This document shows, piece after piece, positions 1-64,000 of a DNA stretch of 64,000 nt. The notes below the pieces were generated by a model. The model had not been told where the DNA came from. It did not search any database and saw only the letters and a program-made list of their open reading frames with translations. The first letter of the stretch is position 1, and the number at the start of each line of letters is the position of its first letter. The translations under genes were made by a program, and so were the position numbers. This DNA is from Bacilli bacterium. GTDB lineage: Bacteria > Bacillota_I > Bacilli_A > RF39 > UBA660. The stretch spans positions 1 to 64,000 of the forward strand of contig JAFSEX010000032.1 in the NCBI GenBank assembly GCA_017435465.1. Reading direction: 5' to 3'.

Positions 1-273
1 AATGGACCAATGGGTGTTTTTGAATTTAAGAATTATGAAATTGGTACAAAAGAAATTTGTAAATCGATTTCTGAAAACAAAAATATTACAATTGTTGGTG
101 GTGGAGATAGTGCTGCTGCTGCAATAAAATTTGGTTACAAAGATAAGTTTACTCATATTTCTACTGGTGGAGGAGCTTCACTAGAACTATTGGAGGGTAA
201 GCTTTTACCTGGTATTGAAATAATTATGGATAAAGAAGAAGATTTTCAAGAACTTAAAAAAAAAACTATATAA
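1..273 (+). CDS. pgk: Phosphoglycerate kinase, C-terminal part (5' truncated by window)
   Basis: Only the last 90 residues are present; the reading frame is open from base 1. The visible part is the C-terminal nucleotide-binding lobe: the GPMGVFE start, the GGGDSAAA loop and the [11 protein letters not shown] segment, all classic for phosphoglycerate kinase, which makes ATP from 1,3-bisphosphoglycerate in glycolysis. tpiA and gpmI lie just downstream, so this is a glycolytic cluster. The family usually stops soon after the LPG-E motif; here about 12 extra residues ([12 protein letters not shown]) follow and run through a ten-A tract into the next gene. Identity is certain; the true C-terminus is not. 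Confidence 0.96.
256..265 (+). other. Ten-adenine tract joining pgk to the flippase gene
   Basis: Ten consecutive A bases sit in the last codons of pgk. Reading with one extra A, or a -1 slip, would join the pgk frame to the open frame of the flippase gene without a stop. The tract is long enough for polymerase slippage or for an assembly indel; the two cannot be separated from the sequence. Confidence 0.6.
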
Positions 274-389
274 TTCTAATTAGTATATTAATTGTAGTAT
301 TATATTTTACATTAAAAGATCATTTTGGCGAAGTTGTAAATCAATTATTTAATTTAAATAAATTATGGCTATTACTTGCCATAATATTT

Positions 390-1247
390 ATGGGAATATA
401 TGGATTACTTAGAGCTTTATCCTTGCATCTAGTAATCAAGAATTTTAAGAAAGACTTTAAATTTTTTAAAACAGTTAGAAATCTTTTAATAACTCAATTT
501 TTCAATGGTGTTACACCGTTCTCTTCTGGTGGACAACCTGCACAAATTTACTTTTTTAAAAAAGAAGGCGTAGATATTCCAACATCTACAAGTATTGTTA
601 TACAAAATTTTATTGTATATCAAATTGTATTAGTTATTTATGGTACTATTGCAATAACAGTTAATCATTTTTGTAAATTCTTTCCAGATGTTTCTTTATT
701 AAAAAAATTAATATTATTAGGATTTTCAATAAATGCACTTGTAATGTTGGGTTTGTTATTAATAAGTTTTGGAAAGAAATTAAATAAATTTATAGTTGAA
801 AAGTCAGTTAATATTTTACATAAATTAAAAATTATAAAACATAGGTTAAGAACCATTAATAGGTTTAATTTAACAATAGATAGGTTTCATGATAGTGCTA
901 CTCAAATATTTAAAAACAAAAAAACATTTATTCAATGTTTTATATGTAATTTTGTTGCTTTTGCTTTTCTATATTCATTACCATTAATAATATTATATAG
1001 TATGGGAGATTATAGTTCATTTAACATCTTAAATTCAATAGTTGCATGTAGTTATGTAATGATTATAGGGGCTTTTGTACCAATACCTGGTGGTAGTGGT
1101 GGATTAGAGTATGCATTTGTTAAATTTTTTGGTAATTACATAACTGGATCTATATTATCTGCAATTCTTTTAATTTGGAGATTTATAACATATTATTTAG
1201 GAATGATAGTAGGCGCAATTGCGTTGAGTATTAATAAAAGGAGATAA
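390..1247 (+). CDS. Flippase-like membrane protein (lysylphosphatidylglycerol synthase TM region family)
   Basis: A multi-pass membrane protein with the family signatures NGVTPFSSGGQPAQ near residue 50 and PIPGGSGGLEYAF near residue 235, about eight hydrophobic helices. Relatives move or modify lipid-linked head groups, and this one sits directly before a lipid-type glycosyltransferase. The first ATG in frame is at 390, but the frame stays open back to 258 and encodes a hydrophobic helix plus the family's usual N-terminal KDHF...LWLLLAIIF segment. There is no ATG, GTG or TTG in that stretch, and it opens inside a ten-A tract at the end of pgk. The real protein therefore probably begins upstream through slippage, a sequence error or a rare start. 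Function in detail unknown. Confidence 0.8.
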   Translation: MGIYGLLRALSLHLVIKNFKKDFKFFKTVRNLLITQFFNGVTPFSSGGQPAQIYFFKKEGVDIPTSTSIVIQNFIVYQIVLVIYGTIAITVNHFCKFFPDVSLLKKLILLGFSINALVMLGLLLISFGKKLNKFIVEKSVNILHKLKIIKHRLRTINRFNLTIDRFHDSATQIFKNKKTFIQCFICNFVAFAFLYSLPLIILYSMGDYSSFNILNSIVACSYVMIIGAFVPIPGGSGGLEYAFVKFFGNYITGSILSAILLIWRFITYYLGMIVGAIALSINKRR

Positions 1248-1252
1248 TGATT

Positions 1253-2485
1253 ATGAGAGTAGGTTTATTTACAGATACATATCCTCCATATATAAATGGT
1301 GTATCTACAAGTATTGCAATGCTTAAAAATGCATTAGAAAAAAAAGGACATCAAGTGTTCGTGGTTACGGTAAATAATGAATTAACAAAATATAATTATG
1401 AAGATAACGGAAAAATAATTAGAATTCCTGGTATTCCTACTGGAATATATGATTATAGATTAACCGGAATATATCCAATAAGATGTATTAATAAAATTAA
1501 AAAATGGAAACTAGATGTTATACATTCACATACAGAATTTGGTGTAGGAACTTTCGCAAGAATAGTTGCAAAACAATTTAACATACCAATTGTTCATACT
1601 TATCATACAATGTATGAAGATTATGTTCACTATATAACTAAGGGATATTTTGATAATGCTGGTAAAAAAATTGTTGAATATTTAACATCGTTCTATTGTG
1701 ATAAAACTATTTCAGAATTAATTGTTCCAACTAAGAAAACATATGATTTATTTAAAGAAAAATATAAAGTTGCCCGTAATGTACATATTATCCCTACTGG
1801 AATAGAAATAGATAGATTTTATAAAGAAAAATATACTAAGACTATGCGTGATAAGTATAAAAAAATGTTAAATTTCGGTGATGATGATTTTATAATCTTA
1901 TTTGTTGGGAGACTAGCTCAGGAAAAGAATGTAGAATTTTTAATTGATGCTCAAAAAGATTTAGTTAAAAAATATAAGAATTGTAAATTATTAATAATTG
2001 GTGATGGGCCGGATTCAGATAAATATAAAACAATGTCTGAAAAATTAGGTATTAAAGATAATGTTATTTTTACAGGAAAAGTTGCTTGGGAATTAGTACC
2101 AGTTTATTATCAACTTGCATCAGTATTCGCAACTGCATCTAAAACAGAAACACAAGGGTTAACGGTAATTGAAGCTATGGCTGCATCTAAAATACCTGTA
2201 TGCATTGATGATGAAAGTTTTAGAAATGTAGTAATTGATGATTTAAATGGTAAAATATTTAAAAACAAAAGACAATATAAAAACATTATTGAAAACTTAA
2301 TAGGAAATCCAGATGATGTTAAAAGAATGTCTAAACAAGCAAGAAGAAATTCTGAACAATATTCATCTAAATATTTTGCTGAAAGAGTTTTAGATGTTTA
2401 TAAAATTGCAATTGAAAATAATCCTAAACATAAATATGGTATTATTTCAAAATTAAAAAATATTGTGAAAGGAAATGAAGAATGA
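1253..2485 (+). CDS. Family 4 glycosyltransferase, probably lipid glucosyltransferase
   Basis: GT-B fold glycosyltransferase. The N-terminal lobe opens with GLFTDTYPPYINGVSTS and contains HSHTEFGVG and HTYHTMYEDY; the C-terminal lobe has FVGRLAQEKN and the donor-binding E-x7-E stretch TETQGLTVIEAM. The closest known relatives by motif are 1,2-diacylglycerol 3-glucosyltransferases that make membrane glycolipids; that substrate is inferred. It overlaps the flippase gene and tpiA (ATGA junction), so it is translationally coupled. The start was placed at the second ATG because AGGAG lies nine bases before it and only three before the first ATG at 1247. About 410 residues, normal for the family. 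Confidence 0.88.
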   Translation: MRVGLFTDTYPPYINGVSTSIAMLKNALEKKGHQVFVVTVNNELTKYNYEDNGKIIRIPGIPTGIYDYRLTGIYPIRCINKIKKWKLDVIHSHTEFGVGTFARIVAKQFNIPIVHTYHTMYEDYVHYITKGYFDNAGKKIVEYLTSFYCDKTISELIVPTKKTYDLFKEKYKVARNVHIIPTGIEIDRFYKEKYTKTMRDKYKKMLNFGDDDFIILFVGRLAQEKNVEFLIDAQKDLVKKYKNCKLLIIGDGPDSDKYKTMSEKLGIKDNVIFTGKVAWELVPVYYQLASVFATASKTETQGLTVIEAMAASKIPVCIDDESFRNVVIDDLNGKIFKNKRQYKNIIENLIGNPDDVKRMSKQARRNSEQYSSKYFAERVLDVYKIAIENNPKHKYGIISKLKNIVKGNEE

Positions 2486-3201
2486 AAAAATTAGTAGTTG
2501 CAAATCATAAAGCAAATTTATCAATGAGTGATATTGGTGATTATATATTTAACATAAATACAAATTTAAGTGATAAACATAATATTGTAATTTGTCCAAG
2601 TTATATACATATACCATTTTTCACAAGTGAAAAATTTGAATTAGGAGCACAAGATGTATCTATATATGATAATGGAAGTTATACTGGGGAAGTAACATCG
2701 GAACAATTAAAATCTTCAAATGTTAAATATGTTATTGTAGGACATAGTGAAAGAAGAGAATTATTTGATGAAAAAGAAAATATAATAAAATTAAAATTAA
2801 AGCAATGTTTTAAAAATGATTTAATACCAATTTTATGTGTTGGTGAAACAAAAGATGATAAATTATCTAATAGAACTTCTCAAGTACTTAGAAGAACTCT
2901 ATTAGAAACTCTAAATGGTTTTTCAAAAGAAGATTTATCAAAACTTGTTATTGCATATGAACCAATATGGTCTATTGGAACAGGTATTACGCCAACTATT
3001 AAAGAAATTGAGGAAATAATATCATTCATAAAAGATATTATAAGAAGTGCTTATAAAGTTGATGTAAAAGTATTATATGGTGGAAGTGTTAAAGAAGAAA
3101 ATATTGATAAATTAAAAGAGGTAGGAAATTTAGATGGATTATTAATTGGTGGTGCAAGTAATAATGCAATTACTTTTTCAAAGATAGTTGATTTATTTTA
3201 A
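2482..3201 (+). CDS. tpiA: Triosephosphate isomerase
   Basis: Interconverts dihydroxyacetone phosphate and glyceraldehyde 3-phosphate. The substrate lysine is in NHKAN (residues 8-12; most homologues have NWKMN), the catalytic histidine is H88 in VGHSERR, the catalytic glutamate is in AYEPIWSIGTG followed by the closing loop, and the phosphate is gripped by LYGGSVK and LLIGGAS. Length 239, slightly short but complete. It overlaps the glycosyltransferase by four bases. Its last 30 bases are repeated about 570 bases downstream, next to what looks like its original terminator. Confidence 0.97.
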   Translation: MKKLVVANHKANLSMSDIGDYIFNINTNLSDKHNIVICPSYIHIPFFTSEKFELGAQDVSIYDNGSYTGEVTSEQLKSSNVKYVIVGHSERRELFDEKENIIKLKLKQCFKNDLIPILCVGETKDDKLSNRTSQVLRRTLLETLNGFSKEDLSKLVIAYEPIWSIGTGITPTIKEIEEIISFIKDIIRSAYKVDVKVLYGGSVKEENIDKLKEVGNLDGLLIGGASNNAITFSKIVDLF

Positions 3202-3202
3202 T
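3173..3202 (+). repeat. Direct repeat, copy 1: 3' end of tpiA
   Basis: Thirty bases covering the end and stop codon of tpiA. The same run, with one extra A, recurs at 3745-3775. The two copies bracket a two-gene cassette. Confidence 0.85.
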
Positions 3203-3225
3203 AGTAAGGTGAGTTGATTCAAGAA

Positions 3226-3498
3226 ATGGAAAAAGAATACAAAATAAAAAACAAAAAAACTTTAGAAGAGCAGATTAGAAGTAACAAACATAGTATTTGC
3301 TTAAATAGTTTATGTATTGGAGTAAATGCATTAATAATAATTTTCAATATGGTAAATGGTATCTCTAATCCTGCTTTAATAGGCACAAATGTTTCAATAA
3401 TTGGTTTGTGTTCTTCGCAGTTAGCAAATAGCATAACAGAAAAAGCAAATCTAAAAAAAGAATTAGAAGATTACAATAAAGGAGGAATATCTAAATAA
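3226..3498 (+). CDS. Small two-helix membrane protein, unknown
   Basis: About 90 residues: a charged, lysine-rich N-terminus of about 25 residues, two hydrophobic helices (SLCIGVNALIIIFNMV and ALIGTNVSIIGLCSSQLA) and a charged tail. No family recognised. Start uncertain: AAGGTGAG at 3206-3213 abuts a TTG at 3214 and lies some 13 bases before ATG 3226. The stop overlaps the start of the next gene (TAATG), so the pair is co-translated. Both genes lie between the two copies of the tpiA 3' end. Confidence 0.6.
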   Translation: MEKEYKIKNKKTLEEQIRSNKHSICLNSLCIGVNALIIIFNMVNGISNPALIGTNVSIIGLCSSQLANSITEKANLKKELEDYNKGGISK

Positions 3499-3764
3499 TG
3501 AATGTAAATATTAATGATATTTTGACCTTAGATAATGATATGGAGTATATTGTTTGCAGTAAAATTGATTATAATAACGATGATTATTTATATCTCATAA
3601 ATATAAATAATAATTTAGATTTTAAAATATTAAAGTATAATAAAAACACAGAAACATTAATAGAAGTAAATTCTGAAAAAATTCAAGTATTATTGCCTTT
3701 ATTTTATAAAGTCGGAATTAAAAATTTTAACGATTTAATAAATTCTTTTTCAAAAGATAGTTGA
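3498..3764 (+). CDS. DUF1292-like small protein
   Basis: An 88-residue acidic protein. NINDILTLDNDMEYIVCSKIDYNNDDYLYL matches the usual DUF1292 (YrzB-like) pattern of a short beta-rich N-terminus; biochemical role unknown. Preceded by AAAGGAGG and coupled to the upstream membrane protein. Its last six codons fall inside the second copy of the tpiA 3' repeat, read in a different frame, so its C-terminus was made by the repeat. Confidence 0.65.
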   Translation: MNVNINDILTLDNDMEYIVCSKIDYNNDDYLYLININNNLDFKILKYNKNTETLIEVNSEKIQVLLPLFYKVGIKNFNDLINSFSKDS

Positions 3765-3775
3765 TTTATTTTAAT
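3745..3775 (+). repeat. Direct repeat, copy 2: tpiA 3' end reconstituted beside a terminator
   Basis: Thirty-one bases matching the tpiA 3' end with a single inserted A. This copy runs straight into the hairpin terminator, as expected if it marks the ancestral end of tpiA. Confidence 0.85.
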
Positions 3776-3790
3776 CAATTATCTTTTTTT
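3753..3790 (+). terminator. Intrinsic terminator after the DUF1292 gene
   Basis: Fourteen-base stem AAAGATAGTTGATT / AATCAATTATCTTT with one G-T pair and a six-base loop, followed by a run of seven T. The left arm includes the stop codon of the DUF1292 gene. Confidence 0.85.
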
Positions 3791-3809
3791 GTTGTAAAAT
3801 TCGTGTCAA

Positions 3810-3817
3810 TTCGACAA
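3810..3817 (+). promoter_or_regulatory. Candidate Spo0A box upstream of spo0A
   Basis: TTCGACAA matches the 0A-box core TTCGNCA, about 100 bases before the spo0A start. Autoregulation of spo0A through such boxes is known in Bacillus; here it is inferred. A -10-like TATAAT follows at 3871-3876 with no clear -35. Confidence 0.55.
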
Positions 3818-3915
3818 ATGATTTCATAATTAGATAAAAAAAACTCTAGTAATATAATCGCTTTTTGTTATATAATAGGAATGCGTGGTAAGAAGGATAA
3901 TGAAGGGAGAACAAA

Positions 3916-4689
3916 ATGGAAAATATAAAAATTCTTATGATCGACGATAACGAAAGTTTATGTAGTATGGTTAAGGAGTATTTTAGTAGTCACGCAAGTA
4001 TAGATGTAGTTTTAACAGCCTTTAATGGTGAAGATGGTATAGATGTAATCCAAAATAAGAAAGATGAATATGATGTAATTATTTTGGATTTAATTATGCC
4101 CAAAAAAGATGGTTTATATGTTTTAGAAGAAATGCAAAAAAGAGGTATAAATAAAAAAGTAATTGTATCAACATCATTTAATGAAGATGAAACAATAAGA
4201 AAAGTTTCTGGTTATGGTGTAAGTTATTTTATATTAAAACCTTTTGAACTTTCTGATTTAGAAAGAAGAATATTAGAAATATCTAGTAAAAAAGAAGGGG
4301 GAAAAGTAATAGATTTATTACAAAATGATCTTCAAATTTGTATTACTAGAATTCTTCATGAACTAGGGATTCCATCACATATTAAAGGTTATCAATATAT
4401 AAGAGAAGGAATATCTTTGTTATATCAAACGCCAGAAATGGTTGGTGCTATAACTAAAGAATTATATCCTGAAATTTCTAAAAAGTTTGATACAACAGTA
4501 TCAAGAGTAGAAAGAGCAATAAGGCATGCAATTGAAGTTAGCTGGAATCGTGGTAATTGGGAACTTATGGAAGAAATATTTGGACATAGTGTAGATATCG
4601 ATAAAGCTAAACCAACTAATTCTGAGTTTATAGTTACAATATCTGATAAACTTAGATTAGAATTTCATATGGCGAAAAGTAGAAGTTAA
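3916..4689 (+). CDS. spo0A: Sporulation master response regulator Spo0A
   Basis: Two-domain response regulator. The receiver (about residues 4-120) has acidic D10 and D11, phospho-acceptor D58 in ILDLIMPK, a switch threonine/serine in VIVSTS and lysine in ILKPFE. The C-terminal domain (about 140-250) carries the Spo0A-specific stretch from [19 protein letters not shown] to [19 protein letters not shown], the recognition helix region that binds 0A boxes. It commits the cell to sporulation. Normal length. GGGAG lies well placed before the ATG. Together with cotJ and the CwlD-like amidase it shows the organism is, or recently was, a spore former. Confidence 0.97.
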
Positions 4690-4719
4690 TGGCAATGGAA
4701 CTTGTACTTTTGATATAGT

Positions 4720-4748
4720 GAATAACATTAATTTGTTATTCTTTTTTT
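4720..4748 (+). terminator. Intrinsic terminator after spo0A
   Basis: Eight-base stem GAATAACA / TGTTATTC, six-base loop, then seven T. Confidence 0.8.
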
Positions 4749-4770
4749 ATCATAAATTTTAATTATTATC

Positions 4771-4799
4771 TTGTGCATAGAACATATGTTTGTTATAAT
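4771..4799 (+). promoter_or_regulatory. Promoter of the ORF6N gene with a palindrome in the spacer
   Basis: TTGTGC, 17 bases, TATAAT. The spacer holds the perfect ten-base palindrome AACATATGTT (4781-4790), well placed to act as an operator. Confidence 0.6.
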
Positions 4800-4825
4800 T
4801 GTATTAATGATTCAGGAGGGGTGTT

Positions 4826-5698
4826 ATGTTAGAATTACAAGAAAAAGAAAATACAAATATAGAAAACTTAATTTATGAAATTAGAGGACAACACGTTATG
4901 ATTGATAGGAATTTAGCAAAACTTTATCAATGTCGTAATGGTACAAAGGATATTAATAAAGCAGTAAAAAGAAATATAGAAAAATTTCCAAATGATTTTT
5001 ACTTTCAATTAACAAAAGAAGAATATTTTGAAATTCTAAGGTTCCAAACTGGAACCTTAGAATTAAAACAAGGTCAATATTCAAAATATTTGTCATATGT
5101 TTTTACAGAACAAGGAGTTGCAATGTTGAGTTCAGTCTTAAGAACTGAAGTTGCTAATAGAGTAAGTGTAGAAATTATGCGTGCATTTGTATCAATGAGA
5201 AAATATATTTCAACAAATTTATTAGAACAAAAATATATCAATAACCAAGTAATGAAAAATACTGAAGATATTAAATTATTACAAGAGTCATTTAAACAAT
5301 TTGATAAGAATAGAAAATTAAATGAGATATTTTATCAGGGTCAAATATATGATGCGTATTCCTTGCTTATAGATATATTAAATAGTGCAGATGAAAATAT
5401 TATAATAATTGATAATTATATAGATAAAAAGTTTTTAGATATATGTTCTAAAATAAAAACTAGTATAATTATTTATACAAATAAAATAGATAGAATAGAT
5501 TTAGAAAAATATAATAAACAATATAAAAATGTAGAAATAAAAATAATAAATTCATTTCATGATAGATTTATAATTCTAGATAAAAAAACTTTATATCATT
5601 TTGGAGCATCACTTAAAGATTTAGGTAAGAAATGTTTTGCACTTAATAAAATAGAAAATAATAATATATTAAATGAATTATTAAAGATAATTAATTGA
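4826..5698 (+). CDS. ORF6N-domain antirepressor-like protein with PLD-like C-terminal domain
   Basis: N-terminal ORF6N (KilA-N related) DNA-binding domain, about residues 10-135: YEIRGQHVMIDRNLAKLY, then SKYLSYVFTEQGVAMLSSVLR. After a helical linker a second domain (about 165-290) begins FYQGQIYDAYSLLIDIL and ends with HDRFIILD...LYHFGASLKDLG, resembling the phospholipase-D-like half motif; a full HxK pair is not evident. ORF6N proteins are typical of phages and mobile DNA, but no other phage gene is nearby: spo0A and gpmI flank the region. It has its own promoter and RBS. Codons 70-80 contain a perfect 15-base inverted repeat. Probably a DNA-binding regulator; target unknown. Confidence 0.82.
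   Translation: MLELQEKENTNIENLIYEIRGQHVMIDRNLAKLYQCRNGTKDINKAVKRNIEKFPNDFYFQLTKEEYFEILRFQTGTLELKQGQYSKYLSYVFTEQGVAMLSSVLRTEVANRVSVEIMRAFVSMRKYISTNLLEQKYINNQVMKNTEDIKLLQESFKQFDKNRKLNEIFYQGQIYDAYSLLIDILNSADENIIIIDNYIDKKFLDICSKIKTSIIIYTNKIDRIDLEKYNKQYKNVEIKIINSFHDRFIILDKKTLYHFGASLKDLGKKCFALNKIENNNILNELLKIIN
5032..5064 (+). repeat. Perfect inverted repeat inside the ORF6N coding sequence
   Basis: Arms AATTCTAAGGTTCCA and TGGAACCTTAGAATT, 15 bases each, separated by three bases. The centre is at codon 75, codon position 1. It encodes the FQTGTLEL segment. Confidence 0.95.
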
Positions 5699-5707
5699 AT
5701 TTTTATT

Positions 5708-5746
5708 TGTCAAACAGTTGACACTTTTTTTTAATGGTTTTATAAT
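5708..5746 (+). promoter_or_regulatory. Strong promoter with overlapping inverted repeat, upstream of the DUF4143 ATPase gene
   Basis: Consensus TTGACA (5718-5723), 17 bases, TATAAT (5741-5746). The -35 is also the right arm of TGTCAA-ACAG-TTGACA, a candidate operator. Confidence 0.75.
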
Positions 5747-5779
5747 TTAATTAGAAATAATGAAAGGAGAATACATTTT

Positions 5780-7048
5780 ATGGAACGTAAAATAGATAAA
5801 GTATTATTTGAATGGAAGAATTCAACAAATAAAAATCCATTAATAATTAGTGGGCCGACAATGGTTGGAAAAAGTTATTCAGTACAAAAATTTGGACAAA
5901 CAAATTATTCAAATTATATTTATGTTAATTTGGAGTTTAATCCTGTAGTAGTTAATCTTTTAAACAAAGAAACAAATATAGATAGACTATTTGAAAAATT
6001 ATCACTTTTATATAATGTTGAAGGAGATAATACTAATACACTAATTATCTTTGATAATGTTGATAAATATGACAAAATAATAAACGTATTAGTTAGGATT
6101 AAAGAATGGAAAGTAGAATATGATGTAATTGGAATTTGTAACAATATAGTTTTACCAACTAATAATACATCATATGTTGGAAAAATAACATTTAAAAAAA
6201 TGAGTAAAATTGATTTTGAAGAATTCTTAATTATAAATGGACAAATAGAATTAGTAGATTTTATAAAGAGTTCATATAAAAAATGTAGAAAGAATCAATT
6301 TCATTCAGTTGCGATAGATTTGTTTAATGAATATTTAGTTGTTGGTGGATATCCTAGTGTTGTTAAAAAATATGTTGATACTAAAAATTATAATCTAGTA
6401 TTATTAGAACAACACGAAGTATTTAAAAGTATAAATAATACAATCTTTAAAAATTATTCTGGAAATCAAACAAAAATATTAAATTCTATCATGTCTGTGC
6501 CTGTTCAACTATTTAAAGATAATAAAAAATTTCAATATGGGGTTATTAAAAAAGGTGCTAGACAAAGTGAATATAAAGAACCGATTGATTGGTTAAAGAA
6601 AAATGATATATTGATTAAATGCTTGAAGGTAAATAAAATTAATCGTAGTATTGCTTCTAGTGCAGATGAAAGTAATTTTAAATTATTTTTAAATGACAAT
6701 GGTATTCTATCCTCTATGTATGGAATAAATTATAAAAATCCATTAGATAAAATGTGGGAAAAGCAAATAGATGCAATAATTCAAAATTATGTTGCGAATA
6801 CTTTATATAATAATGGATATCAAGTATATTTTTATGAAAGTGAAGGAAAAGCAGAAATACCTTTTGTTATTCAAACTGTTAAAGGAGAAGTAATTCCTAT
6901 TGATATTGAAAGAAGAAAAAAAGCAAAAAACATAACACGTTTTAATAAAGATCACAATACAGAATTTGCGATTAATTTAACATTCGATAATTTTAGTAAA
7001 AGTGGGAATATAAGAAATATACCAATATATGCAGTATTTTGTATATAA
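5780..7048 (+). CDS. DUF4143-type AAA ATPase with decayed C-terminal nuclease-like motif
   Basis: A P-loop ATPase of the AAA_14/DUF4143 group. Walker A is GPTMVGKS near residue 25 and Walker B is LIIFDNVD near residue 88, where most relatives have an acidic DE pair. A middle segment VGGYPSVVKKYV is typical of the family. The C-terminal half has the expected restriction-nuclease-like layout, but KAEIPF replaces the usual GAEVDF and IDIERRK replaces the E-x-K core, so nuclease activity is doubtful. Family members are common lone genes of unknown role in gut Firmicutes. It is expressed from its own strong promoter and ends 21 bases before gpmI. Confidence 0.75.
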   Translation: MERKIDKVLFEWKNSTNKNPLIISGPTMVGKSYSVQKFGQTNYSNYIYVNLEFNPVVVNLLNKETNIDRLFEKLSLLYNVEGDNTNTLIIFDNVDKYDKIINVLVRIKEWKVEYDVIGICNNIVLPTNNTSYVGKITFKKMSKIDFEEFLIINGQIELVDFIKSSYKKCRKNQFHSVAIDLFNEYLVVGGYPSVVKKYVDTKNYNLVLLEQHEVFKSINNTIFKNYSGNQTKILNSIMSVPVQLFKDNKKFQYGVIKKGARQSEYKEPIDWLKKNDILIKCLKVNKINRSIASSADESNFKLFLNDNGILSSMYGINYKNPLDKMWEKQIDAIIQNYVANTLYNNGYQVYFYESEGKAEIPFVIQTVKGEVIPIDIERRKKAKNITRFNKDHNTEFAINLTFDNFSKSGNIRNIPIYAVFCI

Positions 7049-7069
7049 ATATAGAAAGAAGATGATATT

Positions 7070-8584
7070 ATGAAACCAATTGTACTTGCAATACTAGATG
7101 GATTTGGTTACAGGAAAGAAGAATATGGAAATGCAATAAAACAAGCTAATACTGAAAATTTTGATTATTTATGGAATAAGTACCCACATTCATTATTGGA
7201 AGCTAGTGGTGAAGCAGTAGGACTACCTAATGGCCAAATGGGAAATAGTGAAGTGGGACATTTAAATATTGGTGCTGGAAGAATAGTTTATCAACCATTA
7301 GTATTAATAAATAAACATATTGAAGAAGAAACATTTTATGCTAATGCGGAATTTTTGAAAGTTATTAATCATGTTAAAAAAAATAATTCAAAACTTCATT
7401 TAATGGGATTGCTTAGTGATGGCGGAGTTCATTCACACATTAATCATTTATTTGCGTTATTAGAATTATGTAAGAAAAATAATTTAGAAAAAGTATATAT
7501 TCATGTTATTACTGATGGACGTGATACATTACCAAATATTTGTGATAAATATATTATTGAACTTCAACATAAAATTGATGAATTAAATGTTGGAAAAATT
7601 GCTAGTATATCTGGAAGATATTATGCAATGGATAGAGATAATAGGTGGGATAGAATTGAAAAATATTATAATACAATTGTTTATGGAAATGGACATCAAA
7701 ATAGTTCTATCAACAGTTTTGTGGAAAACCAATTTTCAAACGAAATATATGATGAATTTATTGAACCATGTGTTATAGATAAAAATGGATTAATAGATAA
7801 TAATGATGGATTAATATTTTATAACTTTAGAGGAGATAGGGCAAAAGAAATATTAACTACATTAACAAATCCAGGATTCAATTCATTTGATGCAAAAAAA
7901 ATAGAAAATTTAAATGTTGTTACTATGATGCCTGTATCTGAAACTGTTATTTCAAATCCTGCTTTTGAACTGGATAAACTTAAAAATACTTTTGGAGAAT
8001 ATATTGCTAATTTAGGATTATCACAGCTTAGAATTACAGAAACAGAAAAATATAATCATGTTACTTGGTTTTTTGATGGAAATAAAGAAATAGATTATCC
8101 AAAAGAAAAAAAAGTATTAATTCCATCCCCAAAAGTTGCAACCTATGATTTAGCTCCAGAAATGAGCGCAAATGAAATAACAGATACTTTGTTAAAAGAA
8201 TTACATAATGATTATGATTATGTTATTCTAAATTTTGCTAATTGTGATATGGTAGGACATACAGGACTTATGGAAGCAACCATTAAAGCGGTTGAAACTG
8301 TAGATATAAATCTTGGTAAAATATATAATAAGGTAAAAGAACTTGGTGGATTATTAATTGTAGTAGCAGATCATGGTAATGCAGAATATATGATAGATGA
8401 TAATAATGAGCCATTTACTGCACATACAACAAATAAAGTTCCATTCATAGTATGCAAAGAAGGATATGAAGTTTTAGATGGAAAATTAGGTGATATTGCA
8501 CCTTCTATGCTTTCAATAAATAATATTGATGTCCCAGTTGAAATGACTGGAAAAAACATTATAAAAAAATATAATAAACTTTAA
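7070..8584 (+). CDS. gpmI: 2,3-bisphosphoglycerate-independent phosphoglycerate mutase
   Basis: Converts 3- to 2-phosphoglycerate with two manganese ions. D10 in LDGFG and catalytic S60 in GQMGNSEVGHLNIGAGR are present, as are the substrate loop DGRDTLPN and the metal ligands in VADHGNAEYM. 504 residues, the full family length. With pgk and tpiA it completes a glycolytic cluster interrupted here by spo0A and accessory genes. Confidence 0.97.
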   Translation: MKPIVLAILDGFGYRKEEYGNAIKQANTENFDYLWNKYPHSLLEASGEAVGLPNGQMGNSEVGHLNIGAGRIVYQPLVLINKHIEEETFYANAEFLKVINHVKKNNSKLHLMGLLSDGGVHSHINHLFALLELCKKNNLEKVYIHVITDGRDTLPNICDKYIIELQHKIDELNVGKIASISGRYYAMDRDNRWDRIEKYYNTIVYGNGHQNSSINSFVENQFSNEIYDEFIEPCVIDKNGLIDNNDGLIFYNFRGDRAKEILTTLTNPGFNSFDAKKIENLNVVTMMPVSETVISNPAFELDKLKNTFGEYIANLGLSQLRITETEKYNHVTWFFDGNKEIDYPKEKKVLIPSPKVATYDLAPEMSANEITDTLLKELHNDYDYVILNFANCDMVGHTGLMEATIKAVETVDINLGKIYNKVKELGGLLIVVADHGNAEYMIDDNNEPFTAHTTNKVPFIVCKEGYEVLDGKLGDIAPSMLSINNIDVPVEMTGKNIIKKYNKL

Positions 8585-8603
8585 ATTTTAGATTTTAGTA
8601 TAT

Positions 8604-8646
8604 AAGCAATTACAGAAAATGAAAATATCTGTAGTTGCTTTTTTTG
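8604..8646 (+). terminator. Intrinsic terminator after gpmI
   Basis: Thirteen-base stem AAGCAATTACAGA / TCTGTAGTTGCTT with one G-T pair, loop of 11, then a run of T. Confidence 0.9.
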
Positions 8647-8687
8647 TTTTTGAAAATAATTAAATTCAAATAGTTAAAAACCTTCAT

Positions 8688-8723
8688 TTGAGTTATCAAA
8701 ATGGTTATGTTATTTTGGTAACT
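8688..8723 (+). promoter_or_regulatory. Promoter and candidate operator of the BRO-type gene
   Basis: TTGAGT (8688-8693), 17 bases, TATTTT (8711-8716). An inverted repeat, AGTTATCAAAAT (8691-8702) and ATTTTGGTAACT (8712-8723), with one G-T pair, covers the promoter. Its half-site GTTAC-C-AAA resembles the GTTACAAA half-site of the inverted repeat inside the gene. Confidence 0.5.
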
Positions 8724-8740
8724 ATAAGGGAGGCAATTGA

Positions 8741-9580
8741 ATGAAAGAAAATAAAATGCATCTAATAAATAGAATATTTAATAGCGAAACTATTAGAACA
8801 GTATGGGATAAGGAAAATGATAAATATTATATAAGTGTAATTGATATGGTAGGGGTCTTGTCAGAAAGTGAAAATCCTAGAAATTATTGGAAAGTACTTA
8901 AGTATAGATTGAAAAAAGAAGGGAATGAGTCGGTTACAAATTGTAACCAACTGAAATTAAAGTCTTCAGATGGAAAATATTATAGTACTGATGTTATTGA
9001 TGTTGAGGGGATGTTTAGAATAATAGAATCTATTCCATCTAAGAATGCCGAACCAGTAAAGCAATGGCTAGCCAAACTTGGTAGCAAAAGAATAGATGAA
9101 ACTTTTGATCCATCAATTGCAATGCAAAGAGCAATTGATTTATATAGAATTAAGGGTTATGATGAAAAGTGGATTGCTAAAAGAGTTAAAACATTACAAG
9201 AAAGAAAAGAACTTACAGATGTATGATATGATAATGGTGTTACTGAACCTAGGGAGTATGCTATACTAACCAACGAAATATATAAAACTTGGTTTGGTAT
9301 GACTGCTAAGGAATATAAGCAGTTTAAAGGTTTAAGAAAAGAATGTTTAAGAGATAATATGGATAGTATTGAATTAATATTGACTGATTTATCAGAAGAA
9401 GCAACAAAAAGATTAGCAAGTAAACAAAAACCACATGGATTAAAAGAAAATATTGAAGTAGCACGTATTGGTGGAAGTGTTGCTAAAGTTGCTAAAGACA
9501 CATTAGAGGAAAAACTTGGTGAAACGATAATAAGTAAAGATAATAGATTGAATTATAAATATATTGATAATAAATCATAA
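8741..9580 (+). pseudogene. BRO-type antirepressor gene interrupted by an in-frame TGA
   Basis: Two open segments, 8741-9226 and 9299-9580, lie in the same frame and read as one protein if the TGA at 9224-9226 is skipped: ...KELTDV, stop, YDNGVTEPREYAILTNEIYKTW... In relatives this place holds a tryptophan, so TGG to TGA is the simplest explanation. The N-terminal BRO-like domain runs from about residue 15 to 105 (TVWDKENDKYYISVIDMV, then DGKYYSTDVIDVEG); the C-terminal part is the helical domain usual in this phage-antirepressor-like group. Other TGA codons in the window are stops, so recoding is unlikely. The first part alone could still make a 161-residue DNA-binding protein. Confidence 0.75.
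8928..8952 (+). repeat. Inverted repeat inside the BRO-type coding sequence
   Basis: Arms AGTCGGTTACAA and TTGTAACCAACT around a single A, with one mismatched pair; the inner eight pairs are perfect. Centre at codon 67, codon position 2, encoding SVTNCNQL. Confidence 0.85.
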
Positions 9581-9698
9581 AATATCCAAAGTAAAATATT
9601 ATTTTAAGATTTATAATTAATTTTAACTTTTGATAGAAAATAAAATTAATAAGTGCTATAATGTATTTCATGACATATAAAAATAGGAGAGTATGTAT

Positions 9699-11054
9699 AT
9701 GAAAATTATAATTGTTGGTAGTGGTAAAATGGGATCTTACTTATCAAATATTTTGGCAAATGAAAATCATGATATTACAGTAATTGATAAAAATGAAACT
9801 GTAATTAATAAATTAAATAATACCCAAGATATATCAATACTATGTGGTAATGGATTAGTTGCGGCAACTCTAGAAGAAGCTGACATTAAAAATACTGATA
9901 TTTTAATTTCTACAATGAAAAATGATGAAGATAATATTGTTTGTTGTTTACTAGCAAAAAATTTAGGAGTTAAAAATACTATTATGCGTATTAGAAATCC
10001 TGAATATAAAGATAGTATGCATTATATTAAAAATGATTTGGGATTGTCAATGACAATTAATCCTGAATTATTAACTGCAAAAGAGATTGCTAATACATTA
10101 AATTTTCCCTCAGGTATAAAGATAAATTATTTTTTCAAAGGTAAAATTGAAATGTTAGAGTTTAAAATAAAAGAAAACTCTAATATTATAAGATTATCTG
10201 TTAAAGATTTGATTTCAAAGATTAAGAAGAAAATAATTATAGTCGCAGTTGAAAGAAATGATAAAGTATTTGTCCCAAATGGGGAATTTGTGTTTGAATT
10301 AGGTGATAAATTAATTATTACATCTAAGCTGCAAAATATTAATAATTTCTTTAAATTTATGGGGAATGTTACTTTTAAAACAAAAGATGTTATGATCATT
10401 GGTGGAAGTAAAATGTCTTATTATTTAGCATACTTTTTAGAAAACATGGGTATTAATTCAAAAATAATTGAAATGGATAAAAATAAATGTGAAATATTAT
10501 CTGAAAAATTATCTAAAACACTTATAATAAATGGTGATGGTTCAGATAAAAATTTATTATTAGAAGAAGGAATCGAAGAAATGGATGCATTTGTATCAGC
10601 TACCGGAATAGATGAAGAAAATATTATATATTCATTATTTGCAAATTCACTAAACATTCCTAAAGTAATAACTAAAATCAACCATTTAACATTTAATGAT
10701 ATTGTTGAAAGTGTAGGTATTGAAAATGTTCAAACACCACATATAATCGCATCTAACCAGGTTTTAAAATATATTCGAGCTATGGAAAATTCTAGAGGTG
10801 GGAATATGGAATCTTTAGTTAGAATAATGGATGATAAATTAGAGATGATGGAATTTGTTATAAATGATGAATTTAAATATATTAACAAGTGTTTAAAAGA
10901 TATTCATTTCAAAGAAGGTATAATAGTTGTATGCATTAATAGAAAAGGCAATGTTATTTTCCCTACTGGTGAAGATGTTTTAAAAGTTAATGATAATATA
11001 ATTATTTCAACAACAAAATCAAATATTAAAGGATTAAATGATATTTTAAGATAA
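9699..11054 (+). CDS. trkA: Trk potassium uptake regulatory subunit TrkA
   Basis: Peripheral NAD-binding subunit that gates TrkH. It is the duplicated form: RCK-N (GSGKMGSYLSNIL, residues 7-19), RCK-C near 145-215, a second RCK-N (GGSKMSYYLAYFLE, about 230) and a second RCK-C near 370-450. The start was moved to the second ATG because AGGAGA lies eight bases before it and only two before the ATG at 9693; MKIIIVGSGKMG is also the normal family beginning. It sits two bases before trkH. Confidence 0.95.
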   Translation: MKIIIVGSGKMGSYLSNILANENHDITVIDKNETVINKLNNTQDISILCGNGLVAATLEEADIKNTDILISTMKNDEDNIVCCLLAKNLGVKNTIMRIRNPEYKDSMHYIKNDLGLSMTINPELLTAKEIANTLNFPSGIKINYFFKGKIEMLEFKIKENSNIIRLSVKDLISKIKKKIIIVAVERNDKVFVPNGEFVFELGDKLIITSKLQNINNFFKFMGNVTFKTKDVMIIGGSKMSYYLAYFLENMGINSKIIEMDKNKCEILSEKLSKTLIINGDGSDKNLLLEEGIEEMDAFVSATGIDEENIIYSLFANSLNIPKVITKINHLTFNDIVESVGIENVQTPHIIASNQVLKYIRAMENSRGGNMESLVRIMDDKLEMMEFVINDEFKYINKCLKDIHFKEGIIVVCINRKGNVIFPTGEDVLKVNDNIIISTTKSNIKGLNDILR

Positions 11055-11056
11055 TT

Positions 11057-12511
11057 ATGAATTATAGATTTATATTAAAAACGTTAGGTCATTTATTATT
11101 AATAGAAGCTATTTTAATGTTTTTGCCTTTAGGAGTTTCTATATATAAGAATGAAAATATTATTCCTTTTGTTAATACTATAGTAATAATTTTAATCTTT
11201 GGAAGTATATTATCATTAATAAAAATTAAGAACAAATCATATTTTGCTAAAGAAGGATTAATGATTACAACATTATCATGGATATCTTTATCCTTATTTG
11301 GTGCACTTCCATTTTACTTTTCTGGATATTTTCCTACGTATATAGATGCATTTTTTGAAACTGTTTCAGGTTTTACTACAACTGGATCTACAATTTTAAA
11401 AAATATTGAAGTGTTACCATATGGGTTGTTATTTTGGAGAAGTTTTACACATTGGATTGGTGGAATGGGAATATTAGTATTTGCAATTGCAATATTACCT
11501 TTATCTAATGAAAATTCGATGCACATGATTAAAGCTGAAGTCCCTGGTCCATTTACAAGTAAGTTGGTGCCTAAATTAAAAGATACAGCAAAATGGTTAT
11601 ATGGAATATATCTTTTGTTGACAATTTTAGAAATATTATTACTTCTTCTTGGTGGTATGCCTTTATTTGATAGTATTGTAACTTCTTTTGCTACCGCTGG
11701 AACTGGTGGGTTTGCAATTAAAAATAGTAGTATAGCTTTTTATAATAGTACATACATTGATTATGTTATATCAATATTTATGATTTTATTTGGAATAAAC
11801 TTTAATATATTTTTCTTGATTATTATGAAGAAATTTAAACAAGCTATTTCAAATGAAGAAATGAAAGCATATTTTGGTATTATTATTACTTCAACAATAC
11901 TAATAACATTAAATATATTATCAATATGTAATAATATTTTTGAAGCATTTAGATTATCATTCTTTCAAGTTTCATCAATTATAACAACAACTGGTTTTGC
12001 AACCACAAACTTCGATTTATGGCCACAATTTTCAAAAATTATTTTATTATTTCTAATGTTTTGTGGTGCTTGTGGTGGTTCTACTGGTGGTGGTATAAAA
12101 GTATCAAGAATTGTAATTGCACTAAAAAAAGTAATTAAAGATTTTATAACTGTTATACACCCAAATACTATTAAAGCGGTTAGGTTAGATAAAAAAGTTG
12201 TTAATGAAAAAACTATAAATGATGTTGGATATTATTTGGTGTTGTATTTTTTAATAATCATTTTTGCTACATTAATAGTATCTTTAGATAATTTTGATTT
12301 TGAAACAACACTTACTAGTGTAATTACGTGTATTAGCAATGTTGGTCCTGGTTTTTCAATAGTTGGACCAATTGGTAATTTTGCAGATTTTTCTGGATTA
12401 TCAAAATTAGTATTATCAATAGTTATGCTTTTTGGTAGATTAGAATTGTATCCAATGTTACTTTTGTTTTATCCACTCACATATATAAAAAATAAAAGAA
12501 AACAAGTATAA
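11057..12511 (+). CDS. trkH: Trk potassium channel subunit TrkH
   Basis: Integral membrane pore of the Trk system. Four selectivity-filter-like loops are visible: SGFTTTGSTIL, FATAGTGGFAIKN, ITTTGFATTNF and CISNVGPGFS, plus GACGGSTGGGIKVSR before the last repeat. 484 residues with about ten hydrophobic segments. Co-transcribed with trkA. Confidence 0.96.
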   Translation: MNYRFILKTLGHLLLIEAILMFLPLGVSIYKNENIIPFVNTIVIILIFGSILSLIKIKNKSYFAKEGLMITTLSWISLSLFGALPFYFSGYFPTYIDAFFETVSGFTTTGSTILKNIEVLPYGLLFWRSFTHWIGGMGILVFAIAILPLSNENSMHMIKAEVPGPFTSKLVPKLKDTAKWLYGIYLLLTILEILLLLLGGMPLFDSIVTSFATAGTGGFAIKNSSIAFYNSTYIDYVISIFMILFGINFNIFFLIIMKKFKQAISNEEMKAYFGIIITSTILITLNILSICNNIFEAFRLSFFQVSSIITTTGFATTNFDLWPQFSKIILLFLMFCGACGGSTGGGIKVSRIVIALKKVIKDFITVIHPNTIKAVRLDKKVVNEKTINDVGYYLVLYFLIIIFATLIVSLDNFDFETTLTSVITCISNVGPGFSIVGPIGNFADFSGLSKLVLSIVMLFGRLELYPMLLLFYPLTYIKNKRKQV

Positions 12512-12558
12512 AAGATTTTGAAAAAATTACTAAATGGTAAATTGTGGAAATTAAAGTA

Positions 12559-12588
12559 TTGACTCGGGGGAATATTGTATACTTATAT
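12559..12588 (+). promoter_or_regulatory. Possible promoter of the 98-residue membrane protein gene
   Basis: TTGACT, 18 bases, TTATAT. The rest of the trkH to 12641 gap shows nothing else clear. Confidence 0.35.
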
Positions 12589-12640
12589 TGATAATTTTGT
12601 AAAAATATTTTTATACAATTTTAGAAGGGAGTAATTTATA

Positions 12641-12937
12641 ATGATTAAAGAAGCAAAAACATTAAAAAATGATGCAATATTTTTCTTGGTATTAATATTA
12701 ATCATAATTTTCTTGTCAATATTAGGAGGGAATTCAATTTTAAATGCATTACTAATTGCACTATTTAATGGAATTTTTTCTGTTGCAATATATATTGGTG
12801 CTAATAATCAACAAAAATATGCTGGTATTTGTGGAGTAGTATATGGATTTTTACTTATATTAACATTGAGTCTTGAAACTATTCTTGGAATATTTTTAAT
12901 TATTCACAGTATTAAGTATTTAAAGGTTATAAAATAA
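12641..12937 (+). CDS. Small membrane protein, unknown
   Basis: 98 residues, almost wholly hydrophobic after a 12-residue charged start, with three or four helices (IFFLVLILIIIFLSILGG, ILNALLIALFNGIFSVAIYIG, GVVYGFLLILTLSLETILGIFLIIHSI). Good RBS (AGAAGGGAG) and its own terminator, so it is a monocistronic unit between trkH and the ribosomal cluster. No family recognised. Confidence 0.7.
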   Translation: MIKEAKTLKNDAIFFLVLILIIIFLSILGGNSILNALLIALFNGIFSVAIYIGANNQQKYAGICGVVYGFLLILTLSLETILGIFLIIHSIKYLKVIK

Positions 12938-12942
12938 TTTGT

Positions 12943-12979
12943 AAAAGAACATGTAAATTGTAAAAACACGTTCTTTTTT
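12943..12979 (+). terminator. Intrinsic terminator before the S10 operon
   Basis: Eleven-base stem AAAAGAACATG / CACGTTCTTTT with one G-T pair, then T residues. Confidence 0.8.
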
Positions 12980-13026
12980 CTTTACACATCAATCAAAAAA
13001 TTTCTTAAAAAACTTCATAAAAAACC

Positions 13027-13056
13027 TTGATTTTCATATAATTTCTATGGTAAAAT
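13027..13056 (+). promoter_or_regulatory. Promoter of the S10 ribosomal operon
   Basis: TTGATT, 18 bases, TAAAAT, about 135 bases before rpsJ. Confidence 0.6.
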
Positions 13057-13061
13057 GTTAA

Positions 13062-13190
13062 ATGTTTGACGGCGTAGATGTGCAAGGTTGCTGACACACC
13101 AGGTTAAGTTGTTAATAATTTAAATGGCAAAGTCAGGTTATTTGCTCGGAGCTAGTCTATACAGCGATATAGGCGAGGGGAGGAAAAATT
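13062..13190 (+). promoter_or_regulatory. Structured 5' leader of the S10 operon
   Basis: A GC-richer stretch unlike the surrounding gaps. It contains GCAAGGTTGCTGACACACC and GCTCGGAGCTAGTCTATA, blocks recalled as typical of leaders before rpsJ in Bacilli, and a small hairpin CTATA-cagcga-TATAG just before the RBS. Such leaders are thought to control S10 operon expression; L4 feedback is a possibility by analogy with other bacteria, not shown here. Confidence 0.6.
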
Positions 13191-13499
13191 ATGTCAAATA
13201 CGAAAGTTCGTATCAGATTAAAAGCGTATGATCACAGAATTTTAGATCAAGCTGCTATAAAAATTGTTGAAACTGTAAAAAGAACTGGCGGAGAAGTTAG
13301 TGGTCCAGTACCATTACCAACAGAAATCCAAAAGTACACAATTTTAAGAGCTGTTCATAAATATAAAGATTCACGTGAACAATTTGAAATGCGTACTCAC
13401 AAAAGATTAATTGATATCAATAATCCTAGTAAAGAAACAATTGAGGCATTAACTCACGTTGATTTACCTAGTGGTGTTGAGATACAAATCAAATTATAA
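13191..13499 (+). CDS. rpsJ: 30S ribosomal protein S10
   Basis: 102 residues. First gene of the operon. [13 protein letters not shown] at the start, [16 protein letters not shown] and the C-terminal [11 protein letters not shown] are diagnostic. Also a NusB partner in antitermination. GAGGGGAGG precedes the ATG. Confidence 0.98.
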
Positions 13500-13523
13500 G
13501 AAATAATATAGGAGGAAAAAGGT

Positions 13524-14291
13524 ATGAAAAAAGGAATCTTAGGTCGTAAGATTGGTATGACTCAAGTTTTTGATACTAATGGTAAGTTAATTCCTGTAAC
13601 TGTTGTTGAAGTTGGTACAAACGTAGTAACTCAAATTAAAACAATGGAAAATGATGGTTATGAAGCAATTCAACTTGGATTTGGTGAAAAAAGAGAAAAA
13701 CTTTCTAATAAACCAGAAATGGGTCATGCTAAAAAAGCAAACACAACACCTAAGCGCTTCTTAAAAGAAATCAGAGGTGTTGATATCAACAATTACCAAT
13801 TGGGAACTGAATTACATGCAGATGTATTCGAAGTTGGAGAAGTTGTTGATGTAACTGGAACTAGTAAAGGTAAAGGGTTCCAAGGCGTTATCAAACGTCA
13901 TAATCAAAGTCGTGGGCCAATGAGTCACGGTTCACATTACCACAGAGGTCCTGGTTCAATGGGAACAATGAGACCAATGCGTGTTTTCAAGGGTAAAAAA
14001 TTACCGGGTCACATGGGTGATGAAACAATTACTATCCAAAACTTAGTAATCGTTGCTGTAGATATGGAAAATGGTTGTCTATTAATTAAAGGTAATGTTC
14101 CTGGTCCTAAAAAATCTTTCGTTGTTATTAGAACTGCTGTTAAAAATCCAGTTAAAAGAGAAATGGGTGAATTAATTACTTATGTAACTGAAGAAGAAGT
14201 GACTGAAACAGTTAACGAAGTAGTTGAAACAGAAGAAGTGACAACTGAAGAAACAAATGAATCATCACAAGAAGAACAAACTCAAGAATAA
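13524..14291 (+). CDS. rplC: 50S ribosomal protein L3 with an acidic C-terminal extension
   Basis: Core L3 fold in residues 1-215: [15 protein letters not shown] at the start, [30 protein letters not shown] loop reaching the peptidyl-transferase centre. The last 40 residues are a Glu/Thr-rich, low-complexity tail ([21 protein letters not shown]...) absent from standard 205-215-residue L3. The tail follows without a break in frame and with normal codon use, so it is a true extension. Confidence 0.97.
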
Positions 14292-14341
14292 TAATTTAAC
14301 TAAAAATAAAAATTTATTTGTGATGAAAGGAGGAATTTGAA

Positions 14342-14968
14342 ATGGCTAAACAAGCTCTTTTAAATATTAAAGGTGAAAAACTAAAGGACATTAATTTAAA
14401 TGACAATATTTGGAATATAGAACCAAACGATGCAGTATTACATAATCATTTAATACTTTCATTAGCATCATTAAGACAAGGAACTGCTAAAACTAAAACT
14501 CGTTCAGAAGTTAGTGGTGGTGGTAGAAAACCATGGAAACAAAAAGGTACAGGACGTGCTAGACAAGGTAGTATTCGTGCTACTCAATGGAGAGGTGGAG
14601 GAATCGTATTCGGACCAACTCCAAGAGACTATAAAAAGAAAATGAATAAAAAGGAAAGAAGATTAGCGCTATTATCTGCACTATCTTACAAATTCAAAGG
14701 TGAAGAATTAGTTGTAGTTGATAATATCAATTTAGAAACTCCAAAAACTAAAGAATTCATTGAATTATTAAATAATTTAAAATTAGATAACAAAAAAGTA
14801 TTATTTGTTACTTCAGAATTAAATGATAACATTATCTTAGCTTCAAGAAACTTGGAACAAATCTTAGTTTTAGCTGATGATGAAATTAATACATTAGACA
14901 TCGTAAATGCTGATTACATGGTAGTTACTGAAGATGCAATTAATAAAATTGAGGAGGTGCTTATCTAA
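14342..14968 (+). CDS. rplD: 50S ribosomal protein L4
   Basis: 208 residues. The extended loop [26 protein letters not shown] that lines the exit tunnel is intact, followed by [13 protein letters not shown]. In other bacteria L4 is also the feedback regulator of its operon. The stop overlaps the rplW start. Confidence 0.98.
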
Positions 14969-15252
14969 TGATGAATCATTATAGAGATATCATTAAAGCT
15001 CCTATCATAACTGAAAAAACATCTGCAATCGCAGAAGATGGAAGAAGTTATGTATTTAAAGTTGATACAAAAGCAAACAAAACTGAAATCAAACAAGCTA
15101 TTGAAAAAATATTCAATGTAAAAGTTGAAAGTGTTCATACAATCAATGTTAAACCAAAGAAAAAAAGAGTTGGTAGATACACTGGTATGACAAGTAAATA
15201 CAAAAAAGCAATTGTTAAGTTAGCAGAAGGTAGTTCAATCGACCTTAACTAA
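14968..15252 (+). CDS. rplW: 50S ribosomal protein L23
   Basis: 94 residues; [12 protein letters not shown] near the start and [20 protein letters not shown] are typical. Sits at the tunnel exit and contacts trigger factor and SRP. Starts ATGATG, and either ATG could be used; GAGGTG precedes them within rplD. Confidence 0.97.
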
Positions 15253-15270
15253 CAGACAAGGAGGATATTT

Positions 15271-16104
15271 ATGCCAATAAGAAAATTAAAACCTAATACA
15301 AATGGTACTAGAGAAATGTCTAGATTAGTAAATGATGAAATTACATGCTCTACTCCAGAAAAAAGTTTACTAGTATCATTAAGCAAAAATGGTGGTCGTA
15401 ATAACCAAGGTAGAATAAGCGTTCGTCATCATGGTGGTGGAGCTAAAAGAAAATACAGATTAATCGATTTCAAAAGAAATAAATTTGATATCGAAGGTAC
15501 TGTAGCTACTATTGAATACGATCCAAATAGAACAGCTAACATTGCTTTAATTAATTATAAAGATGGAGAAAAAAGATACATACTTGCTCCTAAAGGTTTA
15601 AAAGTAGGAGACAAAATAATGAGTGGAGAAAAAGCTGATATTAAAGTTGGTAATGCTCTTCCACTTATGAACATTCCAGTTGGTACTGTAGTACACAACA
15701 TCGAAATGAAACCTGGTAAAGGTGGACAAATTGCAAGAAGTGCTGGAAACAGCGCACAAATCTTAGGACGTGAAGGAAAATACGTAATGTTAAGATTAAA
15801 CAGTGGTGAAACTAGATTGATTCTAGGAACTTGTATGGCAACAATTGGTGAAATTGGAAATGCTGACCACGAATTAGTTAACATTGGTAAAGCAGGTCGT
15901 AAACGTCATATGGGAGTTAGACCTACCGCACGTGGTTCTGTTATGAACCCTAATGACCATCCACATGGTGGTGGGGAAGGTAGAGCACCTATTGGTAGAA
16001 AAGGGCCACTTACTCCTTGGGGTAAACCAGCTCTTGGATACAAAACTCGTAAAAATAAAAAGGCTTCTGACAAATTTATTGTTAATCGTCGTAAAAAGAA
16101 ATAA
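15271..16104 (+). CDS. rplB: 50S ribosomal protein L2
   Basis: 277 residues, full length. [11 protein letters not shown] near residue 55 and the C-terminal [24 protein letters not shown], which includes the conserved histidine near the peptidyl-transferase centre, are intact. Confidence 0.98.
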
Positions 16105-16120
16105 GAAAGGATGAAATAAG

Positions 16121-16393
16121 ATGGCAAGAAGTTTAAAAAAAGGACCTTATGTGTTCCAAAAATTACTTAAAAGAGTTCGTGAATTAAACGAAACTGGTAA
16201 AAAACAAGTTTTAAAAACATGGTCACGCCGTTCAACAATTTATCCTGAATTTATTGGTCACACATTTGCGGTACACAACGGAAAAGAATTTATCCCAGTA
16301 TATGTTACTGAAGATATGGTTGGTCATAAATTAGGTGAATTCTCTCCAACTCGTAAATTTGGTGGTCACGGTGATGACAAGAAAAAGAAATAG
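16121..16393 (+). CDS. rpsS: 30S ribosomal protein S19
   Basis: 90 residues; [10 protein letters not shown] start, [42 protein letters not shown] core. Forms the head of the small subunit with S13. Confidence 0.98.
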
Positions 16394-16412
16394 CCAAAAG
16401 GAGGGTGCTTAA

Positions 16413-16751
16413 ATGAAAGCAAAAGCAACTGCAAACACAGTTTTAACTGCTCCTATTAAATCTCGTTTAGTTATCGATTTAATTCGTAACAAAAGCGTTA
16501 GTGAAGCAGCAAACTTATTAAATAACATGAACAAAAAATCTGCTAGATTAATAAATAAAGTATTAACTTCAGCAGTAGCAAATGCAGAAAATAATTTAGG
16601 TCTTGAAAAAGATAAATTATATGTATTAGAAGCTTATATAAATGAAGGACCAGTTTTAAAAAGAATTAGATTTGGTTCAAGAAGTCATATTGATAGACAT
16701 GATAAAAGAACAAGTCACATAACTGTAGTCGTAGGTTATAAAACAAAATAA
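16413..16751 (+). CDS. rplV: 50S ribosomal protein L22
   Basis: 112 residues. [19 protein letters not shown] at the start and the tunnel hairpin around [29 protein letters not shown]. Confidence 0.97.
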
Positions 16752-16764
16752 AGGAGGTATACTG

Positions 16765-17445
16765 ATGGGTCAAAAGGTTAGTCCAGTCGGACTTAGAATC
16801 GGTATAAATAAAGATTGGGAATCTAAATGGTATGCATCAAATAAAGATTTCGGTAAATTTTTAAATAACGATGTTAAAATCCGTAAATTTTTAGATAAAA
16901 AATTAAAAGATGCTGGTATTTCTACTATCTTAATTGAAAGAAATTCTAAATCCACAGAAGTTACAATCCATACATCAAAACCTGGTGTTATTATTGGACG
17001 CGGTGGAGAAGAAATCGAAAAATTAAAGAAAGAAGTATCAAAATTAGTAAACGAAGATATTCAAATTTCTATTATGGAAATTAAAAATCCAGATTTAATT
17101 GCTAAATTAGTTGCTGATAACATTGCTCACCAAATTGAAAACAGAGTATCATTCAGAAATGCTCAAAAGAAAGCAATCAGAAATGTTATGAAAGCTGGAG
17201 CTAAAGGAGTTAAAACTTTGGTATCTGGACGTTTAGGTGGAGCAGATATGGCTCGTAGTGAAGGATATAGTGAAGGAAATACTCCATTACATACTCTAAG
17301 AGCTGATATTGATTATGCAACAAGTGAAGCTGATACAACTTATGGAAAAATAGGTGTAAAAGTTTGGATTTACAAAGGTGAAATACTTCCTACTAAGAAA
17401 AATTCTAAAGGGGGTAATGCAAATGTTAATGCCAAAAAGAACTAA
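16765..17445 (+). CDS. rpsC: 30S ribosomal protein S3
   Basis: 226 residues. [18 protein letters not shown] start, KH domain with [15 protein letters not shown], then [21 protein letters not shown] short Asn/Lys-rich tail overlaps the first 23 bases of rplP. Confidence 0.98.
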
Positions 17446-17854
17446 ATATAGAAAACCTCATAGAATTTCTTATGAAGGAAAAGCAAAAGGAAATACAAAA
17501 GTAAATTTTGGTGAATATGGGTTAATGGCTAAAGAAGGAGCTTGGATCAATGGTAGACAAATCGAAGCTGCTCGTATCGCTATGACTCGTTACATGAAAC
17601 GTGGTGGACGTGTTTGGATAAACATTTTCCCACACTTAGCAAAAACAAAACAACCACTTGAAACTCGTATGGGTAAAGGTAAAGGTAACGTTGAAGAATG
17701 GGTTGCTGTAGTAAAAGAAGGAAAAATCATGTTTGAAATCGGTGGAGTTTCAGAAGAAATTGCACGTGAAGCATTCAGATTAGCTTCTCACAAATTACCA
17801 ATCAAGTGTAAATTTGTTAAAAAAGAAGATGGTGGTGATACTAATGAAGGTTAA
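17423..17854 (+). CDS. rplP: 50S ribosomal protein L16
   Basis: 143 residues. The frame is open further upstream, but the start is the ATG giving [14 protein letters not shown], the family's normal beginning, preceded by AAAGGGGGT. KMFPH-type stretch [32 protein letters not shown] is typical. Overlaps the end of rpsC. Confidence 0.97.
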
Positions 17855-18050
17855 TGAAATCAGAAATTTAACCACTGAAGAAATCAACAAAAAGATTGAA
17901 GAAACTAAAGAAGAATTATTTAACTTACGTTTTCAACAAGCAAGCGGAAATCTAGAAAAACCTTCAAGAATTAGAGAATTAAGAAGAACAGTTGCTAGAT
18001 TAAAAACTATCTTAGTTGAACGTGAAATGAATAAAGAAGAGGAGGCATAA
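17844..18050 (+). CDS. rpmC: 50S ribosomal protein L29
   Basis: 68 residues, a two-helix hairpin: [17 protein letters not shown]...[25 protein letters not shown]. The start was chosen as the ATG beginning MKVNEIRNL, which overlaps rplP by 11 bases; the longer upstream frame would be foreign to the family. Confidence 0.96.
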
Positions 18051-18055
18051 TCCTT

Positions 18056-18313
18056 ATGAATACAAAAAAACGTGAACTTATTGGAAAAGTTGCTAGTGAT
18101 AAAAATGATAAAACAATCACAGTATTAGTTGAAACATATAAAAAAGATCCATTATATGGAAAAAGAGTAAAGTATTCTAAAAAATATACTGCACATGATG
18201 AACAAAATATTGCTAAAATTGGTGATACAGTTCGTATAGCTTTCACAAGACCATTATCTAAAACTAAAAGATATGAACTTGTAGAAGTTATAGAAAAAGC
18301 AGTAATTCTATAA
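18056..18313 (+). CDS. rpsQ: 30S ribosomal protein S17
   Basis: 85 residues; [21 protein letters not shown] and [22 protein letters not shown]. Primary 16S rRNA binder. Confidence 0.97.
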
Positions 18314-18344
18314 TAACTCTTTTAGATGGAAGGAGGATTATCAA

Positions 18345-18713
18345 ATGATTCAACAACAAAGTATATTAAAAGTTGCTGATAACTCAGGAGCTCGTGAATT
18401 AATGGTAATTAGAGTTCTTGGTGGAAGTAAAGTAAAAACTGGTAACATTGGGGATATAGTTGTTGGTACTGTAAAAAAAGCTATACCTAATGGTACTGTT
18501 AAAAAAGGTAAAGTTGTAAAAGCTGTTGTAGTAAGAAGTAAATTTGGGGCAAGAAGAGAAGATGGTTCTTACATCAAATTTGACGATAATGCATGTGTTA
18601 TTATTAAAGATGATAAATCTCCAGTAGGAACTCGTGTATTAGGACCTGTAGCTCGTGAACTTAGGGATAAAGATTTTATGAAAATAGTTTCACTTGCTAA
18701 AGAAGTAATCTAG
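18345..18713 (+). CDS. rplN: 50S ribosomal protein L14
   Basis: 122 residues; [20 protein letters not shown] start and RGGSxxR-like [25 protein letters not shown]. Intersubunit bridge protein and RsfS docking site. GGAGG precedes it. Confidence 0.98.
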
Positions 18714-18734
18714 CCTTGAAAAGGAGGAAGAAAC

Positions 18735-19043
18735 ATGAATTTAAAAACAGGAGATAAAGTTATAGTTACCTGTGGAAAAGATAAAAACAAACAAGGTAAA
18801 ATAATTAAAACATTAGCTAAAGAAGATAAAGTTATTGTTGAAGGTGTTAATATTGTTAAAAAACATATTAAACCAACAAACGGTAAAGATGGTGGAATCG
18901 TTGAAGTTGAAGCACCAATTCATGTATCTAATGTTATGATTATTGATCCTAAAACTAATAAAAGAACAAGAATCGGTAAAGAATTAGACAAAAATGGTAA
19001 AAAAGTAAGAGTTACTAAAAAATCTAATTCTAAACTAGATTAA
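18735..19043 (+). CDS. rplX: 50S ribosomal protein L24
   Basis: 102 residues with a KOW motif near the start ([21 protein letters not shown]) and [12 protein letters not shown]. Assembly initiator of the large subunit. Confidence 0.97.
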
Positions 19044-19060
19044 TTGGAAGGAGGGTATTT

Positions 19061-19600
19061 ATGAACCGCCTAAAAGAAAAATATTTAAACGAAATTGTTC
19101 CTAGTTTAAAAGAAAAACATAACTATAAATCAGTTATGCAAGTTCCAAAAATAGAAAAAATAGTTATTAACATGGGTGTTGGTGATGCAAACCAAAATAG
19201 TAAATTAATTGATGCAGCTGTTGCTGATTTAGAATTAATTGCTGGTCAAAAACCTGTAATTACTAAAGCCAAAAAATCAATTGCTGGATTTAAATTAAGA
19301 GAAGGAGCACCTATTGGATGTAAAGTTACATTACGTGGGGAAAAAATGTATGATTTCTTAGAAAAATTAATCAGAATTTCATTACCTCGTGTAAAAGACT
19401 TCAGAGGTGTATCTAAGAAAAGCTTTGATGGTAGAGGAAACTATACTCTAGGAATTAAAGAACAACTAATTTTCTCTGAAATCGAATTTGATAACGTTGT
19501 TAAAGTTCGTGGTATGGATATAGTTATCGTTACTACTGCAAAAACAAATGAAGAAGCATTTGATTTATTAAGCTTAATTGGTATTCCATTTAAGAAGTAA
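19061..19600 (+). CDS. rplE: 50S ribosomal protein L5
   Basis: 179 residues; [47 protein letters not shown] and RDFRGVS-type [24 protein letters not shown]. 5S rRNA binder. Confidence 0.98.
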
Positions 19601-19620
19601 TCTCGTAAAGGAGGATAAGT

Positions 19621-19806
19621 ATGGCAAAAAAAAGCATGATTGTTAAGGCTAACAAAAAACAAAAATTTAAAGTTCGTGAATACACAAGATGTGAAAGATG
19701 TGGAAGACCACACTCAGTAATGAGTAAATTCAAAATCTGTCGTATTTGTTTTAGAGAATTAGCATATAAGGGACAAATCCCTGGTGTTAAAAAATCTAGC
19801 TGGTAA
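19621..19806 (+). CDS. rpsZ: 30S ribosomal protein S14, zinc-binding type
   Basis: 61 residues, the short form. Zinc is held by C-x2-C in CERCGRPHS and C-x2-C in KICRICFRE. No second, zinc-free S14 lies in this window. Confidence 0.97.
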
Positions 19807-19826
19807 AAAGGGAAGGGAGGATTATT

Positions 19827-20228
19827 ATGGTATTAACTGACCCAATAGCAGATATGCTTACAAGAATTCGTAACGCTAATTCAATGCGTTATACAAAAGT
19901 TGAAGTTCCTGTTTCTAAAGTTAAATTAGAAATAGCTAGAATTTTAAAAGAAGAAGGATTCATTAGTGGATTCGAAGTAGAAAAAAGAGAAAAAGAAGAT
20001 GATATGATTATATTATCATTAAAATACGGAAACAAAAAAGAAAGAGTAATTACTGGATTAAAACGTATTTCAAAACCAGGATTACGTGTTTATGCTAAAG
20101 TTGATGAAGTTCCAAGAGTATTAAATGGTTTAGGAATTGCAATCATTTCAACTTCTAAAGGTATTATGACTGATAAGAAAGCACGTGAAGAACAAGTTGG
20201 TGGAGAAGTACTAGCTTATATTTGGTAA
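19827..20228 (+). CDS. rpsH: 30S ribosomal protein S8
   Basis: 133 residues; [14 protein letters not shown] start and [28 protein letters not shown] end, both diagnostic. In other bacteria it represses the spc operon. Confidence 0.98.
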
Positions 20229-20247
20229 AACTTAAGGAGGTGTCTTT

Positions 20248-20787
20248 ATGAGTCGTATAGGAAATAGAATTTTAACAGTACCTGAAGGTGTAGAAGTTTC
20301 TATTCAAGATAGTATCGTTACAGTAAAAGGTGCATTAGGTGAATTATCATGCGATGTATCAAATTATATTACTGTTGAAGTAGCTGATAATCAAATTACA
20401 GTAAAAAGAATTAACGAAACAAAAATTGCTAAACAAATGCATGGTACTGCAAATGCTAATATCGCTAATATGATCGAAGGTGTTACTAAAGGTTACGTAA
20501 AAGGATTAGAAATTCTTGGTGTAGGTTACCGTTTTCAACCAAAAGGTGACAAATTAGTTATCAATGCTGGTTATTCACATCCAGTTGAACTAGAAGTACC
20601 TGCTGGTTTAAAAGTTGAAGGTGTAAGTAATACTGAAATCACTGTTAAAGGTATTGACAAACAAGCAGTTGGTGAATTTGCTGCAAATATTCGTAAAGTA
20701 AGACAACCTGAACCATATAAAGGTAAAGGTATTCGTTATAAAGGTGAACACATCCGTCGTAAAGAAGGAAAGAAAGCATCAAAATAA
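20248..20787 (+). CDS. rplF: 50S ribosomal protein L6
   Basis: 179 residues, two L6 repeats; MSRIGNRILTVPEGVEV start, GVGYRFQPKGDKLVINAGYSHPV and the C-terminal PEPYKGKGIRYKGEHIRRKEGKK. Confidence 0.98.
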   Translation: MSRIGNRILTVPEGVEVSIQDSIVTVKGALGELSCDVSNYITVEVADNQITVKRINETKIAKQMHGTANANIANMIEGVTKGYVKGLEILGVGYRFQPKGDKLVINAGYSHPVELEVPAGLKVEGVSNTEITVKGIDKQAVGEFAANIRKVRQPEPYKGKGIRYKGEHIRRKEGKKASK

Positions 20788-20807
20788 GGTAAAGGAGAGA
20801 TAAGATT

Positions 20808-21170
20808 ATGGTAAATAAGGTATCTCGTAATGAAGTACGTAAAATAAGACATGCAAGGGTTAGATCTAAAATTTCTGGTACTCCTGATGTTCCAAGATTA
20901 AATGTATTTAGATCAAATTCAAACATTTCAGTTCAAATAATTGATGATGTTAATGCAGTTACACTTGTTAGTGCTTCATCATTAGACAAATCATTAAAAA
21001 TTGAAAACGGTTCAAACATTGAAGCGGCTAAAATAGTTGGAAAATCTATTGCTGAAAAAGCTAAAAAAGCAAATATTAATAAAGTAGTTTTCGATAGAGG
21101 TGGATACCTATATCATGGACGTGTTAAAGCTTTAGCAGAAGCTGCACGTGAAAATGGATTAGAATTTTAG
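20808..21170 (+). CDS. rplR: 50S ribosomal protein L18
   Basis: 120 residues; [31 protein letters not shown] and [28 protein letters not shown]. 5S rRNA partner of L5. Confidence 0.97.
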
Positions 21171-21185
21171 AAGGAGGGTATAGAA

Positions 21186-21695
21186 ATGAAAGAAAAGAAA
21201 TATAACCCACCAAAGAAAATATATGACGAAGAAGTAATCGCAATTAATCGTGTTACTAAAGTTACAAAAGGTGGTCGTCATTTTAGATTTAGCGCAACAG
21301 TAGTTGTTGGAGATAAAAAGGGTAAAGTTGGATTAGGTACTGGTAAAGCTAATGAAGTTCCTGATGCAATTAAGAAAGCTATTCAAGCAGCTACTAAAAA
21401 CATTATCGTAGTACCAATTGTTGATAACAGAACTATTCCACATGACGCTATTGGTGTTAGTGGAGCAGCTAAAATTCTTGTTAAACCAGCAGCAGCTGGG
21501 TCTGGAGTTATTGCAGGAGGTCCAGTTCGTGCTGTACTAGAACTTGCTGGTATCCGTGACGTTGTATCTAAATCACTTGGTTCAAACACAAAAATTAATA
21601 TGGCTCGTGCTACAATGGAAGCTCTTAAATCACAAAAAACTGTTGAACATGTTGCAAAACTAAGAGGGAAAACAGTAGAGGAGATTTTAGGATAA
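21186..21695 (+). CDS. rpsE: 30S ribosomal protein S5
   Basis: 169 residues; [29 protein letters not shown] and [27 protein letters not shown]. Its stop overlaps the rplO start by one base, so no room is left for rpmD (L30), which usually sits between them. Confidence 0.98.
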
Positions 21696-22138
21696 TGAAA
21701 TTACATGAATTACAACCAAATGAAGGTTCAGTAAAAAACCGTAAAAGAGTTGGTAGAGGTCCAGGTAGTGGACTTGGAAAAACAAGTGGTAAAGGGCATA
21801 AAGGACAAAACGCTAGAAGTGGTGGAGGAGTAAGACCTGGTTTCGAAGGTGGGCAACTTCCATTATTCAGACGTTTACCAAAAAGAGGATTTAGTAATGC
21901 AATGTTTAAAAAAGAATATGCTGTTATTAATCTAGATGATTTAAATAGATTCAATGATGGTGATGTTGTTACTCCAGAATTATTAAAAGAATTAGGAATA
22001 GTTAAAAAACAATTATGTGGTATTAAGGTATTAGGAAATGGTAACTTAGAAAAGAAAGTTACAGTTCGTGCACACAAATTTAGTGAAAGTGCAAAATCAA
22101 AAATAGAAGCATCAGGTGGAAAAGTAGAGGTGATCTAA
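21695..22138 (+). CDS. rplO: 50S ribosomal protein L15
   Basis: 147 residues; [37 protein letters not shown] and the [18 protein letters not shown] block. Confidence 0.98.
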
Positions 22139-22139
22139 T

Positions 22140-23423
22140 ATGTTTGCTACTTTAAAGCAAATATTTAAACCTACTAACAAGGATTTAAGAAACAGATTAC
22201 TATTTACTTTAGCAGTACTATTTATATTCAAAGTTGGAACAACTATAAGAATTCCTGGAACAGAAAATTTAACTGATAATTTAGGATTTCTAGAACTTAT
22301 TAATGCAATGGGTGGTGGAGCGTTAAAACAATTCTCTATCTTTGCATTAGGGGTAATGCCATATATAACTGCTTCAATTATTATTGAACTATTATCTATG
22401 GATATAATCCCATATTTATCAGAATTAAATAAACAAGGTCATACAGGTAGACAAAAGAAAAATCAAATCACACGTTATGTTGGTATTATATTTGCTTTTG
22501 TTCAAGGATTCGCTTATTCATTCGCATTCTTAGGTACATCTGGTGGTGCGATGGAATATATTAGAGTTGCTACTATTATGACAGCAGGAACTGCATTCTT
22601 ATTATGGTTAGGTGACCAAATTACTCAAAAAGGTATTGGAAACGGTATATCATTAATAATTATGGCAGGTATCTTAGCAAGTATTCCAACAATGTTTATA
22701 GATGCTTTTACAGAATTAGTAAAATTTGATAGTTTACAAACTATATTTATAGGTAGTATTTCTTATTTAGTCTTTGTTGCAATTTATTTATTAATAGTAA
22801 TTGGAGTTATCTATGTACAAGAAGCAGAAAGAAGATTACCAATGCAATATGCAAACAGAACAACAAGTTCTTATGGTGGTCAACAAGCATATATGCCTTT
22901 AAGAATTAATTCTTCAGGTGTTATGCCTGTAATCTTTGCTTCAAGTTTAATAGCAATTCCAGCTACTATTGCACAATTTATTAAAAACGAAAGTTTCACA
23001 TTATTTGTTAATAAATATTTAAATTATAATACACCTATTGGATTTACACTTTATATATTATTAATATTGTTCTTTGCTTATTTCTATGTATTCTTACAAA
23101 TGAATCCAGAACAAATGGCTGAAGATTTACAAAAAAATGGAGGATATATTCCTGGAATAAAACCAGGAAAAGATACTTGTAAATATATTAAACAAGTTCT
23201 ATCTAGATTAACTATTGTTGGTGCGCTATTCCTAGCAGTAATTGCTGGATTACCAATTATATTTACTAATATTTCTAAATTACCATCAAGTATTACAATT
23301 GGTGGGACAGGATTATTAATCGTAGTTGGTGTTGCTCTAGAAACATATAAACAAATGGAAAGTTCATTAGTAAGTCGTAGTTATAAAAAAGCAGGAAATA
23401 GAAGAGGACGTAAAAAAGCATAA
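22140..23423 (+). CDS. secY: Preprotein translocase subunit SecY
   Basis: 427 residues, ten membrane helices. Pore subunit of the Sec channel. NLLRNAM-like MFATLKQIFKPTNKDLRNRLLFTLAVLFIF start, plug region GGGALKQFSIFALGVMPYITASII, and YVQEAERRLPMQYANR before the central gate. Starts two bases after rplO. Confidence 0.97.
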   Translation: MFATLKQIFKPTNKDLRNRLLFTLAVLFIFKVGTTIRIPGTENLTDNLGFLELINAMGGGALKQFSIFALGVMPYITASIIIELLSMDIIPYLSELNKQGHTGRQKKNQITRYVGIIFAFVQGFAYSFAFLGTSGGAMEYIRVATIMTAGTAFLLWLGDQITQKGIGNGISLIIMAGILASIPTMFIDAFTELVKFDSLQTIFIGSISYLVFVAIYLLIVIGVIYVQEAERRLPMQYANRTTSSYGGQQAYMPLRINSSGVMPVIFASSLIAIPATIAQFIKNESFTLFVNKYLNYNTPIGFTLYILLILFFAYFYVFLQMNPEQMAEDLQKNGGYIPGIKPGKDTCKYIKQVLSRLTIVGALFLAVIAGLPIIFTNISKLPSSITIGGTGLLIVVGVALETYKQMESSLVSRSYKKAGNRRGRKKA

Positions 23424-23424
23424 T

Positions 23425-24078
23425 ATGCAAAAAAACATTATATTTATTGCGCCACCTGCCGCTGGTAAGGGTACGCAATCTGAAATATTAAAAAATGAAT
23501 TCAATCTTGCTCATATTTCAACTGGTGATTTATTAAGAGAAGAATCTAAAAAAGATAATGATTTAGGTAAATATATAAAAGAACAAATGACTGCTGGTAA
23601 TTTAATTAGTGATGATATTGTTACTGAATTACTAGAAAAAAGATTACAAAATGATGATTGTAATAATGGATATATCTTAGATGGTTATCCAAGAAATGTT
23701 AATCAAGCAAACATTTTAAATGAATTATTAACTAAATTAGATAAACAAATTAATTATGTATTTTACTTAAGTATTGATAAGGATATCGCAATGAAAAGAG
23801 CTTGTGGTAGACTTGGATGCCCAAAATGTGGTAAAATATATAATATGTATTTTGAAGAAATGAAACCAAGTGTTTCAAATGTTTGCGATAAATGTGGCGT
23901 AGAATTAAATCATCGTGATGATGATAATGAAGAATCATTTAATAAAAGATTTGATACATATATTAATTCTACTAAACCATTATTAGAATATTATAAAGAT
24001 TTACTTTATACAATTGATAGTGGACTTGGAAAAGAAAAAACAAGCGAAACTATTAACAAAATTTTAACTAAAAAATAA
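23425..24078 (+). CDS. adk: Adenylate kinase, zinc-lid type, with altered P-loop
   Basis: 217 residues. Balances ATP, ADP and AMP. The LID has four cysteines (CPKCG and CDKCG), as in zinc-binding Gram-positive enzymes, and AMP site residues ISTGDLLREE and GYPRN are normal. The P-loop reads APPAAGKGTQ, where most enzymes have GPPGAGKGTQ: two glycines became alanine. The lysine and the GKGT core remain, so activity is likely. Usual place after secY. Confidence 0.96.
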   Translation: MQKNIIFIAPPAAGKGTQSEILKNEFNLAHISTGDLLREESKKDNDLGKYIKEQMTAGNLISDDIVTELLEKRLQNDDCNNGYILDGYPRNVNQANILNELLTKLDKQINYVFYLSIDKDIAMKRACGRLGCPKCGKIYNMYFEEMKPSVSNVCDKCGVELNHRDDDNEESFNKRFDTYINSTKPLLEYYKDLLYTIDSGLGKEKTSETINKILTKK

Positions 24079-24098
24079 TTAAAAAAGGGGATGTTAAA

Positions 24099-24845
24099 AT
24101 GATAACTATTAAAACCCCAAGAGAAATAGAGTTATTAAGAAAAGCAGGAAATATAGTATATAAAACACATCAGTATTTACAACCATTTATTAAAGAAGGT
24201 ATTACAACAGATAAACTTAATGAACTTGCTCATAACTTTATTTTAAAACAAGATGCAACTCCATCATTTCTAGGATATAATAATTATCCTAAATCAATTT
24301 GTGTATCAGTTAATGAACAAGTTGTACATGGTATTTCTTCTTCTTATAAATTAAGAAAAGGGGATATAGTTTCAATTGATATTGGAGCATGTTACCAAGG
24401 ATATCATGGGGATTCAGCTTGGACATATATTATAGGGGAACCTACAAATGATGCTAAAAGATTAATGGATGGAACAAAAGAAGCTTTGTATGAAGGGCTT
24501 AAAGCTATCAAACCGGGAAACCATATTGGTGATATTGGTTTGGCAGTAGAAAAATGTGCTAAAAAATACAACCTTAGTGTTGTAAGAGAATTAGTAGGTC
24601 ATGGTGTTGGTGCTGCCTTACATGAAGAACCAGATGTTCCTAATTTTTCAATGAAAAATAAAGGACCACTTTTAAAAGAAGGTATGGTTATTGCAGTAGA
24701 ACCAATGCTTAACTTAGGTAGTAGACATGTTGTTGTAGAGGATGATGACTGGACAATAATTACCTATGATAGAAAACCATCTGCACACTATGAACATACT
24801 GTTTTAGTAACCAAAGATGGATATGAAATATTAACAGGAGAGTGA
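24099..24845 (+). CDS. map: Methionine aminopeptidase, type I
   Basis: 248 residues. Removes initiator methionine. Metal ligands are visible in [43 protein letters not shown] and the C-terminal YEHTVLVT. The stop TGA overlaps sequence just upstream of infA. Confidence 0.97.
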
Positions 24846-24850
24846 GAAAG

Positions 24851-25194
<344 letters not shown>

Positions 25195-25208
25195 TGGAGG
25201 TGTAATAT

Positions 25209-25583
25209 ATGGCACGTATTAAAGGTGTAGATATCCCAAATGATAAAAGATTAGAAATTTCTTTAACTTATATTTTCGGTATTGGTAAAAGTTTAGCAGG
25301 ACAAATCTGTGCTGATGCTAAAATCGATAAAAACAGAAGAGTAAAAGATTTATCTGAAGAAGAATTAAACGTAATTCGTGATCAAGTTTCTAATTATATT
25401 ATCGAAGGTGATTTAAGACGTGAAGTTAGTACAAATATCAAAACTAAAATGGAAATAAATTCTTACGAAGGATCACGTCACAAAAAAGGATTACCTGTAA
25501 GAGGTCAAAGAACAAGCAGAAATTGTAGAAACTGTAAAGCTCATAAAGGACCTAAAAAGGTAATTGCAAATAAGAAAAAGTAA
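25209..25583 (+). CDS. rpsM: 30S ribosomal protein S13
   Basis: 124 residues; [29 protein letters not shown] and the C-terminal [23 protein letters not shown] tail reaching the P-site. The tail holds a CRNC pair. Confidence 0.98.
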
Positions 25584-25606
25584 TCAAATAAAAGGAGGTT
25601 ATTATA

Positions 25607-25990
25607 ATGGCTTATAAAACAAGAAAACGTAAAGTAAAGAGAAATGTGCCTGAAGGTCAAGCACATATTCATTCTACTTATAATAATTCAATCGTTACAA
25701 TTACTGACAAAGAAGGGAATGTAATTAGTTGGGCTTCTGCTGGAACATTAGGTTTCAAAGGAAGTAAAAAAAGTACTCCTTTTGCTGCTGGTATGAGTGC
25801 AGAAGCAGCCGGTAAAGTTGCAGTAGAAAGCGGAATGAAAAAAGTTCAAGTTTATGTTAAAGGATTAGGACCAGGACGTGAAACTGCAATTAGATCATTA
25901 CAAACTGCAGGGTTAGAAATTACTGAAATAATCGATGTAACACCTATACCACACAATGGATGTCGTCCACCAAAACGTCCTCGTAACTAA
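25607..25990 (+). CDS. rpsK: 30S ribosomal protein S11
   Basis: 127 residues; [44 protein letters not shown] and [18 protein letters not shown] end. rpsD, often next, is not here. Confidence 0.98.
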
Positions 25991-26008
25991 GAAAGGGAGT
26001 GTGCGAAA

Positions 26009-26962
26009 GTGTTGAAATTTGAAAAACCAGAATATAAAGTAACTGAATATGTTGAAAGTAGCAGTTATGGTAAGTTTGAATTAGAACCACTTGAAAGAGG
26101 TTTTGGAACAACATTAGGAAATGCATTAAGAAGAGTTATGTTATCTTCATTACCAGGTAGTGCTATTACTAGTATTAAAATTGATGGAGTTCTACATGAA
26201 TTCCAAACTATCGAAGGTGTAGTTGAAGATGTAACAAGTATAATTTTAAATTTAAAAGGTGTTGTAATTAAAAATCATTCTAATGATGAAAATAAAACAA
26301 TTAGAATTAACGTTAAAGGTGAAAAAGTTGTTACAGCAGCTGATTTTGAAACAGATTCTGATATTGAAATCATCAATAAAGATCAAGTTATTGCAACTGT
26401 TAGCGAAGGTGGAAAATTTGTATTAGAAGCCACAGTTGGTAATGGTAGAGGATATGTTAGATGTGATGAACAAAAATCTTTATTAGGAAATTTAAAAGTT
26501 GGTGTTATTCCAATAGATTCACTATATTCTCCAATTGAAAGAATTAGCTATGAAGTTGAAAATGCGCGTGTTGGACAAAATGAAAACTATGATAAATTAA
26601 TCATGAATGTTTGGACAAATGGTGCAATGAAACCTGAAGAAGCTATTGCTTTAGCTGGTAGAATTTTAGTTGAACATTTAGAAATTGTTACTCAAATAGA
26701 TTCAATTGCTGATGTTAAAGGTTTAATGAACGAAAAAGTAGAAGATCCAAGATTGAAAACATTACAAACTCCAATCGAAGATTTAGACTTCTCTGTTCGT
26801 GCTTATAACTGCTTGAAGAGAGCTTCATTATTAACTGTTCAAGACATCACTAATAAGAGTGAAAATGAAATGATGAAAATCCGTAATTTAGGTAAAAAAT
26901 CTTTAAAAGAAGTTATTGATAAAATTAAAGATATGGGACTTAAATTTAGAGATGATGACTAG
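26009..26962 (+). CDS. rpoA: RNA polymerase alpha subunit
   Basis: 317 residues. N-terminal dimer domain (ERGFGTTLGNALRRVMLSSLPG, VIPIDSLYSPIERISYEVE) and C-terminal domain from about 245 (LDFSVRAYNCLKRASLLTVQDI...IRNLGKKSLKEVIDKI) that binds UP elements. The start is a GTG followed at once by TTG; either gives a sensible beginning near LKFEKPEYKV. GGGAG precedes it. Confidence 0.98.
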   Translation: MLKFEKPEYKVTEYVESSSYGKFELEPLERGFGTTLGNALRRVMLSSLPGSAITSIKIDGVLHEFQTIEGVVEDVTSIILNLKGVVIKNHSNDENKTIRINVKGEKVVTAADFETDSDIEIINKDQVIATVSEGGKFVLEATVGNGRGYVRCDEQKSLLGNLKVGVIPIDSLYSPIERISYEVENARVGQNENYDKLIMNVWTNGAMKPEEAIALAGRILVEHLEIVTQIDSIADVKGLMNEKVEDPRLKTLQTPIEDLDFSVRAYNCLKRASLLTVQDITNKSENEMMKIRNLGKKSLKEVIDKIKDMGLKFRDDD

Positions 26963-26980
26963 TAAAAGGAGGTAGACAGT

Positions 26981-27334
26981 ATGTATAGAAAATTAGGAAG
27001 AGATAATAAACATAGAAGAAGTTTACTTGCTAGTCAAGTAAAAAATCTAATCATGTATGAAAGAATTGAAACTACTGATACAAGAGCTAAAGAAACTCGT
27101 AAATTTGCTGAAAAAATGATTTCTTATGGTAAAGATGGTAGTTTAGTAGCTAGAAGAAAAGCATTAGCTTTCTTACATAATGATAAAGAAGTTGTTAATA
27201 AAATATTTAATGTATTAGCGCCTAGATATGCTAATAGAAATGGTGGATATACTAGAATTCTAAAACTAAATGAAAGAAGAGGAGACGACGCTTTAATGGT
27301 TGTTTTAGAATTAGTTAAAGAAGAAGAAAAATAA
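26981..27334 (+). CDS. rplQ: 50S ribosomal protein L17
   Basis: 117 residues; [44 protein letters not shown]. Last gene of the ribosomal run, followed by a strong terminator. Confidence 0.98.
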
Positions 27335-27350
27335 TTTGTGTTCTAAAAAT

Positions 27351-27393
27351 AAAAGTTTTCGACGCTTTTAATAAGTTGTTGAAAACTTTTTTT
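27351..27393 (+). terminator. Intrinsic terminator ending the ribosomal gene run
   Basis: Thirteen-base stem AAAAGTTTTCGAC / GTTGAAAACTTTT with one G-T pair and T tail. Confidence 0.9.
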
Positions 27394-27406
27394 GAGTTTT
27401 CTTTTT

Positions 27407-27435
27407 TTGACATTATTATCATATTATTATATAAT
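27407..27435 (+). promoter_or_regulatory. Consensus sigma-A promoter
   Basis: TTGACA, 17 bases, TATAAT: a perfect match. It sits inside the apparent 5' extension of the next reading frame, which shows that the true start lies downstream. Confidence 0.9.
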
Positions 27436-27459
27436 ACACTCAGATTTGAAGGTGATATT

Positions 27460-29028
27460 TTGAAAGGATCAAAAGGTGGATTTTGGAATCTTTTATTAGA
27501 AAGATTTAGAATGAGACGTATCAAAAAAAAGAAAATAAAAAATGAAGAACAAAAGTTAAATGACTTAAAAACTATTAAAGAAATAAATAATAAACAAAAG
27601 AAAGAAAAAGAAATTATAGTTAATTATTACATAAAAGAAAAGAATAAAAAATATAAATTAGAAAAAACATCTAATAAAGTAAAAATTAAAAATCCTGAAA
27701 AGATTATTGTAGTTAAACCACAAAAGAAAAAAGTGGGAATTAATTTAAATGAAATTGAAAAGAAAAATATCATCAAAGAAAATAAAGAAACTGAAATAAA
27801 ACAAAAAGAAATAAAAAAAGAAGAAAAACATATTAGAATTGAATCTAAAAATAATCAAAAAGAAATAAAACAAGAAAATAAAACAAGAAAAACTGAAACT
27901 AACCACCCTAATTGCAAAAAAGAAATATCACAACCAATAGAAAAACAAAAAGAGGTAGAAAACAATAGTCAAATAAGTAAAGTTAAAGCATCAAATCAAG
28001 ATTTAGAAAATACTTTGATTAAAGAACTTAAAAAGATAACGGGTAAAGATAGAGATGAATTACAAAACCTAGGTTTTAAACTTGACGAATTAAATAGTAA
28101 ATTAGATAATGCCAAAACAATAGAAGAAATAAATAAAATTGAAAAAGAAATTCAAGAAATTATAAAACAAATAAATGAAATAATAAATAATTATAATGCA
28201 ATAAGCAATGGTAATTATAAGAAATTAAATAATGAAAAGATTAATAATGTATTATCTAAAGTTTCTAACACTAATATGATAATTGACATTAAAAATAAAC
28301 TTAAAAATGAATTAGATTATTATAGTAAAATAGTTGATACTAAAAAAAATATATTTAATATCCAAAATAAAAAAGGAAGTAAGAAACAAAATATTAATAA
28401 TAAAATTCAATTATTTTCATATGAAAATAGTGAATTATCAAATATTTCAAATATAAATAAACAACTTAATGTAAAATTAAAAGAACAACAAGATATATAT
28501 AAAGAATTTAATGATTTAATCACAAATATTAAAGCTGATAAAATAGTAAGTACAAAATATAGTTTTGTTGATAGAATGCTTAATGGTGCGACTAGTATTA
28601 TGACAGGTGCCTTTTCACTTAAATTAATGAAACAAAAAAATATTCCTTTCTTTGCACTAGGATTGTTTATACTTGGTAATTCCATTAGAAATATGCGTAA
28701 AGTAGTTAAGAAGGATGAAACTATAAAATATATTCCTAGTGATGATTATGCAAAAGAAATTGAAAGTAATATGAGTAATTTTTATTTAATTGATTATATG
28801 TTAAATGATACATTATATCAAGTATCAAGATTAAAATATGAATATATGGATGAATTTAAAAATTATCATGGGTTAGATAGTTATGAGAAAAACTTAGATA
28901 AAATTATTAATATTGAAAAACAAATAATTAATAAACAAAAGCAAGTTAATACTATGAAAAATAAAATGTATGATACTTTAGATAAAAATAATCAAAAAAT
29001 TAAAATTATAAAGGATATGAATAAATAA
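27460..29028 (+). CDS. Lys/Glu-rich coiled-coil protein with a late membrane-like segment, unknown
   Basis: About 522 residues. Residues 1-190 are extremely basic and low in complexity (K, E, N, I), 200-370 are predicted coiled coil, and a moderately hydrophobic stretch with GATSIMTGAFSLKLM...FFALGLFILGNSI lies around residue 385, followed by more helices. No family recognised. The start was set to TTG 27460, after AAGGTG with five-base spacing and 25 bases behind the -10. Likely a structural or membrane-bound scaffold, but nothing in the sequence proves it. It heads a run with the CYTH-like gene. Confidence 0.65.
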   Translation: MKGSKGGFWNLLLERFRMRRIKKKKIKNEEQKLNDLKTIKEINNKQKKEKEIIVNYYIKEKNKKYKLEKTSNKVKIKNPEKIIVVKPQKKKVGINLNEIEKKNIIKENKETEIKQKEIKKEEKHIRIESKNNQKEIKQENKTRKTETNHPNCKKEISQPIEKQKEVENNSQISKVKASNQDLENTLIKELKKITGKDRDELQNLGFKLDELNSKLDNAKTIEEINKIEKEIQEIIKQINEIINNYNAISNGNYKKLNNEKINNVLSKVSNTNMIIDIKNKLKNELDYYSKIVDTKKNIFNIQNKKGSKKQNINNKIQLFSYENSELSNISNINKQLNVKLKEQQDIYKEFNDLITNIKADKIVSTKYSFVDRMLNGATSIMTGAFSLKLMKQKNIPFFALGLFILGNSIRNMRKVVKKDETIKYIPSDDYAKEIESNMSNFYLIDYMLNDTLYQVSRLKYEYMDEFKNYHGLDSYEKNLDKIINIEKQIINKQKQVNTMKNKMYDTLDKNNQKIKIIKDMNK

Positions 29029-29040
29029 AGTGGAGGATAT

Positions 29041-29631
29041 ATGGAATTTGAAAAAGAAATAACTGTTGAAATAGATACAAGTTTAGATAAACTAAAAGAT
29101 ATATTACATAAAAATAAATTTCAAATTAAAGAAGTATATGATTTAATTGATATTTATATGGTTAAAAAAGATATTGATATTAAAGATAATTATTTGGATA
29201 TACTTAAAAATTGTGTGTTACTTAGACATATAATAGAAGAAAATAAAGAAACAAAACAGATTACTTATAAATACAAAGAGTATAATGACATTGGTGAAAT
29301 TTTAAATCAAGGAAAAGTAAATTGCAGGGTTGAATCTATTGATGCTGCATATGAATTGCTAAAACAACTTGGTTATAATAAATTAATTGAAATAAAAGAT
29401 CATATTAGTGTGTATGCTAGTGATACATGTGAATTGTGTGTTCAAGAAGTAAACAATAAACATATCTATATTGAAATAGAGGATAAATGTCATTATATAA
29501 ATAAAAATTATAAAACAATTGATGAAATGAAAAATGAATTTGAAAAATATAATATTCCAATTAAAAATAATGATTATTTTGTTAAAAAAGCAGAAATTGA
29601 ATTAAAAGAAATGTTTAATCAAGAGATATAA
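29041..29631 (+). CDS. CYTH-domain-like protein
   Basis: 196 residues. It begins EFEKEITVEID, resembling the ExExK opening of CYTH enzymes (adenylate cyclase IV / triphosphatase group), then alternates strands with basic and acidic residues (LRHIIEENKETKQITYKYKEY, ELCVQEVNNKHIYIEIEDK) in the way expected of the tunnel fold. The match is by pattern only and catalytic residues are not fully traceable. GGAGG-type RBS 7 bases upstream; probably co-transcribed with the preceding coiled-coil gene. Confidence 0.5.
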   Translation: MEFEKEITVEIDTSLDKLKDILHKNKFQIKEVYDLIDIYMVKKDIDIKDNYLDILKNCVLLRHIIEENKETKQITYKYKEYNDIGEILNQGKVNCRVESIDAAYELLKQLGYNKLIEIKDHISVYASDTCELCVQEVNNKHIYIEIEDKCHYINKNYKTIDEMKNEFEKYNIPIKNNDYFVKKAEIELKEMFNQEI

Positions 29632-29695
29632 GTAAATAAATATTTATTTATATCCTTTTTTATAGTATAATTAATGCAGAATGGAGAGATGTTTC

Positions 29696-31372
29696 ATGAG
29701 TACAGAAATGATTAAGAATGAATTATTATCAACTGTAAGCGGGACAATTGAATTTTTAAAAAAGGATTTAGAATCATTTAACAAACAAAGTCAAAATGTA
29801 ATAAGTGATTATGAAAATGAATTAGTAGGAGGAACAAGAGAAGTTTCTAAATTACCTACAGGATATGATATTGATAATATAATTAATATAATTATAAGTC
29901 AATATATAATTCCTAGTGATATGAATGTTATGGATATTACTGAAGTACATATATCAAATAATATTGATTCATTAACTAATATTAATAGTGGTAATTTAAC
30001 AGCATCACAAAAACAAGAATTAGATAAAATGAAAAGTACGTTAATTAAGTTGATTTTGGATATGCTTTTAGAATATCAATATATGGCAATGTCAAACAAT
30101 AATTTTAATATTAATGAAATGATAAATCAAAATAGTCAAAATCCAGAAGAAATTATAAATACAACTAAAATGATGTTACTTAAATCTAATCCTGAATTAA
30201 TAGGAAATCTTGCTAAAACCGGAACAATGGAGTTATTAGCTCGTCAAATTGGTGAACAATTAAATATTGATATAGTTCCACAATTTGAACAAGAATATCA
30301 ATATATGAGATTAACTAAAATATTATTAAATAATAGACAAGAATTATTAATTAAGGGTGATGTGCAAGAATTAACCAGTATTCTTGGTGAAACATACAAA
30401 GAAAATTATTTGCTTAATGAAGCTAATTTAAGTATGCAAAAAATAAAAACAATGAATCCAGAACAATTATCTAAATTAAATTTAACTTATGAACAACAAT
30501 TATTATTATCACAAAATATGGGAATTGAAATTCCGAATATTGAAAAAGTTAAAGAAGAAAAACAAGTTGCAGAAGTTAAAAAAGTAGAAGAAGAACTTAA
30601 TTTAAATGATGTTCAATATATAGAAAAAGATGGTGTACAGTATGCTACATTTGAAGATAAAGATGGTAATATGACTTTTGCTGAAATAGTAGGTAATTTA
30701 ACTCCACAAGAAAGAATAGAAAGAATTAAAAATGGAATTAGTGATTTACCAAAAAGTGGTGTTTTAACTGCTGATGATATATCTAAAGAAATAAAATCCG
30801 ATATGATTACTAATGATGAATTCAAAAGTATTGATGAAGTTCTTCCTAGTGATATGAATGAAGAACTAGCTCATGGTATAGATATTTTAAAACAAAATAA
30901 CATTAATACCGGCATGAAAGTGGATACTAAAACAGGAATAATAATTGATAATAATAAAAATATGTATGATACTGAAATAAGCGATAACGGAAAAGTAGAA
31001 ATTAATCAATTAACCACTAACACTGGTTCAAATAATAATATAGTTACAAATAATGTTGAAACTGGAAAAAAAGAGATGTATACTGAAGAAAAAATTATCA
31101 ATTTATTAAAAGAATATGGTGTTATAAGTGGTCCAGATGAATATTATTCATTTAGTCCAGAATATAGAGAAAAAATGAGAATTGAATATAATATAACTCG
31201 TGATGGTGATCCTGGATATAATAATGAACAAACATTAGAGAACACATCTGGATTACAACATGTATTAAAAAAAGACAAACCCACTGGTTATGTTAGTGCA
31301 TTAATTGTTACATTTATGACAGGTGCATTAGGTGGTATGATTGCAATGATTTTAATGAATTTAGCAAAGTAG
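29696..31372 (+). CDS. Tail-anchored-type protein with one C-terminal membrane helix, unknown
   Basis: 558 residues, acidic, rich in N, E, I and mostly helical in the first 290 residues, with a Glu/Lys/Val linker near 290-315. The last 25 residues are one hydrophobic helix (YVSALIVTFMTGALGGMIAMILMNLAK), so it is probably membrane anchored with the bulk in the cytoplasm. No family recognised. ATG 29696 was preferred over 29681 because GGAGAG lies between them, seven bases before the chosen start. A -10 TATAAT (29666-29671) suggests its own promoter. Confidence 0.65.
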   Translation: MSTEMIKNELLSTVSGTIEFLKKDLESFNKQSQNVISDYENELVGGTREVSKLPTGYDIDNIINIIISQYIIPSDMNVMDITEVHISNNIDSLTNINSGNLTASQKQELDKMKSTLIKLILDMLLEYQYMAMSNNNFNINEMINQNSQNPEEIINTTKMMLLKSNPELIGNLAKTGTMELLARQIGEQLNIDIVPQFEQEYQYMRLTKILLNNRQELLIKGDVQELTSILGETYKENYLLNEANLSMQKIKTMNPEQLSKLNLTYEQQLLLSQNMGIEIPNIEKVKEEKQVAEVKKVEEELNLNDVQYIEKDGVQYATFEDKDGNMTFAEIVGNLTPQERIERIKNGISDLPKSGVLTADDISKEIKSDMITNDEFKSIDEVLPSDMNEELAHGIDILKQNNINTGMKVDTKTGIIIDNNKNMYDTEISDNGKVEINQLTTNTGSNNNIVTNNVETGKKEMYTEEKIINLLKEYGVISGPDEYYSFSPEYREKMRIEYNITRDGDPGYNNEQTLENTSGLQHVLKKDKPTGYVSALIVTFMTGALGGMIAMILMNLAK

Positions 31373-31379
31373 GTGAGTT

Positions 31380-32132
31380 ATGAAGGCGTTAATTACAGGG
31401 GCAAGTAGTGGAATAGGCTTAGATTTTGCTAAATACTTATCTACTTTGGGATATGACCTAATATTAGTTGCTAGAAGAAAAGATAGATTAGAAAATATAA
31501 AAAAAGAATTAAAAACCAATGTAAAAATAATATCTACTGATTTAAGTAATGAAAAAAATTGTATTGAATTATACAAACAACTTTCCAAAGAAAAAATTGA
31601 TATTCTAGTTAATAATGCTGGATTTGGAGATTTTGGAGAGTTTCGCAAGTCAGATTTAGAAAAAGAATTAAATATGATTAATGTTAATATTAAAGCGGTT
31701 CATATTTTAACTAAATTATTCTTAAGTGATATGATTAAAAAAAATTCAGGATATATACTTAATGTAGCTTCTGCTGCATCATTCTCACCAGGTCCTTTAA
31801 TGGCAACATATTATTCAACTAAAAGTTATGTTTTAAGGTTGACTCAAAGTATAAATGCAGAGTTGCATCATAACAAATCAAATGTTAAAATAAGTGTGTT
31901 ATGTCCTGGACCAGTCGAAACAGAATTTAATGATATTGCAAATGTAAACTTTTCAATTAAACCTTTAAAAAGTGATTATGTTGCTAAATATGCAATTGAT
32001 AAAATGTTTAGTGGAAAACTAATAATTGTTCCAGGAATACTTATGAAATTTATGAGATTATTTAGTAAAATTTTACCAGATAAATTTTTGGCAAAAATAG
32101 TGTATAATAATCAGACAAGAAAGAAAAAATAA
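31380..32132 (+). CDS. Short-chain dehydrogenase/reductase
   Basis: 250 residues, classical SDR. NAD(P) loop TGASSGIG (6-13), VNNAGFG near 75, catalytic serine in NVASAASFSP and YYSTKSY with the Y-x3-K pair near 155. Arginine pair in VARRKDR after the second strand favours NADPH. Substrate unknown. Starts seven bases after the preceding gene. Confidence 0.88.
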   Translation: MKALITGASSGIGLDFAKYLSTLGYDLILVARRKDRLENIKKELKTNVKIISTDLSNEKNCIELYKQLSKEKIDILVNNAGFGDFGEFRKSDLEKELNMINVNIKAVHILTKLFLSDMIKKNSGYILNVASAASFSPGPLMATYYSTKSYVLRLTQSINAELHHNKSNVKISVLCPGPVETEFNDIANVNFSIKPLKSDYVAKYAIDKMFSGKLIIVPGILMKFMRLFSKILPDKFLAKIVYNNQTRKKK

Positions 32133-32150
32133 AGTTTTGGTGGTGATATA

Positions 32151-32960
32151 ATGTCAACAATCCTTAGTATTAAAGATTTATCCTTTGGATATGATAAAAC
32201 ATATCTTTATAAAGACTTCAATTTAGAAATTGAAAAGGGTGATTGGGTATCTATTTTAGGCGCTAATGGTGCAGGTAAATCAACACTGGTTAAATTACTA
32301 ATCGGTATTTTAAAAAGTGAAAATAAAATAGAAATTGATCATATTTCATTAAATAAAAATAGTTTAAATGAAATAAGAAAAAATATTGCAGTAGTATTTG
32401 ATAATCCAGAAATTCAATTTGTTGCAGAAACAGTTAAAGATGAAATAGCATTTACTCTAGAAAATCTACAGTATCCAAAAGAACAAATACATGAAATGGT
32501 TATGGAAGTTTCTGAAAGACTTAAAATCAAAGAACTTTTAGATGTTGAGCCACACAGACTTAGTGGTGGACAAATGCAAAAAGTTGCGCTTGCTTCTGCA
32601 CTAGTTTTAAAACCTAAGATATTAATTTTAGATGAAGCGTTATCTATGATTGATCCATATGATAAAGATGAAATAATGAAGATGCTTAAAAAATATCATA
32701 AAGATAGCGAAACTACTATTTTAAATTTCACAAGTGATATTGAAGAAGCAATATATTCAGATAGAATTGTTGGATTATATAAAGGTCAAATTGGTATTGA
32801 TGGTCCTGTTAAAGCTGTATTAAATGAGGAAAGAGCAATGAAAAAATTAGGCCTTGAAGTTCCATTTATTGTAGATTTAGCTCAAAGATTAAAACTATAT
32901 GGTTTATTGGATGATATAGAATTAGACATGGATAAGATGGTGAATGAATTATGGAAATAA
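32151..32960 (+). CDS. ecfA1: ECF transporter ATPase EcfA1
   Basis: 269 residues, ABC ATPase of the shared energy-coupling module for vitamin uptake. Walker A GANGAGKST, Q-loop region FDNPEIQF, signature LSGGQMQK, Walker B ILILDEAL. The switch histidine region reads NFTSDIEEA, without the usual T-H-D histidine. Overlaps ecfA2. Confidence 0.93.
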   Translation: MSTILSIKDLSFGYDKTYLYKDFNLEIEKGDWVSILGANGAGKSTLVKLLIGILKSENKIEIDHISLNKNSLNEIRKNIAVVFDNPEIQFVAETVKDEIAFTLENLQYPKEQIHEMVMEVSERLKIKELLDVEPHRLSGGQMQKVALASALVLKPKILILDEALSMIDPYDKDEIMKMLKKYHKDSETTILNFTSDIEEAIYSDRIVGLYKGQIGIDGPVKAVLNEERAMKKLGLEVPFIVDLAQRLKLYGLLDDIELDMDKMVNELWK

Positions 32961-33799
32961 AATTTGATAAAGTTAGTTTTTCATATTTAGCGGGTACTCC
33001 ACTTCAAGTAGATGCCCTAAAAGAAGTATCAACAACTATTGAGTCTAATAAAATAAACGCTTTGGTTGGACCAAGTGGTAGTGGAAAATCCACAATGATA
33101 GAATTAATAAATGGACTTATTTTGCCCACAAAAGGAATTGTCCATGTTGGTAATCATAGACTTAGAAATAATATTAGAATTGTTAATTCAAATCAACTTC
33201 GTTTTGAAATTGGTGTAGTATTTCAAAACCCTGAAGAACAGTTTTTTTGTAATACTGTTAAAAAAGAAATTGAATTTGGTATGAAATATTTTGGATATAA
33301 AGTAGATAAAATAGAAGAAAGAATAGAAAGTGCTTTAAAAATGGTTGGACTTGATAACAGTTTTTTAAATAGGAATCCATTTAAACTTAGTGGTGGTGAA
33401 AAACGTAGGGTTGCCATTGCATCAGTTCTTGCGTTTAATCCGGAAGTTATAATATTAGATGAACCTACAAATGGGTTGGACATAACTAGTAAAGAAATGC
33501 TTATAAAATTAATTAAATTATTAAAAACAAAATATAAAAAAACGATAATAGTTGTTAGTCATGATGTTGATACATTATATAAATTTGTAGACAATGTAAT
33601 AATTTTGTCTAATGGTAAAATACTTGCAGAAGGTAATAAATTTGATGTATTTAGTGATGTAAAGTATTTAACAGATAATGGCGTAAAGGTTCCAAGAATT
33701 GTAGAGTTTATACACAAAGTAAAAGAAAAAACAGGCAAAAACTTGGGGAAAATTGATGATGTTAATGATTTAATAAAGGAGATTTATCAAAATGTATAA
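32951..33799 (+). CDS. ecfA2: ECF transporter ATPase EcfA2
   Basis: 282 residues. Walker A GPSGSGKST, Q-loop FQNPEEQFF, signature LSGGEKRRVAIA, Walker B VIILDEPTNGLD and switch H in VSHDVD. Pairs with EcfA1, whose switch histidine seems missing, so this subunit may carry most of the hydrolysis. Confidence 0.95.
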   Translation: MEIKFDKVSFSYLAGTPLQVDALKEVSTTIESNKINALVGPSGSGKSTMIELINGLILPTKGIVHVGNHRLRNNIRIVNSNQLRFEIGVVFQNPEEQFFCNTVKKEIEFGMKYFGYKVDKIEERIESALKMVGLDNSFLNRNPFKLSGGEKRRVAIASVLAFNPEVIILDEPTNGLDITSKEMLIKLIKLLKTKYKKTIIVVSHDVDTLYKFVDNVIILSNGKILAEGNKFDVFSDVKYLTDNGVKVPRIVEFIHKVKEKTGKNLGKIDDVNDLIKEIYQNV

Positions 33800-34592
33800 T
33801 AATGTATTATTAAGTAGATATTTCCCTGTTAAATCAAAAATGCATGATATGGATCCTTTTGCTAAGATGTTATCTACAATAATTTTTATTGTTACATTGT
33901 TAATAACTAATAATTTTACAGTAATGTTTATTTTAACAATTGTTACTTTAATTATGCTTTTAAGAAGTAATGTACCTTTTGGATTATATTCAAAAAGTGT
34001 TTCAGGATTATCTCCTTTAATGGCACTTATCATTATTATAACTTTATTAGTAGGTGTTAATTATTACATAATATTATTAGTTATTCTTAAAATTGTATTA
34101 ATAGTTATATATACATCAATACTTACTTTTACATCTACACCAACAGAGATTACATATGGTTTTCAAAAGGTACTTGCTCCACTAAAATTAATTGGAGTAC
34201 CAACAAGTAAACTTGCACTTAAAATGACTATGGCAATTAGATATATTCCAATAATGATGGAACAAGCACAAAGAATTATTAAAAGTCAAGCAAGTAGAGG
34301 TGTTGACTTTGCAAATTCAAAATTTGATGGTAAAGTATTTGCATTTTTCTCAATGATTGGTCCACTATTCAGATTATCAAATATGAGATCAAAAAATTTA
34401 AGGGAAGCAATGGAAATAAGAATGTATACAGTGTATAATAAAAGAACAAGTTATAGGACTAAATTCTGGGGATTTAAAGATACATTTATTGTATTCTTAC
34501 ACTTACTTATATTAGGAGTATTTATTACTAAGGAGGTTTTGGGACATGGTTCGTTACTTGATAACTTTTTCGTACGATGGATCTGGTTTTAA
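33792..34592 (+). CDS. ecfT: ECF transporter transmembrane subunit EcfT
   Basis: 266 residues. Begins LLSRYFPVKSKMHDMDPFAKM, has several membrane helices and the two coupling motifs with arginine (QAQRIIKSQASRGVDF and the later SKNLREAMEIRMY). It overlaps ecfA2 by eight bases and runs 47 bases into truA. Confidence 0.95.
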   Translation: MYNNVLLSRYFPVKSKMHDMDPFAKMLSTIIFIVTLLITNNFTVMFILTIVTLIMLLRSNVPFGLYSKSVSGLSPLMALIIIITLLVGVNYYIILLVILKIVLIVIYTSILTFTSTPTEITYGFQKVLAPLKLIGVPTSKLALKMTMAIRYIPIMMEQAQRIIKSQASRGVDFANSKFDGKVFAFFSMIGPLFRLSNMRSKNLREAMEIRMYTVYNKRTSYRTKFWGFKDTFIVFLHLLILGVFITKEVLGHGSLLDNFFVRWIWF

Positions 34593-35289
34593 TGGGTATC
34601 AAAGACAACCTAAATTAAGAACAGTTCAAGGTGAATTAGAAAAAGCTTTAAAAAAACTAAATGATGATAAAAAAGTAGAAGTTCATGCTTCTGGTAGAAC
34701 TGATAAAGGAGTTCATGCAATCAATCAAAAAGCGCATATTGATTTAGATATTACAATAAATGAGGATAAATTAAAAATGGCTCTAAATAGTTTGTTGCCA
34801 GAAGATATATATATTAAGAGTGCTGAAATAGTTAGTGATACTTTTCATGGTAGATATAATGTTAAGGCAAAAGAATATATGTATTTAATTAATACTGGGG
34901 AATATAATCCTTTGGAAAGAAATTATGTTTATCAATACAATAAATCTTTAGATATTGTAGAAATGGAAAGAGCATTAAAATATTTAGAAGGTGAGCACGA
35001 TTTTAGATCTTTTGTCTGTACACAAGATGAAAAAGAAAATTGTGTTAGAACAATAACTCAAACTAATTTAATTAGAGATTTGAAAGATCCTAATAAAATA
35101 ACTATATTATTTTTAGGTACTGGTTTTTTAAGATATATGATTAGAAACATGATTGGAACTTTAATTAAAATTGGTGAAGGAAAAATGAAAGCAGAAGATA
35201 TTATTCCATTAATTGATAAAAAAGATAGAGAAGCTGCTGCTCCAACTGCAGCTGCAGAGGGTTTATATTTAAGAAATGTTTTCTATTAA
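34546..35289 (+). CDS. truA: tRNA pseudouridine synthase A
   Basis: 247 residues. Modifies U38-U40 of the anticodon arm. Catalytic aspartate in HASGRTDKGVHA; FLGTGFLRYMIRNMIG near the end is typical. Starts inside the ecfT gene after AAGGAGG with about ten-base spacing. A 3' hairpin overlaps its stop. Confidence 0.96.
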   Translation: MVRYLITFSYDGSGFNGYQRQPKLRTVQGELEKALKKLNDDKKVEVHASGRTDKGVHAINQKAHIDLDITINEDKLKMALNSLLPEDIYIKSAEIVSDTFHGRYNVKAKEYMYLINTGEYNPLERNYVYQYNKSLDIVEMERALKYLEGEHDFRSFVCTQDEKENCVRTITQTNLIRDLKDPNKITILFLGTGFLRYMIRNMIGTLIKIGEGKMKAEDIIPLIDKKDREAAAPTAAAEGLYLRNVFY

Positions 35290-35301
35290 CATTTCTTTTC
35301 T
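35271..35301 (+). terminator. Probable terminator of the ecf-truA operon
   Basis: AAGAAATGTT / AACATTTCTT, seven-base loop, then TTC. Left arm overlaps the last truA codons. The T run is short. Confidence 0.5.
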
Positions 35302-35322
35302 ATAATAAGTGGCGTATTTTAT

Positions 35323-35931
35323 GTGTATTTAAAATTAGATAATAATAAGCAGATAAAAAAATTTTATAGACTTTTGTCATTATATAAATCTATAATATTT
35401 AAATTTGTTAAATTTAAAACTTCAAACAGTGATAAAAATATAAACCTAATCATAGAAGCTTTAAATATTAAAAATAGAAAAGAAAGAATAACTTTTGTAT
35501 ATGATGAAGCATGTAAGTTAATTGATAATCAAGTTAATGGTAAAAACATCTGTGGATTTGAAAATTGTAAATGTTATACTCAAAGAAATAATAGTTATAA
35601 ATATGGGTGTTTCAGAATGTGTAGATATAAAACTAATAGTGGTTGTTCAACAAAAAATCTTGCTTGTAAATTGTTTAATTGTTCCGAAGTAAAAAAAAGA
35701 TATAAGGTTATAGAATATAGTGATTTAAAAATTCTTAAATTATTAAGCATAAGACAAAGATTTATTGTAAAATCTGATTATTTTACTTTAAGAGAAAATG
35801 TTTTAAAGGATTTATATTCATATAGTTTTATATATTCATCTATTAAAATTATTCTTAGAACAATTATAGATTTTATTCATGTTAAGGCTATTGAAAAAAG
35901 AACAATTAATGGAGGTATTTATGAAAATTGA
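35323..35931 (+). CDS. Cysteine-rich protein, unknown
   Basis: 202 residues, basic. A central block (about 75-125) has ten or so cysteines: ICGFENCKCYTQ, YGCFRMCRYKTNSGCSTKNLACKLFNC, which suggests a metal cluster or zinc site. Similar 'GC-T...L-CKLF-C' blocks occur in Firmicute proteins of unknown role. It starts with GTG (the ATG two bases earlier is out of frame) with only a weak RBS. Its end overlaps the GNAT gene. Confidence 0.6.
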   Translation: MYLKLDNNKQIKKFYRLLSLYKSIIFKFVKFKTSNSDKNINLIIEALNIKNRKERITFVYDEACKLIDNQVNGKNICGFENCKCYTQRNNSYKYGCFRMCRYKTNSGCSTKNLACKLFNCSEVKKRYKVIEYSDLKILKLLSIRQRFIVKSDYFTLRENVLKDLYSYSFIYSSIKIILRTIIDFIHVKAIEKRTINGGIYEN

Positions 35932-36361
35932 ACTTAAAATTTTAGAAATAAAAGATTTAAATAGTTTAAAAGATTTATGTGAAATTTGTTTTGATATTAA
36001 GTCTGATGTAGAGATAATGAAAAAAGAGTATAAAAAAATATTAAATAATCCTAATACTAAACAAATAATTTTAAAATTAGAGAATAAGATTATTGGACAT
36101 ATTAAATATGATATAATTAACGACATTTTTGATATGGGAAAACCTTACATGTATTTATCTGATTTATGTATTCATCCTGATTATAGAGGTAATGGATATA
36201 GTAAATTGTTAATGGATTATTGTGAAAAAGAAGCAATTAATAATAATTGTAAAAATATATTTTTGAATTCAAGTGAATTTAGAGATATTGCACACAAATT
36301 ATATGAAGGACTTGGATATCATATTAGAGATAGTAGAATATATAGAAAAGGATTAATATAA
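35921..36361 (+). CDS. GNAT family acetyltransferase
   Basis: 146 residues. Acetyl-CoA motif A is LCIHPDYRGNGYSKLLMDYCEKEA near residue 80; the C-terminal HKLYEGLGYHIRDSRIYRK is also typical. Substrate unknown. The ATG at 35921 follows GGAGG at a good distance; the frame is open further upstream but those codons overlap the Cys-rich gene. Confidence 0.85.
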   Translation: MKIELKILEIKDLNSLKDLCEICFDIKSDVEIMKKEYKKILNNPNTKQIILKLENKIIGHIKYDIINDIFDMGKPYMYLSDLCIHPDYRGNGYSKLLMDYCEKEAINNNCKNIFLNSSEFRDIAHKLYEGLGYHIRDSRIYRKGLI

Positions 36362-36363
36362 TT

Positions 36364-36759
36364 ATGAAAAGAAAAATAGTATTAACTGGTATTATTAATT
36401 GTAAAGATGAATATTTAATTGTTAAAAGATCAAAAGATGATGATTTCTTACCTGGTGTTTGGGAATTTCCTGGAGGAAATATGAAAGATGACGAATTGAT
36501 ATATGATGCCTTAAAAAGAGAAATGATTGAAGAAATAGGTTTTATAATTAATAACACCAATATAAGACTTGTACACTATTATGATGAAATTAAAAAAAAG
36601 AAAGAAAAGTATCATTATATTGAATTAGATTTTCTTATTAAAGTTGAAAATAAAGATATTGGTATTAAATTAAGTGATGAACATGATGCTTTTTGTTGGA
36701 TTAATAAAGATTCTAATATAATTGATGAATATATAAAAGATAAATTAAATAGTATATAA
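36364..36759 (+). CDS. NUDIX hydrolase, MutT-like
   Basis: 131 residues. The NUDIX box is complete: GNMKDDELIYDALKREMIEE followed by IGF, giving G-x5-E-x7-RE-x2-EE-x-G. Preceded by WEFPGG, as in 8-oxo-dGTP and related nucleotide-cleaning enzymes. Begins three bases after the GNAT gene, so the two are co-expressed. Confidence 0.88.
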   Translation: MKRKIVLTGIINCKDEYLIVKRSKDDDFLPGVWEFPGGNMKDDELIYDALKREMIEEIGFIINNTNIRLVHYYDEIKKKKEKYHYIELDFLIKVENKDIGIKLSDEHDAFCWINKDSNIIDEYIKDKLNSI

Positions 36760-36770
36760 TTATTTTAAAA

Positions 36771-36799
36771 TTGACATAATATATAATTTATGTTAACAT
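36771..36799 (+). promoter_or_regulatory. Promoter of the 395-residue unknown gene
   Basis: TTGACA, 17 bases, TAACAT. Confidence 0.65.
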
Positions 36800-36841
36800 C
36801 ATAATCACTTGGTTGTTAATAAATTTTGAGTGGGGATTATT

Positions 36842-38029
36842 ATGTTTAAAAAAATAGTATTATATAAAGATGTTGTTAATTATATTAATGGTGATATGGA
36901 TTTAGAAACTTCAGAATTAATGGAAAATAATACTAAATTTATGATATCGGTAATTAAGTATACAAGAGATAAAAAGATGTATCAGTTTTGTAGCGATAGA
37001 GTTAAAAAAGATTATGATATGGTAAAATTTATGGTTGAAAAGTTTAGTGATGATATAAACTTCATTTCAAATCTTGCTGATGGATATATTTCTAATAATA
37101 AAACGAATGATGATGATTATACCTATGATGAATTAATTATTTTGATGTCGAAAGTATATAAAGAAAAATATCCAGATGATTTTAATAAATATGCCATTAA
37201 GGCAAATGCTTTTTTATCTTTTAAATTATTTGTAATTGAAGAATTATTTAAAGATCCAAAAATTAAAAATAATTATGGACTTGGTTTTGGGATATTTGAA
37301 ATGGATTATAGTGGTAGCAAAATAATTATGGATTTTGTTGCTAAATCACTTATAGATGAAATTTTTTATGGGGAAGAAAGAGAAAATTTAGAAAAAATTC
37401 TACATAAAAATTATAAAGATTATAATAAAATTACTGAAAAAGGAATAAATACATTTTTAATTAATTATATTAGTACTTTTGATAAATCATTAGCTGGTTA
37501 TGTATCAAATAATATAGAACTTATAAATAGTATTAAAAAACATCTTGAAAGAATAAATAAAAATTGGAATAAATATAATGAAAATCTTAATAATGAAAAA
37601 ATAGAATTTTTTATAGAAAAAATATCTGATTTTAAAGATAATTGTTGTTTTTATAAATATAGTATAGATGATATTATAAATTATATAGTTGATTATTTTC
37701 ATTTGGAGAATATATTTAGTTCGTATTTAAATACTTTAAAACAAATTGATGAATATAGATTATATAATTATAATGATTGTTATGAATGCTCATATGAATA
37801 TGAATTGGAATCAATATTTAACGAATTAACAAATGAATCTAAAAAAATTAATCCTAATGAAATGAATTCTTCAGATTTATTCTTTTTACAAAAGATTATT
37901 AAAATTGCTAGGGAAATATTTATTGAAGATAAATATTTAAATGATGATGAATATATTGACTCTGAAAAAGAAACAAAAATATTAAAATTTCCAGTTAGAA
38001 CTAATATTAATAAATCCATAAGGAAATAA
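36842..38029 (+). CDS. Acidic helical protein, unknown
   Basis: 395 residues, very rich in N, D, K, I, Y, with no signal peptide or membrane segment. No family or motif recognised. Start at the ATG after GTGGGG; a GTG four codons upstream is less well placed. It has its own promoter and lies just before the small peptide unit. Composition matches the host, so recent transfer is not indicated. Confidence 0.6.
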   Translation: MFKKIVLYKDVVNYINGDMDLETSELMENNTKFMISVIKYTRDKKMYQFCSDRVKKDYDMVKFMVEKFSDDINFISNLADGYISNNKTNDDDYTYDELIILMSKVYKEKYPDDFNKYAIKANAFLSFKLFVIEELFKDPKIKNNYGLGFGIFEMDYSGSKIIMDFVAKSLIDEIFYGEERENLEKILHKNYKDYNKITEKGINTFLINYISTFDKSLAGYVSNNIELINSIKKHLERINKNWNKYNENLNNEKIEFFIEKISDFKDNCCFYKYSIDDIINYIVDYFHLENIFSSYLNTLKQIDEYRLYNYNDCYECSYEYELESIFNELTNESKKINPNEMNSSDLFFLQKIIKIAREIFIEDKYLNDDEYIDSEKETKILKFPVRTNINKSIRK

Positions 38030-38047
38030 TAAAAGAATAACTAAAAT

Positions 38048-38076
38048 TTGACAAAATGCATAATTTTTGGTAAAAT
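38048..38076 (+). promoter_or_regulatory. Promoter of the 24-codon unit
   Basis: TTGACA, 17 bases, TAAAAT. A hairpin with a GAAA loop, AAAAGGA-gaaa-TCCTTTT (38088-38105), begins about five bases after the expected transcript start. Confidence 0.75.
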
Positions 38077-38122
38077 ATATTTTCATAAAAAGGAGAAATC
38101 CTTTTGATAAGGGGTAAGTATT

Positions 38123-38197
38123 GTGTTGAATATATTTATAAATGTTATTAAAAACGTTAAGATGTGTTATGAAATGTATAACACTTGTTACAAATAA
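38123..38197 (+). CDS. Candidate 24-residue peptide gene with its own promoter and terminator
   Basis: GTG start eight bases after AAGGGG. The peptide is VLNIFINVIKNVKM followed by CYEMYNTCYK (first residue formylmethionine): a hydrophobic first half, two basic residues, then two cysteines. The stop codon is immediately followed by the terminator stem. A second hairpin, GTGTTAT / ATAACAC, lies in its last codons. Alternatively the transcript of about 140 bases is a small RNA. No known family. Confidence 0.45.
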   Translation: MLNIFINVIKNVKMCYEMYNTCYK

Positions 38198-38221
38198 TAG
38201 AGATAATTCTCTATTTTTTTG
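38196..38221 (+). terminator. Terminator of the small unit
   Basis: AATAGAGA / TCTCTATT, four-base loop, then a run of T. It separates this unit from the rplM promoter. Confidence 0.85.
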
Positions 38222-38231
38222 TAATATTTAA

Positions 38232-38260
38232 TTGACTTTAATAGTATGTTTTAGTATAAT
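38232..38260 (+). promoter_or_regulatory. Promoter of rplM-rpsI
   Basis: TTGACT, 17 bases, TATAAT. Confidence 0.8.
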
Positions 38261-38287
38261 TTTAATCGGTACATTTTATTTTATCTA

Positions 38288-38324
38288 AATATTGAAAAAA
38301 CCTTGGGAAAGTTTAATCAATATT
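38288..38324 (+). promoter_or_regulatory. Hairpin in the rplM leader, possible L13 autoregulatory element
   Basis: AATATTG / CAATATT with a 23-base loop that can pair further inside, between the promoter and the RBS of rplM. L13 leaders are known in Bacilli; this assignment is by position only. Confidence 0.35.
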
Positions 38325-38349
38325 GGTAAAAGAAAGGGAAGATTTTATA

Positions 38350-38781
38350 ATGACAACATTTATGCAAAAGAAAGAAGAAGTTAATCGTAAATGGTATGTT
38401 GTAGATGCTGAAGGTAAATCTTTAGGTCGTGTTGCATCTAAAGTTGCAACTGTACTTAGAGGTAAACATAAAGCAACATTTACACCAAACACTGATTGTG
38501 GTGACTTCGTAATTGTTATCAATGCAGAAAAAGTTAATTTAACTGGAAACAAATTAGATGCTAAAATGTATTATAACCATAGTGGTTATCCAGGAGGATT
38601 AAGAGAAAGAACTGCAAGAACAATGATAGAAAACTATCCAACTGAAATGATTGAGAGAGCAGTTAAAGGAATGCTTCCAAAAGGAAGATTAGGACGTCAA
38701 ATGGGCAAAAAATTATTTGTTTATGCTGGTAGTGAACACAAACATGAAGCACAAAAGCCAGTAGAATTAAAAATTGACTAG
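38350..38781 (+). CDS. rplM: 50S ribosomal protein L13
   Basis: 143 residues; starts [20 protein letters not shown], preceded by AAAGGGAAG, then [26 protein letters not shown] and [30 protein letters not shown]. An in-frame GTG nine codons earlier is rejected because the family starts here. Confidence 0.98.
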
Positions 38782-38793
38782 GAGGAAATAAAT

Positions 38794-39213
38794 ATGGCTA
38801 ATAAAAAATCATATTATGGTACAGGACGTAGAAAAAGCGCAATTGCAAAAGTAACATTAACTCCAGGTAAAGGTAAAATTACTGTTAATGGTAAAGATGT
38901 TAATGAATATTTTCCATTTGATACATTAGTTATGGATTTAACTCAACCACTAGTTTACACTAACACAAATGAAATGTTTGATGTTAATGCAGATGTTAAA
39001 GGTGGTGGATTCTCTGGACAAACAGGTGCTATTAGATTAGGAATTGCTAAAGCTTTATTAGAATATGATTCAACTACTGATGCTGATAGCGAAAATTCAT
39101 TTAGAAAAATTCTTAAAGCACATGGATTTATTACTAGAGATGCAAGAGTTAAAGAACGTAAAAAATACGGACTTAAAAAAGCAAGACGTGCTCCACAATT
39201 CTCAAAAAGATAA
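38794..39213 (+). CDS. rpsI: 30S ribosomal protein S9
   Basis: 139 residues; [27 protein letters not shown] and the C-terminal [12 protein letters not shown] tail whose final Lys-Arg touches P-site tRNA. Confidence 0.98.
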
Positions 39214-39237
39214 TATACAATTATTTCAATGTTTGGC

Positions 39238-39264
39238 AAAGCTCGATATATTCGAGCTTTTTCT
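39238..39264 (+). terminator. Intrinsic terminator after rpsI
   Basis: AAAGCTCGA / TCGAGCTTT with a five-base loop and T tail. Confidence 0.9.
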
Positions 39265-39375
39265 TATTTAAAACTTTCACTCACATATCATACATATATT
39301 ATAAAAAAATAATAAAATTCTAAATAGGCAGTTCAAAATATGATATAATAAATATAAATTTATGGAGGGTTTTAT

Positions 39376-40089
39376 ATGATAATATATAACAATGATAAAC
39401 ATTTAATTACTACAACAATTGGTGATATAATACAAAATCCAAGAATGTCATCTTTTTATTTAACAGCAGAATCTTTTAGAGGTAAAGAAACTCGATTTTT
39501 TAAAATAATATCCAAAGATGTTATAACAAGAAATATTAAACATATAACCAATCAATCTATGGCAACAGAAGTAAAAAGAAGGTTCAGAGAAATTACAAAT
39601 ATATATAATTCAAATGAATATTATGATAAAGAACATAATATTGGTTATAAAGTTTTTCCTTATATGAAAAATCCATCAATTTATTCGTATTCAATGTTAT
39701 ATCCTGCAATAACTGAATTTTTTCAATACTGGGAAAAATTTAATCATACAGGAATTTCTATGAAAGATTTTATTCCTCATTATGATTTATCAAAATTATT
39801 TGTGAGTATGGAAAATTTTAAAGACTTGGAAAATTTATTTGAAAAACAACAAGGTAAAACATTGAAAAATGCTTTATATCAAGAATTTCCACAATTTGCA
39901 ATATTTTATTATGAAATTTATCCATATTTAAATTTAGAAACTGTTAATTGTTATGATATATCTAAATTAATTAATGCAAGAATTCAAGTTAAAGAGTTAG
40001 GATTAGATACAACACAATTAGATGCATTAGAAGAAAATCTAAAAGTAGCAAAAAATAATACTAAGGTTTTAAATCTTATAAAAAAATAA
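39376..40089 (+). CDS. Hypothetical protein, unknown
   Basis: 237 residues, soluble, rich in aromatic residues (FFQYWEKF, QFAIFYYEIYPYL). The first 60 residues look like a beta-rich fold, the rest helical. No family recognised. Good RBS (GGAGGG), a -10 TATAAT at 39344-39349 without a clear -35, and its own terminator: a monocistronic gene. Confidence 0.6.
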   Translation: MIIYNNDKHLITTTIGDIIQNPRMSSFYLTAESFRGKETRFFKIISKDVITRNIKHITNQSMATEVKRRFREITNIYNSNEYYDKEHNIGYKVFPYMKNPSIYSYSMLYPAITEFFQYWEKFNHTGISMKDFIPHYDLSKLFVSMENFKDLENLFEKQQGKTLKNALYQEFPQFAIFYYEIYPYLNLETVNCYDISKLINARIQVKELGLDTTQLDALEENLKVAKNNTKVLNLIKK

Positions 40090-40108
40090 GTATAATATAC
40101 TATAATTT

Positions 40109-40136
40109 AAAGTTTGATATACTCAAACTTTTTTTT
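40109..40136 (+). terminator. Intrinsic terminator
   Basis: AAAGTTTGA / TCAAACTTT, loop TATAC, T tail. Confidence 0.9.
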
Positions 40137-40151
40137 AAATAAAATATTAAG

Positions 40152-40180
40152 TTTACAAAATAAATTTATAAGTATATAAT
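40152..40180 (+). promoter_or_regulatory. Promoter of the CDF exporter gene
   Basis: TTTACA, 17 bases, TATAAT. Confidence 0.65.
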
Positions 40181-40198
40181 TTTAATAGGTGGTATAAA

Positions 40199-41080
40199 AT
40201 GAAGGCTGATAAAAAAATTCTAATCGCTTTTCTATTAAATTTATTTTTTTCAATAATTGAATTTATTGGTGGAATTATAACAAATAGTGTTGCTATTATA
40301 TCTGATTCTATTCATGATATCGGGGATGCTATTAGTATTGGTATTTCATATTTTTTAGAACTTAAAAGTAATAAAAAACCAGATGAAAAATATACATATG
40401 GCTATGTAAGATATTCACTTTTAGGAAGTATAATTACAAATTTAATATTATTGATTGGCTCTGTTTTTGTTGTTTATAACGCAATAATAAGAATTTTTAC
40501 TCCAGTTTTAATTAATTATGATGGAATGGTAGTATTCGCTATAATAGGATTTGTAATTAACTTTTTAGCTGCATACTTTACAAGAGATGGAAAATCTTTA
40601 AATCAAAAAGCAGTAAATTTACATATGTTAGAAGATGTTTTGGGTTGGTTAGTAGTATTAATTGGCGCAATTGTTATGAGATTTACTAATATTGTAATTT
40701 TAGATTCAATACTTTCTATTTTAGTTGCATTATTTATTTTAATAAATGCATTAAAATCATTAAAAAAGATTTTAGATATATTTTTAGAAAAAACTCCTAA
40801 TAATATTAATCTAGATGAGATTAAAAAAGAATTAACAAAAATTAATGGTGTATTAGATGTTCATCATATTCATATAAGAAGTATAGATGGGTTTTATAAT
40901 TATGCTACAATGCATATAGTAGTTGATGGCGATTATAAAAAAATAAAACATGAAGTAAAACATATATTAGAAAATTATAATATTAATCATGTAACTATTG
41001 AATTTGAAGAAAAAAATGAAAAATGTGATAATACTAAATGTGATATAAAAAAAGAAAAACATGCACACCATAATCATTAA
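40199..41080 (+). CDS. Cation diffusion facilitator family metal exporter
   Basis: 293 residues. Six membrane helices; the metal site is in SDSIHDIGDAIS (helix 2) and HMLEDVLGW (helix 5, H-x3-D). The cytoplasmic C-terminal domain has HHIHIRSIDG, and the protein ends with a Cys/His tail (CDNTKCDIKKEKHAHHNH) likely to sense zinc or a similar ion. Metal choice is inferred. Confidence 0.92.
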   Translation: MKADKKILIAFLLNLFFSIIEFIGGIITNSVAIISDSIHDIGDAISIGISYFLELKSNKKPDEKYTYGYVRYSLLGSIITNLILLIGSVFVVYNAIIRIFTPVLINYDGMVVFAIIGFVINFLAAYFTRDGKSLNQKAVNLHMLEDVLGWLVVLIGAIVMRFTNIVILDSILSILVALFILINALKSLKKILDIFLEKTPNNINLDEIKKELTKINGVLDVHHIHIRSIDGFYNYATMHIVVDGDYKKIKHEVKHILENYNINHVTIEFEEKNEKCDNTKCDIKKEKHAHHNH

Positions 41081-41100
41081 AATATAGTTGGAGAATATTA

Positions 41101-41511
41101 ATGAATATTTATAGTGATTATTTCAATGAAATTTTAGGTTATGATTGTGATAATAATGAAATAAGAGAATTTAGAGTGTTAAGATATCCTTTTTCACAAG
41201 AAATAGAAAGTTTTGATGATGAACCAAATATTGATCCAAGATTTTATTGTTTAGTAAAAAGTGAAAATGGAAATGTTTATGGTGTAAGTATTTATGATGA
41301 TTATAATCCTAAGTATATAAGAAGATTTGAAAATATTGATAAGAAAGATAAAATACCAATGTTAATTAAAACTGTATCTGAAATGTCATATTATGAAGTG
41401 GCGTTTTCTGGAATAACTGGTAATGAATGGTATTATCATAGGGATAGAAATAAATTAAAAGAAGCAATTGAAACACATGTAAATAAACAAAAAGTTTATG
41501 TAAAAAAATAA
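41101..41511 (+). CDS. Small acidic protein, unknown
   Basis: 136 residues, soluble, rich in Y, D, E. Begins MNIYSDYFNEILGYDCDNNEIREFRVLRYPF. No family recognised. It follows the metal exporter by 20 bases with a GGAG RBS, so it may be co-transcribed. Confidence 0.6.
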   Translation: MNIYSDYFNEILGYDCDNNEIREFRVLRYPFSQEIESFDDEPNIDPRFYCLVKSENGNVYGVSIYDDYNPKYIRRFENIDKKDKIPMLIKTVSEMSYYEVAFSGITGNEWYYHRDRNKLKEAIETHVNKQKVYVKK

Positions 41512-41591
41512 ATATAATATGAAATATATTTTTTATAATTGTTATTTATAATTATATTTGTTAAAATTATTATTAGAGGAGTTGGTGTATA

Positions 41592-42734
41592 ATGAAAAAA
41601 AGTGTAAGTATTAGTTTAGTTGGTATTATACTTGCTGTAGTAATATTTGTTAGTGGATATTTTATTATTTTTCCTGGAGTAAAAGAATTAAATGAAATTA
41701 GTAGTATAAAAGAATTAACATTTGATGAAAAAACAAAATTAATAGATGATGTAAATAAAAAGTATGACAATTTGGAAGTAGAAATTGATAATAAATATTC
41801 TGGTTCTATTAATGATATAGAATCTAAATATAAAAATTTAGAAAATCAAATTAAAGAAGAAACAAAAAAGAAAATAAGTGAACTTGATGAAAAAATAAAT
41901 AATAAAAATGTTGAACAAGATAATGAGTTTTGGAAACATCAATTATCAAAAAAATATTATGATTTAGGTACTGAACTTTCAAATTTAAAAGAGGAAAAAT
42001 GGGATGTAGAAATAAAAGAAAGAGAAGACATTTCTAAAAATAATACAAATAAAAGACAAGAATTGGAAAAAATAGAAGAAAATAAAAAATTAGAAAAAGA
42101 TAGACTTAGCGAGAAAAAACAAAATGAAATAAATGAAATCAACACTAGAAATACTGATACATCTAGTATAAAAAGTAAAAATATTAAAAACATTATTCTT
42201 GGAATTATTATAATATTAATACCAATGTTATATATTGTTCTAGCATTTAATAAATTAACAAGACTATTCAATTCTGTTAAAAAATATTGGAGTCAAGTTG
42301 ACGTATTATTAAAACAAAGAGCAGATTTAATTCCAAATATTGTTAATACTGTAAAAGGATATGCAAAACATGAGAAAGATACTTTAACAAATGTAATTAG
42401 CGCTAGAAATGAAATATTAAATGCTACTAGTAAAGAAGAAGAAATAAATGCAAATAAAAAAATGAACAATTCAATAAATCGTTTATTAGCACTACAAGAA
42501 GATTATCCGGAATTAAAAGCAGATAAAAATTATATGAGTTTACATAATGATTTAAGACAATTAGAAGATGAGATAGCTGATGCAAGAATTAGATATAATA
42601 ATAGCGTATTAAAATATAAAAACAAATTAGAAGTTTTTCCATCTAATCTAATAGCTAGTATATTTAATTTTAAACAAGAATTATTTTTTCAAATTGATGA
42701 TGAAGAAAAAAATAATCCAAAAGTAGAATTTTAA
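41592..42734 (+). CDS. Coiled-coil protein with C-terminal LemA domain
   Basis: 380 residues. A membrane helix at residues 5-28, about 150 residues of charged coiled coil, a second helix near 200-222 (IILGIIIILIPMLYIVLAF), then a LemA domain: YWSQVDVLLKQRADLIPNIVNTVKGYAKHEKDTLTNVISARN. Standard LemA proteins are about 190 residues with one helix; this one has gained an N-terminal helix and coiled coil, placing the coiled coil between two helices, probably outside the cell. Role of LemA proteins is unclear. Confidence 0.8.
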   Translation: MKKSVSISLVGIILAVVIFVSGYFIIFPGVKELNEISSIKELTFDEKTKLIDDVNKKYDNLEVEIDNKYSGSINDIESKYKNLENQIKEETKKKISELDEKINNKNVEQDNEFWKHQLSKKYYDLGTELSNLKEEKWDVEIKEREDISKNNTNKRQELEKIEENKKLEKDRLSEKKQNEINEINTRNTDTSSIKSKNIKNIILGIIIILIPMLYIVLAFNKLTRLFNSVKKYWSQVDVLLKQRADLIPNIVNTVKGYAKHEKDTLTNVISARNEILNATSKEEEINANKKMNNSINRLLALQEDYPELKADKNYMSLHNDLRQLEDEIADARIRYNNSVLKYKNKLEVFPSNLIASIFNFKQELFFQIDDEEKNNPKVEF

Positions 42735-42741
42735 TTGATAT

Positions 42742-42766
42742 AAAGATAGTTTAAAAACTATCTTTT
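42742..42766 (+). terminator. Hairpin terminator after the LemA-domain gene
   Basis: Eleven-base perfect stem AAAGATAGTTT / AAACTATCTTT with a two-base gap; short T tail. Confidence 0.65.
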
Positions 42767-42832
42767 ATATTGTTAATTATAATTTATTGTGGTATCCTAT
42801 AATTATATTATTAATAGAAGTTTGGTGGTATC

Positions 42833-43357
42833 ATGAATAAAATATATTTAATATTAATGCATACATATACTATACCTTCAAGAGTGATTAGATTCGTTAC
42901 TATGTATCCATATAGTCATGTAGGTCTTTCTTTAGAAAAAGAGTGTAATACAATATATAGTTTCGGAAGAAAAAAAGTTAGTTCAATCTTGGATTGTGGT
43001 TTTGTAATAGAACATAAACATGGTGAATTTTTTCATAAATTTAACAATACAAAATGTAAAATTTACGAACTTGATGTTGATGAAGAACAATATAAAGAAT
43101 TAAAGAAAATACTCGATGATATGGAGATAAATGCTGAAAATTATAAATATGATTTTACAGGAATTATCCCCAGGTTTTTGGGAATTCCAATAACCACAAA
43201 AAGTAAATATGTATGTAGTTATTTTGTCGCAGATGTTTTGGAAAAAACTGGAATATATAAGTTTAATAAACAAGTATGCTTTATTAAACCTAAAGATTTT
43301 GAATACTTGGGTATAGGTAATGAAGTGTATAGTGGTTATTATAATTTATATGAATAG
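42833..43357 (+). CDS. Papain-like cysteine hydrolase, YiiX/YaeF type
   Basis: 174 residues. The permuted NlpC/P60-like layout is visible: catalytic histidine in YPYSHVGLSL near residue 29 and cysteine in KYVCSYFVADVLEKTG near 130. Such enzymes hydrolyse amide or ester bonds in cell-wall or lipid substrates. No signal peptide, so it probably acts inside the cell. It stands before the CwlD-like gene. Confidence 0.65.
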   Translation: MNKIYLILMHTYTIPSRVIRFVTMYPYSHVGLSLEKECNTIYSFGRKKVSSILDCGFVIEHKHGEFFHKFNNTKCKIYELDVDEEQYKELKKILDDMEINAENYKYDFTGIIPRFLGIPITTKSKYVCSYFVADVLEKTGIYKFNKQVCFIKPKDFEYLGIGNEVYSGYYNLYE

Positions 43358-43418
43358 AATAGTTTATCTTAATAATAAAGAAAAAAATGAATATAATTGA
43401 TTATAAATGAGGGATATT

Positions 43419-44081
43419 ATGCAAGAGTATAAAAGATTAACAATTATATTATTTTTTTTATTTTTTTGTGTATTTATAAGAGTAGATGCAAAAATAAATG
43501 ATTTACCATTGCTTGGAAAAGCTATTTATGTAGATCCCGGACATGGAGGTAGGGATCCTGGCGCATTATACAAAGATATCGAAGAAGCAGATATAAATCT
43601 TGAGATATCTAAACATTTAGTAAAAAAGTTAGAAGAAAAAGGCGCAATAGTATATATAATAAGAGATGGAGATTATGATTTATCTAGACCAAACTCTTAT
43701 AATATTAAAAGAAGCGATTTACAAAATAGGGTAAAATTAATTAATAATTCAAATATTGATTTATATTTATCAATACATTTAAATACATATAGTTCTAGTA
43801 ATTGGAAAGGTGCTCAAGTTTTCTATGACGATATAAACAATAATAATAAAAAGCTTGCAGAAAACATACAAGCTTCTTTTAAAAAAATGTTAAATAGTAA
43901 TCGCAAAATTAAAGAAATATCGACATATTATATGTATAGACATATAAAAGTACCTGGTGCTTTATTAGAAGTTGGATTTCTTACAAATCCAAATGAAAGA
44001 CATTTATTAAAAACAGAAAATTATCAAAAGAAAATCTGTGATTCAATTGTAGAAGGTGTTATAAACTATTATAATTCCTAA
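43419..44081 (+). CDS. N-acetylmuramoyl-L-alanine amidase, CwlD-like
   Basis: 220 residues. An N-terminal membrane anchor (LTIILFFLFFCVFI) then an Amidase_3 domain: zinc ligands H in DPGHGGRDPGA, E in EEADINLE, H in SIHLNTY and catalytic E in LLEVGFLTN. Size and single anchor match CwlD, which starts muramic-lactam formation in spore cortex; this fits the spo0A and cotJ genes but is inferred. ATG 43419 was preferred because GAGGG lies five bases before it. The end overlaps the opposite-strand gene by 23 bases. Confidence 0.85.
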   Translation: MQEYKRLTIILFFLFFCVFIRVDAKINDLPLLGKAIYVDPGHGGRDPGALYKDIEEADINLEISKHLVKKLEEKGAIVYIIRDGDYDLSRPNSYNIKRSDLQNRVKLINNSNIDLYLSIHLNTYSSSNWKGAQVFYDDINNNNKKLAENIQASFKKMLNSNRKIKEISTYYMYRHIKVPGALLEVGFLTNPNERHLLKTENYQKKICDSIVEGVINYYNS

Positions 44082-44424
44082 CTGGTATGTTAATATTACT
44101 TCTAGTATCAATTAAATCATTTATAGTTTCAGTTTTGTCTTCATCTTCTTTAATTGGTTCAAAATCAGATATCCAATTTTTATCTAGTGGAACATTATTA
44201 TCAATTATTACATAACTAATAACAATTCCAGCAACTACTAAAAATACTTTTGTTCCATTAAAGATTATGTGTTTATCTCTAATATATTTTTTTATTAAAT
44301 TTTTTAAATCATAATTTTTTTTAATACTACTATTAAAATCATTACTAAATTCATAATAATTATTAATATACAAATATAAAGATTCTTGATTATTATTGTT
44401 TACAATTAAATATCTATCAAACAT
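44059..44424 (-). CDS. Small single-helix membrane protein, unknown
   Basis: About 121 residues: an N-terminal acidic/aromatic soluble part, a helix (GTKVFLVVAGIVISYVII) near residue 65 and an acidic tail. No family recognised. ATG 44424 is preferred over 44436 because GGGTGA lies between them. That RBS sits in the right arm of a long hairpin. Its 3' end overlaps the amidase gene, tail to tail. Confidence 0.55.
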   Translation of the reverse strand: MFDRYLIVNNNNQESLYLYINNYYEFSNDFNSSIKKNYDLKNLIKKYIRDKHIIFNGTKVFLVVAGIVISYVIIDNNVPLDKNWISDFEPIKEDEDKTETINDLIDTRSNINIPVRNYNSL

Positions 44425-44430
44425 AAAATC

Positions 44431-44479
44431 ACCCATAATTAGTATTTACAAACTATTAATTTTAATACTAATTATGGGT
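44431..44479 (-). repeat. Perfect 16-base inverted repeat over the RBS of the downstream gene
   Basis: ACCCATAATTAGTATT and AATACTAATTATGGGT with a 17-base loop, between two minus-strand genes. In the transcript the second arm contains the GGGT of the downstream RBS. No T run follows, so it is not a plain terminator. Confidence 0.85.
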
Positions 44480-44484
44480 TTAAT

Positions 44485-45468
44485 TTAAAATTCAAAATAT
44501 TGACATTTATCTTTTTTATCACAATCTTTTCCAGTTTTATATGATAAATTTTTAAATACTTCATCTAAAATCTTTTCGTTTTTATCATTATACAAATAAT
44601 CATTTACAACATTAATTGTATAAACTGCTTTATCTAAGGCAATCCTATATAATTCTATAAATGAATAATTGTATATTTCGTTTTTATTCATTGGATGATT
44701 CCATTCTTTTCTTTCTAAATTTAAATAATGTATTTTCTTTTTATGATGAACATTATATGATAATCCTTGTTTTTTTAAATATTTATCTGGTAAAACAAAA
44801 TCAATAAATTTATAACCTAATTTTTTAATACCATACTTATCATATCTATATAATTGAAATATCTTTTTCATTTGTTTAATAGAAGTTAAATATATTTTAG
44901 AAAAATTATCAATATCATATACACTTTTAAACACATCATCTAACATTTTAATACATTTACTATCTAAGTTATCCAAATTACAAATAAAATTATGAATTTT
45001 ATAATCTTTTGGAAAAACTTTTTCTCTTTGAAAAATCATATATCCATCTATATATACTTCCATATCTGCATGCATTCCATTATATTTATATGTGTTTTTA
45101 TTTTTTTTGTCAAAATCTCCGGTTTTATATATTACAAATGGATGAACTATTGAATCTAACGTGTAATGTGCAATAGAACCATATAACAAACTTAAAACAT
45201 TCGAATTCTTTTCTAATTTATTACCTTTTATATATTTAATTAAAGTAATAAAATAATTTTTTGTATTTGTTGTGTGAATTAATTTGGGATAATTTTCTCT
45301 AATCTTTTTACCGGGTAATATTGTTCCTAAATTATAAAAGTTTAATGGATCTGACCCTTGTGCAAATGTTTTAAAGTTTTCAATATTCTTAATTCTTTTT
45401 TGTACATCTCTATCTAATTTTTCATATATGTCTATTGCAAAAAAAGCATGGGTTATAGAGCTAGGCAT
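44485..45468 (-). CDS. Zinc-dependent phospholipase C-like protein
   Basis: 327 residues. Begins MPSSITHAFFAIDIYEKL, then AQGSDPLNFY, and the metal-binding-type helix GSIAHYTLDSIVHPFVIYKTG near residue 95; HADMEVYIDG follows. This is the pattern of the zinc-dependent phospholipase C family common in Clostridia and gut Bacilli. No signal peptide, so the substrate and site are unclear. AAGGAGG precedes the start. Confidence 0.8.
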   Translation of the reverse strand: MPSSITHAFFAIDIYEKLDRDVQKRIKNIENFKTFAQGSDPLNFYNLGTILPGKKIRENYPKLIHTTNTKNYFITLIKYIKGNKLEKNSNVLSLLYGSIAHYTLDSIVHPFVIYKTGDFDKKNKNTYKYNGMHADMEVYIDGYMIFQREKVFPKDYKIHNFICNLDNLDSKCIKMLDDVFKSVYDIDNFSKIYLTSIKQMKKIFQLYRYDKYGIKKLGYKFIDFVLPDKYLKKQGLSYNVHHKKKIHYLNLERKEWNHPMNKNEIYNYSFIELYRIALDKAVYTINVVNDYLYNDKNEKILDEVFKNLSYKTGKDCDKKDKCQYFEF

Positions 45469-45586
45469 GATTTTTCCTCCTTATATTTATTGTACAATAT
45501 AATAAATTATATCATAAATTGTGGGAAATAATGAAAAAAATAAAATAATTTTAAATTTTGTGATATAATCTATAATAGGTGAGAAT

Positions 45587-46534
45587 ATGGCAGGTAAAGA
45601 GTTTAAAAATTTAGCCGAACAAATTGAGATAATGAGAGCTAAAGGGCTTATGATTTTAGATGAGGATAAAGCAAGGAGTATTCTTTTAAGAGAAAATTAC
45701 TTTTTTATAAATGGTTATAGACATCTTTTTATGAAGTCATCAAATGATAAAAGATTTATACCAGGTTCTACTTTTGAAGAAATGTATGCTTTATTTACCT
45801 TTGATAGAAGATTTAGAAATATAATATTTAAAAATGTGCTTATTATTGAAAATAATATAAAATCAATTATAAGTTACCAATTATCTAAAAAATATGGTTA
45901 TAAAGAAAAAGATTATTTAAAACCATCAAATTTTTCATTGGATAGAAAAAAATCAAGACAAGTAAACGATTTAATTCATAAAATGAAAAGACAAGTTAGA
46001 GTAAATGGTGCACAACATTCAGCAACACTTCACTATACTAGCAATTATGGTTATGTACCAATGTGGATTTTAGTAAAAGTACTTTCATTTGGAATAATAT
46101 CTGAAATGTACACTATATTAAAACCAGAAGATCAATTATCTATCGCAGAATATTATGATTTTGATATACATACACTTGCTAATTACTTATCTATATTGGC
46201 AAACTATAGAAATTTATGTGCGCATGAAGATATTTTATTTGAACATAAAACACAAAAACAAGTTGATGATACAAAATATCATGCATATTTAAATATTCCT
46301 AAAACTGATAATGAATATATATATGGTAAAAACGATTTATTTGCTTTGATAATAATATTAAAGCAGATGCTTTCTGATGAAGAATTTAGACTTTTAATTT
46401 ATGAAATAGGTTATGAATTAGATATTCTTGATGGAAAAGTCGAATCCATTCCACAAGAAAAAATATTAGATAGAATGGGATTCCCAACTAACTTTAGAGA
46501 TATAATAGATATAGAAGGTGATTTTAATTTATGA
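45587..46534 (+). CDS. Abi family (Abi_2) protein with HEPN RNase motif
   Basis: 315 residues. The opening LAEQIEIMRAKGLMI...ARSILLRENYFFINGYRHLF and TFEEMYALFTFDRRFRNIIF are typical of Abi_2 (AbiD/AbiF-like) abortive-infection proteins. The HEPN RNase signature R-x4-H is in LANYRNLCAHED, about residue 210. A phage-defence or RNA-cleavage role is inferred. It overlaps the htrA start (ATGA), an unusual coupling of a suspected toxin-like RNase with an envelope stress protease. Confidence 0.85.
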   Translation: MAGKEFKNLAEQIEIMRAKGLMILDEDKARSILLRENYFFINGYRHLFMKSSNDKRFIPGSTFEEMYALFTFDRRFRNIIFKNVLIIENNIKSIISYQLSKKYGYKEKDYLKPSNFSLDRKKSRQVNDLIHKMKRQVRVNGAQHSATLHYTSNYGYVPMWILVKVLSFGIISEMYTILKPEDQLSIAEYYDFDIHTLANYLSILANYRNLCAHEDILFEHKTQKQVDDTKYHAYLNIPKTDNEYIYGKNDLFALIIILKQMLSDEEFRLLIYEIGYELDILDGKVESIPQEKILDRMGFPTNFRDIIDIEGDFNL

Positions 46535-47619
46535 GAAAAAAAATAATAACAGGGGTTAGTATTATATTATCATTTTTATTTGGGGCAACTGGTATGTATT
46601 TACTATTTAGATTTATGCCTGAAGAATCAACTACAATTTTTCGTGATACAAAAAATGTAACAATAACTGAAACTGATAGTATATATCAAGCTGTAGATAA
46701 AATTTATGATGCAGTAGTAGTAGTTCAAACATATAAAGGTAATCAACAAATAAGTACAGGAACAGGTTTTGTGTATAAAATGGATGATAAATATGGATAT
46801 ATTATAACTAATAATCACGTGGTTGATAATGGGGATAAATTCGATATTTTATTTACTAGTGAAAAAATATCAGAAGCAACAGTACTAGGTAAAGATGTTT
46901 ATGCTGATTTAGCAGTTTTAAAAATATCAAAAGAAAATGTTACAAATGTTGCCAATATTGGTAAAAGCGCAGATGTAAGAATTGGTGATACTGTATTTAC
47001 TATTGGGGCGCCTGTAGGAAGTGAATATATAGGTACTGTAACCAAGGGTATAATTTCTGGAAAAGATAGAATGGTATCAGTAACTCTTGCAAATAATACT
47101 GGGGATTACATTATGAATGTAATGCAGACAGATGCAGCTATAAATCCAGGAAATAGTGGTGGACCACTAGTAAATATTAATGGTGAAGTTATTGGTATTA
47201 ATTCATTAAAACTTGTTGAAGAACAAATTGAGGGTATTGGTTTTTCAATTCCAATTGATGATGCAATGGAATTTGTAAAAAAATTAGAAAAAGGTGAACA
47301 AATTGTAAGACCAATGCTTGGGGTTAGTCTTATTGATAAAACTGAAACTTATGGATTATATTCATATGGAATAATTGTAGATAAAAAAAGTCCAGATGGA
47401 GTAGTAATTGGAGAAGTATCTGCTGATTCACCAGCACAAAAAGCTGGATTACAAAAAGGGGATATCATTACAAAAGTAGATGATAATAAAATCACAAGTC
47501 GTGCAAAACTTAGATATGAATTATATAAACATAGTGTTGGTGATACAATAAAAGTTACATATTATCGTGATGGTAAAGAAGATAGTGTAACAGTTAAATT
47601 AGATAAAGAATTACAATAA
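46531..47619 (+). CDS. htrA: HtrA-type membrane serine protease with PDZ domain
   Basis: 362 residues. N-terminal anchor (residues 5-25), trypsin-like domain with H in ITNNHVVDN, D in YADLAVLKI and S in NPGNSGGPLV, then a PDZ domain from about 275 (SADSPAQKAGLQKGDIITKVDD). Degrades misfolded envelope proteins. Coupled to the Abi gene upstream. Confidence 0.95.
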   Translation: MRKKIITGVSIILSFLFGATGMYLLFRFMPEESTTIFRDTKNVTITETDSIYQAVDKIYDAVVVVQTYKGNQQISTGTGFVYKMDDKYGYIITNNHVVDNGDKFDILFTSEKISEATVLGKDVYADLAVLKISKENVTNVANIGKSADVRIGDTVFTIGAPVGSEYIGTVTKGIISGKDRMVSVTLANNTGDYIMNVMQTDAAINPGNSGGPLVNINGEVIGINSLKLVEEQIEGIGFSIPIDDAMEFVKKLEKGEQIVRPMLGVSLIDKTETYGLYSYGIIVDKKSPDGVVIGEVSADSPAQKAGLQKGDIITKVDDNKITSRAKLRYELYKHSVGDTIKVTYYRDGKEDSVTVKLDKELQ

Positions 47620-47646
47620 AAAGTTAGAGATTTCTAACTTTTTTTG
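47619..47646 (+). terminator. Intrinsic terminator after htrA
   Basis: AAAAGTTAGA / TCTAACTTTT, loop GATT, T tail. Confidence 0.85.
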
Positions 47647-47670
47647 TAAAGTTAGAAAAAAGGTATAAAT

Positions 47671-47704
47671 TGTCATTTGAAAATGACAAAATTAATGATA
47701 TAAT
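47671..47704 (+). promoter_or_regulatory. Promoter of ftsEX operon with inverted repeat over -35
   Basis: TTGAAA (47677-47682), 16 bases, TATAAT (47699-47704). TGTCATTT-GA-AAATGACA (47671-47688) overlaps the -35 and may be an operator. Confidence 0.65.
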
Positions 47705-47737
47705 TATTGTGTGTAGAAGGAAGTGAATTATAGAAGT

Positions 47738-48436
47738 ATGGAATTAATTAGAGTTATAAATGTAGAAAAACAATACAAAAATGGAGTAACTGCCTTATAC
47801 AATTTGAATTTAAGTATTAAAAAAGGAGAATTTGTCTTTGTAATAGGTGCTTCAGGAAGTGGTAAATCAACATTAATTAAAATGATGTATCGTGAAGAAA
47901 AACCTACTAAAGGGCAAATTATTATCGGTGGAATAAATGTTGCAAAATTAAGAAATGGAAAAGTATATAAACTTAGAAGAAAACTAGGAGTAGTATTCCA
48001 AGATTTTAAGTTATTACCTAAATTAAATGTATATGAAAATGTAGCGTTTGCTCTAGAAGTAATAGGAATGAATAAAGCTGATATAAGAGCTAGAGTTATT
48101 AAAGTTTTAAAACTTGTTGGTCTTAAGGAAAAAGTAAGATCTTATCCTGATCAATTATCAGGTGGTGAACAGCAAAGAGTTGCAATTGCTCGTGCAATTG
48201 TAAATGATCCAAAATTACTTATATGTGATGAACCAACTGGAAATCTAGATCCAGTTACTAGCATGGAAATAATGCAAGTACTAGAAACAATTAATAGAAA
48301 ATTAGGTACAACAATCATAATGGCTACACATGATAGAGATATTGTTAATAAACTTAAGAAAAGAGTTATTATGTTAGATAGTGGACAACTAAAAAATGAT
48401 TATATGGAAGGAGCGTTCAGTTATGAAGGTATTTAG
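47738..48436 (+). CDS. ftsE: Cell-division ABC ATPase FtsE
   Basis: 232 residues. Walker A GASGSGKST, signature LSGGEQQRVAIARA, Walker B LLICDEPTGNLD, switch H in ATHDRD. With FtsX it powers a cell-wall hydrolase at the division or sidewall site. The start was set at MELIRVINVEKQY, the family's usual beginning; a GTG 15 bases earlier is closer to the GAAGG RBS and is possible. Confidence 0.95.
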   Translation: MELIRVINVEKQYKNGVTALYNLNLSIKKGEFVFVIGASGSGKSTLIKMMYREEKPTKGQIIIGGINVAKLRNGKVYKLRRKLGVVFQDFKLLPKLNVYENVAFALEVIGMNKADIRARVIKVLKLVGLKEKVRSYPDQLSGGEQQRVAIARAIVNDPKLLICDEPTGNLDPVTSMEIMQVLETINRKLGTTIIMATHDRDIVNKLKKRVIMLDSGQLKNDYMEGAFSYEGI

Positions 48437-49322
48437 AATGATTCCTAGATATATAAGAGATGCTTTTAAAAGTGTTTTTAGAAACTTTAGTTTAAGTGTT
48501 GCATCAATTTCATGTATAATTGTAACTCTTATGTTGGTATCAGTTGCAATAATACTTACATCTAATGTTAATAACTTTGCTGAAAAAGTAAAAGGAGATG
48601 TTACTGTAGTCACATTTATTAATAATGATGTAACTTCTGAACAATTAGATGAGTTAAAAAAAGATGTAGAAAAAATTAAAAATGTAGAATCTGTTGAAAT
48701 AATTACAAAAACTCAAAAAAGAGATGAAATGGCAGAAACAAGTGAGGTTTTCAAAAACGTTGTTTCTTCATGGCCAGATGACAAAAACCCTTTAGCAGAT
48801 GAATTAATTATAAAAGTTAAAGACTTAGAACAAATTGGAAAAACAGCTAAAACTATTGAAGAAATGGAAGAAGTTGAAAGTGTTAAATACGGAGAAGGAA
48901 TGGTTGAAAAATTAGTTCATGTATTTAAAGTAGTACAAAGATCAATGATGATAGTTGTAGTAGGATTAGTTGTTGTAACTGCATTCCTAATAACAAACAC
49001 AATAAAACTAACAATATTCTCAAGAAAAAGGGAAATCGAAATCATGAGATTAGTTGGAGCATCTAATATTACTGTTAAATTCCCATTTATAGTAGAAGGA
49101 TTAGTATTAGGTATTATTGGATCTATACTTCCAATTCTAGGAACTATATATGGATATAAAGCTTTATATGGATATTTTGGAGGACAACTATTCTCACCAT
49201 TAGTAGAATTAGTTAAACCATTCCCATATGTATACTCATTATCACTAGTTTTACTAGCAATAGGAGCATTGGTAGGTATGTTCAGTAGTGCTAGAGCAGT
49301 AAGGAAATATTTAAAAATATAA
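48423..49322 (+). CDS. ftsX: Cell-division protein FtsX
   Basis: 299 residues. First helix after RYIRDAFKSVFRNFSLSVASI, a large outer loop (about 60-180), then three helices with SRKREIEIMRLVGASNITVKFPFIVEG. Transmits FtsE ATP hydrolysis to the outer hydrolase. GGAAGGAG precedes the start within ftsE; the genes overlap by 14 bases. Confidence 0.96.
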   Translation: MKVFRMIPRYIRDAFKSVFRNFSLSVASISCIIVTLMLVSVAIILTSNVNNFAEKVKGDVTVVTFINNDVTSEQLDELKKDVEKIKNVESVEIITKTQKRDEMAETSEVFKNVVSSWPDDKNPLADELIIKVKDLEQIGKTAKTIEEMEEVESVKYGEGMVEKLVHVFKVVQRSMMIVVVGLVVVTAFLITNTIKLTIFSRKREIEIMRLVGASNITVKFPFIVEGLVLGIIGSILPILGTIYGYKALYGYFGGQLFSPLVELVKPFPYVYSLSLVLLAIGALVGMFSSARAVRKYLKI

Positions 49323-50542
49323 TGAAAAAAATATTAAATATTACTTTAAGTATATTCATAGCTTTAAGTATATTTATGCCTACCACTAAAGCTCAAGCTA
49401 AAACTATTAATGATTTTCAAAAAGAATTAGATCAAAAAGAAGCACAATATAATGCAAATAAAAACAAACAAAATGAAATTACAAATAATAAAAAACTTTC
49501 TGAGAAAGAAATAAAGTCAGCACAAGATGCAATTACAAAAGCAGAAAAGGATATGATTGCAACGGGAGAAAAGATTCAAAAACTAGATAGAGAAATTGAA
49601 AATAAAAATTCAGAATTAGAAGAACTTATGAAATTTTTTCAAAAGTCTAGTGGAGATATGGTATATCTTGAATATGTATTTGGTTCAGCAGACATGACTG
49701 ATTTTATTCATAGAATTTCAATGATTGAAGAGTTAACAGCTTATAATGAACAAGCTATTGATGAAATGAATCAAATGATTGAAGAATCTAAAGAATTACA
49801 AATTGAATTAAAAAATAAACAAGTTACTTTGAATCAAAAAATTGATGATTTAAATAAGAAAGTAGCAAGTTACAGTGTTCAAATTGATGATTTATCTGAT
49901 ATACAAGTAGATGTATTAGAAGAAATTAAAACATTAAGAGAAACAATTAAATATTATAAAGATAAGGGTTGTAAGGCAAATCAAGATATTAATTCTTGTT
50001 TAAGTTCTAGCTTACCTTATGATACTGCTTTCTGGAGACCAGTTAACTATGGTTATGTATCTAGTGAATATGGTGGACGTGTCCATCCAGTAACTGGTGT
50101 TTACAAAATTCACTATGGAACAGACATTGCTGTTGGCAGAAGAGTAACAAATATTTATGCTTCAGCTGCTGGTAAAGTTGCAGTAATCAATAATTATAAT
50201 TCTAATAGTTGTGGTGGAAACTATGTAATAATTCACCATAATATTAAAGGTGTTGAATACAGTACTGGATATTTCCATATGGAAAAAGTATATGTTAAAG
50301 TTGGTCAACAAGTAACAAAAGATACTATTTTAGGACTTGCTGGTGGTAACCCTTATGGGTCTCCAGGATATACTCCATGGGATAAATGTTCAACGGGACA
50401 ACATGTTCACTTTACTATGGCAAAAGGATTAAAATTAACGGTAAATTCTTTATATAATGCTTCATTTAATGGTAGAACATTAGTAAACTTTCCAAAAGTT
50501 GGGTCTTATAAATATTTTAGTGATAGAACAACTAAATATTAA
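49322..50542 (+). CDS. Coiled-coil M23 peptidoglycan hydrolase, FtsEX partner
   Basis: 406 residues. Signal peptide ending near TKAQAK, a long coiled coil (about 30-215), a small Cys-pair linker (GCKANQDINSC) and a C-terminal LytM/M23 domain: GGRVHPVTGVYKIHYGTDIAVG and GQHVHFTM carry the zinc ligands H, D and H-x-H. The layout matches EnvC/CwlO-type hydrolases activated by FtsEX; the TAATG overlap with ftsX supports this. The HxxxD histidine-to-aspartate pair is intact, so it should be active. Confidence 0.93.
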   Translation: MKKILNITLSIFIALSIFMPTTKAQAKTINDFQKELDQKEAQYNANKNKQNEITNNKKLSEKEIKSAQDAITKAEKDMIATGEKIQKLDREIENKNSELEELMKFFQKSSGDMVYLEYVFGSADMTDFIHRISMIEELTAYNEQAIDEMNQMIEESKELQIELKNKQVTLNQKIDDLNKKVASYSVQIDDLSDIQVDVLEEIKTLRETIKYYKDKGCKANQDINSCLSSSLPYDTAFWRPVNYGYVSSEYGGRVHPVTGVYKIHYGTDIAVGRRVTNIYASAAGKVAVINNYNSNSCGGNYVIIHHNIKGVEYSTGYFHMEKVYVKVGQQVTKDTILGLAGGNPYGSPGYTPWDKCSTGQHVHFTMAKGLKLTVNSLYNASFNGRTLVNFPKVGSYKYFSDRTTKY

Positions 50543-50547
50543 AAATT

Positions 50548-50586
50548 AAAAGAATTAGATTAACGTTTATCTAATTCTTTTTTATA
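50548..50586. terminator. Bidirectional terminator between convergent genes
   Basis: AAAAGAATTAGA / TCTAATTCTTTT with a ten-base loop, T tail on plus and matching A tail for the opposite strand. Confidence 0.85.
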
Positions 50587-51501
50587 TACAATTACAGCAT
50601 CATTATTTTCACATAAAAAACTATTAAATGGTGAATTAAAAATTCTTGTTTCAAACTCATTACTACCAAATGTCTCTTTTCGCTCTTTATAATTATCTAT
50701 CCTATTATACCACTTTACACCATCATCATAAGATAAATAATCATACATATATGCCAAAAATATTAATCCATTTTCTTTTAAATTTTTAGAAAGTTCATTT
50801 GAAAGAAATTTTTTGTATTCTATTAAACCTGGTTTTTCAAATATTTCATCAATTGATTTAACAATGTTTGATAAATAAATTAGATCATATTGCTTATCCA
50901 AGTTTTTTGGCAACTCTTTAATGTCTAAATTTAAAAACTTTGGATTATATTTTGATATTTTATTTTTTAATATATAATAATTTTCAGGCTTTAAATAATT
51001 ATTACATTTTATTATATTCTTTTTGTAATTTTCATCTTTACTAAACAGTGTAGATTTTCTTAATTTTTTTCCATTTTTATTACTAAATACTTCATCCCAA
51101 AAATATTTAATATCATTTTCTAAGACATCTCTTATTATTTTATATGTGCTTTTATCCATACATTTATTATTTTTTGTAAAGAACGTTAAAAATTCATCAT
51201 AATTTAAACAATTTATTCCAGCCATTTTTAAACACATATAATACTTTGATAATCTATTTATATCAAAGCAATCTACACTTTTAGCATCCAATAACATCGC
51301 ATTAAATAAATGATCACCTGATGAACAAACTGTTAATACATCTTTTCCTTGAATTTCATTTTTTTTATAATATTCTTCTATATTTTCATTAGTAAACGGA
51401 TATATAGCAGAATAACTATGATGTTGCTTTGATATATTCTTTTGTATTCCATTTATTCTAAGTAGTGCATTTTTAATATCTATATATACATTTTTATCCA
51501 T
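50560..51501 (-). CDS. DUF3419-like SAM-dependent methyltransferase-like protein
   Basis: 313 residues. GKDVLTVCSSGDHLFNAMLLDAKSVDCFDIN near residue 52 resembles motif I of Rossmann methyltransferases with the acidic end of strand 2, and YDLIYLSNIV near 205 resembles motif post-I/IV. The opening AIYPFTNENIEEYYKK is like DUF3419 proteins. Substrate unknown. AAGGTGAT lies before the ATG. Only minus-strand gene in this stretch. Confidence 0.5.
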   Translation of the reverse strand: MDKNVYIDIKNALLRINGIQKNISKQHHSYSAIYPFTNENIEEYYKKNEIQGKDVLTVCSSGDHLFNAMLLDAKSVDCFDINRLSKYYMCLKMAGINCLNYDEFLTFFTKNNKCMDKSTYKIIRDVLENDIKYFWDEVFSNKNGKKLRKSTLFSKDENYKKNIIKCNNYLKPENYYILKNKISKYNPKFLNLDIKELPKNLDKQYDLIYLSNIVKSIDEIFEKPGLIEYKKFLSNELSKNLKENGLIFLAYMYDYLSYDDGVKWYNRIDNYKERKETFGSNEFETRIFNSPFNSFLCENNDAVIVYKKELDKR

Positions 51502-51603
51502 GAAATAATCACCTTTTTCGAATGTTTATTATAACAAATGTGTTGAATTTTTACAAATGATATTATGCAATTTTACATCTTATTGGACAACAATTCAATA
51601 TTC

Positions 51604-51632
51604 TTGTTTTATATTATTAAAAATGGTAAAAT
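51604..51632 (+). promoter_or_regulatory. Probable original uvrB promoter
   Basis: TTGTTT, 17 bases, TAAAAT, followed by a strong RBS (AAAGGAGG) and the orphan uvrB 5' fragment. Confidence 0.6.
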
Positions 51633-51670
51633 TAGATAATGTGATTTTTTGCTTTGAAAGGAGGAAAAAA

Positions 51671-51745
51671 ATGTTTGAATTAGTATCAAAATATAAGCCA
51701 AGTGGTGATCAACCACAGGCAATTGAAAAATTAGTCGAAGGAATT
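51671..51745 (+). repeat. Direct repeat, copy 1 (uvrB 5' end)
   Basis: About 89% identical over 75 bases to 53002-53076. The repeats bracket the RhuM gene. Confidence 0.9.
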
Positions 51746-51757
51746 ATTCACAAATAA
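51671..51757 (+). pseudogene. Orphan 5' fragment of uvrB
   Basis: 28 codons reading [20 protein letters not shown] and LVEGIIHK, then stop. The first 75 bases match the start of intact uvrB 1.33 kb downstream with eight differences, most of them silent. It keeps promoter and RBS, so it may still be translated as a 28-residue peptide. Confidence 0.9.
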
Positions 51758-51760
51758 TAA

Positions 51761-51954
51761 AGTATATTTCTTTATTTCATAAACTGATATATAATAAAAA
51801 TGTTGAAATTTAGTTGTATTTAATAGTATTTAGGCCAAAATTAAAAAACACTAATGGGTTGAAGAAACAAATACAATTTGTGACTTTTATTCGTGGGAAT
51901 TCGTGCAGATAAAAATTAGATAGAGTATTAAGATTAGTAAGGAGGTTGAAGCAA
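51761..51954 (+). promoter_or_regulatory. Leader of the RhuM gene
   Basis: Non-coding. Holds a -10-like TATAAT (51790-51795), an inverted repeat ACAAAT-aca-ATTTGT (51867-51881) and two direct copies of ATTCGTG ten bases apart (51889 and 51899), spacing of one helical turn. No RNA gene seen. Confidence 0.4.
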
Positions 51955-52971
51955 ATGGACAACAAAGTTATAGCAACAAATACTGATGTAGTTTTTTATA
52001 AAAAAGATAATGGGGATACTAATATTGAGTTATTAATAAATGGAGAAACCTTATGGGTATCTCAGAAAACAATGGCAGAAATATTTGATATAGATAGAAC
52101 AGTAATAACTAAGCACCTAAAAAATATTTTTAATGATAGAGAATTAGATAAAAATCGAGTATGTGCAAAATTTGCACATACTGCAAATGATGGTAAAACA
52201 TATAATACAGAATTTTATAATTTAGATGCAATAATATCAGTAGGTTATAGGGTTAATTCTAAAAAAGCAACAGAATTTAGAATATGGGCTACTAAAATTT
52301 TAAATTCATATATGACCAAAGGTTTTGCTTTAGATGATGATAGATTCTTAAAAGGTGGAAAAGTTAATCAAAAATATTTTGATGAATTATTAGAAAGAAT
52401 TAAAGTAATTCGTACAAGTGAGAGAATGGCATATCAAAAAATAACTGATATATTTATGAATACTTCAATAGACTATGATAAGAATTCTGAAGAAGCATAT
52501 ACATTCTTTAAAATAGTACAAAACAAACTCCACTATGCAATAACAGGGTATACAGCGGCTGAATTAATTTATGAAAGAGTAGATTCAGAAAAAATAAATA
52601 TGGGACTTACTACTTGGAAAGAAGCACCCGATGGAATGATATATAAATATGATGTTAGTGTTGCAAAAAACTATCTAAATGAAGATGAACTAAAAAAATT
52701 AAATAACTTAACTACTTTGTTTCTAGATTATGCGGAATCAATGGCAGAAGAAGGACAAGTAATGACAATGAAAGATTGGATAAATGAAACTGATAGTCTT
52801 TTAAAGTTTAGAAAAAAAGAGATACTAAAAGATTCTGGTAGAATATCACATAAACAGGCAATCGATAAAGCATATAATGAATATGAAAAATATAGAGTTA
52901 TACAAGATGAAAAATATATTTCAAGTATGGATGAAATGTATAAAAAGTATTTAGAAGAAGAAAAAAACTAA
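51955..52971 (+). CDS. RhuM family protein
   Basis: 338 residues. N-terminal DNA-binding-like region with ETLWVSQKTMAEIFDIDRTVITKHLKNIF (about 30-60), then DGKTYNTEFYNLDAIISVGYRVNSKKATEFRIWATK, the signature of the RhuM group; the rest is helical, ending in a charged coil. First seen in Salmonella pathogenicity islands and common in mobile regions; function unknown. ATG 51955 follows AAGGAGG at nine bases; a TTG nearer to it is rejected. The gene lies between the two uvrB 5' copies, and it contains an inverted repeat at codon 72. Confidence 0.88.
   Translation: MDNKVIATNTDVVFYKKDNGDTNIELLINGETLWVSQKTMAEIFDIDRTVITKHLKNIFNDRELDKNRVCAKFAHTANDGKTYNTEFYNLDAIISVGYRVNSKKATEFRIWATKILNSYMTKGFALDDDRFLKGGKVNQKYFDELLERIKVIRTSERMAYQKITDIFMNTSIDYDKNSEEAYTFFKIVQNKLHYAITGYTAAELIYERVDSEKINMGLTTWKEAPDGMIYKYDVSVAKNYLNEDELKKLNNLTTLFLDYAESMAEEGQVMTMKDWINETDSLLKFRKKEILKDSGRISHKQAIDKAYNEYEKYRVIQDEKYISSMDEMYKKYLEEEKN
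52158..52182 (+). repeat. Perfect inverted repeat inside the RhuM coding sequence
   Basis: Arms AGTATGTGCAAA and TTTGCACATACT around a single A. Centre at codon 72, codon position 3. It encodes VCAKFAHT. Confidence 0.95.
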
Positions 52972-53001
52972 ATAAATATGAATTTATAAAAAGGAGAAAA
53001 A

Positions 53002-53076
53002 ATGTTTGAATTAATATCAAAATATAAACCGAGTGGTGATCAACCACAGGCAATCGAAAAATTAGTTAGTGGAATT
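53002..53076 (+). repeat. Direct repeat, copy 2 (uvrB 5' end)
   Basis: Start of intact uvrB. The differences from copy 1 are mostly in third codon positions. Confidence 0.9.
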
Positions 53077-54951
53077 AAAGAAGACAAAAAACATCAAGTA
53101 TTACTTGGTGCGACTGGTACTGGTAAAACTTTTACAATGGCAAATGTTATTAAAGAAGTAAATAAACCAACATTAATTTTAGTTCATAATAAAACTTTAG
53201 CAGGACAATTATATTCTGAATTTAAGGAATTATTTCCAAACAATAAAGTATGTTTTTTTATTTCATATTTTGATTACTACCAACCTGAAGCATATGTTCC
53301 TTCAACTGATACGTATATAGAAAAAGATTCATCTATTAATGATGAAATCGATGAAATGCGTCATGAAGCAACTGCATCTTTATTAACAACAAATAACGTT
53401 ATTGTAATTGCTTCGGTATCTTGTATATATGGTATAGGAGAAGTAGAAGAATATAAAAACAAATTATTAGTTTTATCAGTGGGTGACACTATTGATAGAA
53501 ATGAAATATTAAAAAAATTAGTAGATATGCTTTTTGAAAGAAGTGAATTAGATTTAAAAAGAGGTACTTTTAGATCTAAAGGTGATGTTATTGAAATTAT
53601 TCCAGCATCTGAAAAAGCAAAAGGAATTAGGATAGAATTATTTGGGGATGAGATAGAAAGAATTAGTGAATTTGATCCAATTACAGGAAAAATTTTAGTA
53701 AATAAAAAAACGGTTAGTATATATCCTGCAAGTCACTATGTTACAAATGATGATAAATTAATAATTGCAACTCAAAGAATTAAAGATGAATTAAAAGAAA
53801 GATTAAAATATTTTAAAGAAAGTAATAAATATTTAGAAGCAGAAAGAATTGAACAAAGAACTAATTACGATGTTGAAATGCTAGCGGAAACTGGATTTTG
53901 TCATGGTATCGAAAACTATTCAAGACATTTAGCACTTAGGGAAGAAGGAGAAACCCCTTCAACGTTAATGGACTTTTTTCCTGATGACTTCTTATTAATT
54001 GTTGACGAATCACACGTAACTCTTCCACAAGTTAGAGGAATGTATAATGGTGATAGAGCGCGTAAACAAGTTTTAGTTGATTACGGATTTAGACTTCCAA
54101 GTGCCCTAGATAATAGACCTTTAAAGTTTGATGAATTTGAAGATAAAATAAATCAAGTTGTATTTGTTTCCGCAACTCCTGGTGATTATGAATTAACTAA
54201 AACTAATAATGAAATAGTTGAACAAATTATTAGGCCAACTGGATTACTTGATCCTACAATTGATGTTAGAAAAAAAGAAGGACAAATTGATGACTTAATT
54301 AATGAAATTCAAGATAGAATAGAAAAAAATGAAAGAGTACTTATTACTACACTTACTATACGCATGGCTGAAGAACTAACAAACTATTTAAAAGATGTAG
54401 GAATTAAAGTTGCTTATTTACACAATGAGGTTAAAACTTTAGAAAGATTACAAATAATTCAAGAACTTAGATTAGGTAAATATGATGTTGTTGTAGGGAT
54501 AAACTTACTTAGAGAGGGTATAGATATTCCAGAAGTTAGTTTAATTGCGATAATGGATGCGGATAAACAAGGTTTTCTTAGAAGTGATAAAAGTTTAATC
54601 CAAATTATCGGTAGATGTGCAAGAAACGCAAATGGACATGTAATAATGTATGCGGATGAAATTAGTAGTGCAATGGATACTGCAATTAAAGAAACTAAAA
54701 GAAGAAGAAGTATTCAAGAAGAATATAACAAAAAACATGGTATTGTTCCTAAAACAATAATTAAAGAAATTAGAGAAGTTATCTCTAATAAAGAAGAAGT
54801 TAGCGATAGTAGACCTAAAAATATGACTAAACAAGAAAAAGAAGCATTAATAGAAAGATTAGAAATTGAAATGAAAGAAGCTGCTAAAAACTTAGACTTT
54901 GAACTTGCAATGGAACTTAGGGATGCATTATTTGAATTAAAAGGTGAATAA
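53002..54951 (+). CDS. uvrB: Excinuclease ABC subunit B
   Basis: 649 residues, complete. Walker A GATGTGKT, damage-probing hairpin region [18 protein letters not shown], helicase motifs DESHV and IGRCARN, and a C-terminal UVR motif (about 605-645) that binds UvrC. uvrA is not next to it here. Its first 75 bases form the second copy of the repeat that brackets the RhuM gene, so its promoter is now either the distant original one or in the RhuM region. Confidence 0.97.
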
Positions 54952-54952
54952 T

Positions 54953-55759
54953 ATGTTTAAGAAAATTTATGTAGAGATAACTAATATTTGTAATATGAAT
55001 TGTAGTTTTTGTTCTAAAGATGATAGGAAAAAACAAGAAATGTCTTTAGAAAATTTTGAAATGATTTTAGATAAAATTAAACCATATACATCATATATTT
55101 ATCTCCATGTAAAAGGTGAACCTTTATTACATAGTAAATTAGAAGAAATTTTGAAAATTTCTAAAGATAAAGAATTTATGGTTAATATTACAACTAATGG
55201 AACTTTATTAGATAGACAAAAAAAAGTTTTGGTTAATGATACTTCAGTTAGACAAATTAATGTTTCACTTCATTCAAATATTTATGATAATGAATATATA
55301 AAAAAAGTTATTAAAGCTACTGATTACATCATTTCAAAAACAAATATAGTATTTTCATTTAGACTTTGGAATATTACTGACAAAAATATTAATAATGATA
55401 AAATTATTGAGACTTTAAAAAATCATTATAATATTGAAATTCCAAACAATGTAAGTAATATAAAATTAAGTGATAATTTATATTTGAATTTTGATGAGGT
55501 GTTTAACTGGCCAAATATAAATAATGATGTATATAATGAATTTGGGAGATGTTATGGTTTAAAAAGTCATATTGGTATTTTAGTAGACGGAACAGTTGTT
55601 CCTTGTTGTTTAGATAGTAATGGAGTAATCAATCTAGGTAATATATTTGAAAGCAATTTAGATGAAATAATTAATTCTAATAGGTATCAAAATATGCTTA
55701 AAAATTTCAAAGATAACAAAAAATGTGAAGAGCTATGTAGACATTGTGATTTTATTTAA
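54953..55759 (+). CDS. Radical SAM protein with SPASM-like C-terminal cysteines
   Basis: 268 residues. The radical SAM cluster motif is C-x3-C-x2-C in TNICNMNCSFCSK near residue 14, GEP motif in VKGEPLLH. The C-terminal part has GRCYGLKS, VVPCCLDS and KCEELCRHC, enough cysteines for an auxiliary iron-sulfur cluster. Substrate unknown; such enzymes often mature peptides, but no peptide gene is obvious beside it. ATG 54953 was chosen five bases after AAGGTGAA, which lies over the end of uvrB. Confidence 0.85.
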   Translation: MFKKIYVEITNICNMNCSFCSKDDRKKQEMSLENFEMILDKIKPYTSYIYLHVKGEPLLHSKLEEILKISKDKEFMVNITTNGTLLDRQKKVLVNDTSVRQINVSLHSNIYDNEYIKKVIKATDYIISKTNIVFSFRLWNITDKNINNDKIIETLKNHYNIEIPNNVSNIKLSDNLYLNFDEVFNWPNINNDVYNEFGRCYGLKSHIGILVDGTVVPCCLDSNGVINLGNIFESNLDEIINSNRYQNMLKNFKDNKKCEELCRHCDFI

Positions 55760-55770
55760 TGTAAAATTAA

Positions 55771-55808
55771 AAATTTAATCAAATTAGTAATATTGATTAA
55801 ATTTTTTT
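55771..55808 (+). terminator. Intrinsic terminator after the radical SAM gene
   Basis: AAATTTAATCAA / TTGATTAAATTT, ten-base loop, T tail. Confidence 0.85.
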
Positions 55809-55914
55809 AATATGCTATTATTAAGATAGATTTAGTTAGTTTTTCTTTACTTTCCTTTTTTCAGGATTAAATAAAGTATCTATTAAATCAATTATAAAAA
55901 AGGAGGTAAAAAAA

Positions 55915-56076
55915 ATGGAGTATCAAGACAAAACTATAGTTTGTAAAGACTGTGGTAAGGAGTTTACTTTTACTGCTGGTGAACAAGAATTTTATGCTGA
56001 AAGAAATTTTTCTGAACCAGTTAGATGTAAAGAATGTAGAGATGCAAGAAAAGCACAAAGAAATGAAAATAATTAG
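55915..56076 (+). CDS. Small zinc-ribbon protein
   Basis: 53 residues: C-x2-C in TIVCKDCGKEF, then GEQEFYAERNF and C-x2-C in VRCKECRDARKA. This matches the probable zinc-ribbon family of small Firmicute proteins; function unknown, possibly nucleic-acid binding. A very strong RBS (AAAAGGAGG) and its own terminator. Confidence 0.85.
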   Translation: MEYQDKTIVCKDCGKEFTFTAGEQEFYAERNFSEPVRCKECRDARKAQRNENN

Positions 56077-56080
56077 TGAA

Positions 56081-56117
56081 ATTAAAACACAATAGATTTT
56101 GTCTATTGTGTTTTAAT
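56081..56117. terminator. Bidirectional terminator
   Basis: Perfect 16-base stem ATTAAAACACAATAGA / TCTATTGTGTTTTAAT with a five-base loop, between convergent zinc-ribbon and cotJC genes. Confidence 0.9.
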
Positions 56118-56681
56118 TTATTTTTTATATCCTTTTCTTTTATATTCATCATACAATTCTTTAAAACGAGTAAAGTGTACAATTTCTCTTTGTCTTAGGA
56201 ATTGTAATGGTTTAATAACTTCTGGATCAGTAGCTAAATCAAGTAAGTTTTCATATGTTGCACGCGCTTTTTCTTCGGCAGCCATATTTTCACTTAAATC
56301 AGCTAATGGATCTCCAACTGCTGCAAAATATTTAACTGTAAATGGTACTCCATTAGGATCTGTAGGATATAAATCCATACCATTTACTGCATAATGCTTA
56401 TCAAAACCAGCGGCTTTCATTTCTTCGATAGTTGCTCCTTTAGTTAATTGATATAACATTGCTGAAATAATTTCGATATGTGCTAATTCTTCTGTACCAA
56501 TATCTGTAAGTAGAGCTTTACCTTTTTCATCTGGCATTGTATATCTTTGATTTAAATATCTTAATGCGGCAGCAAGTTCACCATTAGGTCCACCATATTG
56601 GGTAAGTATATTTTGAGCCATTTTTAAATCTCTTTTTTTAATATTTACTGGATATTGTAATTTTTTTTCATATGCCCACAT
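56118..56681 (-). CDS. cotJC: Spore coat protein CotJC, manganese-catalase family
   Basis: 187 residues. Starts MWAYEKKLQYPVNIKKRDLKMA; the four-helix di-metal fold shows TDIGTEELAHIEIISAML and NMAAEEKARATYENLLDLA...LRQREIVHFTRF, with the Glu/His ligands in place. Found in spore coats. AAGGAG RBS; starts one base after the upstream cotJ gene. Confidence 0.94.
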   Translation of the reverse strand: MWAYEKKLQYPVNIKKRDLKMAQNILTQYGGPNGELAAALRYLNQRYTMPDEKGKALLTDIGTEELAHIEIISAMLYQLTKGATIEEMKAAGFDKHYAVNGMDLYPTDPNGVPFTVKYFAAVGDPLADLSENMAAEEKARATYENLLDLATDPEVIKPLQFLRQREIVHFTRFKELYDEYKRKGYKK

Positions 56682-56682
56682 T

Positions 56683-57243
56683 TTATCTATCTCCTTCCCA
56701 TGGCCATTTATTCATATTCCATGCCCATGGAATATTGTTTAACTCGTTACTTCTTAAAGTAATTGGCCCAAATCTTTTTTCAAATCTTTCCACTAATTCT
56801 TTTTTTTGCTCTAAATATCTGTTATATAAATTTATCATACACCTATCCTCAGGATGTACATCTAAATATAAATTTATATCTTTCATTGCAAAAGCAACTT
56901 TTTGAATTTCTAGTAGTTGTCTATCCCTTTCATTTGTTGGTATAACATTAGTTACACGCTCATTTTTGTATGGATCATATAAGTTTGGAAACATATTTCC
57001 TCTTATAAAACCTTCATTATCATTAAATAATCCACAATTTTGATTACCTGGAATGTTAAGTATATTTTCTAATGTATTTTGTTGTCCTTGTTGTGGATTC
57101 ATATTTTGCATTCCTTGCATATTGCTTGGATATACATTTTTTTGAATTATTGTTTTTTTATAGATATTATCATTTGGAAATGCAGGTACAAATTCATTAT
57201 CCATATCCATATTCATATCTAAATAATTAAAATATTCGTCCAT
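56683..57243 (-). CDS. cotJB: CotJB with fused CotJA-like N-terminal part
   Basis: 186 residues. The last 90 form CotJB: LLEIQKVAFAMKDINLYLDVHPEDRCMINLYNRYL...YGP-like KRFGPITL. Before it, EGFIRGNMFPNLYDPYKN resembles the core of CotJA, usually a separate gene of 70-80 residues. The first 70 residues are Asn/Gln/Met-rich and disordered. It therefore seems to combine cotJA and cotJB in one protein. Paired with cotJC. Confidence 0.8.
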   Translation of the reverse strand: MDEYFNYLDMNMDMDNEFVPAFPNDNIYKKTIIQKNVYPSNMQGMQNMNPQQGQQNTLENILNIPGNQNCGLFNDNEGFIRGNMFPNLYDPYKNERVTNVIPTNERDRQLLEIQKVAFAMKDINLYLDVHPEDRCMINLYNRYLEQKKELVERFEKRFGPITLRSNELNNIPWAWNMNKWPWEGDR

Positions 57244-57328
57244 GATTTACCTCCTACATTAATATTGTATTTATTTTTGAATTTTCGTGTAGGTAATAAG
57301 ACTATATTATTAACAATAAATATTAATA

Positions 57329-57437
57329 ATCCACAATTATTGTGGATGAGTGTACTTTTGAAATGTTCTATCAATAGTTTCTATTGATAGAGAAAATGAA
57401 AATTGTGATAAATCCACAGTAATTGTGGATATTTTTT
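57329..57437. repeat. Cluster of three inverted repeats between divergent genes
   Basis: ATCCACAAT-t-ATTGTGGAT (57329-57347), TCTATCAATAG-ttt-CTATTGATAGA (57367-57391) and ATCCACA-gtaat-TGTGGAT (57412-57430), the last followed by a T run. The outer two share the same ATCCACA core, one base off the DnaA-box TTATCCACA. The gap holds no gene. Confidence 0.8.
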
Positions 57438-57494
57438 AATAGGAATGGTTATATTTTGGATGATATTAAGGTTTCATTTTTCTTTAATATATAG

Positions 57495-57500
57495 TATAAT
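57495..57500 (+). promoter_or_regulatory. -10 element upstream of the DHH gene
   Basis: TATAAT, with only a poor TTTCAT at 17 bases upstream. Confidence 0.4.
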
Positions 57501-57527
57501 GTTTATATCTATGACAAGGGTGATACA

Positions 57528-58511
57528 ATGAAAATAAGAAGACAAAAATTTTATGAAAAATTTATAGATATTTTAAATGATTATGAAAAAATTGTATTAG
57601 TTCCTCATAACGAAATAGATCTAGATGCCCTGGGTGCATCGGTTGGTTTATATGTTTTTTTAGAAAAGCTAAGTAAAGAAGTATATATAAATATTGATGA
57701 AGTAAATACGGAATTAGGTGTTAAAAGAGCACTTCACAAAATTAAAAAATTAAATTTAAATATAGATATTAAAAAACTTTGTAATATTGAAGTGGATAAT
57801 AATACATTGATTATTGTATTGGATCATCATAAAAAAGAAATGTCTCAAAATCCAGATATATATAAAATGTCTAAAAATATAATCGTTATAGATCATCATA
57901 TTGAGGGAAGAGACATGATTGGTAATACATTGGAAAAACATATTGATGAAGAAGCATCAAGTACAACTGAGATAATTTTTGATATAATTTCAAATCAAGA
58001 CATTGAAATTCCAAATTATATTTCAACTGTAATGCTTGCAGGATTAACTTTAGATACTAATAATTTCTCTATAAAAACTACTGAAAAAACTCATGAAGTT
58101 GCAGCTGGTTTAACAAGAAGTGGCGCAGTTTCAAAAGAAGTACAATATTTATTAAAAGAAGATTTAAGTAAATATATAGAAATGCAGAAAATTATTTTTA
58201 ATACTGAAATAATTGATGGGGTGTATGCGATTACAGTAGGTAAAAAAAATGAAATCTATAGTAAAGATCAACTAGCTAAAATTGCAGATAGCTTATTACA
58301 ATTTGATGATATAGAAGCATCATTTTGTATTGGAAAAATTAATTCCAATATTATTGGAATAAGTGCAAGATCACTAGGTAATGTAAATGTACAAAAAATA
58401 ATGGAAAAATTAAATGGTGGTGGACATTTAACAGATGCAGCTTGCCAAATGTTTAATACGTCGCTTACAGAAGCAAAAAAAAGTTTATTAAAAATTATTG
58501 ATAAATTGTAA
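57528..58511 (+). CDS. DHH/DHHA1 phosphoesterase, minimal GdpP-like
   Basis: 327 residues. DHH part with PHNEIDLDALGAS, VLDHHKKE and VIDHHIEGRD; DHHA1 part with GISARSLGNVNVQKIMEKLNGGGHLTDAA. In position, before rplI and dnaB, it is GdpP (YybT), the c-di-AMP phosphodiesterase, but it lacks the two membrane helices, PAS and degenerate GGDEF domains, about 300 residues. It would be a soluble enzyme. c-di-AMP or pApA as substrate is inferred; c-di-AMP would fit the Trk potassium system in this window. Confidence 0.85.
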   Translation: MKIRRQKFYEKFIDILNDYEKIVLVPHNEIDLDALGASVGLYVFLEKLSKEVYINIDEVNTELGVKRALHKIKKLNLNIDIKKLCNIEVDNNTLIIVLDHHKKEMSQNPDIYKMSKNIIVIDHHIEGRDMIGNTLEKHIDEEASSTTEIIFDIISNQDIEIPNYISTVMLAGLTLDTNNFSIKTTEKTHEVAAGLTRSGAVSKEVQYLLKEDLSKYIEMQKIIFNTEIIDGVYAITVGKKNEIYSKDQLAKIADSLLQFDDIEASFCIGKINSNIIGISARSLGNVNVQKIMEKLNGGGHLTDAACQMFNTSLTEAKKSLLKIIDKL

Positions 58512-58528
58512 GATAGGGGAGGTACAAT

Positions 58529-58975
58529 ATGAAAGTAATTTTTTTAAAAGATGTTAAAGGACAAGGAAAGAAAGACGAAATAAAAGAAGTTAAAGCAGGA
58601 TATGCACAAAATTTCTTAATTAAAAATGGATATGCAGTTGCTTTAACAGAAACTAGTAAGAAAAAATTAGAAACTGAACAAAAAAATGCTAAGACACAAG
58701 ATGAATTAGATAAAAAAGAAAATTTAAAACTTAAAGAAAAAATAGAAAAATTAACTATTAAGTTTAAACTTAGAACTGGAAAGCAAGATCAAGTATTTGG
58801 TAGTATTTCTACTAAACAAATAAATGATGAATTAACAAAAAATGGAATTAAAATTGATAAAAAGAAAATAAAATTAGATAATCCAATTTCTAGTTTAGGA
58901 TTTCATAATGTAAATCTAGAACTTAGAAAAGATGTAATCGCAGTTCTAAAAGTTCACGTAGATAAGGAAAAATAA
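58529..58975 (+). CDS. rplI: 50S ribosomal protein L9
   Basis: 148 residues; [36 protein letters not shown], a connecting helix, and the C-terminal domain. Usual neighbour of gdpP and dnaB. Confidence 0.97.
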
Positions 58976-58977
58976 TT

Positions 58978-59262
58978 ATGTTTTGGTTATTTTTAATATT
59001 TGTTTTTATCATAATTTTTGTAAGTATATACTTTATAAATAAAATACTAAAATATAAATTTCTTAAATATATTCCTTCAATATTACCATTAATATTTGGA
59101 ATATATTGTTCATACCAAGAAAAAGTTTGTACTGAAAATTGGTGTGGACTTGGATATGGTATAACTGCAATTTTATCATATATCATATTTACATTTATAC
59201 TTATATCATGTATTATCGTTGATTTAATAAATTACATAAAAAAGAAAAAACACAAGAAGTAG
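58978..59262 (+). CDS. Small membrane protein, unknown
   Basis: 94 residues, three hydrophobic helices (WLFLIFVFIIIFVSIYFI, IPSILPLIFGIYCS, ILSYIIFTFILISCIIVDLI), two cysteines in the outer loop, a lysine-rich end. Starts two bases after rplI and ends ten before dnaB, so it is part of the operon. No family recognised. Confidence 0.65.
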   Translation: MFWLFLIFVFIIIFVSIYFINKILKYKFLKYIPSILPLIFGIYCSYQEKVCTENWCGLGYGITAILSYIIFTFILISCIIVDLINYIKKKKHKK

Positions 59263-59272
59263 GTGAAAAAAT

Positions 59273-60631
59273 ATGCAAGAAAGAGTTTTACCTCATAATA
59301 TAGAAGCTGAACAGTCCGTAATTGGGTCAATGTTTCTATCCAAATATGCGATAAACAGGGCTACAGAAGAATTATATCCAGAATTATTCTATTTAGATAG
59401 TCATGCAAAAATGTTCGAAGTAATAAAAGAACTTGCTGATCAAAAAAATCCAATAGACTTAACAACTGTAATAGAAGCATTAAATAGTAAAAAATATTTA
59501 GATAAAATAGGTGGGGTTGAATATTTAACTGAAGTAGTAAACTCTGTTCCTTCTGCTGCAAATGTTGATTACTATATTGAAATAGTAAGGGATAAAGCAA
59601 TACTTAGAAGATTGATTGATGTATCAACTGAAATTACAACTGCAAGTTATGATGGCAATGATACAACAAATGAAATTTTAGATGAAGCTGAAAAGAAAAT
59701 TTTAAATGTTATTAAAAACAGAAAAGCAAGTGAATTTAAAAGTATTGCACAAGTAGTTACAAACGCACAATCAATATTAGAAGAACTTTCTAAAAATGAA
59801 GGTAATATTACTGGACTTGAAACAGGTTTTACAGATTTTGATAATCTAACATCAGGATTACATGGCAGTGAATTTATTGTACTTGCGGCTCGTCCTGCGA
59901 TGGGAAAAACAGCTTTTGCACTTAACTTAGCAACCAATATTGCAATAAATTCGGGTAAAACAGTTGCCTTATTCAACTTGGAAATGAGCGCCGAACAACT
60001 TGCAATGCGTATGATTTCATCTATTGGACAAATTGAAGGTAATAAAATCAGAACCGGAAATTTTGATGCCAAAGATTGGGAAGGTGTTAATGAAGCAGTA
60101 AGAGCTTTAGCAGATGCTAAAATGTATATAGATGATACCCCAGGTATTACTGCAAGTGAAATACGTGCTAAATGTAGAAGACTAGCAAGTTCTGATGAAG
60201 GTCTTGGAATAGTTATCATCGACTACTTACAGCTATTAACAGGTTCAGCACGTTATGCTGGAAACCGTCAACAAGAAGTATCAGAAATCTCAAGATTATT
60301 AAAAACAATGGCACTAGAATTAAATGTTCCAGTTATTGCGCTTGCCCAATTATCACGTGCAGTTGAACTTCGTGATGATAAAAGACCAATAATGAGTGAC
60401 TTAAGGGAATCTGGATCAATAGAACAAGATGCTGATATTGTTGGTTTCTTATATAGAGATGATTATTATAATAAAAAAGCTGCAATACACCCAGATATTT
60501 CACTAAGTGAATTAATAATCGCTAAACACCGTAATGGTGCAACTGATACAATTGAGTTATTATTTAAACGTAATGTATCAACATTTACAAATTATAAAAA
60601 AGAAGTAGATGAGGAGGATATCAATGAGTAA
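59273..60631 (+). CDS. dnaB: Replicative DNA helicase DnaB
   Basis: 452 residues. N-terminal primase-interacting domain (PHNIEAEQSVIGSMFLSKYAI), linker, RecA-like domain with Walker A ARPAMGKTAFAL, Walker B VIIDYLQLL, and RGSGSIEQDAD-like LRESGSIEQDADIVGFLYR. Unwinds DNA at the replication fork. Position beside rplI agrees with Bacillus. Confidence 0.97.
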   Translation: MQERVLPHNIEAEQSVIGSMFLSKYAINRATEELYPELFYLDSHAKMFEVIKELADQKNPIDLTTVIEALNSKKYLDKIGGVEYLTEVVNSVPSAANVDYYIEIVRDKAILRRLIDVSTEITTASYDGNDTTNEILDEAEKKILNVIKNRKASEFKSIAQVVTNAQSILEELSKNEGNITGLETGFTDFDNLTSGLHGSEFIVLAARPAMGKTAFALNLATNIAINSGKTVALFNLEMSAEQLAMRMISSIGQIEGNKIRTGNFDAKDWEGVNEAVRALADAKMYIDDTPGITASEIRAKCRRLASSDEGLGIVIIDYLQLLTGSARYAGNRQQEVSEISRLLKTMALELNVPVIALAQLSRAVELRDDKRPIMSDLRESGSIEQDADIVGFLYRDDYYNKKAAIHPDISLSELIIAKHRNGATDTIELLFKRNVSTFTNYKKEVDEEDINE

Positions 60632-62084
60632 ACAACTAAAAGCTATACCTTTTATTGTTTCAGGGGTTTTGTTATTAAGTGTTTTATTTGTAACAGGATT
60701 TACATCCAAATCTAAAGATGAAATTCAAAATGTATTTCAAGTTTATCTAGATGGAAGTGAAGTTGGAATTGTAAATTCAAAAGAAGAATTGGAAAATTAT
60801 ATTGACAAGCAACAATCAATATTAAAAAATAAATTTAAGGTTGATACTGTATATGCTCCAAAAGGATTAGATATAAGACCTTATAGAACTTTTGGCAACA
60901 AAGTACAAAAAGTGGATGAGATTTACAATAAGATTAACAATAAACAACCTTTCACTGTAAAAGGATTTGTCATTACTATCAAATCTGAAGAAAAAGATTT
61001 GACACTTTATACTCTAGATAAAAAAGTATTTACTAATGCGATGGAAAAAAGTATAAGTACATTTGTGGATGCTGAACAATATCAATTGTATCTAGATAAT
61101 AATCAAGTTCAAATAAAAGATACTGGAAGTATTATTGAAAATGTTGAACTCGAAGAAGATATAACAATTAAAGAAGATTTAATTTCTGTAGATAACGATA
61201 TTTTTCTAAATCAAGAAGATTTAACAAAATATTTATTATTTGGTACAACTGAAAAGCAAGCTACATATACTGTTAAAGCTGGAGATACAATTTCTCAAGT
61301 GGCGTTTGATAATAAATTAAGTCCAGAAGAATTTTTAATTGCTAACCCAGAATTTACTGATGAAAACAATTTATTATTCCAAGGACAAGAAGTGGTAATT
61401 GGATTAATTAATCCACAATTTAGTTTAATTGTTGAAAAGCACGTTGTTGAAGATCAAGTAAAATCATATCAAACTGAAATTAAATATGATAATACTGTAA
61501 CAATTGGAACAAATTATACTTTACAAAAAGGTGAAGATGGTCTAGACCGTATCACTAAAAAAGAAAAATATGTAAATGGTGAACTTGTAACAGTTGTTGG
61601 GGTTACTACTCAAAATTTAAAACCTTCTATAAATGAAATCCAAGTTAAAGGTGGAAAAGTTATTCCAACAGTTGGGGATACAGGAAGTTGGGGATGGCCT
61701 ACTATTCAAGGTTATACAATTTCAAGTAACTATGGATGGCGCTGGGGAAGATTACATGCCGGTGTTGATATTGCTGGTACGGGTCATGGTTCTCCAATAT
61801 TTGCTTCAAATAATGGTGTTGTAACAAAAGCTGGATATCATTCAACCTTAGGTAATTATGTATATATAAATCATAACAATGGATACCATACTGCATATGG
61901 GCATATGTCAAAAATAAATGTTAGTGTCGGTCAAACAGTTGCGCGTGGTCAAACAATTGGACTTATGGGTAATACAGGTAGATCAACTGGTACACATTTA
62001 CACTTTGAAATTTGGACAGGTGGAGCACCATACCAAGGCGGAACATCACATAATCCATTACCATATTTAAGAGGACAAAAATGA
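60624..62084 (+). CDS. Membrane-anchored M23 peptidase with LysM and G5 domains
   Basis: 486 residues. Membrane anchor at 8-28, a long N-terminal domain, LysM near 215-260 (ATYTVKAGDTISQVAFDN), G5 near 270-345 (VEKHVVEDQVKSYQTEI...), and a C-terminal M23 domain with LHAGVDIAG, YGHM and GTHLHFEI holding the zinc ligands. It should cut peptidoglycan cross-links outside the cell. ATG 60624 follows GAGGAGG with six-base spacing; the gene overlaps the end of dnaB. It overlaps walJ by four bases. Confidence 0.93.
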   Translation: MSKQLKAIPFIVSGVLLLSVLFVTGFTSKSKDEIQNVFQVYLDGSEVGIVNSKEELENYIDKQQSILKNKFKVDTVYAPKGLDIRPYRTFGNKVQKVDEIYNKINNKQPFTVKGFVITIKSEEKDLTLYTLDKKVFTNAMEKSISTFVDAEQYQLYLDNNQVQIKDTGSIIENVELEEDITIKEDLISVDNDIFLNQEDLTKYLLFGTTEKQATYTVKAGDTISQVAFDNKLSPEEFLIANPEFTDENNLLFQGQEVVIGLINPQFSLIVEKHVVEDQVKSYQTEIKYDNTVTIGTNYTLQKGEDGLDRITKKEKYVNGELVTVVGVTTQNLKPSINEIQVKGGKVIPTVGDTGSWGWPTIQGYTISSNYGWRWGRLHAGVDIAGTGHGSPIFASNNGVVTKAGYHSTLGNYVYINHNNGYHTAYGHMSKINVSVGQTVARGQTIGLMGNTGRSTGTHLHFEIWTGGAPYQGGTSHNPLPYLRGQK

Positions 62085-62836
62085 AAATATTAGTTTTAGC
62101 TAGTGGTTCAAAAGGAAATTCTACATATATAGAATATAAAAATACAAAAATATTAATAGATATTGGAATTTCTGCTCTATCTTTAGATAAAAAATTAAAG
62201 AGTATTGGAATAGAAGTAGATGAACTAGATGCTATATTTATAACTCATACTCATATAGATCATGTTGGTGGATTAAAAACATTTGTTAAAAAACATCAAG
62301 TGCCAATTTATTTATCCAAAATTATGTATGACGAATTAGAAATAAATTTTGATAACCACATTTTTGTTGAAGAAGATAAGATAATAATGAATGATATAGA
62401 ACTTAATATAATTAAAACATCACATGATACAAATGATTCTATGGGATTTATAATTAAAGGGGATAAGGAAGTAGTTTATATAACAGATACTGGATATATA
62501 AATAAAAAATATTTTAAAGATATTTATAATAAAAATATTTATATTTTTGAAAGCAACCATGATTTAGAAATGTTAATTGATGGAAAATATCCACATTATT
62601 TAAAACAAAGAATATTAGGAGATAGGGGCCATTTATCAAATAAAGATAGTTCATATTATTTATCAAAATTAGTAGGTAATAATACATCTCACATTGTTTT
62701 AGCCCATTTATCAGAAGATAATAATACTGAAGATAAAGCATTAGAAAGTTTAGATAATGCACTAAATAAAGAAAAGAAAAAAATAGATAATATAATGGTT
62801 GCTAAACAAAAAGAAAGTATTTTAATAGAGGTTTAG
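62081..62836 (+). CDS. walJ: Metallo-beta-lactamase fold exonuclease-like protein WalJ
   Basis: 251 residues. ASGSKGNSTYIEY start, zinc motif THTHIDHVGG, then HDTNDSMGF, TDTGY and HLSNKDSSYYL. Family member YycJ/WalJ of the WalRK operon and of the region before rlmH; believed to act on DNA ends. WalRK is not in this window. Confidence 0.9.
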   Translation: MKILVLASGSKGNSTYIEYKNTKILIDIGISALSLDKKLKSIGIEVDELDAIFITHTHIDHVGGLKTFVKKHQVPIYLSKIMYDELEINFDNHIFVEEDKIIMNDIELNIIKTSHDTNDSMGFIIKGDKEVVYITDTGYINKKYFKDIYNKNIYIFESNHDLEMLIDGKYPHYLKQRILGDRGHLSNKDSSYYLSKLVGNNTSHIVLAHLSEDNNTEDKALESLDNALNKEKKKIDNIMVAKQKESILIEV

Positions 62837-62837
62837 T

Positions 62838-63296
62838 ATGATAAAGATAATATGTATTGGTAAAATAAAAGAAAAATATTTAATTGATGCGATTAACGAA
62901 TATAGTAAAAGAATATCTAAATATTCTAAATTAGAAATAGTTGAACTATCAGATGAAGCAACAGATAATGCTAGTATTACTTTAAATAAAGAAAAAGAAA
63001 AACTATTAAAAGTTATTAATTTAAAAGATTATAATATAGTTTTAGATATTGATGGAAAAGAATTAAATTCAATTGAGTTATCAAATAAAATTGATAATAT
63101 ATTTACAAATGAAAATAGTAATATTACTTTTATAATTGGTGGTTCATGTGGATTACATGAAGATATTAAAAATTTATCAAATTATAAATTATCATTTTCA
63201 AAATTAACTTTTCCTCATCAATTATTTAGAGTATTATTATTAGAACAAATATATAGAAGTTTTAAAATATTAAATAATGAATCATATCATAAATAA
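62838..63296 (+). CDS. rlmH: 23S rRNA pseudouridine1915 N3-methyltransferase RlmH
   Basis: 152 residues, SPOUT fold. Starts MIKIICIGKIKEKYLIDAINEY; LDIDGKELNS, FIIGGSCGLHEDIK and the knot region LTFPHQLFRVLLLEQIYRSFKI with the final YHK are all diagnostic. In staphylococci this gene's 3' end is the SCCmec insertion site; no such element is visible here. Confidence 0.97.
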   Translation: MIKIICIGKIKEKYLIDAINEYSKRISKYSKLEIVELSDEATDNASITLNKEKEKLLKVINLKDYNIVLDIDGKELNSIELSNKIDNIFTNENSNITFIIGGSCGLHEDIKNLSNYKLSFSKLTFPHQLFRVLLLEQIYRSFKILNNESYHK

Positions 63297-63328
63297 AGTT
63301 TTAAGAATTAACCTTAAAACTTTTTTTC
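63295..63328 (+). terminator. Intrinsic terminator after rlmH
   Basis: AAAGTTTTAAG / CTTAAAACTTT, loop of seven, seven T. Confidence 0.9.
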
Positions 63329-63358
63329 TTGACTAGGTTTATTTAATTGTTATATACT
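63329..63358 (+). promoter_or_regulatory. Promoter of the ATP-grasp gene
   Basis: TTGACT, 18 bases, TATACT, starting directly at the end of the preceding terminator. Confidence 0.65.
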
Positions 63359-63397
63359 AATAACGTAATCAAGATTAAAAATAGAAGGTGAATATAT

Positions 63398-64000
63398 ATG
63401 AAAGAAATTAAATTTCAACCAATATTACTTGCTAGTGATATTAATGTTTATAGTATGGCAAGAGCATTCCATGAGGAATATGGAATTAAATCTTTAGTTA
63501 TTGCTAGAAATGATTCTGGTATTATTAAAGATTCAAAAATTTTAATTTATGAAGAAGAAAAACATATGAATGAAACAGATGTTTTCTTAAAAAAATTAGA
63601 TGAAATATATAATAGATATAAAAAAAATGAGAAAGATATTAAATTACTTTTAATCGGTTGCGCAGACCATTATGTAAGGTTAATAGTTGAAAACAAAGAA
63701 AAATTAAAAGAAAAATTTATAGTTCCTTATACTGATAAAGAAATATTAGATAATATTGTTTTAAAAGAAACATTTTATGAATTATGTGAAAAATATAAAT
63801 TAGATTATCCTAAAACATTTGTATATACTAAAAAAACTAAAAAGAATTTTAAATTGGATTTTGATTTTCCTGTTATTTTAAAACCATCTGATAGTGTAGA
63901 ATATTGGAGAGCTCCATTTGAAAATCAATATAAAGTTTTCAAAATTAATAATAGAGAAGAATTAATTAATACACTTGATAAAATTTATAATGCGGGATAC
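63398..64000 (+). CDS. ATP-grasp carboxylate-amine ligase, N-terminal part (3' truncated by window)
   Basis: 201 residues visible. ILLASDINVYSMARAFHEEYGIKSLVIAR is the N-terminal Rossmann-like pre-ATP domain; IGCADHYVRLI follows, and DFPVILKPSD is the ATP-binding lysine strand of an ATP-grasp enzyme. The closest remembered pattern is D-aspartate ligase-like proteins that extend peptidoglycan cross-bridges, but the catalytic half is beyond the window. GAAGGTG RBS. Confidence 0.8.
   Translation, partial: MKEIKFQPILLASDINVYSMARAFHEEYGIKSLVIARNDSGIIKDSKILIYEEEKHMNETDVFLKKLDEIYNRYKKNEKDIKLLLIGCADHYVRLIVENKEKLKEKFIVPYTDKEILDNIVLKETFYELCEKYKLDYPKTFVYTKKTKKNFKLDFDFPVILKPSDSVEYWRAPFENQYKVFKINNREELINTLDKIYNAGY

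What the first reader, a model, noticed from the sequence alone, without database searches (positions are those of the whole stretch)
38048..38221. Stand-alone 24-codon unit: consensus promoter, RBS, peptide, terminator
TTGACA-N17-TAAAAT, a GAAA-capped hairpin right at the 5' end, AAGGGG, a GTG start, 24 codons with a hydrophobic half and two cysteines, then a terminator that begins at the stop. The next gene has a separate promoter. It could be a short membrane peptide, a type I toxin, a signal peptide or a small RNA of about 140 bases.
Basis: partly seen in the sequence, partly recalled or inferred. Interest (0 to 1): 0.65.

Follow-up and report, generated by a model that had tools for sequence, protein, structure and literature searches.

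The report
Conserved 24-residue peptide gene beside rplM
A tiny stand-alone gene for a 24-residue peptide, probably lying on the inner face of the cell membrane, sits just upstream of ribosomal gene rplM in an uncultured Bacilli lineage; three relatives keep the peptide while their RNA hairpins differ, so it is very likely a real protein gene with no known family, though what it does is unproven.

Summary
At 38048-38221 there is an extended -10 promoter (TTGACA-N17-TAAAAT, TG), an AAGGGG ribosome site, a GTG-started 24-codon frame and an intrinsic terminator overlapping the stop codon; rplM follows with its own promoter and leader. The decisive new evidence is comparative. The same unit stands directly upstream of rplM in three other species: one of the same genus, two of another genus of the family. 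The frame is kept in all four (24 codons in three, 27 in the fourth). Substitutions spare hydrophobic character (above a substitution-matched null in all six pairs, p<0.0002 to 0.048), while the upstream gene and 5' hairpin differ. It has no Pfam or NCBIfam match and was not seen upstream of rplM in the other loci examined. Hydrophobicity follows a helical period without a confident transmembrane span, so I read it as a peripheral amphipathic membrane peptide. AgrD, SpoVM and a type I toxin with cis-antisense RNA are each disfavoured by tests. Function is inferred only. Interest is modest: a new, very narrow microprotein family.

The parts
38048..38076 (+). Promoter of the unit: TTGACA-N17-TAAAAT with TG extension; transcript start about 38083 (inferred)
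   Evidence: 11 of 12 consensus matches; TTTGACAA and an extended -10 recur in all four homologous loci
38088..38105 (+). 5' UTR hairpin with GAAA loop; not conserved
   Evidence: -6.7 kcal/mol, z -1.25; replaced by weak CCC/GGG hairpins in G201 and G068, none in G001
38109..38114 (+). Ribosome-binding site AAGGGG, 8 nt before the start codon
   Evidence: sequence; a G-rich equivalent precedes the start in all four loci
38123..38197 (+). 24-codon gene (GTG start, TAA stop), MLNIFINVIKNVKMCYEMYNTCYK, conserved amphipathic microprotein
38196..38220 (+). Intrinsic terminator whose stem overlaps the stop codon
   Evidence: -9.3 kcal/mol, z -5.2; terminator at the stop in all four loci
38232..38260 (+). 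Separate promoter of rplM (TTGACT-N17-TATAAT); bounds the unit downstream
   Evidence: near-invariant in the four loci
38268..38349 (+). rplM (L13) mRNA leader, neighbouring element, not part of the peptide unit

Best explanation
The unit is a monocistronic gene for a 24-residue microprotein. Shown by sequence: its own sigma-A-type promoter, ribosome site, start codon, frame and terminator, and conservation of frame and hydrophobic pattern in four species of two genera at one syntenic place. Inferred: housekeeping RNA polymerase makes a ~135-nt mRNA. The peptide folds as an amphipathic helix from residue 2 to about 19 on contact with the inner leaflet of the cell membrane. Its hydrophobic side (L2, I4-I6, V8, I9, V12, M14, C15, Y16, M18 in the window copy) dips into the bilayer, and N3, N7, K10, N11, K13 and E17 face the cytoplasm. 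There it acts as a small peripheral membrane factor that adjusts a membrane protein or the lipid surface. The closeness to rplM is a conserved neighbourhood, not a shared transcript, because a terminator and a new promoter separate them.
For: A profile of only the window and G001 peptides picked out G201 (E 3.7e-5) and G068 (E 1.2e-3) among 386 genomes. Both hits proved to lie about 240 nt upstream of rplM, a place the search could not have known. With four members the window hit is E 1.8e-12, and the best other hit in 386 genomes is a partial one at 2.2e-4. Lengths are 24, 24, 24 and 27 codons. Nearly all gaps in the DNA alignment fall in the untranslated parts; the only exception is the C-terminal part of G001. 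BLOSUM similarity exceeds a null with the same substitutions moved at random in all six pairs (p<0.0002 to 0.048); 52-75% of null sequences gain a stop and none of the real ones has one. Differences by codon position, summed over the pairs, are 43, 23 and 48, so the second position, which sets hydrophobic character, is most protected. The joint hydrophobicity profile peaks at 100-120 degrees (p 0.044). Mean hydropathy of 0.7-1.6 is at or below usual transmembrane cut-offs.
Against: No RNA or protein data. Only four members, and only two genera. AT-rich DNA gives I/N/K/F/Y-rich hydrophobic peptides for free, so composition is no evidence, and the amphipathic signal is weak (p 0.044 jointly; G001 alone p 0.30). 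Another strong peak lies at 180 degrees. dN/dS by NG86 is about 0.4 for window against G201 or G068 but about 1.0 for G201 against G068. A third genome of the second genus (G294) lacks it next to rplM, at a contig edge. Membrane binding and target are inference.
Confidence: 0.62

Rival explanations
1. Small regulatory RNA: the ~135-nt transcript acts by base pairing and the frame is incidental.
For: Discrete promoter and terminator; the window transcript has a strong terminator and a 5' hairpin.
Against: The 5' hairpin is absent in G001 and only weak in G201 and G068. Frame, start, stop and hydrophobic pattern are kept. No Rfam family matches.
Confidence: 0.12
2. Type I toxin: a small membrane-damaging peptide silenced by an antisense RNA.
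For: Length, hydrophobicity, strong promoter and terminator resemble such genes.
Against: No antisense promoter over the unit is shared by the four loci. The 5' UTR is short (about 20-40 nt) and only weakly folded. One copy per genome at a fixed chromosomal place; type I toxins are often multi-copy or mobile (general knowledge).
Confidence: 0.1
3. Secreted surface-active peptide: it leaves the cell without a signal peptide and acts on other membranes, working like (not shown to be related to) staphylococcal phenol-soluble modulins.
For: Small, leaderless, amphipathic, with net charge +1 to +5.
Against: No Pfam or NCBIfam match for any of the four members up to E 10. Resemblance is recalled only and expected for any AT-rich amphipathic peptide. 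No exporter was looked for.
Confidence: 0.08
4. Translation-sensitive attenuator of rplM: a ribosome sitting at the stop codon masks the terminator's left arm, so translation of the short frame lets RNA polymerase read through into rplM.
For: In all four loci the terminator stem overlaps or abuts the stop codon, and rplM is always the next gene.
Against: 36% of 28 terminator-bearing genes in these genomes have the same geometry. rplM has its own near-invariant promoter and leader just downstream. Nearly all relatives drive rplM without the unit.
Confidence: 0.05
5. A divergent SpoVM, the 26-residue amphipathic peptide that anchors SpoIVA in sporulation.
For: All six genomes tested encode full-length SpoIVA, and none has a match to the SpoVM Pfam model over its cut-off. 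Size and amphipathicity fit.
Against: The proline at position 9, the only invariant residue of SpoVM (PMC5607322), is missing in all four. The promoter looks like the vegetative type, not sigma-E. The gene was not found in G294 and G002, which also carry SpoIVA (both are incomplete assemblies). The Pfam control also gave sub-threshold hits in unrelated genomes, so absence of SpoVM is not firm.
Confidence: 0.03

Closest known systems
Unannotated conserved microproteins of microbiome bacteria (global smORF catalogue, PMC11364881, and the 4,539 human-microbiome families it cites)
   Same: A sub-30-residue conserved gene without a domain hit, predicted to be membrane associated
   Different: Very narrow: four species in two genera. 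Whether it is in those catalogues could not be checked here
SpoVM (stage V sporulation protein M)
   Same: About 25 residues, predicted amphipathic helix that would lie on a membrane; SpoIVA present in the genome
   Different: No Pro9, no Pfam match, sigma-A-like promoter
AgrD cyclic-lactone autoinducer precursors
   Same: Short, with amphipathic N-terminal half; window copy has cysteines
   Different: No acidic C-terminal recognition tail and cysteine not conserved; each of the three genomes examined has a 42-residue AgrD-like peptide next to AgrB elsewhere
Phenol-soluble modulins
   Same: Leaderless short amphipathic peptides encoded by easily missed frames (named from memory only)
   Different: No family-model match; no letters compared
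Type I toxin peptides (for example Fst/Ldr, TxpA)
   Same: Short hydrophobic peptide with own promoter and terminator
   Different: No conserved antisense promoter, short leader, single copy

Membership tests
Conserved small-protein gene | Frame conserved in relatives beyond chance | tested here: met
Conserved small-protein gene | Transcribed and translated | not testable with these tools
   needs RNA-seq, Ribo-seq or mass spectrometry
SpoVM | Match to Pfam PF08183 | tested here: not met
   No Pfam match for the four peptides; PF08183 over cut-off in none of six genomes
SpoVM | Invariant proline 9 | tested here: not met
   No proline at that place in any of the four; invariance from PMC5607322
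SpoVM | Sigma-E expression | tested here: inconclusive
   Promoter resembles sigma-A consensus; no expression data
AgrD | Adjacent AgrB processing peptidase | tested here: not met
   AgrB lies on another contig (C60) with its own AgrD-like peptide beside it
AgrD | Conserved cysteine and acidic C-terminal tail | tested here: not met
   alignment A2
Type I toxin-antitoxin | Antisense RNA gene overlapping the toxin gene | tested here: not met
   No minus-strand promoter over the unit common to the four loci; a weak non-consensus one is not excluded
Type I toxin-antitoxin | Toxicity on expression | not testable with these tools
   bench test
Phenol-soluble modulin | Match to a curated family model | tested here: not met
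   no family up to E 10; HMMER filters can miss short peptides
Phenol-soluble modulin | Dedicated export and surfactant activity | not tested
   no exporter search made
Small RNA (Rfam) | Match to a known RNA family | tested here: not met
   only chance-level matches

The most novel reading that the evidence does not exclude
The short frame is both a membrane peptide gene and a translation-sensing element: ribosome occupancy of the stop codon would decide whether transcription ends or continues into rplM, tying peptide synthesis to the supply of ribosomal protein L13.
Probability: 0.05. Interest if true: 0.7.

Novelty: new member of a known kind. Interest (0 to 1): 0.33.

Why it matters
It shows that a frame of 24 codons, below the length floor of usual annotation, can be recovered from raw sequence and backed by conservation in uncultured Bacilli. 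It defines a small new microprotein family with a clear experimental handle. It does not by itself change any general picture.

Tried and rejected
DNA-level search of 60 relatives with the whole unit: apart from the window itself only short AT-rich matches, one of which (G001) was real. Profile search of a draw of 385 genomes of the order: nothing beyond the four. Viral contigs: none. Plasmids: none. Rfam on the unit: only chance matches. RNA reading rejected because hairpins vary and frame does not. AgrD, SpoVM and cis-antisense type I toxin rejected as memberships (see table). Terminator-at-stop geometry looked special but is common in these genomes (36% of 28 genes). A 70% match elsewhere in the same genome (G000:C30) overlaps the promoter and 5' part of another gene with no similar peptide.

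Full report
Setting. The window lies in an uncultured, AT-rich member of the Bacilli (GC 0.23-0.31; G000, 1.46 Mb in 65 contigs). The nearest named relatives carrying the unit are metagenome genomes labelled 'uncultured Bacilli bacterium' or 'Bacillota bacterium'.

Observation. The 5' hairpin is only mildly better than shuffled sequence (z -1.25). The terminator is clearly better (z -5.2). The promoter scan alone is weak evidence in such AT-rich DNA (53 sites found, 41 expected), although sites with 11 of 12 matches are rare.

Conservation. I took the regions upstream of rplM in relatives and found the same unit in G001, same genus. A two-sequence profile then found G201 and G068 of another genus. 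Both hits lie at the same place, directly before rplM. The peptides are MLNIFINVIKNVKMCYEMYNTCYK (window), MLNIIISIIKNIRLIFEIYGVSYK (G201), MFEIIVNLIKNIKIIFELYSINYK (G068) and MFSVIINIIKNIKLFCKIKPYNIISNR (G001). The gene upstream of the unit differs: an unknown 399-residue protein in the window, a 428-residue protein that I read as a polysaccharide deacetylase in G001 (by eye, not tested), and two unknown proteins that look related to each other in the second genus. So the unit is independent of its upstream neighbour. About 107 distinct rplM upstream regions were extracted; in the 45 closest, read by eye, no other case was seen, and profile searches of family and order genomes found none.

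Coding test. Moving the observed substitutions at random over the same frame gives lower amino-acid similarity than observed in every one of six pairs (p from below 0.0002 to 0.048), and half to three quarters of these null sequences acquire a stop. The second codon position varies least. Because the four sequences are related, the six tests are not independent. Amino-acid identity alone is not significant; what is conserved is hydrophobic character. The three 24-codon copies align without a gap, while the 5' untranslated parts differ in length. The 5' hairpin is missing in G001 and reduced to three or four pairs in G201 and G068.

Peptide. The joint hydrophobicity profile has a helical period (peak near 110 degrees, p 0.044), with mostly polar residues at 3 and 7, K10, N11, K/R13 and mostly E17 on the polar side. 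Mean hydropathy is at or below the usual transmembrane threshold. I therefore infer a helix lying on the membrane rather than crossing it. This is the weakest step: AT-rich sequence favours I, N, K, F and Y in any case.

Known families. No Pfam or NCBIfam model matches any member. AgrD is excluded because the genomes examined have AgrB with its own 42-residue AgrD-like peptide on a different contig. SpoVM is not supported: the one residue invariant in SpoVM, Pro9 (PMC5607322), is absent and the Pfam model does not match, although all six genomes do encode SpoIVA. No antisense promoter over the unit is shared by the four loci. A resemblance to phenol-soluble modulins is from memory only; those sequences were not fetched or used in any comparison.

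The stop-terminator geometry. In all four loci the terminator stem overlaps or abuts the stop codon, which could let a terminating ribosome influence read-through into rplM. But 36% of 28 terminator-bearing genes in these genomes look the same, and rplM keeps its own promoter and L13 leader. I leave this as the most novel reading at low probability.

Verdict. A real, very narrowly distributed microprotein gene, probably encoding a peripheral membrane peptide. It is a new family of a known kind, of modest interest until expression or a phenotype is shown.

Noticed in passing
window 38268-38349: The rplM leader here and in about 60 relatives shares GGTACAT and a hairpin with a TGGGAAAG-like loop, often with a CCC element before it. 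Stems of at least 7 pairs occur in 75% of leaders against 5% in shuffled controls, with widely different stem sequences. It looks like a diverged L13 leader (compare the RF00555 match in a Bacillus) that Rfam does not recognise in the two family members tested.
   Followed up: partly
G000, G001, G002, G201, G068, G294: All six small uncultured genomes encode full-length SpoIVA at 700 bits or more, yet none has a SpoVM match over cut-off: possible sporulation without a recognisable SpoVM.
   Followed up: partly
L197 1477-2265 (G000:C60): AgrB with an adjacent 42-residue AgrD-like autoinducer precursor; the same pair stands in G201 and G068, with a histidine-kinase-like gene on the other strand (by eye, not tested).
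   Followed up: partly
window 35323-38029: Two unknown proteins (202 and 399 residues, no Pfam match) with an acetyltransferase and a NUDIX gene stand between truA and the unit; in several relatives truA is directly followed by rplM.
   Followed up: no
L097 (G294), first 231 bases: The third genome of the second genus lacks the unit next to rplM; the contig ends there in sequence that may belong to a mobile element.
   Followed up: no
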